A program made the translations under genes and the position numbers. Positions 1 to 36,331 of a stretch of 36,331 nucleotides of DNA are shown here, piece after piece (position 1 is the stretch's first letter; each line of letters begins with the position of its first letter). The stretch covers positions 1 to 36,331 of the forward strand of contig CALVSW010000002.1 in the NCBI GenBank assembly GCA_944359625.1, written 5' to 3'. Source of the DNA: an uncultured Bacilli bacterium. GTDB lineage: Bacteria > Bacillota_I > Bacilli_A > RF39 > UBA660. The notes beneath the pieces were generated by a model. It saw only the letters and a list, made by a program, of their open reading frames with translations, was not told where the DNA came from and ran no database searches.

Positions 1-60
1 CAACAAAGTTTCACTTTGTTGCTTATCAATTAAATAATCCGGATATCCATTTCGGATTTC
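1..60. other. Two small inverted repeats at the window edge
   Basis: Bases 1-21 form a perfect hairpin, a 9-bp stem CAACAAAGT/ACTTTGTTG with a TTC loop. A second, weaker one (ATCCG...CGGAT) follows at about 38-58. They lie downstream of the minus-strand cassette that ends at 84. They could be a terminator for leftward transcription or a structure associated with the cassette. The sequence further left is not in the window, so the role is unresolved. Confidence 0.4.
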
Positions 61-83
61 CTAACTTAAATTAACCTAAAATA

Positions 84-312
84 TTAGTCTAAATTTAACA
101 ATCTTTTACTTATCGTGACATCAGATTGCAGATTGATTACCGGACGCAAGCCATAGCCGATGGTCACCCAGCCGTAGCCGTAAGCATAGCCAGCCGCGTA
201 CTGACGGAACCCAACAGCAGAAGAGGCGCCAACGCTGAAAGAGGACGGCGACATGGACCAATAATAGCCATTTTGGTAGAGATAAGTTAAGCGATTCATA
301 TATCCGGTGGCA
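84..312 (-). other. Orphan variable-domain cassette A (5'-truncated, DGR-variable-repeat-like)
   Basis: A 71-codon minus-strand frame (84-299) encodes YLYQNGYYWSMSP, a variable stretch, then GLRPVINLQSD and a short unique tail. Homology to the four cassettes at 29.2-30.5 kb starts sharply at TTGCCACCGG (about 312 reading leftward) and runs to about 111. No ribosome binding site precedes the first ATG, and that ATG lies inside the conserved block (ATGYMNRL), so this is the 3' end of a gene without its body. The core is visibly GC-rich compared with the AT-rich neighbours. It sits just after the stop of the Met-gamma-lyase-like gene, on the same strand. The variable codons are mostly NNC/NNT. 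The fold is probably a C-type-lectin/FGE-like ligand-binding domain (inference from the C-terminal LRPV-type motif). It could be a silent donor, a remote DGR target or a dead fragment. Confidence 0.7.
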
Positions 313-317
313 AAAGA

Positions 318-1547
318 CTAATCTTGTATTTTACTAATAGCATTAGTAATTGCTATTTTACCATAATCGTATGTTATACCACCTTGAAGATAAGCTATAT
401 ATGGTTTTCTAATTGGACCATCACAACTAATTTCAATTGATGAACCTTGGGTAAAAGAACCACTTGCCATTATTATTGGATCATCATAACCTGGTGTAGC
501 TACTGGTATAGGTAAAACATTAGAATCAATTGCTGAATTAGCTTGAATTTCTTGAATAAATTTAATTAATTTTTTCTCATCATTAAATATAATACGTGTA
601 ACAATATCGTTACGTTTTTCATTATATTTTGGATGAACTTCATAACCAAAATATTCTAATAAATAACTTGCTAATATTCCCGTTTTTAAACTAGCTACAA
701 CAGCACTTGGAGCCATATATAATCCTTGTAAAAAGAAGCGATTATTACCTAATGATGGTCCTATTTCTTTTCCTTCACCAGGAGCAGTTAATCTTTCACT
801 ACATAATTTAATTAAATCACTACGACCGGCAATATAAGCTCCTGTACTAGCAATACCAGCACCTAAATTTTTTATTAAAGAACCAACTATAATATCAGCA
901 CCATATTCTAAAGGTTCTTCTGTATTTACAAATTCACAGTAACAATTATCTACCATTATAATAATATCTTTATTAATACTTTTAATGAGTTTAGATACTT
1001 TAGCTATTTTTTCTAAACTAATCGTATCACGATTAGCATAACCAACACTTCTTTGAATTTCAATAACTTTTACTTTATTTTCTTTTAAGTATTTTTCTAT
1101 CTTTTCATAATTAAAGTCATTATTAATTAAATCTATACTATCATATTTAATATCATAACTTTTTAAACTACTAGGATTATCTTTAATACCAATTACTTCA
1201 TCTAAAGTATCATAGGGTTTACCATTAATAGATAATAATAAATCTTTTGGTCTTAAAAGAGCAAATAGGGTAACTGTTAGGGCATGAGTACCACTAATTA
1301 ATTGCGGTCTTACTAAGGCATCTTCAGCTTTTAATACTTCAGCAAATACTTTTTCAATTTTATCACGACCAGTATCATTATACCCATAACCATTAGTACC
1401 AGCTAAATCATTTTCAGATACTTGATATTTTTTAAAAGCATCTAATACTTTTTTACTATTTAAAAAACCAATATTATCTAATTTAAGAAATAATTCTTGA
1501 TTATTTTTTTCAAAATCTATAACTAATTTATTAATTTTTTCATTCAT
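318..1547 (-). CDS. Methionine gamma-lyase / aluminium-resistance family PLP enzyme
   Basis: The 409-residue product matches the YnbB/Met-gamma-lyase family (often named aluminium resistance protein), cytosolic PLP-dependent enzymes of the fold-type I aminotransferase group. Visible signatures are an N-terminal GTNGYGYND block, RPQLISGTHA (substrate/PLP pocket), the aspartate block IIIMVDNCYCEF, and GSLIKNLGAG, whose lysine is the expected PLP Schiff-base residue. The length is typical for the family. The start ATG overlaps the stop of the upstream SDR gene by 4 bp (ATGA), so the two form a translationally coupled operon reading leftward. The physiological substrate is not established; in many Firmicutes this gene sits near glnA or miaA, which is not the case here. 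Confidence 0.88.
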   Translation of the reverse strand: MNEKINKLVIDFEKNNQELFLKLDNIGFLNSKKVLDAFKKYQVSENDLAGTNGYGYNDTGRDKIEKVFAEVLKAEDALVRPQLISGTHALTVTLFALLRPKDLLLSINGKPYDTLDEVIGIKDNPSSLKSYDIKYDSIDLINNDFNYEKIEKYLKENKVKVIEIQRSVGYANRDTISLEKIAKVSKLIKSINKDIIIMVDNCYCEFVNTEEPLEYGADIIVGSLIKNLGAGIASTGAYIAGRSDLIKLCSERLTAPGEGKEIGPSLGNNRFFLQGLYMAPSAVVASLKTGILASYLLEYFGYEVHPKYNEKRNDIVTRIIFNDEKKLIKFIQEIQANSAIDSNVLPIPVATPGYDDPIIMASGSFTQGSSIEISCDGPIRKPYIAYLQGGITYDYGKIAITNAISKIQD

Positions 1548-2233
1548 TTTTTACCACCATCAACTCTAATTATTGTTTTATTAATATAACTTGCATCTTT
1601 ACTTATTAAAAATTTTATAACATTTGCAATTTCTTCGGGTTTAGCAAATCTTTTTAATAAGATTTTATCTTCTTCTTGTTTTCTAAACTCTTTAGTAATA
1701 CTTTCATTCATTTTTGTATCTACCCAACCAGGAGCAACGATATTAACTCTAATATTAGGAGCCAAATAATTAGCAAAGTTATGCATTAAAGATATAATTC
1801 CAGCTTTAGAAGCATCATAATCGATACTTTCAATATATTCAGTATCTATACCATTTGTACTTGAAATAAAAATTATACTTCCATCTTTATTTATTTTATT
1901 ACTTATTAACTTAGTTAAATAATAAGTACCTATTAAATTAGTATCGATAACTTTTTTAAATTCTTCATAAGTTTTTAAATTATAATCATTATCAATAGCA
2001 ATCGCTGCATTATTGATTAAAACATCAATATTATCTAATTTATTAACTAAATTAAAAATACTATCTTTATCTTCTAAATCTAAATAATATCCAGAAACTA
2101 AATACTTACTTTCTAATCTTTCTTTTTCTTTTATATTACTTTTATAAGTAAAAATAACTTCATTATTAGAAGCTAATAATTCTACTAAAGATTTACCAAT
2201 ACCACTTGTACCACCAGTAATTAATATACGCAT
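1544..2233 (-). CDS. Short-chain dehydrogenase/reductase (FabG-like)
   Basis: Classical SDR, an NAD(P)-dependent Rossmann-fold oxidoreductase. Visible motifs are the N-terminal cofactor loop TGGTSGIG, LINNAA, the catalytic serine in ISSTNG, the YDASK catalytic Tyr/Lys pair, APGWVDT, and a C-terminal VDGGK block. I place the start at the ATG before RILITGG (2233), which is preceded by GGGATGTGAT. An upstream in-frame ATG would add 17 hydrophobic residues that overlap the promoter. About 229 residues, a normal SDR size. It is the first gene of the operon with the PLP enzyme. It could be 3-oxoacyl-ACP reductase, but no other fatty-acid genes are nearby, so the substrate is open. Confidence 0.85.
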   Translation of the reverse strand: MRILITGGTSGIGKSLVELLASNNEVIFTYKSNIKEKERLESKYLVSGYYLDLEDKDSIFNLVNKLDNIDVLINNAAIAIDNDYNLKTYEEFKKVIDTNLIGTYYLTKLISNKINKDGSIIFISSTNGIDTEYIESIDYDASKAGIISLMHNFANYLAPNIRVNIVAPGWVDTKMNESITKEFRKQEEDKILLKRFAKPEEIANVIKFLISKDASYINKTIIRVDGGKK

Positions 2234-2252
2234 AATATCACATCCCGAAAGC

Positions 2253-2281
2253 ATTATAGCAAATAATAAATAATAAAACAA
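2253..2281 (-). promoter_or_regulatory. Sigma-A-type promoter for the SDR/PLP-enzyme operon
   Basis: Reading leftward: -35 TTGTTT (2281-2276), a 17-bp spacer, and -10 TATAAT (2258-2253) preceded by TTTGC. It lies back-to-back with the PAP2 promoter. Confidence 0.7.
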
Positions 2282-2282
2282 T

Positions 2283-2310
2283 TTGCTAATTTTAAAAAGA
2301 GTGTTATACT
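2283..2310 (+). promoter_or_regulatory. Promoter for the PAP2 phosphatase gene
   Basis: -35 TTGCTA (2283-2288), a 16-bp spacer, -10 TATACT (2305-2310). Transcription would start near 2317, giving a very short leader before the ATG at 2325. This argues against starting the protein at the TTG at 2283. Confidence 0.6.
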
Positions 2311-2324
2311 TAGCATGTGATAAT

Positions 2325-2972
2325 ATGAAGAGATTACAAGAATTTTTAGAAAAGTATTTATTATGGATAATAGCATTTATTGGTTTAATTCTTTTTATGA
2401 TTATTGTCGTTAGATTAAGAAATAATACTATTCAAAGTTTTGATAATTATATATATAACCATATTAAAGAATTAATAAGTCCTAATATGACTAATATATT
2501 TAAAGTAATAACAGAATTTGGTAATGTTTATATTATGATTCCTGTTATTATATTAATACTAATATTTAGTAATGATAAAAGTTTTAAAAAATATTTTATT
2601 TATAATTTAATATCTATTTTTATATTAAATAATATCTTAAAAATTATTTTTACAAGAAGTAGACCTCTTGATATTAATTTAATTATTGAAACAGGGTATA
2701 GTTTTCCATCAGGACATTCAATGGTATCTTTTGCCTTTTATGGTTTCTTAGCTTATTTTATATATCATACTAATTTAAATCGTTATTTAAAAATATTATA
2801 TATTTTATTACTAGGATTATTAGTCTTATTAATAGGTATTTCTAGAATATATTTAGGAGTACATTATGCTTCTGATGTTTTAGGTGGTTTTGCTATATCA
2901 GCATTATATTTAGTAATATTTATTAAATATGTTTATAATAAAAATAAAGAAGAAAAGCTTAATCTAAAATAG
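2325..2972 (+). CDS. PAP2-family membrane lipid phosphatase (PgpB-like)
   Basis: A polytopic membrane protein of about 215 residues carrying the three phosphatase motifs of the PAP2/type 2 phosphatidic acid phosphatase family: a KxxxxxxRP-type motif (FTRSRPLD), PSGH (SFPSGHSM), and SRxxxxxHxxxD ([13 protein letters not shown]). About five to six hydrophobic segments are visible. Such enzymes dephosphorylate phosphatidate, phosphatidylglycerophosphate or undecaprenyl pyrophosphate on the outer face of the membrane. The exact lipid cannot be read from sequence. The start is set at the ATG before KRLQEF because the upstream in-frame TTG lies in the -35 box. Its 3' end overlaps the convergent ATPase gene by 14 bp. 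Confidence 0.85.
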
Positions 2973-3870
2973 TATTTTCTTCTTTTATTATATCGGCAAA
3001 TATTTCTTTAAATTTTTCAATATCTTTTTTCTTAGAATCTTCATAAATATTTCTAGCATCTCTAATAGCATAATAGAAATGTTTAATTTTTACTTCTTTT
3101 TGATTTTCAAATAGAGCATAAGTAAAAGCATTAGATAAGATAGTTAAACATATATCAGGATAACGTGAAGATATTTCATAAACTCTTTTATATTCATCAG
3201 TCATATCTACTAAAAAAGCCATTAATTTTTCTTTAATAAAATCGGTATATGGTATTTTCAAATTCATTTGTTTTTCATATTTAGGAATAGTACCCATAAG
3301 AATTTTAATAGTAGTATCACGATCTGCTTCTAGAACATCTACTTTTTGAAATCTTCTTAAAAAAGCACGATCTTTTAAAATAAAATGTTCATATTCTTCA
3401 GTTGTTGTTGCTCCAATCATTTTAATAGTACCACGATCTAATCCAGCTTTAAATATATTAGCAAAATCCATTCCGGCTTGAGATTCACTTTTAACTAATA
3501 AATGTGTTTCATCGATAAAAACAATTGTTTTTTCTCTTTTTTCTAGTTCTTTAACAAGTAAATCAACACGAGATTCTGCTTGATTATCAATATTATATTC
3601 TCCAATTAAAGAAGTAGTATTTATTTTATATAAATCATAACCAAATAAAGCATTGGGAACCATATTATTTTTAATACGATATGCTAAACCTTCGACAATT
3701 GCAGTTTTACCTATACCAGCTTTACCAACTAGTAGGGCTGATTTTTCTGGTGTTAAAAGAATTAAAATAAGTTCTTTAATTTCTTTATCTCTACCAATAG
3801 CGGGATCAGTAATATATTCTTTAGCTACTAAGTTTTGTCCATATCTTTCTAAAATACTAACATTATTCAT
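2959..3870 (-). CDS. Stand-alone AAA+ ATPase resembling the ClpB/ClpC D1 module
   Basis: 303 residues with one AAA+ module: [10 protein letters not shown] start, Walker A GKAGIGKT (about 49-56), Walker B IVFIDE (about 116-121), sensor-1 GATTTEEY (about 153-160) and arginine-finger region RRF (about 172-174). This matches the first nucleotide-binding domain of Clp/Hsp100 unfoldases, but there is no N-terminal substrate domain, no middle domain and no D2. The usual KYRGEFEER pore-loop region is altered (GEYNIDNQ), keeping a tyrosine. It lies immediately downstream of a 64-residue membrane protein gene, and the two probably share a promoter. Function unknown. It may remodel a membrane-associated partner rather than feed a protease. 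Confidence 0.75.
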
Positions 3871-3886
3871 GTTGTTACCTCCTAAA

Positions 3887-4081
3887 TTATTTATTAATTA
3901 TTTTTAATACGACAAATAGTACTATTACTATTACTGCAACTATAACAGTCATTTTAGCTGGTGTTTCACCAATTAAATTAACTAAATCTTCATAAATTTT
4001 AGTACCATTATCAATTACAAATGATTTAACGGCATCAAAAATTGTAGTTAAATCATTTTCAATTTTACTCCATGTATCCAT
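3887..4081 (-). CDS. Small single-pass membrane protein of unknown function
   Basis: 64 residues. The N-terminal two thirds are amphipathic ([20 protein letters not shown]), followed by a C-terminal hydrophobic segment (about 45-61) and a final lysine. It is preceded by a strong consensus promoter and followed after 16 bp by the AAA+ gene. Not recognised as a named family. It could be a membrane anchor or substrate of the ATPase (inference from adjacency only). Confidence 0.6.
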
Positions 4082-4105
4082 AAATTTCTCACTTTCAATA
4101 ATTTA

Positions 4106-4134
4106 ATTATAATACATACTTGCTTTTTTGACAA
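4106..4134 (-). promoter_or_regulatory. Consensus promoter for the small membrane protein/AAA+ pair
   Basis: Reading leftward: -35 TTGTCA (4134-4129), a 17-bp spacer and -10 TATAAT (4111-4106). The same AT-rich palindromic box also contains TATAAT on the plus strand (4108-4113), which may serve the tRNA-His gene about 47 bp downstream. Confidence 0.7.
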
Positions 4135-4159
4135 ATATTTGCTATTCTAATATTGCTAT

Positions 4160-4236
4160 GGCGGAATTGGTGAAGTGGTTAACACGCCGGATTGTGGCTC
4201 CGGTATGCATGAGTTCGATCCTCATATTTCGCCCCA
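4160..4236 (+). tRNA. tRNA-His (GTG anticodon)
   Basis: The 77-nt sequence folds as a cloverleaf. Acceptor GCGGAAT pairs with ATTTCGC. Anticodon stem CCGGA/TCCGG encloses loop TTGTGGC with anticodon GTG (reads CAC/CAT). The T-arm contains GTTCGATCC. It has the histidine-specific extra G at -1 opposite C73, and CCA is encoded. The 3' end and the following terminator are duplicated at 13.76 kb and mark the island boundary. Confidence 0.95.
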
Positions 4237-4275
4237 TATTAAAATATAAATCGATTCTTAAGAGTCGATTTTTTT
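4229..4275. repeat. 47-bp direct repeat, left copy (putative att site in tRNA-His 3' end)
   Basis: Runs from TCGCCCCATATT at the tRNA 3' end through the terminator hairpin and its T7 run. An identical 47-bp copy lies at 13758-13804, just upstream of trpS. Tandem duplication of a tRNA 3' end flanking about 9.5 kb of accessory genes is the standard footprint of site-specific integration. Which copy is the ancestral one cannot be told, but the intact tRNA is on this side. Confidence 0.85.
4249..4275 (+). terminator. Rho-independent terminator of tRNA-His
   Basis: AATCGATTCTT pairs with AAGAGTCGATT (one G-T pair), followed by T7. It lies inside the direct repeat, so a second copy exists at about 13778-13804. 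Confidence 0.8.
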
Positions 4276-4301
4276 GTTTGTTAGAAAGGAATTGGTAATA
4301 T

Positions 4302-4598
4302 TTGGTAATTAAAGAGAAGTTAGAGATTAGTAGAGAATTACAAAGAAAGATAAACAATCTAGGTAAATTTAATGGTCAGAAACTAAAATTAGTGGAAGGT
4401 AGTATTATCATTGTACCCAAGACCAATATCGCCTACATTAAGCCTTATAAGTTGGAAATAGATGGCGATACATATTTAATTGTAAATGGTAAAATAAAAT
4501 GTAGGAAAACCGACAAGTTAAATTACCGATTTCCTACATTTTATTTTACCATTTACAGATACTGCTTTTTACTTGTGGTAATATGGAGGTGTTTATAA
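4302..4598 (+). CDS. Hypothetical small protein at the island edge
   Basis: A 98-codon frame with a TTG start, preceded by AAAGGA 11 bases upstream. The first 70 or so residues (LEISRELQRKINNLGKFNGQ...) look like a genuine charged protein. The C-terminal part is translated from the right arm of a large inverted repeat (4481-4557), and the last residues overlap the Shine-Dalgarno of the next gene. The natural end may therefore be displaced, and this may be the remnant of a longer gene. It does not resemble a tyrosine or serine recombinase, although it occupies the usual place of an integrase. Unknown function. Confidence 0.4.
   Translation: MVIKEKLEISRELQRKINNLGKFNGQKLKLVEGSIIIVPKTNIAYIKPYKLEIDGDTYLIVNGKIKCRKTDKLNYRFPTFYFTIYRYCFLLVVIWRCL
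4481..4557. repeat. 28-bp perfect inverted repeat with 21-nt loop
   Basis: The left arm 4481-4508 (TGTAAATGGTAAAAT...GGAAA) is exactly complementary to 4530-4557. It is far longer than a normal terminator and is not followed by a clear T-run (only a short CTTTTT a few bases on). It lies between the first island frame and the MBL gene. Possible roles are attenuator, recombination scar or regulatory RNA. Confidence 0.85.
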
Positions 4599-5497
4599 TA
4601 CTGGTAAAAATAAAATCTTTTTCTACTAATAATGGTGATATGTTTTATATTAGACATGGAAGCGACAATTTTACAATTATTGATTGCTGTATTGATGAAG
4701 AGAATAAAGAATCTATAATTGAGGAACTTAACGTTGAGAGTGAAGGAAAGAATATAACAAGATTAATATCTACACATCCTGATGATGATCATATAAAAGG
4801 TTTAAAGTATTTGACAGAAAATTACTCAATACCTAATTTTTATTGTGTTGAGAACGAAGCAACAAAAGATAAGCCTACAGATGACTTTAAGAAATATTGT
4901 GAATTAAGAGATTCGACTAAATCTTTTTATATTGATAAGGATTGTAATAGAAAATGGATGAATCAATCAAGCGATGAGCGAGGGTCTTCAGGCATAAATA
5001 TAAAATGGCCAGATACAACAAATAAATATTTTAAAAGTGCTTTACAAGAAGCAAATAATGGATCTTCGCCAAATAATATTTCTCCTATAATAACATATTC
5101 ATTAGAAAATAATATTAGTATATATTGGTTTGGGGATTTAGAAAGTGAATTTATGAACAACATTAAGGATAATGTCGAGTGGACTAGAGCAGATATTATT
5201 TTTGCATCACATCATGGTAGAAGCAGTGGAAGAATTCCAAATGAAATTTTGGAAAAAATTAAGCCTAAAATTATAATAATAGGCGAAGCTCCAAGTGAAA
5301 ATTTAGATTATTATATTGGATATGAAACAATAACTCAGAATATGGCAAAAGATATTGTTATTGTATGTGAGGGTAATACTGCTGATTTTTTTGTAGAAAA
5401 TTCAAATTACACCACTATTCCATCTAATTTAAAAACAATTTATGGCAAAACATTAACAGGATATAATTATATAGGGAGCTTAGAGTATGATGAGTAA
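4583..5497 (+). CDS. Metallo-beta-lactamase-fold protein (ComEC-C-terminal-like)
   Basis: A 304-residue predicted cytosolic hydrolase of the MBL superfamily. The metal motif is HPDDDH (65-70), an HxDxDH variant of the canonical HxHxDH in which the second histidine is an aspartate. Later ligands are a GDLE block (around 185) and ASHHGR (around 210), followed by IIIIGEAPSEN. This arrangement resembles the soluble MBL domain of ComEC/Rec2-type proteins, which act on nucleic acid or phosphodiesters, but the substrate is not known. The ATG at 4583 overlaps a good Shine-Dalgarno (GGAGGTG, 4585-4591), so translation may instead start at CTG 4601, nine bases after it. The stop overlaps the start of a four-TM gene, suggesting a coupled two-gene module. 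Confidence 0.75.
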   Translation: MEVFIILVKIKSFSTNNGDMFYIRHGSDNFTIIDCCIDEENKESIIEELNVESEGKNITRLISTHPDDDHIKGLKYLTENYSIPNFYCVENEATKDKPTDDFKKYCELRDSTKSFYIDKDCNRKWMNQSSDERGSSGINIKWPDTTNKYFKSALQEANNGSSPNNISPIITYSLENNISIYWFGDLESEFMNNIKDNVEWTRADIIFASHHGRSSGRIPNEILEKIKPKIIIIGEAPSENLDYYIGYETITQNMAKDIVIVCEGNTADFFVENSNYTTIPSNLKTIYGKTLTGYNYIGSLEYDE

Positions 5498-6086
5498 CTA
5501 TGGTTTTAGAATTAATAAATATTTAAAAGTTTCATTGGCTATTGGTATAATCGATTTATTAGTTTTTTATATAATTAATAAACTTTTCAATTGTTCTACT
5601 CCATTTTTTTTGATTATGAATAATTGGAAATACATTATATTATTTATTAGTAGCATGTTATTGATTATATATTTTTGTGATGTTTTGTTTTTTAGCAACA
5701 GAAATAAAAAATTTAAAATTCTACTAATATTAAACGAACCTTTTAAAAATTGGCAAGAATATATTGCTAAAGGAATTAATATTAGAAACAAGGATAAAAA
5801 ACTTGATTTTTATTTCAATATATATTGTAAGGTTAGAAACAAGGAAAAAATTCAAGGTATTAGAGATGATGACATTCTTATTAGAGATATTATAGTTCAT
5901 ATGAGTTTTACGAACTTAATAATAATTTTTTTCTTATTTATATTAGAAAAAATAAACTTAAAAATATATATTATATGTCTTGCTTTTTTAGTAATAATAG
6001 ATGTGTTCCTAAATATAGCATATAGACAATATTTAAAATATTATATTAGTGAAATTTATAGGGAATACCTAAACGATGATAAATAA
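5487..6086 (+). CDS. Four-TM membrane protein, partner of the MBL protein
   Basis: 199 residues with four hydrophobic segments at about 12-30, 47-69, 141-155 and 158-178. Between the second and third is a charged, predicted cytosolic loop of about 70 residues (NKDKKLDFYF...IQGIRDDDILI). The ATG overlaps the 3' end of the MBL gene by 11 bp and GGGAG lies upstream, so translation is probably coupled. No family recognised. In a defence-island setting, an enzyme plus a small membrane protein suggests an effector that perturbs the membrane, but nothing in the sequence proves it. Confidence 0.65.
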   Translation: MMSNYGFRINKYLKVSLAIGIIDLLVFYIINKLFNCSTPFFLIMNNWKYIILFISSMLLIIYFCDVLFFSNRNKKFKILLILNEPFKNWQEYIAKGINIRNKDKKLDFYFNIYCKVRNKEKIQGIRDDDILIRDIIVHMSFTNLIIIFFLFILEKINLKIYIICLAFLVIIDVFLNIAYRQYLKYYISEIYREYLNDDK

Positions 6087-6280
6087 CTTAATTATAATGA
6101 TATGTTTTGTTAGATTATAATAATAAAAAATAATTTCTCATTAATAATAGTATCAGTTATAATATAAATGAAAAAATTAGTTCTAATAGAATTGCTTTTG
6201 TGAAAGTTTAACCACTATTTAATTTGAAATGTAAATTTGATAGAATTATGCTATAATTTAAATAGTTAAGAAGTGATATA
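6087..6280 (+). promoter_or_regulatory. Intergenic region with promoter for the methylase operon
   Basis: About 195 AT-rich bases. A TATAAT box at about 6251-6256 (GCTATAATTT) lies some 25 bases upstream of the methylase start, with AGAAGTGAT as Shine-Dalgarno. A clear -35 is not visible. No hairpin terminator for the preceding gene is obvious. Confidence 0.4.
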
Positions 6281-7492
6281 ATGGCAATAGAACATATTAT
6301 TAAAGCAAAAAAAGAAAAGAATGATGAATTTTATACGCAATATCAAGATATTCAAAAGGAAATGAATGCCTATATTGAATATAATCCTGACGTATTTAAA
6401 GATAAAACTATTTTATTACCTTGTGATGATCCTGAATGGTCTAATTTCACCAAATTTTTTGCACAAAACTTTGAGAGATTTGGCTTAAAAAAATTAATTA
6501 GTACAAGTTATTCTTTAGAAAAAAAAGAAGAAAAATACAACTTTGTATATCAATTATCTTTGTTTGAAACAGAATCACCTATTTATAGACCAAAAATTTC
6601 TAGAAAACGAGGTAAAATATTTATACTTAGTCGTGACGAAAATAAATCCGGAAAAATTGATATTGAGGATTTAAAATGGGAATATTTAAATGGTGACGGA
6701 GATTTTAGGAGTGACGAAGTTAAAAAGTTAAGAGATGAGGCAGATATTATAATAACAAATCCTCCATTTAGTTTATTCATTGAATTTATTAATTGGATTT
6801 TTGAGGGTAATAAAAAGTTTATAGTCGTTGCTAATATTGGTAGTTTAACATATAAAGAGATATTTCCATTGATTAGAGATAACCGTATGTGGCTTGGAAA
6901 TGGTTTCAATGGTGGAAATGCTTATTTCAGGTTACCAAGCAATAATGTAAATTATGCCAAAGGCGTATTCGATGAAAAAACCGGATTAGTCAAGTTCAGA
7001 AATTGTTGTTGGTGTACTAATTTAGAACATGGAAAGCGCCATCAAAAATTACAATTAATGACTATGTCAGACAATTTAAAATATAGTAAACATAAAAAAA
7101 TAAAAGAATTAGGATATATAAAATACGACAATTACGATGCCATTGAAGTACCATTTACTGATGCTATTCCATCAGATTATGATGGGATGATGGGGGTTCC
7201 TTCATCTTTTTTAGAAAAATATAATCCTGAACAATTTAAAATTATTGCTTGCTCGCAAACTGGATGTCACCCAGATTCTATGGTTTTGAAAAGTTACAAA
7301 GATTACAAAGGTTTTAAGCAAAGTGGTGTTAGTACAGGAAGAACAGGAAGTACCTGTGGTCATAATCCTATGTTGCCAATAAACGATGGGATTCATGATT
7401 ATTATAAAAATGATTCGGGTGATATAGTTCAATCTGCCAATAGTAGGATATTTATTGAAAGGAATGTGAAAAAAGATGAAAACAATTCTTAG
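6281..7492 (+). CDS. EcoRI-type adenine-specific DNA methyltransferase
   Basis: 403 residues of the EcoRI methylase family (N6-adenine, SAM-dependent). The N-terminus has KNDEFYTQ, the SAM-binding region has LLPCDDPEWSNF (about 46-56), and the catalytic NPPF follows in IIITNPPFSLF (NPPF at 160-163). The C-terminal half carries family-typical blocks such as MGVPSSFLEKYNP and GCHPDSM. It would methylate adenine in a short recognition site. Its start context (AGAAGTGAT) is good. The next gene begins inside its last codons (17-bp overlap), so the two are probably co-translated. It is likely the protective partner of the DUF262-HNH nuclease, but the recognition site cannot be read from sequence. 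Confidence 0.85.
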   Translation: MAIEHIIKAKKEKNDEFYTQYQDIQKEMNAYIEYNPDVFKDKTILLPCDDPEWSNFTKFFAQNFERFGLKKLISTSYSLEKKEEKYNFVYQLSLFETESPIYRPKISRKRGKIFILSRDENKSGKIDIEDLKWEYLNGDGDFRSDEVKKLRDEADIIITNPPFSLFIEFINWIFEGNKKFIVVANIGSLTYKEIFPLIRDNRMWLGNGFNGGNAYFRLPSNNVNYAKGVFDEKTGLVKFRNCCWCTNLEHGKRHQKLQLMTMSDNLKYSKHKKIKELGYIKYDNYDAIEVPFTDAIPSDYDGMMGVPSSFLEKYNPEQFKIIACSQTGCHPDSMVLKSYKDYKGFKQSGVSTGRTGSTCGHNPMLPINDGIHDYYKNDSGDIVQSANSRIFIERNVKKDENNS

Positions 7493-8639
7493 AACAGATT
7501 TAACTGTTAAAGATATAAGTGAAGGCTTTGTTTATAATGAATATGAAGGTAAAGGATTGTTTGGATGGAATGGTAAGTTAACTATTCAACCTGAATATCA
7601 AAGAAACTATATATATGCAGATGGAAAAAGAGATGTTGCAGTTATCGACTCATTATTGAAAGGTTATCCATTGGGACTATTATATTTTGTAAAAACAGGA
7701 GAAAATAAATATGAAATATTAGATGGTCAGCAAAGGGTAACAAGTTTTGGAAGATATATAGCAAATAAATTTGCAATTAAAGATGAACATGGAATGGAAC
7801 AATACTTTGATGGTCTTGCAACTAATCTTCAAGATAAAATTCTCAACTCGCAATTAACGATATATATTTGTGAGGGAGAAGAGTCTGAAATTAAAGAGTG
7901 GTTTAAAACAATTAATATTGTGGGAGTACCGTTAAATAATCAAGAATTATTAAATGCAATTTACTCTGGTCCTTTTGTGACTAAAGCACGTGAAGAATTT
8001 TCAAATTCTCAAAATGCAAACATTCAAAAGTGGAGTGCTTATATAAAAGGTGATGTAAATAGACAGGATTATCTCGCAACATCATTAAATTGGGTAAGTA
8101 AGAGTAATGTGGATAATTATATGAGTCAACACCGATTTGATGATAATATTATCGAATTAAAAACTTATTTTAATAGTGTAATTGACTGGGCATCTTCAGT
8201 ATTTAAAGATGTAAAATCTGATATGAGAGGTCTTGAATGGGGAAGATTATATGAAACTTATCATACCAATTCGTATGATCCTAATAAAGTATCGGAAATA
8301 TTATGTAAATTATATGTAGATCCTCAAGTACAAGATACTAAAGGCATATGCGAATATATATTAGGAGGATGTAAAGATACTAAACTATTAAATATTAGAG
8401 TATTTGATGATAATACAAAGCGAGTTGTATTTGAAAAACAAACTGAAGCAGCAAAAGTAAAAGGAATAAGTAATTGTCCATTATGTGCATTAAGTGAAGG
8501 AAATAATAAAAATAAGATATGGAGTTTAAAGGAAATGGATGCTGATCATGTCACAGCTTGGAGCAAAGGTGGAGCAACAGACATTAGTAATTGCCAAATG
8601 TTATGTCAGACACATAATAGAGCTAAAGGAAATAGATAG
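7476..8639 (+). CDS. DUF262-HNH endonuclease, probable restriction partner
   Basis: 387 residues. The N-terminal DUF262 domain (ParB/sulfiredoxin-like NTPase fold, as in GmrS) has PEYQRNYIY and DGQQRVTS (83-90). The C-terminal HNH nuclease starts at CPLC (334) and contains the DADH catalytic block (His 358), an asparagine, and CQMLCQTHN as the second metal site. DUF262 proteins of the GmrSD class recognise DNA and use nucleotides, with the HNH part cutting it. Close pairing with an adenine methylase points to a restriction-modification-like unit, unlike solitary type IV GmrSD. Overlaps the methylase by 17 bp, and the next gene follows after 3 bp. Confidence 0.82.
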   Translation: MKTILRTDLTVKDISEGFVYNEYEGKGLFGWNGKLTIQPEYQRNYIYADGKRDVAVIDSLLKGYPLGLLYFVKTGENKYEILDGQQRVTSFGRYIANKFAIKDEHGMEQYFDGLATNLQDKILNSQLTIYICEGEESEIKEWFKTINIVGVPLNNQELLNAIYSGPFVTKAREEFSNSQNANIQKWSAYIKGDVNRQDYLATSLNWVSKSNVDNYMSQHRFDDNIIELKTYFNSVIDWASSVFKDVKSDMRGLEWGRLYETYHTNSYDPNKVSEILCKLYVDPQVQDTKGICEYILGGCKDTKLLNIRVFDDNTKRVVFEKQTEAAKVKGISNCPLCALSEGNNKNKIWSLKEMDADHVTAWSKGGATDISNCQMLCQTHNRAKGNR

Positions 8640-8642
8640 AAA

Positions 8643-9668
8643 ATGGTTGATATTACTAAATATAACAATAAATTAATACAAAAAGATTTAGATACTTTGA
8701 TGAGTTTAAATAGATATTTGAACTCATTTTCTGTATCCGATAAATCAATATTATTCTTATGTTTTATGAGATATAATAATTTTATTATATTAGAGATTTT
8801 GAATTATATAGAAAGTGTGTATAATTTTAATGTGTTTGAAAATGTGAAACATAAAAAGCTGATAATAAAATTCAGATCAAAACTGAAATGTAATGTATCA
8901 GTATTGCAAACTGTTGAAGAAACCAATAAAACTATGCATAAAATATTCAAGGCCATGAATAATCCAATTGTAATGAAACTTTTCCCAAATTTATGTGATA
9001 ATTTTGGCATATGGTTTTACAATAAATCTGTGATTGGAAACAATTTTGAAATATATGCTATCATGAAAAAAATAATATATACAAATGATAGACCAGACAA
9101 AAAGAAAATAATATCATATTCAGAAGAAATAGGTTCAATCATGGCAACTTTATGCAATGCATTTCATGTAAATAAGAAATTTGAAGCAGAAAAGATTTCA
9201 AACAAAGAAATTATTAAATCAAATGATTATAATTTATATAAATTTAAATATGATGAATGCTTAAATAAAACAATTTTTTATATAAATAAATTATCAGTAT
9301 TAAATTTTTACAAGGAAATAATTTCAAGTCAATTTAAAGAAAAAATAAATTCTCTAGATTTAAAAATAAAATATGTAATATGTAGAAATAGTGTTGAAGA
9401 ATTAAAAGAGATAGATTTTGAATTTGATTACCAAGAATATGATGATATATTTAGTAATTTAGAGATTAGAAACTTTATGTATCATTATGCATTTCCTAAA
9501 AAATTCGCTGATATAAATTATAACAAAGTATTGTTTGGTGTGTGTGAATCAATACTTAATATGACAGAAAAGGAACTGAATGATTTGCTTAACAAATGTT
9601 TTAAAGAATTAATAAAAAGGCTAACTAAAGAGATAAATAAAACAAAATATAGATTTTTAATTAATTAA
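8643..9668 (+). CDS. Unknown helical protein with a possible HEPN RNase motif
   Basis: 341 residues, mostly predicted helical and lysine-rich, with no transmembrane segment. No named family recognised. Near the C-terminus, LEIRNFMYHY (Arg 276, His 281) has the form RNxxxH followed by helical sequence. This matches the Rx4-6H active-site motif, with polar residue after Arg, of HEPN ribonucleases found in many abortive-infection and toxin systems. One short motif is weak evidence. The start lies 3 bp after the DUF262-HNH stop, so it belongs to the same operon as the methylase and nuclease. If the HEPN reading is right, it would be a backup suicide RNase. Confidence 0.6.
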   Translation: MVDITKYNNKLIQKDLDTLMSLNRYLNSFSVSDKSILFLCFMRYNNFIILEILNYIESVYNFNVFENVKHKKLIIKFRSKLKCNVSVLQTVEETNKTMHKIFKAMNNPIVMKLFPNLCDNFGIWFYNKSVIGNNFEIYAIMKKIIYTNDRPDKKKIISYSEEIGSIMATLCNAFHVNKKFEAEKISNKEIIKSNDYNLYKFKYDECLNKTIFYINKLSVLNFYKEIISSQFKEKINSLDLKIKYVICRNSVEELKEIDFEFDYQEYDDIFSNLEIRNFMYHYAFPKKFADINYNKVLFGVCESILNMTEKELNDLLNKCFKELIKRLTKEINKTKYRFLIN

Positions 9669-9757
9669 AAAATAGATAATGAGTACTCATAACGTTAAAT
9701 TAATATGTGTTGATAAAATGGAATGTTATCTGTATAATTTTATATAGAGGTGATACG

Positions 9758-11587
9758 ATGATAAAACATACAGATCCATACAAAATTTCTCAAATATTTT
9801 CTAACGAAAGAAGTATTTTATATAATATTCCAAAATACCAAAGAGAATATACATGGGGTCAAAAAGAATGGGGATTATTGTTTAACGATGTTATAGAAAA
9901 TGATTATGGTTATTTTTTAGGCTCTATTATTTGTGTTGATAATAGTACAAGTGCAATGAGTGATGCAATATTAGAAGTAATTGATGGCCAACAAAGGATA
10001 ACTTCACTTTCTATATTGCTAATTACATTGTATGAAAAGTTATGTAAATACAAAGAACAATTAGATGAAGATCAAATAACAGATTTAAACAATATCAAAC
10101 GAGAATTAGTGGTAAGAAGAGATGGAAAAAATATTCCAAGATTGACACCACAAGTTCAAAATCATAATAGAGATGATTATTTTAGTCTACTATGTGAAAA
10201 GGGTTTGTTATTAGATTATGAAAGGAAAAATAATGCAGGAAATAGAAGAATATATAAAGCATATAATTATTTTTCAAATTTAATAGATAAATATATAGAA
10301 GAAATAAAAAGTGAATATTCAGATAAAAATAACATTGAGATTTTATTTGAACTAGTTAATAGATTTAATTCAGCAGTCTTGGTATCAATTGAAGTAGAAA
10401 CACATAAAGATGCTTATATGTTATTTGAATCATTAAATAATAGAGGAGTTCCTTTATCAGCAATCGATTTAATAAAGAATTTATTAATCAGTGTTTCAGA
10501 TGCAGATGGAAATTCAGAAGAATGTTATTCAAAATGGAAGAAAATATTAGCATATTTAAGCGATGATTACAGTGTACAGGAAAGATTCTTTAGACAGTTT
10601 TATAATGCCTATAGAGATGAATTAAATGAGCCATATAAAACAGTAGGAAAAGTAAAATATGCTTTAGGACCTCTAGCAACTAAAACAACATTATTAGATA
10701 TCTATGAAAAACTAATTAAGACTGATTACAGAAAATTTTTAAATAGAATTTAAAAAGAAGCTAAAAATTATTCTATTTTAATCAATAACACTAATGAAGA
10801 TGATGGTATTGAAAAACTAGAAAAGCCATTATTTAATTTAGATAAAATTCAAGGGGCACCATCATATATTTTACTTTTATATTTGTTATCAAATAAAGAT
10901 AGATTAAATTTAGATATTGATATTATTGCGAATATTATCAATTATTTAACAAAGTTTTTTGTTAGAAGAAATATTACAGATTATCCAAACACAAGAAACT
11001 TAACAAAAATATTTATGGATTTAGTATCATTGATTGCAAATAAACAAGGGTCAGATATATATGATTTAATTGCTAATAATCTAAAAAACAACTCGTCTTC
11101 TGATGAAATATTTGAGGAAAAACTAAAAGGATCAATATATTTGGATAATCCAGATGCTACAAGGTTCTTATTATGTTATTATGAAGATAAATTTAAAACA
11201 AATGAAATATATACAAATCTATGGAGTAGAGATAAAAGTAATAAATACGTTTGGACAATAGAACATATTTTTCCTGAAGGAGAAAATATCCCAACTGACT
11301 GGATTGATATGATAGCAAATGGTGATAAAGATTTAGCAATTGAATATTTAAATAGATATACTCACACTCTAGGAAATTTAACTATAACAGGATACAATCA
11401 AAACTTAAGCAATTTGTCTTTTGAAAAGAAAAAAAATAGAGTTAATAAGGATGGGAATTATATTGGCTATAGAAATGGATTGAAATTGAATGAAAATCTA
11501 GTTAGCCAAGATGCTTGGCATATTGATGATATAAAAAGGAGAACAAATAAATTAGTAGAATTTTTTATGAAAGAGTTTGAATTATAA
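9758..11587 (+). pseudogene. GmrSD-like DUF262-DUF1524 nuclease interrupted by an in-frame stop
   Basis: Reading from the ATG at 9758 (GAGGTGAT upstream) gives a 609-residue protein with one TAA at 10751-10753, codon 332. The frame is the same on both sides, so this is a nonsense change rather than a frameshift. The N-terminal DUF262 domain has PKYQREYTW and DGQQRITS (76-83). The C-terminal DUF1524 HNH-like domain has EHIFPEG (around 502) and TLGNLTITGYNQNLSN. Intact relatives (GmrSD, type IV restriction) cleave modified DNA such as glucosylated hydroxymethylcytosine DNA. The two halves could still be made separately, but the second has no good start or Shine-Dalgarno. A sequencing error or suppressed stop is the alternative. 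Confidence 0.82.
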
Positions 11588-11588
11588 A

Positions 11589-12176
11589 ATGAAAGAAGCA
11601 AAAGTTATTACTATCGTATCATCTATTATATTAATTATTCTAATACCTTTAGGAGCTTATTACTACTTTGCTTCTGAATTTATTTATAATATTTTAATTA
11701 GCATCATAACCGGAATTGTTATTACGATTATAACATCACTTTGTCAATATTTTGTTCTGAAAGAAAAGATAAAAAATAATATTTTCAACTGTTATTTTGA
11801 TATGTATAAGGCGATATATGTTTCAAAACATAAAAAGGTGTTATTTCATTATCCAGTGTTAAATATTTATAAAAAATTATTGGTATTTTCTGATGAATTA
11901 TCAAAAAATCTTTCTGAGTATTCCAGTTTCTATCCAACTAAGAAAAATAAGCAATATAAAAAATTAAATCCCATTTTAAATCCTGACTTTGATAAATTTA
12001 ATATAAAAAATTTCTCAAAATTAATTTTACCGTTAAATTCAAAAAGATTTAATGAAATAATTATACCTGCAGAAAAAACTTTAGAGAAGGTTCTAAAGGA
12101 AATAAATTATAAGAAATTTGAAAAAGAAATGGTTGAGTATGAAAAAATATATAAATTATTAAATAAAAAATTATAA
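11589..12176 (+). CDS. Two-TM membrane protein with a cytosolic domain, unknown
   Basis: About 195 residues starting at ATG 11589, one base after the GmrSD stop. An in-frame TTG at 11577 is possible but overlaps the previous gene. Two hydrophobic segments occupy roughly residues 5-28 and 32-55, followed by a lysine-rich soluble region. The layout (two N-terminal TM helices plus a cytosolic helical domain) is like small SLATT-type or other membrane effectors of defence systems, but I see no family-specific motif. It is sandwiched between two broken defence genes. Confidence 0.6.
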   Translation: MKEAKVITIVSSIILIILIPLGAYYYFASEFIYNILISIITGIVITIITSLCQYFVLKEKIKNNIFNCYFDMYKAIYVSKHKKVLFHYPVLNIYKKLLVFSDELSKNLSEYSSFYPTKKNKQYKKLNPILNPDFDKFNIKNFSKLILPLNSKRFNEIIIPAEKTLEKVLKEINYKKFEKEMVEYEKIYKLLNKKL

Positions 12177-12196
12177 AATAAGTTATAGGTGAAAAT

Positions 12197-13669
12197 ATGG
12201 ATAATGATTTAATGCTGAAATATATAGAAAATGAATATGAAAATGAACTTTTAGATTTTAAACTTAAACCATATAATTGGAAATCACAAAGTGCAAAATC
12301 TGAATTTTTAACTGATGTTATAAGTTTAGCAAATTCCTCATCGGAAGGGGATAAATATATAATTTTAGGTGTTAAAGTTAAAAGTAATGGTACTAGTGAA
12401 ATAAAAGGAATTAATTCGAATGATTTAGTAGATAGTGCTGAATATAACAACTTGTAACAGAAAACATTGAACCAATTATAAGTATAGAATTAAAAATAAT
12501 TACTAATTCTCAAGGATTAAATTTTGGAATAATAAGAATTTTTAATTGTAATAATAGACCATATTTGTTAAAGAAAAGATATGGAAATTTAGAATCAGGA
12601 TTTATTAAGGTGAGAAAAGGAAGTAGAAATTCAAATGTTTCAAGATATATATTAGACGAAATATATAATTCAAAAAATCCTAAAAGAGAATCAGCATTTA
12701 AAATTTCTGGTTTAATGGACGGAAAAACTTCTGATGACGTAAAATTAGGTAAATATGATTTTTTTTCCAAACATGGAAATACGAAAAAATAAATTAATAA
12801 ATATTTTTAACAACGTAAATAAATTTAAAATTGATGACATAGATGACCAAGAAGAAACGAAATTCAATTTGACTGAGGAGACGAAGAATTTGTATACTGC
12901 ATTTCTTCCAAAATCATTAAAAATAGAAGAATCGGTACAAAAACATATAGAATCATTTGCCCAAGCATTTAAATTAAAGATTTCAAATACGTTTTTTGAT
13001 TTGGGAAATCTAACCTATCAATTAAATGGAATGAAATCAAGTGGGATTTTAGGAATTTCCCCTGAATATAAAATAAGTGGGAGTAAAAGGTCTAAAGAAA
13101 AATACGATTTAATAGAAAAATTAAATGAAAGAATAATGTCTACAATTTCGTGGCTAAGATATTTAGAAGAAATAGAAAATTTTGGTTTTATTGAATTAGC
13201 AATTACTGAAATTGGGAATATGTCAGATGAGGAAATAGAGGTTAGTATTAAGATACCTAAATCTAATTATGTTAGTGAAGATGAGTTTTCAGAACCAGCA
13301 GATAATATTATTGCAGAATTAAACGAGAAATACACAGAAAAAATGTTTAAACCATATTATTTGGAAGATATTTCTGACTTTAGAGGGACACCATCTTCTC
13401 CAAGGTATAGCAATATACCATCTATTTCAGGATTAGTAAATAATGATAATGAAATATTTGATGGACCATATAACTATATTGATTATGTTGTGAATTATAA
13501 CAATGAATTTGCTATATTGAGTTTTACAATTAAGAATATAAAAGAAAAAGAAACTATGATATTTCCCGGAAAAATTTTGATAAAAGGAGAAGTTAATCAA
13601 CTTAAATATTCGATAATTAGTAAGAATTTAAAAATAAAAGTGACGGGAATAATAAATGTTAGAAAATAG
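12197..13669 (+). pseudogene. AlbA_2 (Schlafen-like) domain gene broken by two frameshifts
   Basis: Three consecutive frames encode one protein of about 490 residues. Segment 1 (12197-12457) has the AlbA_2/Schlafen start ENELLDFKLKP...FLTDVISLANSS and GDKYIILGV. One base appears to be missing near 12446, and the text continues in the next frame with TENIEPIISIEL to YGNLESGFIKVRKGS (through 12792). A second shift at an eight-T tract (12759-12766) leads into the third frame (from 12757), which runs to 13669 as a 300-residue C-terminal region of unknown type. AlbA_2 proteins are DNA-binding or nuclease-like and are common in defence loci. With seven Ts the last two segments would be continuous, so slippage (phase variation) or assembly error are alternatives to decay. 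Confidence 0.75.
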
Positions 13670-13853
13670 TCAAATAACTTGCAATTCTCTTCAATCAGAG
13701 CTAACATACCCTACAAGGAATCGATTTTTATCTTATATTTTTAAAAGATAATGCTCATCGCCCCATATTAAAATATAAATCGATTCTTAAGAGTCGATTT
13801 TTTTAATAATATAATAATTAATTATGATATAATTTTTATTGGAGGAACATACT
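13670..13853 (+). promoter_or_regulatory. Island right end, duplicated terminator and trpS promoter
   Basis: Nothing coding is visible between the AlbA_2 gene and the right direct repeat. After the repeat a TATAAT box at 13828-13833 with a weak -35 precedes GGAGGA and the trpS ATG (13854). No tryptophan T-box sequence is visible, although trpS is T-box-controlled in many Firmicutes. Confidence 0.5.
13758..13804. repeat. 47-bp direct repeat, right copy (putative att site)
   Basis: Identical to 4229-4275, including the tRNA-His terminal CGCCCCA and the terminator hairpin with T7. The bases before it (GCTCAT) still resemble the T-arm end CTCATATTT of the tRNA with four bases missing, so the tRNA body is not regenerated here. 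Confidence 0.85.
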
Positions 13854-14948
13854 ATGAGTAAAAATATTATATTAACTGGAGATAGACCAACTGGTAAATT
13901 ACATATAGGACATTATGTAGGTTCTTTAAAACAACGTTTATTATTACAAGAAAAAAATAATTTTGCCGAATTTTATATCATGATAGCAGATACCCAAGCT
14001 CTAACTGATAATTATGGTACACCTCAAAAAATAAGAGATAATATTATTGAACTTATGCTTGATTATTTATCTATAGGTTTAGATCCTAAAAAAATTACTT
14101 TCTTTGTTCAATCAGAAATAAGTGCTTTACCAGAACTTACTACTTATTATATGAATTTAGTAACACTATCAAGACTATTGAGAAATCCAACTGTAAAATC
14201 AGAAATTCAATTAAGAGGTTTTGATAATGAAAAGAAGGGAATACCAGTTGGCTTTGCTAATTATCCAATAAGTCAAGCCGCCGATATAACTGCTTTTAAA
14301 GCTAATATAGTCCCAGTTGGGGAAGACCAATTACCAATGTTAGAACAAACTAGAGAAATAGTAAAAAGTTTTAATACTATTTATAATACTAATGTTTTAG
14401 TAATGCCTGAATCAATTATTCCTGAAAATAAAGTATGTTGTAGGTTACCTGGTACTGATGGTAATGCTAAAATGAGTAAATCATTAAATAATTGTATATA
14501 TTTAAGTGATGATAAAGAAACAGTAAAAAATAAGATTAGAAGTATGTATACTGATCCTAATCATATTAAAATAACTGATCCGGGAAAAGTAGAAGGAAAT
14601 AAGGTATTTACTTATTTAGATGCTTTTTGTAAAGAAGAAGATTTTGCTAAATATCTTCCGGAATATAAAGATTTAGATGAATTAAAAGAACATTACCGTA
14701 AAGGTGGCTTAGGAGATATAAAAATTAAACAATTTTTAAATAATATTATGGAAGAATTCTTAGAACCAATAAGAGAAAGAAGAAAATATTATGAAGAAAG
14801 AATACCAGAAGTAATAGATATATTAAAAACGGGTACGCTAAAAGCTAAAGAAGTAGCTAATTCTACTTTAAATGAAGTAAAAGATGCTATTGGGATAAAT
14901 TATTTAAATGATAATAATTTTATTAAAGAACAAATAGAAAAGTATTAA
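13854..14948 (+). CDS. Tryptophanyl-tRNA synthetase
   Basis: 364 residues, class Ic aminoacyl-tRNA synthetase charging tRNA-Trp in the cytosol. The HIGH motif is HIGH at 17-20 (KLHIGHYVGSL), preceded by TGDRPTGK. The KMSKS loop is KMSKS at 206-210. The length is slightly above the usual 330-340 residues of bacterial TrpS. The start is chosen at the ATG after GGAGGA; an upstream TTG would place the Shine-Dalgarno inside the gene. It probably followed tRNA-His directly before the island inserted. Confidence 0.95.
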   Translation: MSKNIILTGDRPTGKLHIGHYVGSLKQRLLLQEKNNFAEFYIMIADTQALTDNYGTPQKIRDNIIELMLDYLSIGLDPKKITFFVQSEISALPELTTYYMNLVTLSRLLRNPTVKSEIQLRGFDNEKKGIPVGFANYPISQAADITAFKANIVPVGEDQLPMLEQTREIVKSFNTIYNTNVLVMPESIIPENKVCCRLPGTDGNAKMSKSLNNCIYLSDDKETVKNKIRSMYTDPNHIKITDPGKVEGNKVFTYLDAFCKEEDFAKYLPEYKDLDELKEHYRKGGLGDIKIKQFLNNIMEEFLEPIRERRKYYEERIPEVIDILKTGTLKAKEVANSTLNEVKDAIGINYLNDNNFIKEQIEKY

Positions 14949-15010
14949 AAATAGATTTTAGTATATAATATCATCTTAAATGGTATTAAAGTTTTAGTTT
15001 TATGTCATAT

Positions 15011-15040
15011 GGAATTAGGTTATTACCTAATTCTATTTTT
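15011..15040 (+). terminator. Rho-independent terminator after trpS
   Basis: GAATTAGGT (15012-15020), loop TATT, ACCTAATTC (15025-15033), then TATTTTT. Confidence 0.8.
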
Positions 15041-15042
15041 AC

Positions 15043-15071
15043 TTTAGAAATAAATATTAATTTGATATAAT
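15043..15071 (+). promoter_or_regulatory. Promoter for ligA
   Basis: -35 TTTAGA (15043-15048), a 17-bp spacer, -10 TATAAT (15066-15071), then AGAAAGAGG as Shine-Dalgarno and the ATG at 15092. Confidence 0.6.
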
Positions 15072-15079
15072 AAGGTTAG

Positions 15080-17074
<1,995 letters not shown>

Positions 17075-17075
17075 T

Positions 17076-17104
17076 TTGTCAAATAGAAAGAGATGTAGTA
17101 TAAT
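17076..17104 (+). promoter_or_regulatory. Consensus promoter downstream of ligA
   Basis: -35 TTGTCA (17076-17081), a 17-bp spacer, -10 TATAAT (17099-17104). It begins two bases after the ligA stop and drives the following three-gene run (17129-20498). Confidence 0.75.
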
Positions 17105-17128
17105 TGACTTTGAAAAAGAGAGGTAGAT

Positions 17129-17620
17129 ATGAAAAAAGCAATTAGTAATAATAAAGCAATATTCTTAATGATTACTATTATTTTGATATGTGCAGTTTTA
17201 AGTATAATATTATTATTTAAATATTTCTATTTTGGTAATGGAGGAACAAAATATGGTGATCGCTTAGATGGAATAGAAGAAGTATTAATTACTGATACTG
17301 ATAAAGATAATGTTATTAATACATTAAAAGAGTCAGAAGATGTAGAAGATTGTAGTGTTTTGGTAACTGGCCGTATTATATATATTAAGATTGTCTTTAA
17401 ACCAGGATATGATTTAACTTTAGCTAAGAGTGAAGCTGCTAAGACAATTGATTTATTTAGTGATGATAAAAAAGCATATTATGATTTTTCTTTCACAATT
17501 GAGAGTGCCGAAACTGAAGATGCTGAAGGATTCTTATTAATGGGTGCTAAAAATAAGAATGGTACTAATTTAGTATGGAATAATAACAATATAACTGTAA
17601 CGGATGAGGAAGATAAGTAG
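17129..17620 (+). CDS. Single-pass membrane protein, unknown
   Basis: 163 residues. One N-terminal TM helix (about 12-32) is followed by an extracytoplasmic domain with an alternating pattern (EDVEDCSVLVTGRIIYIKIVF) suggestive of a small alpha/beta fold. It is acidic at the C-terminus. No named family recognised. It heads an apparent operon with the GGDEF-like sensor (2-bp gap) and YihY. Confidence 0.7.
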   Translation: MKKAISNNKAIFLMITIILICAVLSIILLFKYFYFGNGGTKYGDRLDGIEEVLITDTDKDNVINTLKESEDVEDCSVLVTGRIIYIKIVFKPGYDLTLAKSEAAKTIDLFSDDKKAYYDFSFTIESAETEDAEGFLLMGAKNKNGTNLVWNNNNITVTDEEDK

Positions 17621-17622
17621 TT

Positions 17623-19644
17623 ATGAAAAGAAGTATTAAAATTGCCCTTATTGCTTTTGCTGCTATTATTGTAATTGTTATTGGAACAATTATTACAATG
17701 AATATTTTAAATGATGAAAATAAGTTAACTGTTGATGAAAAAAAGTGGATTAATAATAATTTATCAACAGTAATTAATGTTAATATGATTAATGATTTAA
17801 ATGTTTTTGGTAATAATGGTAGTGGTTTATTTTATGATTTTATTAATGATTTATCAAATGATTATGGATTAACTGTGAATCCAGTTACTTACAATAGTAG
17901 TACTGATAGTGTAACTAGTGGTTTTATAACTACTAATAATATTGATGATAAAACGATAGTTTTTTATGAAGATAATTATGTATTAGTAGGTAAAGAAGAT
18001 GAATTAATTGATAATATTAATGAATTAGCAGATAAGACTATTGGGGTATTAACTAGTAATTATAATTACATTTTAAGTTATTTAGATAATTTACAAATTA
18101 CTTTTAATCAATATGATACTAAAGAAGCTTTAGAAGAAGCTTTTGGTAAAGATTTAAATTATATAATAGTACCTAAATATTTATATATGGATTATATAAT
18201 TAAAAATGATTATCCAATTGTATATCATTTTAGTGATATTAAATATTATTATGGTTATAAAATGTTAGATGATTATTTTAGTAATATTGTTCGTAAGTAT
18301 TATAGTAAATGGTCTATTAATAAACAAGATAGTACTATTAATACAGAATTAAGAAATAGTTTAATTAATAGTTTAGGTTTAACTGATTTAGATTTAAAAG
18401 AAATAGATTCTAAAGTATATAATTATGGATTTTTAAATAATAGTCCTTATGAAATTATAATTGGTGGTAATTATGGTGGTATTGTATCAACTTATTTAAA
18501 TAGATTTAGTAAGATAGCTCAAGTAGAATTTAAATTTACAAAATATCGTACTTATAAGTTACTTACTAATGCTATTAATGATGGTACCATTGATATTTAT
18601 TTTAATTATTATTCATTAACAAATAATTATTTAGATTGTAATACGAATATGGGTATTAACTACTATGTCATAGCGCGTAATAGTAATGATATTGTAGTAA
18701 ATTCAATTATGTCTTTAAAAGGTAAAAGTGTTTATGTATTACAAGATAGTATTTTAGCTGATTATTTAAAAACTGTTGGTAATATTACTATAAATACTTA
18801 TAATAATATTAATGATTTAGAAAAGTTAGTAAAAGATGATAATATAATTATAATTGATAAGTATACATATCAAACTTATGCTAATCATGAATTAGCAAAT
18901 TATAATATTCGTTATAGTGATTATATACCTAATGAATATTCATTTAAAATAAAAGATGATGGGGCTTTTTATCGACTATTTAAAGCTTTTGTAAACTTAT
19001 CAGATCCTAAAGAAATAATAATTAGTGGTATTTATAATTATGATATAACTTTAAAATCTGGTACTTTATTAGGTAAGATTGCTAAATATTTATTATATAT
19101 TGTAATTGGATTCTTTATTGTTTTATTTATAGTATATAAATCAGCTAAACGGGTAAAAATATCTAAAAGAATTAAAAAACAAGAAAAATTACGTTATATC
19201 GATCAATTAACTTCGTTAAAGAATCGTAATTATTTAAATGAATATATTGGTTCTTGGAATAAAAATATAATATATCCTCAAGCTACAGTAGTTATCGATT
19301 TAAATCGTGTTCAAGAAATAAATGATACTTTAGGATATGAAAAAGGAGATAAACAGATTAAAGCAGCTGCTAATATCCTTATTAAAACCCAATTAGATAA
19401 TAGTGATATTATTCGTACAGATGGTAATGAATTCTTAGTATATTTAGTTGGTTATGATGAAAAAGAAGTAAATACATATATTAAAAAATTAAATAAAGAA
19501 TTTAAAAATTTACCTTATGAATTTGGTGCTACTATTGGCTATAGTATGATAACTGATGATTTAAAGTCAATTGAAGATGCCTTTAATGAAGCAGTTGAAG
19601 ATATGAAAAGTAAAAAAAGTAGTCTAAATAAGGAGCAAGATTAA
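17623..19644 (+). CDS. Membrane sensor with solute-binding-like ectodomain and degenerate GGDEF domain
   Basis: 673 residues: TM1 (about 7-28), an extracytoplasmic region of about 450 residues that looks like two periplasmic-binding-protein (SBP type 3) lobes (for example YGFLNNSPYEIIIGGNYGG), TM2 (about 488-508), a short coiled linker, then a GGDEF-family domain from DQLTSLKNRNYL (527). The active-site loop reads DGNEF (600-604) instead of GGDEF. The substrate block NDTLGYEKGD is kept. Canonical GGDEF makes cyclic di-GMP; with this loop, activity is doubtful and a nucleotide-sensing role is possible. TAA/ATG overlap by one base with yihY. Confidence 0.8.
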   Translation: MKRSIKIALIAFAAIIVIVIGTIITMNILNDENKLTVDEKKWINNNLSTVINVNMINDLNVFGNNGSGLFYDFINDLSNDYGLTVNPVTYNSSTDSVTSGFITTNNIDDKTIVFYEDNYVLVGKEDELIDNINELADKTIGVLTSNYNYILSYLDNLQITFNQYDTKEALEEAFGKDLNYIIVPKYLYMDYIIKNDYPIVYHFSDIKYYYGYKMLDDYFSNIVRKYYSKWSINKQDSTINTELRNSLINSLGLTDLDLKEIDSKVYNYGFLNNSPYEIIIGGNYGGIVSTYLNRFSKIAQVEFKFTKYRTYKLLTNAINDGTIDIYFNYYSLTNNYLDCNTNMGINYYVIARNSNDIVVNSIMSLKGKSVYVLQDSILADYLKTVGNITINTYNNINDLEKLVKDDNIIIIDKYTYQTYANHELANYNIRYSDYIPNEYSFKIKDDGAFYRLFKAFVNLSDPKEIIISGIYNYDITLKSGTLLGKIAKYLLYIVIGFFIVLFIVYKSAKRVKISKRIKKQEKLRYIDQLTSLKNRNYLNEYIGSWNKNIIYPQATVVIDLNRVQEINDTLGYEKGDKQIKAAANILIKTQLDNSDIIRTDGNEFLVYLVGYDEKEVNTYIKKLNKEFKNLPYEFGATIGYSMITDDLKSIEDAFNEAVEDMKSKKSSLNKEQD

Positions 19645-20498
19645 TGAAAAGATTAAAGCGGTTTTTAAAAAATTTTTGGTTTGCTTTATCGCGTCCAGAA
19701 ATGCTTATTCTACCAGGACATCTTGCTTTTTTCTTTTTATTATCGGTTGTTCCTATCTTAACTTTAATTAGTTATTTAGCAGCTAGTTTACATTTATCAA
19801 TGGACTTTATTATGGAATTTTTTAATAAGTCATTTGGAGAATCAATAAGTAATATTTTAATGCCTATTGTAAATGTTAATAATATTTCTTTTGGCTTTTT
19901 TATAACTTTAATAGTAGGTTATTTAACGGCATCCAATGGTGCTGATTCAATTATAACTACTTCTAATATGATATATGGTATTCCAGATAAAGGCTTTATA
20001 TATAGAAAGATAAAATCAATAATTATGACTCTTTTTATAGTTATATTATTTATTTTTATTTTAGTAGTTCCTTTATTTGGTGAAAAGATTATTGAATTAT
20101 TAGAGTTTGTAAATACTAACGATAACGTTACTAATGATATTACTTTTGTTATTAATTTATTAAGAGGTCCATTATCTTGGTTAATAATCTTTATTATTAT
20201 AAAATTACTTTATACGATGGCTCCTGATAAACCAATACCTTCACGTAATGTTAATTATGGTGCTATATTTACATCTTTAGGATGGGTTATTATTACTACT
20301 ATTTATTCTTTTTATATCAATAATTATGCTAATTATTCTGTAATTTATGGTGGTTTAGCTAACTTAGTTATATTACTTTTATGGTTTTATTTATTAGCTT
20401 ATATTTTTGTAGTCGGTTTAGCTTTAAATTATCGTGAAGAGTCTAATAAATTAAGTGAGACTACCAAAATAAAAGTTTTAAAAACTGAAGAAAAATAG
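19644..20498 (+). CDS. YihY/BrkB-family membrane protein
   Basis: 284 residues with about six TM helices. The N-terminal block FWFALSRPEMLILPGHLAFF and the conserved central region match the YihY/virulence-factor BrkB family (once misassigned as RNase BN). Members are inner-membrane proteins of uncertain, possibly transport, function. The start overlaps the previous stop by one base, so it is co-translated. A strong terminator follows about 110 bases downstream. Confidence 0.87.
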   Translation: MKRLKRFLKNFWFALSRPEMLILPGHLAFFFLLSVVPILTLISYLAASLHLSMDFIMEFFNKSFGESISNILMPIVNVNNISFGFFITLIVGYLTASNGADSIITTSNMIYGIPDKGFIYRKIKSIIMTLFIVILFIFILVVPLFGEKIIELLEFVNTNDNVTNDITFVINLLRGPLSWLIIFIIIKLLYTMAPDKPIPSRNVNYGAIFTSLGWVIITTIYSFYINNYANYSVIYGGLANLVILLLWFYLLAYIFVVGLALNYREESNKLSETTKIKVLKTEEK

Positions 20499-20519
20499 GT
20501 ATATATTTAGAAAATAGGG

Positions 20520-20634
20520 AATAATATTAGTAGGATATAAAAATATATCCTAATATCAAAACTTATTTAATTAAATAAGAAGTCCTATGGATAGATAGGC
20601 TAATTGTCCAAAAGTTAAACTTTTGGGCTTTTTT
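20520..20634 (+). terminator. Structured 3' region ending in a strong terminator
   Basis: Contains in order a hairpin TAGGATATA/TATATCCTA, an 18-bp palindrome (CTTATTTAATTAAATAAG) and a short repeat CCTATGGATAGATAGG. The terminator GTCCAAAAGT (20606-20615), loop TAA, ACTTTTGGGC (20619-20628) and T6 follows. The terminator is certain. The rest may be a small structured RNA, but it matches no riboswitch I recognise. Confidence 0.75.
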
Positions 20635-20713
20635 GTTATTAAAAGACTTAATCTTCCTTTTTTTGACAAAATATTTTCTTCTTATTATTTAAGATATAGT
20701 AGGTGATATAATA

Positions 20714-20884
20714 ATGAAGGTTAAATTATTTGATTGTGAACATGAAAAAGATTTAGAGGCTTGTTTAAATGGCTTTATTAATAGTGGTGATTATGATATA
20801 ATTGATGTCAAGTATTGTGTTTCGGCAGCAATTTTTGGCGAAGATCAGATATATTGTTATTCGGCAATGGTGCTATATAGATGA
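20714..20884 (+). CDS. Cse60-family small sporulation-associated protein
   Basis: A 56-residue gene. The start MKVKLFDCEHEKDLE and the end DQIYCYSAMVLYR match the Cse60 family, small proteins expressed under sigma-E in Bacillus whose biochemical role is unknown. AGGTGAT precedes the ATG at good distance. The stop codon (TGA) overlaps the ATG of the flippase gene by 4 bp (ATGA), indicating coupling. Finding it next to a SpoVB-like flippase fits a sporulation-related operon. Confidence 0.8.
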   Translation: MKVKLFDCEHEKDLEACLNGFINSGDYDIIDVKYCVSAAIFGEDQIYCYSAMVLYR

Positions 20885-22539
20885 AGGATATGTGGTTTAA
20901 AATGAAAAAAAGTTCATTTGTTGAGGGGACTTTTATTGCTACTTTTGCAATTATATTTGTTAAATTATTAGGTATGCTTTATGTCATACCTTTTTATGCT
21001 ATTGTTGGAACAGCAGGAGCTGCTTTATATGCTTATGCTTATAATATTTATAATGTTTTTTTAGATATAAGTACAGTAGGACTTCCAATTGCTATATCTA
21101 AAATAACTAATGAGTATAATACTTTAAAAATGTATGATGCTAAGAAAAGAGCTTATAAGATTGCAATTAATTTAATGCGTTTTGTATCAATTACAATCTT
21201 TATTATCTTATTTATCTTTGCTAAAGATATAGCATATTTAATTATTGGTGATTTATCTGGTGGTAATAATATCGAAGATATTACTTCGGTTATTAGATGG
21301 ATTTCTTTAGCTATTTTAGTTATACCTTATCTAAGTGTTACTAAAGGGTATTTACAAGGGCATAATGTTATTAATATATCTAGTGTTAGTAATGTTTTAG
21401 AACAAGTTGTAAGAATTGCTGTTATCTTAATAGGTAGTTATTTAGCAATTAAAGTATTTCATGGAAGTTATGTTTTAGGTGTTAAAATAGCACTTACTGG
21501 AGCATTCTTTGGAGGTTTAGTTGCTTATAGTTTTGTACGTTATAAAATGTATAAAAATAAAGAAGAACTTAGTTTAGAAAGAACGATTAAAAAAGATAAT
21601 ATAACTAATAAGGAAATCATAAAAAAAATAACATCTTATGCTATACCATATATCATAATTAATTCGATTACTTCTTTATATAGTTTTATCGATATGATAT
21701 TAGTTATAAAGGCTTTAACTATTATAGGTTATGAAACTACTACTTTAGAATTTATTGCGACATCTATTTCAACATGGTCAACTAAAATTAATATGATTAT
21801 TATTAGTATTGCCATGGGGATGACTATTTCTTTAATACCTGCAATTGTTAATTCTTTTACTTTAAAAAAGTGGGATGAAGTAAATCATAAAGTTAATACT
21901 TCTTTAAAAATGATTACCTTTATAAGTGTTCCGATGGCAATTGGTTTATCATTTTTATCAAATCAAGTATGGGCTTTATTTTATGGACCAAGCGATATAG
22001 GAGCTACTATTTTATCATTATCTGTCTTTGTTGGAATGTTTACTAATTATTTCATGATTTCTTCAAGTATTATGCAATCTATTAATTCTTTTAAAATCGT
22101 TTATATAGCAACTATTACCGGGTTTGTCTTAAATGCCTTATTAGATATTCCTTTAATGTTATTATTTAATAAAATAGGTATTCCCCCATATCTAGGAGCC
22201 TTAGTAGCAAGTATAATTGGTTATTTAACTTCCGTATTAATATCTTTATTAAGTTTAAAGAAAAAAGAAAAAAAGATAAGTTATCAAGATTTTTTCCATA
22301 CAAGTTTAAAAATTATTGTTCCTAGTACTTGTTTAATTATTGTATTAATTATATTAAGATTAATACCTACGAATTTAGATAATAATTTTAATAATTTAGT
22401 ATTTGTTTTATTTAATGCTTTAATTGGAATGATCGTTTATTTTGGAGTATCTTATAAAATGCATATTATAGATGATGTTTTTGGTAAAGAATATATTAAT
22501 AAATTATTAAAAAAACTTAACTTTAAAGTTAAGCACTAA
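20881..22539 (+). CDS. SpoVB/MurJ-type lipid flippase (polysaccharide biosynthesis family)
   Basis: 552 residues, predicted 14 TM helices, MOP-superfamily exporter. The N-terminus KKSSFVEGTFIATFAIIFVK and the block TVGLPIAISKITNEYN are typical of SpoVB and YtgP/MurJ proteins of Firmicutes, which flip lipid-linked wall precursors across the membrane. SpoVB is needed for cortex peptidoglycan in spores, and YtgP (Amj-redundant) for vegetative wall. Which of the two cannot be decided here; linkage to a Cse60-like gene favours a sporulation link. The first ATG is used because of the 4-bp coupling. Confidence 0.88.
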   Translation: MKDMWFKMKKSSFVEGTFIATFAIIFVKLLGMLYVIPFYAIVGTAGAALYAYAYNIYNVFLDISTVGLPIAISKITNEYNTLKMYDAKKRAYKIAINLMRFVSITIFIILFIFAKDIAYLIIGDLSGGNNIEDITSVIRWISLAILVIPYLSVTKGYLQGHNVINISSVSNVLEQVVRIAVILIGSYLAIKVFHGSYVLGVKIALTGAFFGGLVAYSFVRYKMYKNKEELSLERTIKKDNITNKEIIKKITSYAIPYIIINSITSLYSFIDMILVIKALTIIGYETTTLEFIATSISTWSTKINMIIISIAMGMTISLIPAIVNSFTLKKWDEVNHKVNTSLKMITFISVPMAIGLSFLSNQVWALFYGPSDIGATILSLSVFVGMFTNYFMISSSIMQSINSFKIVYIATITGFVLNALLDIPLMLLFNKIGIPPYLGALVASIIGYLTSVLISLLSLKKKEKKISYQDFFHTSLKIIVPSTCLIIVLIILRLIPTNLDNNFNNLVFVLFNALIGMIVYFGVSYKMHIIDDVFGKEYINKLLKKLNFKVKH

Positions 22540-22874
22540 ACCATATATAAAGAACTAGATACATCATCACTTATCATTTTAGCTGATTGTTCTAATTTGG
22601 TAACGCGAGAATCAAGACGATTTATTTGCCTTTCAATTTTAGCTAAGCGATTATCATAATCGGTTTCAAAGTTATTGTAGTTATAGTTATAATTAGGCAT
22701 TTGGCTATTTTGATTAGGAATACTATTAACCGGACCGGAATAAAAACTATTTTGTTGACTTCCTGATTGAACATTCATTTGGGGCATCATAGGTTGTTGC
22801 ATTCCATAATTTGGGTAATAATTTTGATAATTCATACTTGATTCGGAAAAGAATGAATTTCTTGACTTTAACAT
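22536..22874 (-). CDS. Q/N/Y-rich small protein with C-terminal coiled coil
   Basis: 112 residues. The N-terminal two thirds are low-complexity Asn/Gln/Pro/Tyr/Met (MNYQNYYPNYGMQQPMMPQM). The C-terminal 40 form a heptad-like helix (RLAKIERQINRLDSRVTKLEQ). AGGAGG lies 5 bases before the ATG, so it is a real gene. Such composition is common in coat-associated and self-assembling proteins of spore formers. Not assigned to a family. Convergent with the flippase, overlapping by 4 bp. Confidence 0.72.
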   Translation of the reverse strand: MLKSRNSFFSESSMNYQNYYPNYGMQQPMMPQMNVQSGSQQNSFYSGPVNSIPNQNSQMPNYNYNYNNFETDYDNRLAKIERQINRLDSRVTKLEQSAKMISDDVSSSLYMV

Positions 22875-22922
22875 AAGACCTCCTAGTACATTTTATGAAT
22901 TTAGTAGAAAGTAGTGATAATT

Positions 22923-23552
22923 ATGCGTATTAGAAATATAAAAAATGCTGATGAATTAATTTATGAAAGTCCATATCTTATTAAGAATCCTTATTTATAT
23001 ATTGGTGAATATAAAACTAAGGTCTTTAAAAATAATAATCCTATTCATTTAGAAATTGGAATGGGTAAGGGTAATTTTATAATTGATATGGCTAAAAATA
23101 ATCCTGATATAAATTTTATTGGTGTTGAGAAGTATTCTTCGATAACTCTAAGGGCTTTAAGAAAATTAAAAGATATTAATTTACCTAATTTAAAAATTAT
23201 AAATATTGATGCTTTAGAATTATCTAAAGTATTTAAAAAAGAAATTAGTACGATATATTTAAATTTTTCTGATCCCTGGCCTAAAAAAAGACATCATAAA
23301 AGAAGATTAACTAGTGAAATATTTTTACGTATTTATGATGATATTTGTTTAGAAAATATTATTATTCAAAAAACGGATAATATTGGTTTATTTGAAAGTA
23401 GTATCGTATCCCTTAGTACTTATGGATACAAAATAGTAGATATTAGTTTAGATTTATGGAGTACTGATAAGGTTACTAGTGAAACTGAATATGAAAATAA
23501 GTTTCGTAAACAAGGAATAAAGATAAATTATTTAAAAGCTATAAAAAAATAA
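22923..23552 (+). CDS. tRNA (guanine-46-N7)-methyltransferase
   Basis: About 209 residues, SAM-dependent Rossmann-fold enzyme that makes m7G46 in the tRNA variable loop. Motifs: SAM-binding HLEIGMGKGNFI, FIGVEKY, the conserved catalytic LNFSDPWPKKRHHKRR and a C-terminal TEYENKF. The start is set at the ATG of RIRNIKN rather than a GTG three codons upstream. Divergent from the Q/N-rich protein gene. Confidence 0.94.
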   Translation: MRIRNIKNADELIYESPYLIKNPYLYIGEYKTKVFKNNNPIHLEIGMGKGNFIIDMAKNNPDINFIGVEKYSSITLRALRKLKDINLPNLKIINIDALELSKVFKKEISTIYLNFSDPWPKKRHHKRRLTSEIFLRIYDDICLENIIIQKTDNIGLFESSIVSLSTYGYKIVDISLDLWSTDKVTSETEYENKFRKQGIKINYLKAIKK

Positions 23553-23590
23553 AAAACTTTGGTATAATTGTAATGGTTCGGAGGACTGTG

Positions 23591-24223
23591 ATGAAAAAAA
23601 TTATTTTGATTCTAGCCGTTATTATACTTACAGGATGCACTAGTATTGATAATATTTCTTATGATGAAATAATAAGTGAAATTGTAAGTAGTAAATATGA
23701 AATATATAATGAAAATAGAAGTGGTTACAAATATTATACACCTAGTAATATTTCTAGTAATGATACGATAGATTATAATGAAATTTTAGAAGATGATAGT
23801 TATCGTTATTACTTTTATGTTGATGTTGTAAGTTATTATAATCGAGTTATAGAAAGTTATGAAGTTGATAATAATGCTTTTTATTCTAAGGCTATAAATT
23901 ATCAAGATAAATTTGGATACATTGAAATAAACGAAGTGTCTAATAATAAGTATTTACTTGAAATTATGTATAATTATGCTAAAATAGAAGTGATAGTAGA
24001 TAAGTATGATTTACCTAAGGTAATTAGTAATTCTTTAATTATCTTGTCTAGTGTTAAGTATAATAGTGAAATATTAGAAACTATAGTAGGAGAAAATATT
24101 TTGACTTCGAAAGAAATCGAATTTAATATATTTGAAACTAAGAAGACAGAGTCTAACTTTTTAGAAGTAGAAGCTAATAATATTTACGTTGAAGAGGAAA
24201 ATGATCCGGATTTAATTAATTAG
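23591..24223 (+). CDS. Predicted lipoprotein, unknown function
   Basis: About 210 residues starting at MKKIILILAVIILTGC, a signal peptide with lipobox LTGC, so it is lipid-anchored outside the membrane. The mature part is acidic and Tyr/Asn-rich with no recognised domain. The start follows GGAGG by six bases; an upstream ATG at 23573 would put that Shine-Dalgarno inside the gene. A TATAAT box lies at about 23563-23568. It is followed after 14 bp by an envelope-associated operon. Confidence 0.75.
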   Translation: MKKIILILAVIILTGCTSIDNISYDEIISEIVSSKYEIYNENRSGYKYYTPSNISSNDTIDYNEILEDDSYRYYFYVDVVSYYNRVIESYEVDNNAFYSKAINYQDKFGYIEINEVSNNKYLLEIMYNYAKIEVIVDKYDLPKVISNSLIILSSVKYNSEILETIVGENILTSKEIEFNIFETKKTESNFLEVEANNIYVEEENDPDLIN

Positions 24224-24237
24224 AAAGGTTGTAGACT

Positions 24238-25161
24238 ATGGGACTATTTGATAAATTAAAAAATGTGTTATTTGAAGATGATGAAGAAACAAGTGAAATT
24301 CCAGTTATTGAAAAAAAAGAAGTAAAAAAGGAAGAAGAAGTTATTAGTGAACCTAGGTTTAAAAGTACTCCTTCTGTTGAAAAAAAAGAAGAGGAGGAAG
24401 ATGTTCCAAAAAGAACATCTGATTTAGATAATAGTAATGAAAAACCTATTTTTCAATCTTTTGATGAAGAGGAATTCGATCGAATAGCAGCAATTAATCG
24501 TAATCGTTTGTTGGAAAGAGATAGAAAAGCTCGTGAAAAGAAGGAAATGGAAAGAAAATTAGAAGAGGCTAGGAAAAGTGAAGTTTCTTATGAGACATCT
24601 GAAAGTAGAGTTGTTCGTAGAGATACTCATGTAGAACGTCGTCCAAGTTATTCTTACCGTGAAACTCCTAAAGAGGAGGTTCGTACTCATAAATTTAAAC
24701 CTTCTCCTGTTATTTCGCCAGTTTATGGAATACTTGATAAAAATTATAAAAAAGAAGATATTTTACCAAGAGCATCTAGTGATGGAACTTTACCTAAGGT
24801 AATGGATGTTGATAATGTTCGTCGTAAAGCTTTTGGTATTTTAGAAGAAGAAATTGCTAAAAATGATCCTTTAAAGAATTTTCAAGGAGAAAAGAAAGAA
24901 GAACTAATTAGTAAAGAATTAGTAGAAGATTCTCTTAATGATGATGAAAAAATTCAACCATTAGATCGTATTGAAGAACCTGTAATAAGTTTTGAAGATG
25001 ATATTAATGATTTTAAAGTAGAAGATGAGATAGATTCTAAAAAAGATAGTAATAGTTATGATAAAGCACGTGAGGATAGATTAACTGCTAGTGATGATAC
25101 TTTAGAAAGTGATTTATTTAATTTAATAGATTCAATGTATGATAATAGGGAGGATAAGTAG
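24238..25161 (+). CDS. Highly charged, disordered protein with SepF-like N-terminus
   Basis: 307 residues, rich in Glu/Lys/Asp/Arg. The first 12 residues (MGLFDKLKNVLF) form an amphipathic helix followed by an acidic run, as in the membrane-targeting start of SepF, but the SepF core domain is absent. A central conserved-looking block HKFKPSPVISPVYGIL and a coiled region (residues about 85-115) stand out. Probably a cytosolic, membrane-associated scaffold, perhaps in division or envelope work. It heads a run with the DUF948-like and YtxH proteins. No function assigned. Confidence 0.65.
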   Translation: MGLFDKLKNVLFEDDEETSEIPVIEKKEVKKEEEVISEPRFKSTPSVEKKEEEEDVPKRTSDLDNSNEKPIFQSFDEEEFDRIAAINRNRLLERDRKAREKKEMERKLEEARKSEVSYETSESRVVRRDTHVERRPSYSYRETPKEEVRTHKFKPSPVISPVYGILDKNYKKEDILPRASSDGTLPKVMDVDNVRRKAFGILEEEIAKNDPLKNFQGEKKEELISKELVEDSLNDDEKIQPLDRIEEPVISFEDDINDFKVEDEIDSKKDSNSYDKAREDRLTASDDTLESDLFNLIDSMYDNREDK

Positions 25162-25163
25162 TT

Positions 25164-25457
25164 ATGATTGTTGAATTTTTACAAGTTTATTTACCAATTG
25201 TAGTATATATATTATTAATTATTATATTAGTTATTGGTATTGTAATTGGCTTAAAAGCTATTAAAACATTAGATAAATTAAATCAAGTAGTCGATGATGT
25301 AAATCAAAAGATGGCTAGTTTAAATGGCGTATTTAGTTTAATAGATTTAACAACTGATAAAATAGTTTTAGTAACTGATAAGGTTGTTGAAGGTTTATCT
25401 AATGTAATTAATAAAATATTTTTTAATCACAAGAGGAGAATTAAAAAAGATGAGTAA
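25164..25457 (+). CDS. DUF948-like membrane protein
   Basis: 97 residues with one N-terminal TM helix (about 9-30) and a helical cytosolic tail containing LDKLNQVVDDVNQKM, the pattern of DUF948 proteins. These usually occur next to YtxH-domain proteins, as here (8-bp overlap with the next gene). Function unknown, sometimes linked to general stress. The start is two bases after the previous stop. Confidence 0.75.
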   Translation: MIVEFLQVYLPIVVYILLIIILVIGIVIGLKAIKTLDKLNQVVDDVNQKMASLNGVFSLIDLTTDKIVLVTDKVVEGLSNVINKIFFNHKRRIKKDE

Positions 25458-25845
25458 AAAAAGATTTAGAAATTTTCTTTGTGGGCTTGCTATTGGTACT
25501 GGTATAGGAATATTATTTGCTCCTAAATCGGGAAAAGAAACTCGTAAAGAATTAAAAGAATCTTTAGATAAGTTAGTTGCTTCGATTAAAGATTTGGATA
25601 AGGAAGAAATTAAAGATATACTTATTCTTAAAATAACTGATATAAAAACTTCTTTAGAAGAATTAGATAAAGAAACAATTTTAGAAAATGCTAAGGATTT
25701 AGCTAAGAAGATTAAGATTAAATTAGGAGAGTTAAAAATTCTTGTTGTAAATAATACGACACCTTATGTTGAAGCTTGTAATGAAAAATTTAGAGAGAGT
25801 ACAATTAATCTTTTAAATAAAACGATTGCAAGATTAGAAAAATAG
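25450..25845 (+). CDS. YtxH-domain protein
   Basis: 131 residues. The N-terminus FLCGLAIGTGIGILFAPKSGKETRKELKE is the YtxH signature: a short glycine-rich membrane segment followed by APKSGKETR. The rest is amphipathic helix. Family members are small membrane-anchored proteins connected to stress in Bacillus; the mechanism is unknown. Overlaps the DUF948-like gene by 8 bp, so translation is coupled. Confidence 0.88.
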   Translation: MSKKRFRNFLCGLAIGTGIGILFAPKSGKETRKELKESLDKLVASIKDLDKEEIKDILILKITDIKTSLEELDKETILENAKDLAKKIKIKLGELKILVVNNTTPYVEACNEKFRESTINLLNKTIARLEK

Positions 25846-25911
25846 TTCACTAATTTTCTTGATAATACTAAATTTATTTGGTATTATATGTGAAATTAAA
25901 GGAGTTTTTAT

Positions 25912-27822
25912 ATGAGAAAAGGTTTATTAATAGTTCTAATTAATATTGTATTACTATTTGGAATTCAAGTAAGTGCTGCTACTAAACCTACAATCAATAG
26001 TGTTGTTGGGGTTGAAAAAGATATTATAAAGGTAACTGCTACTCAAGGTGATTATCCGATTGTTAAATATTTAGTAGGAAAATACGTAGAATCTGCGGAG
26101 GTATTTGATGTTTCTACTTCAAATGCTTTAAATCCTTATTTAAGTGTTCCTAATAGTAATGGTGAATATAAGATATGGGCAATTGATTCTAATGGTACAC
26201 CATCTGATCCTTATAGTTATCGTATATCTACTAGTTGCTCTATGGAAGGACTTTATAATGTAACTGGTAGTGGTAAAATTAGTATGTGTGGTATGATGGA
26301 TTATTTAGGAAATGTTAAGTATTTACCTAATTATACTAATATTGTTACATGTGCTTCTGGATATCACATTGATACCTTTAATACTACTTTAAGTAGTACT
26401 ACATGTGTTGCTGGGCGATTATCATACTCTGCATATAACATAGGTAAACGTTTTTGTGAACAAGTTTATAATTATTCATGTGTAAAAGATTCGACTACGC
26501 AAAATCCTGGTGGTAGTACTAGTGATGTTATTCCATCAGCATTAGATAGTTTAAGTTTATCTAGTGGAACTTTATCTCCATCTTTTCAATCAGGAACAAC
26601 ATATTATACAGCTACTGTAAATGCTTCGAGTGTAACTATTAATGCTACAAAAAGAAGTGATAAAGCTACTTTTGTTGATGGTTATGGACCACGTACGGTT
26701 AATTTAAATTATGGTAAAAATACTTTTGAAATTAGAGTAAAGGGAAGTAAAGAATCTGTTTATACTATTGTAATTGAAAGACCTGCTCCTAGTTTAAGCT
26801 CTGTTAATACTTTAAGTAGTTTAAGTATTTCAACTGGTTCTATAAGCCCAAGTTTTAGTCCAAATATTAATAATTATAGTGCTTTTGTAACTAGTAGTGT
26901 AGCTTCTGTTAATATTTTTGCTACATTATCCGATGGAAATTCTTCATTTGTAGACGGATATGGTCCAAGAACAGTTACTTTAAATACTGGCGATAATGCT
27001 ATTCCAATTAAGGTGCGTTCACAATCTGGTCATGTTAGAACTTATACAATAACAATTAATAAAGCGGCTCCAATCGTCGTTGATCCTAATCCTAATCCTA
27101 ATCCAACACCTGGTGGTGAAGAAGAACCTCCATCTACCCAAAGTGAAGCATTACTGAAAAATATAACTTTAAGTAGTGGCTTAATTGCTTTTGAACCTCG
27201 TGTATTTGATTATAATGTAACTGTTGATAATTCTGTTACTAATATTTTAGTTACTGTTGAACAAGAAAATAGTAGTGATATTGTTACTATTAATGGTGGT
27301 GCTGATTTACAAGTAGGTGCTAATGAAATTACAATTGAGGTTGCCTCAGCTGATGGCTCTGTTAAGAATGTTTATACTTTGTATGTAATTCGTAAAGAAG
27401 CAGAAGAAACGATATCATCTAATAGTTTATTAAAAGATTTAGTAATTAAAGGCCATGATATTAAGTTTGATGCTAAAGTAACGGAATATGAGATAACTCT
27501 TGATGAACAAGAAACGGAATTAGAAATTGAAGTTACCGCAGCATCTGATAGAGCAAGTGTTAGTATTGAAGGTAATGAACAATTAACTACAGGTAGTGAA
27601 GTTAAGATAAGAGTAACTGCTGAATCTGGAGATTATACAGATTATTATATTAAGATTACTGGTTATCGTAAAAGTAGTAATATCTTTGTAACGATAATAA
27701 TAATCATAATTATAGTTTTAATATTAGCATACTTAGTATTAAGATTATTAGGTTATAGAATATACTTTAATGTTTCAGGAATAAAGAATTATTTTTCAAA
27801 TTTATTTAGTAGAAAAAAGTGA
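25912..27822 (+). CDS. Surface-anchored protein with tandem cadherin-like beta-sandwich domains
   Basis: 636 residues: signal peptide (1-23, ending VSAA), a cysteine-containing N-terminal region (residues about 100-195, with CSMEGLYNV and CSCVKD-type pairs), then at least four tandem domains of the cadherin-like (PF12733) type. Each runs from LxSLSLSSGTLSPSF or an equivalent to a YTIVI end, with FVDGYGPRTV in the first two. A DPNPNPNPTPGGEEEPP linker separates the pairs. The C-terminus has a TM helix (about 600-622) and basic cytosolic tail, so it is membrane-anchored outside. Likely adhesive or structural. AAAGGAG gives a clear start. Confidence 0.82.
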   Translation: MRKGLLIVLINIVLLFGIQVSAATKPTINSVVGVEKDIIKVTATQGDYPIVKYLVGKYVESAEVFDVSTSNALNPYLSVPNSNGEYKIWAIDSNGTPSDPYSYRISTSCSMEGLYNVTGSGKISMCGMMDYLGNVKYLPNYTNIVTCASGYHIDTFNTTLSSTTCVAGRLSYSAYNIGKRFCEQVYNYSCVKDSTTQNPGGSTSDVIPSALDSLSLSSGTLSPSFQSGTTYYTATVNASSVTINATKRSDKATFVDGYGPRTVNLNYGKNTFEIRVKGSKESVYTIVIERPAPSLSSVNTLSSLSISTGSISPSFSPNINNYSAFVTSSVASVNIFATLSDGNSSFVDGYGPRTVTLNTGDNAIPIKVRSQSGHVRTYTITINKAAPIVVDPNPNPNPTPGGEEEPPSTQSEALLKNITLSSGLIAFEPRVFDYNVTVDNSVTNILVTVEQENSSDIVTINGGADLQVGANEITIEVASADGSVKNVYTLYVIRKEAEETISSNSLLKDLVIKGHDIKFDAKVTEYEITLDEQETELEIEVTAASDRASVSIEGNEQLTTGSEVKIRVTAESGDYTDYYIKITGYRKSSNIFVTIIIIIIIVLILAYLVLRLLGYRIYFNVSGIKNYFSNLFSRKK

Positions 27823-27957
27823 TAGTGTTGAAGAGTCTTACAAACTTGGAGCTATTATGGGTGATTCCGTTATCAATCAATTAAGTGTATGATAAAGTCA
27901 TAAAATAAGGTGGTACCGCGAAATTTTCGTCCTTATAATTTATGGCTTTTTTATTTT
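27823..27957 (+). promoter_or_regulatory. T-box leader of tyrS
   Basis: AAGGTGGTACCGCG (27907-27920) followed by CGTCCTT is the conserved T-box antiterminator, whose TGGT bulge pairs with the NCCA end of uncharged tRNA. The competing fold around it (CATAAA.../...TTTATG) ends in T6 before the tyrS Shine-Dalgarno, so uncharged tRNA-Tyr should increase tyrS expression. Only about 80 bases separate the previous stop from the T-box, so stem I is short or extends into the end of the upstream gene. A TAC at 27839-27841 is a candidate specifier, not proven. Confidence 0.85.
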
Positions 27958-27977
27958 TTAGGGAGGAATTATTTAAT

Positions 27978-29213
27978 ATGAAAAAGATGACAAATTGGGA
28001 AGAATTAGAGTGGCGTGGTTTAATTAAAGATGTTGCTGGTAATGATATTGCTGATAAAATTAATAATGAAAGTGTAACTTTTTACTGGGGAACTGATCCA
28101 ACAGCAGATTCACTTCATTTAGGACACTATTCATCTTTAATTACTGCTAAAAGATTAATGAAGATGGGACATAAACCAATTTTATTATGTGGTGGTGCAA
28201 CTGGACGTATTGGCGATCCAAGACCAACTAGTGAAAGAGAAATAATTAGTATTGATACTCTTAATCATAATGTTGAATGTATCCGTAAACAAATTGATAA
28301 AATCTTTGATGGTAAAGCTAAATTAGTAAATAATTATGATTGGTTTAAAGGTTATGAATATTTAGATTTTTTAAGAGATATTGGAAAATATATTAATGTT
28401 AATTATATGTTATCTAAAGATATTATTAATAGACGTTTAGAAACTGGTATTACTTATGCTGAATTTAGTTATATGTTAATTCAAGGATATGACTTTTTAA
28501 ATATGTATCGTCGAATGAATTGTATTATGCAAGTTGAAGGTAGTGACCAATGGGGGAATATTACTACGGGCATTGATTTAATTAGAAAAATAGATAATAA
28601 AGAAGCTTATGGTTTTACAATGCCTTTAATATTAGATAGTAATGGTAAGAAATTTGGTAAAAGTGAAGGAAATGCTTTATGGTTAGATATTAATAAAACT
28701 AGTAGTTATGCTTTATATCAATATTTATTAAATACAGATGATAGTAAAGTATTAGAATATTTAAAAGTATTTACTTTTTTAACTCCTGATGAAATAATGA
28801 CTATAGTTCATGAACATGAAAAAGCACCTCATTTAAGATTAGCTCAAAAGACTTTAGCTCAATGTATAATTACTGATTTACATGGTGAAGAAGAATATTT
28901 AAAAGCTGTAAAAATAAGTGAAGCTTTATTTAATGAAAATATTACTTCTTTAAGTGCTAAAGAAATTGAAGAAGCATTAAAAGATGTAGCTCATGTGGAA
29001 ATAGAAGAAGGAAATATTGTTGATGTCTTAACAAAAGCAGGTATTTTTAAAAGTAAAAGAGAAGCTAGAGAGTTAATTAGTGGTAATGCTTTATCATTAA
29101 ATAATAAAAAGATAAATGATTTAGAATATATTATAACTAAAAAAGATGTTATTGATAATTTAATAGTAATAAAAAAAGGTAAAAAAACATACTACTTAGG
29201 GATTATGAATTAA
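27978..29213 (+). CDS. Tyrosyl-tRNA synthetase
   Basis: About 411 residues, class Ic synthetase. HIGH motif HLGH at 47-50 (DSLHLGHYSSL), KMSKS-equivalent KFGKS at 225-229, typical for bacterial TyrS, tyrosine-binding YMLIQGYDF and QVEGSDQWGN, and a C-terminal S4 RNA-binding domain (from KAGIFKSKREARELISG). The start is the ATG after GGGAGG; a longer frame from 27942 lies in the T-box terminator. Its 3' end abuts the cassette array, and cassette B reads into its last codons on the opposite strand. Confidence 0.96.
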   Translation: MKKMTNWEELEWRGLIKDVAGNDIADKINNESVTFYWGTDPTADSLHLGHYSSLITAKRLMKMGHKPILLCGGATGRIGDPRPTSEREIISIDTLNHNVECIRKQIDKIFDGKAKLVNNYDWFKGYEYLDFLRDIGKYINVNYMLSKDIINRRLETGITYAEFSYMLIQGYDFLNMYRRMNCIMQVEGSDQWGNITTGIDLIRKIDNKEAYGFTMPLILDSNGKKFGKSEGNALWLDINKTSSYALYQYLLNTDDSKVLEYLKVFTFLTPDEIMTIVHEHEKAPHLRLAQKTLAQCIITDLHGEEEYLKAVKISEALFNENITSLSAKEIEEALKDVAHVEIEEGNIVDVLTKAGIFKSKREARELISGNALSLNNKKINDLEYIITKKDVIDNLIVIKKGKKTYYLGIMN

Positions 29214-29236
29214 TCTCTTTTTTTGTTTTATTATAT

Positions 29237-29425
29237 GATTGCAGATTGATTACCGGACGCAAGCCAAAGCCGTGGGTCACATAGTCGTAGCCGAAAGCAC
29301 TGCCAGCCGCGAACTGATAGAACCCATAAGCAGCCGAAGCGCCAACGTTGAAAAAGGACGGCGACATGGACCAATAATAGCCATTTTGGTATAGATAAGT
29401 TAAGCGATTCATATATCCGGTGGCA
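29237..29425 (-). other. Variable-domain cassette B
   Basis: Encodes YYWSMSPSFFNVGASAAYGF to GLRPVINLQS, then reads out of the homologous region into sequence shared with the tyrS 3' end. The homology stops at CTGCAATC, earlier than in C-E. It pairs best with cassette A (same SPS start of the variable part and same length). Of 14 codons that differ between A and B, 11 differ only at first or second position (for example TAT/AGT, CGT/TAT, ATC/CAC). It carries no start signal of its own. Confidence 0.7.
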
Positions 29426-29559
29426 AAGAATTTGATGACTTTGCAATTGAAAGTTTTATTAAATTTGGTAATGATAATGTAAATTTCAAGATAAAAAAAC
29501 ATAATTATTTCATTATTAAAATGTCATATTTTTATTAATAATTTTTACATTAAAATAAC

Positions 29560-29767
29560 TTAACCAAATATCATGACACCAGATTGCAGATTGATTACCG
29601 GACGCAAGTCACGGACGTCGGCCACCCAGTAGCCGTTAGCATTGCCAGTCGCGCTCTGATAGAACTCGCGAGCAGAAGAGTTGCCAGAGTAGAAAATGCC
29701 CGGCGACATGGACCAATAATAGCCATTTTGGTAGAGATAAGTTAAGCGATTCATATATCCGGTGGCA
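29560..29767 (-). other. Variable-domain cassette C
   Basis: Encodes YYWSMSPGIFYSGNSSAREF to DLRPVINLQSGVMIFG and a stop at 29560. It belongs to the same subgroup as D and E (SPGIF, 64 codons from MNRL). Differences to D are again mostly NNC/NNT codons with the third base kept (TAC/AAC, AAC/AGC, TAT/ATT, AGC/CAC, AAT/TAT). An open frame runs upstream through the spacer to 29844 (MFFYLEIY...), but it lacks a Shine-Dalgarno and is probably not a true N-terminus. Confidence 0.7.
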
Positions 29768-29901
29768 AAGAATTTGATGACTTTGCAATTGAAAGTTTTA
29801 TTAAATTTGGTAATGATAATGTAAATTTCAAGATAAAAAAACATAATTATTTCATTATTAAAATGTCATATTTTTATTAATAATTTTTACATTAAAATGT
29901 C

Positions 29902-30109
29902 TTAATCAAGTATCGTGACATCAGATTGCAGATTGATTACCGGACGCAAGCCATAGCCGCCGGTCACCCAGTAGTAGCCGGCATAACCAGTCGCGTGCTG
30001 AATGAACCCACGAGCATAAGAGCTGCCAGAGTTGAAAATGCCCGGCGACATGGACCAATAATTGCCATTTTGGTAGAGATAAGTTAAGCGATTCATATAT
30101 CCGGTGGCA
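29902..30109 (-). other. Variable-domain cassette D
   Basis: Encodes NYWSMSPGIFNSGSSYARGF to GLRPVINLQSDVTILD with a stop at 29902. It is almost identical to cassette E. The only amino-acid change is Asn/Tyr (AAT/TAT) before YWSMSP, plus one silent change. This marks D and E as a recent duplication, and the single replacement is at the first base of an AAT codon. Confidence 0.7.
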
Positions 30110-30243
30110 AAGAATTTGATGACTTTGCAATTGAAAGTTTTATTAAATTTGGTAATGATAATGTAAATTTCAAGATAAAAAAACATAATTATTTCATTAT
30201 TAAAATGTCATATTTTTATTAATAATTTTTACATTAAAATGTC

Positions 30244-30451
30244 TTAATCAAGTATCGTGACATCAGATTGCAGATTGATTACCGGACGCAAGCCATAGCC
30301 GCCGGTCACCCAGTAGTAGCCGGCATAACCAGTCGCGTGCTGAATGAACCCACGAGCATAAGAGCTGCCAGAGTTGAAAATGCCCGGCGACATGGACCAA
30401 TAATAGCCATTTTGGTATAGATAAGTTAAGCGATTCATATATCCGGTGGCA
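30244..30451 (-). other. Variable-domain cassette E (array head)
   Basis: Encodes YYWSMSPGIFNSGSSYARGF to LQSDVTILD. Upstream of TTGCCACCGG the sequence is unrelated to the array spacer and belongs to the 5' region of the neighbouring coat-like gene, giving the same sharp boundary as cassette A. There is no gene body upstream, so transcription, if any, would come from outside. Confidence 0.7.
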
Positions 30452-30500
30452 ATAACTTCTTTTTATATTTTTCATATAATAGGTAGAAGGGAGTTTTATT

Positions 30501-30716
30501 ATGTATTATGATAATTACCGACCTATGAGACCTGGACGTCCTAATGGTGATGATCGTTTTATAGTACCTTTTTTATTAGGAGGTTTAGCTGGTAGTGCTG
30601 CAGTTGGTCTAACAAGACCACGTCCTGTATTTGTAAATCCACCATATCGACCTTATCCACCATATTATGGTAGTCCTTATTATTATAATAGTAATAGTTT
30701 CTACGGTTATTATTAA
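30501..30716 (+). CDS. Small Tyr/Pro-rich protein, possible spore coat component
   Basis: 71 residues: MYYDNYRPMRPGRPNGDDRF, a glycine-rich hydrophobic segment (FLLGGLAGSAAVGL, about 25-38), then PPYRPYPPYYGSPYYYNSN. GAAGGGAG provides the Shine-Dalgarno. Composition is like small spore-coat or surface proteins of Firmicutes (inference). Convergent with the SEDS gene, 3' ends overlapping by 4 bp. Confidence 0.65.
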   Translation: MYYDNYRPMRPGRPNGDDRFIVPFLLGGLAGSAAVGLTRPRPVFVNPPYRPYPPYYGSPYYYNSNSFYGYY

Positions 30717-31681
30717 ACTTTAATTTTACGATTAGCTAAACTAAGAAGAATAAAATTAGTAACTAAATGACTACCACCATAGCTAAAAAAAGGTAATGGT
30801 AAGCCAATAACAGGAGTTAAATTTAAATTCATACCAATATTACTAGTAACTTGAAATAGTAATATATATGCTAAAATTTTACTAACTATATTTTTATTAT
30901 TATATAAGTTTATAATAATTATAAAATAGGATAGTATTATAGGAATAAATAAAATACTATTTTGAGATATAACATAAGAAAAGAAAAAATCATTATATGC
31001 TTCAGGAAAATATAATAGTTTATTAGAGCCAATACTTATTAAAGCATTATTTATTTGAATATTATTACTATTTATAAAAGATGTTAGGCGATCTATTCGA
31101 TAAAACATAGAAGTACCTAATAAGTTAATAAATATATCTTGTTTAAATATATATAATAGTATTAAACTTATTATAATTATTATGGCAAATAAACTATAAC
31201 TTAGTATTTCTTTTTTAGTAAAAAAATAAGGTAAGAATACTAAAAAGATAATGCCATAAATAATTACTGCACCAGTATCAGGTTCTAAAAAAGTTAATAT
31301 AGTTGGTATTAAGTAAATTATTAGAAATAGTAATTTACTTTTTATATTATGATTTATTAAATAAAAAGTAGTTAATATTAAAGATATCTTTGTTATTTCT
31401 GATGGTTGGATTGAAAATAATTTAAAATTTATCCAACCACGACTACCATTAATAAATTCTCCTTTTAATAAGACATAAATAAGTAATACTAGTTGTAATA
31501 TATATAATGGTATTATTAATTTTTTTATATATTTAAATTTAATTTTAATTAGTAAATAACATAATAAAAAACCAATAATAGAAAATATTAATTGGCGATA
31601 TCTATAAGATACTGGTAAATAAATTATACTTATAGATAAAAGAATTATTATAGAAATTATAATAGGTAGATATCTTTTCAT
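30713..31681 (-). CDS. FtsW/RodA/SpoVE-family (SEDS) protein
   Basis: About 322 residues from the MKRYLP start, around ten TM helices. SEDS signatures: GSRGWI, QPSEITKISLI, LEPDTGAVIIY, PEAYNDFFFSYV (normally PEAHNDFIF; the histidine is tyrosine here) and the C-terminal GLPLPFFSYGGSHL. These proteins polymerise lipid II into glycan strands with a partner class B PBP in division, elongation or spore cortex. No PBP gene is adjacent. The sequence is short and unusually Ile-rich. An upstream ATG (31759) overlaps the neighbour's Shine-Dalgarno region and is not used. Confidence 0.83.
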   Translation of the reverse strand: MKRYLPIIISIIILLSISIIYLPVSYRYRQLIFSIIGFLLCYLLIKIKFKYIKKLIIPLYILQLVLLIYVLLKGEFINGSRGWINFKLFSIQPSEITKISLILTTFYLINHNIKSKLLFLIIYLIPTILTFLEPDTGAVIIYGIIFLVFLPYFFTKKEILSYSLFAIIIIISLILLYIFKQDIFINLLGTSMFYRIDRLTSFINSNNIQINNALISIGSNKLLYFPEAYNDFFFSYVISQNSILFIPIILSYFIIIINLYNNKNIVSKILAYILLFQVTSNIGMNLNLTPVIGLPLPFFSYGGSHLVTNFILLSLANRKIKV

Positions 31682-31749
31682 ATATTTAATATACCCAAGT
31701 AAACTTAATTTATAAGTAACATAAAATAATTGTATAAGGGAGGTAATGT

Positions 31750-32037
31750 ATGAATCCAAATTTACCTAAAGTATATGCTAATCCTGATTCATTTAATTTA
31801 AATAGAAATATGTTAGAAAGTAATATTAATAATAATAGTTTTTCTAAAGATAATATTGATGAAATATTAGATAGTTCTAATAAATATTTATTTAATCATC
31901 GTTATTTAATAACTTTAAAAGATAATAAAGTTGTTGAAAGTAGTATTATTAGTAAATATAATAATAAATTATTAACTATAGATAATGATATATTAGATAT
32001 TGATAATATTAAAAGTATTGTTGAAATAAAAAAATAG
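31750..32037 (+). CDS. Small hypothetical protein
   Basis: 95 residues, Asn/Ser/Asp/Lys-rich N-terminal half (PNLPKVYANPDSFNLNRN), then a compact C-terminal part (NHRYLITLKDNKVVESSII...IDNIKSIVEIKK) that looks like a small beta domain. AAGGGAGG gives a strong Shine-Dalgarno. No family recognised. Convergent with the EIIB-like gene. Confidence 0.6.
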   Translation: MNPNLPKVYANPDSFNLNRNMLESNINNNSFSKDNIDEILDSSNKYLFNHRYLITLKDNKVVESSIISKYNNKLLTIDNDILDIDNIKSIVEIKK

Positions 32038-32045
32038 GTATAACC

Positions 32046-32363
32046 CTATAATAAATCATCAATACATTTTTTTAATTCTTTAGCATCTTTGCCAAAGATA
32101 ATTTTAAGTTGATTATCAATTTCTACAATACCTTTAGCACCTAAAGCTGTTATACCATCTTTATTAACCTTAGATACATCTTTTAATATAACTTTAAAAC
32201 GAGACATATTACATTCAGCATTTATAATATTATCTTTTCCACCCAAATATTTAATTAATTTATTAACTTCAGAAGCAAAATCTTTCTTACGAAACTTAAC
32301 TATTACTAATGTAATAAGTATTAATACAGCTGCTATAATAAGATATTCAACTATTTCATTCAT
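32046..32363 (-). CDS. Membrane-anchored PTS EIIB-like protein
   Basis: 105 residues: an N-terminal TM helix (about 6-23), then a glucose-type EIIB domain (KYLGGKDNIINAECNMSRFKVILKD...ITALGAKGIVEIDNQLKIIFG). The cysteine in ECNMSR is at the position of the phosphorylated cysteine (usual context HCATRLR), but the flanking histidine is absent. There is no EIIC or EIIA nearby. It may be a phosphorelay or regulatory remnant rather than a sugar transporter subunit. Confidence 0.78.
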   Translation of the reverse strand: MNEIVEYLIIAAVLILITLVIVKFRKKDFASEVNKLIKYLGGKDNIINAECNMSRFKVILKDVSKVNKDGITALGAKGIVEIDNQLKIIFGKDAKELKKCIDDLL

Positions 32364-32496
32364 TTATAATCACCATTATGATTATACTATAATTAAAAAA
32401 AAAATAAAAGGTTTATCTAAATAGGCTAAATTTAGTGCCATAAAATCTAATTTATCATAAATTATTAATGAGAATATATAAAGGGGTGAATAATTT

Positions 32497-32931
32497 ATGT
32501 GTAATAACAAAAATAATGGTGGTAACTGTATAGCAGATATTTTAAGAGTTATTTTAGTACTTCAACAAAATGCTTGCCCAGAAGGATGTCTTGATAGTTG
32601 TGATCGACCAATGCTTGGTGGTGGTACTAATTGTTTAATATGTAATACTAGACCAGTAATGTTATATACTTGTTGTGGTAATGGCGTTCCTTGGAGTATG
32701 CCAACGACAAAAGATACAACTACAGCATGTTCAACAGCTGGAACAACTTGTTCATCAGTATTTAGAGTAGAAAAAGTTGAAGGCAATTGTGCAACATTTA
32801 GAGTATTACAAGATAATCCCGATCCAAATAGTTTAAATCCTTATGTTGCAACATCATCATTCTTCACAATGGATTTAGATTGTTGCTGTGTATGTAGATG
32901 TTTATCCGATACATATGTAGATTGTGTCTAA
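32497..32931 (+). CDS. CotZ/CotY/ExsY-like cysteine-rich spore coat protein
   Basis: 144 residues with about 18 cysteines. The order CIADILRVILVLQQ, CPEGC..C, CLICNTRPVMLYTC, VFRVEKVEGNCATFRVL and a C-terminal DLDCCCVCRCL matches the CotZ/CotY/ExsY family that cross-links the crust or exosporium layer of Bacillus spores. AAAGGGGTGA precedes the ATG. A terminator follows immediately. Its presence argues that this organism makes, or recently made, spores. Confidence 0.85.
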   Translation: MCNNKNNGGNCIADILRVILVLQQNACPEGCLDSCDRPMLGGGTNCLICNTRPVMLYTCCGNGVPWSMPTTKDTTTACSTAGTTCSSVFRVEKVEGNCATFRVLQDNPDPNSLNPYVATSSFFTMDLDCCCVCRCLSDTYVDCV

Positions 32932-32955
32932 AATGCTTAGAAATAAGCATTTTTT
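32930..32955 (+). terminator. Terminator after the CotZ-like gene
   Basis: AAAATGCTTA, GAAA loop, TAAGCATTTT and a T tail; overlaps the stop codon. Confidence 0.85.
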
Positions 32956-33003
32956 CTATGGCATAAATTAAATAAAGTAGCTAATAATATTACTGGTGAT
33001 TAC

Positions 33004-34416
33004 ATGAATTTATGGGATATAAAAAAAGAAAATTTAAAAAATAGTCATTTTATTTTTAATATTGATATATTAATAGTTGGTGGCGGTATTACAGGATTAT
33101 TATGTGCATATAACTTATTTGATAAATATAAAATAACTATTATTGATAAAGATAAAATAAGTAATGGAATAACTTCTAATACAACTGCTAAAATAAGTTA
33201 TATTCAAAAAAATACTTATAGTAATATTTATAAATATCATAATATATTAACAGCTAAAACTTATTTAGATAGTCAAATTACAGGAACCAATATTTTATTA
33301 GATATTATAAATAAAGAAAAGATAGATTGTGATTTAGAAAAAGTAGATTCTTATCTTTTTGCTAGTACTAAAAAAGGAATAAAAACTTTAAATAAAGAAA
33401 AAGAATGTTTAGAAAAAATGGGTATAAAATGTTTTGATAGTAAATTACCAATTAATTTTCCTAGTTTAAAATGTTTTTATGTAAAAGATACTTATACTAT
33501 TCAGCCATTAAAATTTACATATAATCTTTTAAATATTTTAAAAGATAAAGTTAATATATTAGAAGATACTAATTTAATAAAAATAAAAAGAAGTAATAAT
33601 AGATATATTATTAAAACTAATAAAGGGATAATGATTGCTAAAAAAATTATTGTAACAAGTAATTATCCATATTTTATTAAACCATTTTTTATACCATTAA
33701 AAACTTATGTCTTAAAAGAATTTGTTGTTACTGGTAAATATAATGTAGATAATCATTTTAGTGCTATTAACGTTGAAGAAGATAGTAAATCAATAAGATT
33801 TTATCAAGATAATATAATATATACTTCTAATAGTAATAGAATAAGTAATTATTCTAAAGTATTAGAATCTTATCAAAAATGTCTTAAAGATTTAAAAAAA
33901 TATTTTAATATTGAACCTAATTATTTATGGAATAATCAAGATGTATGTACACATGATGGTATTCCTTATATTAAATATAAAAGTAATTTATATGTTATTA
34001 CTGGGTTTAATGGCTGGGGTTTAACAAATAGTGCTATAACATCTAAAGTTGTTAGTGATTTAATTAATAAAATTGATAATAAATATACTAAATTATTTTC
34101 TAAAGATAGAGTATGTATGCATTATATTTGTTTTATATTAACTAATATGTTTTATAATATTAAAGGATATATTAGTGGTTATTTATATAAAAATAAAATA
34201 ATTTATTCTAAAAATATTAAAGGTTTAAAATGTAATGTCTATGAAGATAAAAAGGGGTTGCATATAGTAAATAGTAAATGTCCACATATGAAATGTAATT
34301 TAATATTTAATGAAGAAGAACATACTTGGGATTGTCCTTGTCATGGATCACGTTTTGATATCGATGGTAATCCTTTAATTGGACCTGCTAATATTAGTAT
34401 TAAAGTTGAAGAATAA
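33004..34416 (+). CDS. FAD-dependent oxidoreductase with C-terminal Rieske domain
   Basis: 470 residues. An N-terminal DAO-type FAD domain (DILIVGGGITGLLCAYNL, GGGITG at 26-31) is followed by SNTTAKISYIQ and a C-terminal NAD-independent closing block GFNGWGLTNS. The last 50 residues form a Rieske [2Fe-2S] site: C426, H428, C444, H447, with C431 and C446 where the stabilising disulfide cysteines lie in CTHxxC/CPCHGS. Homologous Bacillus proteins (YhfW/YurR-like) are annotated as putative Rieske oxidoreductases; their substrate is unknown. The gene stands alone after the CotZ terminator. Confidence 0.87.
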   Translation: MNLWDIKKENLKNSHFIFNIDILIVGGGITGLLCAYNLFDKYKITIIDKDKISNGITSNTTAKISYIQKNTYSNIYKYHNILTAKTYLDSQITGTNILLDIINKEKIDCDLEKVDSYLFASTKKGIKTLNKEKECLEKMGIKCFDSKLPINFPSLKCFYVKDTYTIQPLKFTYNLLNILKDKVNILEDTNLIKIKRSNNRYIIKTNKGIMIAKKIIVTSNYPYFIKPFFIPLKTYVLKEFVVTGKYNVDNHFSAINVEEDSKSIRFYQDNIIYTSNSNRISNYSKVLESYQKCLKDLKKYFNIEPNYLWNNQDVCTHDGIPYIKYKSNLYVITGFNGWGLTNSAITSKVVSDLINKIDNKYTKLFSKDRVCMHYICFILTNMFYNIKGYISGYLYKNKIIYSKNIKGLKCNVYEDKKGLHIVNSKCPHMKCNLIFNEEEHTWDCPCHGSRFDIDGNPLIGPANISIKVEE

Positions 34417-34473
34417 TAAATAAATTTCTAGGTATAATGTTAATTCTATGATACAATTATGTAGGTGATTAGA

Positions 34474-35778
34474 ATGTTTGAATACATGGGAGATAGATTA
34501 ACAAATGCGATAAAGAATATTAAGGGAATGGGTAAAATTACTGAAAGTAATATAAATGATGCCATTAGAGAAATAAGAATGGCTTTATTAGAAGCTGATG
34601 TAAATTATACAGTAGTTAAAGAATTTATTAATAATGTCAAAGAAAAAGCTCTAGGTACAGAAGTAATGAATTCTGTAAAACCAGATGAATTATTTATTAA
34701 AATAGTTAAAGATGAATTAGTTGAATTATTAGGTACAGAAGCTTCAACTTTAGTTTTAGATGGTAATCCTACTAAATTAATTCTTGTTGGTTTACAAGGT
34801 TCAGGTAAAACGACAACTGCTGGTAAATTAGCAAATTATTTACGTAAAAGACAAAGTAAAAAGCCATTATTAGTAGCCTTAGACGTATATCGTCCAGCTG
34901 CTATCGATCAGTTAATTACGATTGGAAAGCAATTAAATATTGAAGTATTTAGTAAAGATACTAAAGACGTATTAGAAATAGCTAAAGAAGCCTTAGAGTA
35001 TGCTAAAGAAAATAAATTTGATTATATTATCTTTGATACTGCTGGCCGTTTACATGTAGATACTAATTTAATGACAGAATTAAAAGAATTAGAAGAATTA
35101 ATTAAACCAGAAGAAGTTATATTAGTAGTAGATGCAATGATGGGACAAGATGCTATTAACGTTATAAATGGTTTTAATGAAGCCTTACATTTAACTGGTT
35201 GTATTTTAACTAAGTTAGATGGTAATACTAAAGGTGGTGTAGCTTTATCAGTAAGACATTTAACTAATATTCCAATTAAATTTGTTGGTGATTCTGAAAA
35301 ATTAGATGGTTTACAAGAATTTCATCCAAAAAGAATGGCTGAAAGAATATTAGATATGGGAGATATTATATCTATTGCTGAAAAAGTTGAATCCGTAATA
35401 GATGAAGATGAAGTTAAAAATCAAGCTAAAAGAATGAAAAAAGGATTATATGATTTAGAAGATTTTTTAGCTAATTTAAAACAGATTAAAAAATTAGGAC
35501 CATTAGAAAAAATTATTGGCCTACTTCCTCAAGCAAGACAAATGGGGTTAAATAATATTAGTATTAATCCTAAAGATATGGCTCATGTTGAAGCAATAAT
35601 TTTATCTATGACTAAAGAAGAAAGAAGAAATCCGGATATTTTAAAAGCTAGCCGTAAACAAAGAATTGCCAATGGTAGTGGTAGAAGTGTTGAAGAAGTA
35701 AATAGATTATTAAAACAATTTGAAATGATGAAAAAAATGATGAAACAAATGACTAGTGGTAATTTTCCTAAATTTTAA
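34474..35778 (+). CDS. Signal recognition particle GTPase Ffh
   Basis: About 434 residues. N domain, then the GTPase with G1 GLQGSGKTTTAGKL, DVYRPAAIDQL (insertion box), DTAGRLHVD, TKLDGNTKGG, and GDSEKLDGLQEF. A C-terminal methionine-rich M domain (FEMMKKMMKQMT) binds 4.5S RNA and signal peptides. It delivers nascent membrane proteins to FtsY. The start is the ATG of MFEYMGD, with AGGTGAT upstream; a GTG three codons earlier is inside that signal. Confidence 0.97.
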   Translation: MFEYMGDRLTNAIKNIKGMGKITESNINDAIREIRMALLEADVNYTVVKEFINNVKEKALGTEVMNSVKPDELFIKIVKDELVELLGTEASTLVLDGNPTKLILVGLQGSGKTTTAGKLANYLRKRQSKKPLLVALDVYRPAAIDQLITIGKQLNIEVFSKDTKDVLEIAKEALEYAKENKFDYIIFDTAGRLHVDTNLMTELKELEELIKPEEVILVVDAMMGQDAINVINGFNEALHLTGCILTKLDGNTKGGVALSVRHLTNIPIKFVGDSEKLDGLQEFHPKRMAERILDMGDIISIAEKVESVIDEDEVKNQAKRMKKGLYDLEDFLANLKQIKKLGPLEKIIGLLPQARQMGLNNISINPKDMAHVEAIILSMTKEERRNPDILKASRKQRIANGSGRSVEEVNRLLKQFEMMKKMMKQMTSGNFPKF

Positions 35779-35844
35779 GATAGACAATTGTCATTTATTG
35801 ATAAATATTCTAAACATAAAATAAGATAAGAAAGGAATTTTATT

Positions 35845-36030
35845 ATGTTTAGAAATTGTTGTTTTGATATGGGTGATAATTTTAAACAAGATGTAAATAA
35901 TACAATGAATAGTAATGTAAATTGTGTTAATCAACAAAATATGGGGATGCCATCTTGTCCACCTATATATGAATGTCCTCAAGAAAGATGTTGTCATAGA
36001 GAATTTCATCATGAAGTACAACATGATTGA
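35845..36030 (+). CDS. Small Cys/His-rich protein, possibly CotD-like
   Basis: 61 residues. An Asn-rich start (NCCFDMGDNFKQDVNN) is followed by CPPIYECPQERCCHREFHHEVQHD. The Cys-His ending resembles the central block of CotD-type spore coat proteins (CxxR...HEVPHI) but stops before their usual tail. GAAAGGAATT gives a reasonable Shine-Dalgarno. Confidence 0.6.
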   Translation: MFRNCCFDMGDNFKQDVNNTMNSNVNCVNQQNMGMPSCPPIYECPQERCCHREFHHEVQHD

Positions 36031-36078
36031 GTATTTATGCTAGACCAAATAAAATGAGATAAAATAAGTACTAAATAT

Positions 36079-36106
36079 AAGGCATTTTGATGAAGAATGC
36101 CTTTTT
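36079..36106 (+). terminator. Terminator after the CotD-like gene
   Basis: AAGGCATT (36079-36086), 9-nt loop, AATGCCTT, then T run. Confidence 0.8.
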
Positions 36107-36252
36107 GTGTGGTATAATATTATATAGATTTTATAAGTGTTATTAGGGAAATTTTAATGTATAAAATAATTAGTACGATAAGCTTTGTTATAATACAATC
36201 GTTAATATTCATTAATCTATAATTTATTACCTATATAGGATGTGATATAAAA
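36107..36252 (+). promoter_or_regulatory. Leader region of the last gene
   Basis: TGTGGTATAATATTATATAG just after the terminator contains TATAAT, a plausible promoter. About 120 AT-rich bases follow to the Shine-Dalgarno AGGATGTGAT. No clear structure seen. Confidence 0.4.
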
Positions 36253-36331
36253 ATGAGAAAAAGTATTTTTGAAATAGAGAATAGAATTGATATTAATAAA
36301 GAATATAAAAAATTAATGTCAGCCTTATTTG
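36253..36331 (+). CDS. Start of a gene cut by the window end
   Basis: The frame begins at an ATG with AGGATGTGAT upstream and reads MRKSIFEIENRIDINKEYKK, continuing past the window end. 26 codons are visible, too few to identify the product. Confidence 0.6.
   Translation, partial: MRKSIFEIENRIDINKEYKKLMSALF

Follow-up and report, generated by a model that had tools for sequence, protein, structure and literature searches.

In the multi-target diversity-generating retroelement (DGR) of Treponema denticola ATCC35405, one template repeat (TR) and one reverse transcriptase (RT) serve seven target genes, and the remote variable repeats (VRs), which lie in target genes, show adenine-biased differences from the TR (PMC4891356). 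In the silent-cassette systems of antigenic variation, such as vls of Borrelia and pilS of Neisseria, many promoterless partial copies share constant arms with one expressed locus and evolve in concert with it, and variants are reshuffled by gene conversion from fixed donors. Group IIC introns insert just behind intrinsic-terminator hairpins. In the draft genome of a small uncultured bacterium of the class Bacilli (GCA_944359625.1; here G000), we find about 40 body-less copies of the variable end of one surface-type gene, situated just behind other genes and altered in the adenine-specific style of a DGR, which suggests, tentatively as regards any donor role, that a retroelement hypermutator has merged with a silent-cassette repertoire. 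As in the Treponema system, a single diversification system appears to have several dispersed VRs with adenine-biased differences from the TR; however, about 42 VRs in G000 have no gene body and lie in intergenic sites (at terminators in the cases detailed below), and there are five TRs. Canonical DGRs of the same family, for example those on contig C8 of genome G021 and contig C10 of the congener G002, share with G000 the target gene type, the hairpin behind the VR and an adenine-rich TR with the same spacer, but have the accessory protein Avd and an RT beside the TR; at the DNA level no orphan cassettes were found in G002, whereas G000 has orphan cassettes and no assembled RT or Avd. With vls and pilS the G000 cassettes share the many promoterless partial copies, the single expressed locus, the constant arms and the concerted evolution, but the silent copies themselves carry retroelement-type mutations and are dispersed singly as well as in arrays, and their donation to the expressed gene is inferred only. 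With group IIC introns they share the position behind terminator hairpins, although no ribozyme or intron RT is part of the roughly 190-bp cassettes.

The window analysed (the whole stretch of positions 1 to 36,331 of contig CALVSW010000002.1, here C2) has a GC content of 0.25 and contains a tandem array for which TRF reports a period of 342, 3.5 copies and a score of 1983. The array consists of four minus-strand cassettes of 183-186 bp with a GC of 0.49-0.50, rising to 0.57-0.58 in the VR cores. Three of these share a 342-bp unit with an AT-rich spacer (GC 0.18), while the outermost has unrelated DNA upstream. Each encodes only FATGYMNRLTYLYQNG(Y/N)YWSMSP ... GLRPVINLQS, the last 60-odd codons of a gene without the gene body, and the open reading frames called here reach 94-99 aa only because spacer codons precede the block. 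Hence, the tandem array of gene-end cassettes described in the initial annotation is confirmed, although a fifth cassette of the window had escaped it. The features are collected in the table below.

Features of the window and its cassette array (positions are those of the window; VR core positions are approximate)
Feature	Position	Strand	Details
Tandem array	29237-30452		Period 342
Orphan VR cassette 1 (outermost)	30268-30450	-	VR core 30283-30392 (VR start 30392); 5' block GCCACCGGATATATG to CTGCAA; VR aligned to TRs; 5' junction AAGAAGTTATT/GCC, empty in G002
Spacer between cassettes 1 and 2	30109-30267	-	AT-rich
Orphan VR cassette 2	29926-30108	-	VR core 29941-30050 (VR start 30050), identical to that of cassette 1
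Spacer between cassettes 2 and 3	29767-29925	-	AT-rich
Orphan VR cassette 3	29584-29766	-	VR core 29599-29708
Spacer between cassettes 3 and 4	29425-29583	-	AT-rich (GC about 0.18); a similar spacer separates cassettes in the arrays on contigs C1, C8 and C20
Orphan VR cassette 4	29239-29424	-	TR3-type, 3 bp longer; VR core 29254-29366
Fifth orphan VR cassette	126-311	-	Outside the array; aligned with the other VRs
Tyrosyl-tRNA synthetase gene	27942-29213	+	Convergent with the cassettes; PF00579, SYY C-terminal and S4 domains
71-aa ORF	30501-30716	+	No family; in G002 only about 30 bp separate the regions matching the tyrS side and this side

A tblastn search of the G000 draft (1.25 Mb, 40 contigs, 91% complete) returned 57 matches. 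Of these, 43 are full-length VRs that we aligned, 42 of them orphans in intergenic sites and one at the end of a full-length gene, the remainder being TRs, truncated copies and weak hits. The gene, on contig C35, is the only close full-length one in the assembly and specifies a 692-aa protein with a likely N-terminal membrane segment (our reading) that ends in the cassette domain. It is followed by a GC-rich hairpin, gctctccacctga-ctcc-tcaggtggagagc, read directly from the sequence, and then by a TR. For the target domain, in which a C-type lectin fold would be a mark of a DGR, no PDB relative was found by sequence, and only a weak match to DUF6273 was obtained, in relatives only. Four more TRs lie on contigs C10, C14 and C20. 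The TRs lie outside coding sequence, and each is followed by about 200 nt of conserved spacer ending in a terminator-like hairpin. This spacer is conserved in G002, G021 and G001 (the last a sister species), and a consensus fold has 16 pairs changed on both sides and kept, although on only five rows. In G021 and G002 the same gene type, hairpin, TR and spacer sit near Avd (by PF22296, NF033474 and phrog_3206) and an RT with GNMxSQ and YMDD motifs; in G002 a transposase-like ORF lies between the target and the TR.

About a quarter of the cassettes elsewhere in the genome are frame-shifted with stops (reading LN-stop-stop-YPNG), and the possibility that the cassettes are small protein genes is rejected on this ground. 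Since they are not conserved as coding sequence, they act at the DNA level or not at all. One cassette sits inside a 475-aa reading frame (G000:C19:10756-12183) that runs on into the next gene. In two others, at C11:29769 and C19:6348, the VR has been deleted between short repeats, leaving only the constant ends. Each full cassette carries about 68 bp of upstream constant sequence, the VR and the 3' sequence at the IMH (priming-site) position of the expressed gene, and nothing else. They are not plain cDNA inserts of the TR, because they carry these 68 bp upstream and 17 bp or more downstream that the TRs lack. A virus origin found no support either, as searches with the cassette, the TR and the target protein gave no confirmed relative in viral contigs.

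The variation is adenine-specific. Against the nearest of three TR types, and over the 43 aligned VRs, A positions of the TR were changed in 609 of 1162 comparisons (52.4%), in contrast to 81/1376 for C, 95/1156 for G and 54/1020 for T (5.3-8.2%). Much of the non-A remainder looks like TR-type difference or mosaicism. The 68-bp upstream block, which is full of adenines, shows no excess at A, so mutagenesis ends where TR homology ends. A comparison of strains, which had been named beforehand as a test and for which two pairs were comparable, gave a mixed outcome. Locus L137 (G001 contig C66), which is 97.7% identical to G000 contig C9, carries the same orphan cassette, and its VR differs at 20 of 98 sites, 14 of them at TR1-A positions (28 of the 98 columns), against 20 of 1103 outside the VR. 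C66 is binned with G001 but looks like a strain of the G000 species. In the second pair (locus L139 against G000 contig C20, 99.7% identical) the cassette is identical over 267 bp. Hence, rewriting in place is seen, but not at every site or time depth, and at C9 it could instead reflect conversion from unsampled cassettes.

About 13 of 15 cassette sites in G001 match cassette sites in G000 by flanking genes, and a further one is a deleted remnant; several G001 cassettes look decayed. Yet the constant blocks group by genome, with a mean distance of 0.052 within G000, 0.115 within G001, 0.157 between the two and 0.168 for matched sites. The last value is from twelve pairs, one of which (G001:C4:14425 with G000:C12:12571) in fact comprises two different sites; the eleven true pairs give about 0.166 by hand. 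Two positions are nearly fixed differences, and each genome's expressed gene carries its own genome's version. In addition, cassette C1:112736 has exactly the expressed VR and shares about 26 bp more of the gene's 3' end, which is best read as gene-to-cassette transfer; no case of donation into the gene is shown.

The cassettes also appear to be mobile. At C12:12571 G001 lacks the cassette, at G001:C4:14425 G000 lacks it, and in both cases the insertion lies in the T-tract behind a terminator hairpin. Upstream flanks hold a terminator-like site in 16 of 35 cases, against 2.3% of random places, an enrichment that is overstated because the control was not restricted to intergenic places. The upstream gene mostly points the same way, and only one cassette lies between divergent genes. 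G002 lacks the cassette at the two sites examined, that of the window array and C2:108442. On C20 (7200-14100), a stretch with a phage-type integrase and a Fic-like ORF is flanked on both sides by cassette-TR-cassette units, and L139 has different DNA just upstream of the shared efp-side cassette.

Searches with PF00078, the G002 RT and PF22296 found no DGR RT or Avd in the drafts of G000 or G001, whereas PF22296 does find Avd, an accessory protein that is common but not universal in DGRs, in G002 and G021. Hence, the G000 system is DGR-like in action, with the RT not located. The two RTs present in G000 are rejected as the DGR RT, as they are retron-like by family and lack the GNMxSQ motif of the G002 and G021 enzymes. 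They lie at C18:1-2525 and C1:71641-75192; one is of type II-A with a weak NDT-like neighbor and the other of type III-A/Ec107-like. C35 ends in what looks like the end of an IS element just past the TR, where assemblies break. The 77-79 bp ends of this contig are inverted copies of each other and 100% identical to DNA beside a two-ORF transposase-like element of unidentified family in G002 (contig C21; locus L114:6585-6663). We take the RT-Avd operon as probably unassembled, although its loss remains a live alternative.

The initial annotation had offered silent donor cassettes, as in vls or pilS systems, or dispersed DGR variable repeats as readings of the array, and this interpretation is partly supported. 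Both halves gain support: the DGR half from the TRs and the adenine-concentrated variation, and the silent-cassette half from the full-length gene, the orphan copies evolving in concert with it and the one cassette that equals its VR. Neither cassette-to-gene donation nor, in this assembly, the RT itself is shown, although a congener has the latter. The condition under which only a decayed repeat family would remain (no full-length gene, no RT and cassettes identical between strains) does not hold as a whole, as the gene exists and one of the two comparable cassettes differs.

The reading we favor, as somewhat more likely than not, is that the array belongs to a genome-wide family of mobile orphan VR cassettes, rewritten in trans by a DGR and recombining with one expressed gene. 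The sequences themselves establish the position of the cassettes behind genes, and in the terminator T-tract at the two sites occupied in only one species, the TR-templated adenine-biased substitutions, the difference of this type in one orphan cassette between close strains, the joint evolution of the constant blocks of cassettes and gene within each genome, and the identity of one cassette to the expressed VR. The rest is inferred: TR-RNA would be copied by a DGR RT-Avd acting in trans, its mutagenized cDNA would home into any copy with a VR and IMH, and recombination through the shared arms would then move variants between cassettes and gene, such that the cassettes serve as a silent repertoire. 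The repertoire reading fits the exchange with the expressed gene and the long retention of the cassettes. A published reconstitution in E. coli found that a DGR edits reporters at many chromosomal positions and without RecA (PMC12875486), so orphan copies with VR and IMH would be expected targets. We are highly confident that the variation is DGR-made and fairly confident of exchange with the gene, whereas the donor role remains tentative. This reading rests on MAGs throughout and is weakened by the missing RT and Avd, the identical cassette of the second strain pair, the apparent gene-to-cassette direction of the one identity and the decayed look of several G001 cassettes. In its boldest form, which is possible though less likely than not, a DGR writes new variants off-line in dozens of silent intergenic cassettes that are mobile into terminators, and homologous exchange then loads them into one expressed surface gene, separating mutation from expression.

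The alternative that survives best, and which remains possible, is that the cassettes are a selfish by-product, that is, a non-autonomous, MITE-like mobile family that happens to carry a DGR VR and IMH. In this view they spread into terminators, where they do little harm, and the DGR rewrites them because it cannot tell them from its target, without any donor role. This is consistent with the insertions at terminator T-tracts at sites that differ between species, the spread of frame-shifted B-type cassettes that cannot encode the protein end, the deleted and truncated copies, and the absence of the cassette at the two sites examined in G002. Against it stand the matching of about 13 of 15 sites and the sharing of each genome's constant-block version by its expressed gene, which points to exchange with the gene, though not to a benefit. 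It is less likely that the RT and Avd were lost in the G000/G001 lineage and that what remains is an old DGR-made repertoire shuffled by homologous recombination without new mutagenesis. The absence of both proteins from two independent drafts and the identity of the L139 and C20 cassettes favor such a relic. However, each genome's cassettes fit that genome's own TR types, the C9/L137 difference creates VR words not seen among the other cassettes we aligned, the five TRs keep their adenines, and the IS at the end of C35 lies where an operon would be lost from a draft. An ordinary decayed repeat family or assembly artefact with chance variation, despite some truncated or internally deleted copies, is very unlikely given the 42 full-length orphans with adenine-biased variation, the matching sites in two separate MAGs and the strain-level difference concentrated in the VR.

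DGRs rewrite genes, but most of the variable repeats described here are not in genes. If the cassettes feed the expressed locus, a bacterium can mutate many copies without risking the working protein, joining retroelement hypermutation and silent-cassette switching, two mechanisms treated as separate. Even if selfish, the cassettes are a mobile variable-repeat family found at terminators and would show how DGR targets multiply. We found no description of such orphan VRs in the open-access papers searched, subscription papers and preprints being mostly outside this search. Orphan copies may not be unique to this genus: most candidates in other genera are contig ends, but a body-less C-terminal domain of this type lies internally between two genes in another genus of the family (genome G034, C32:28339-31560), and a 141-aa partial gene occurs in genome G223. 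Across the family, 69 of 291 genomes hold this VR domain at E <= 1e-8, some with 16-19 scored copies, many of them in long ORFs.
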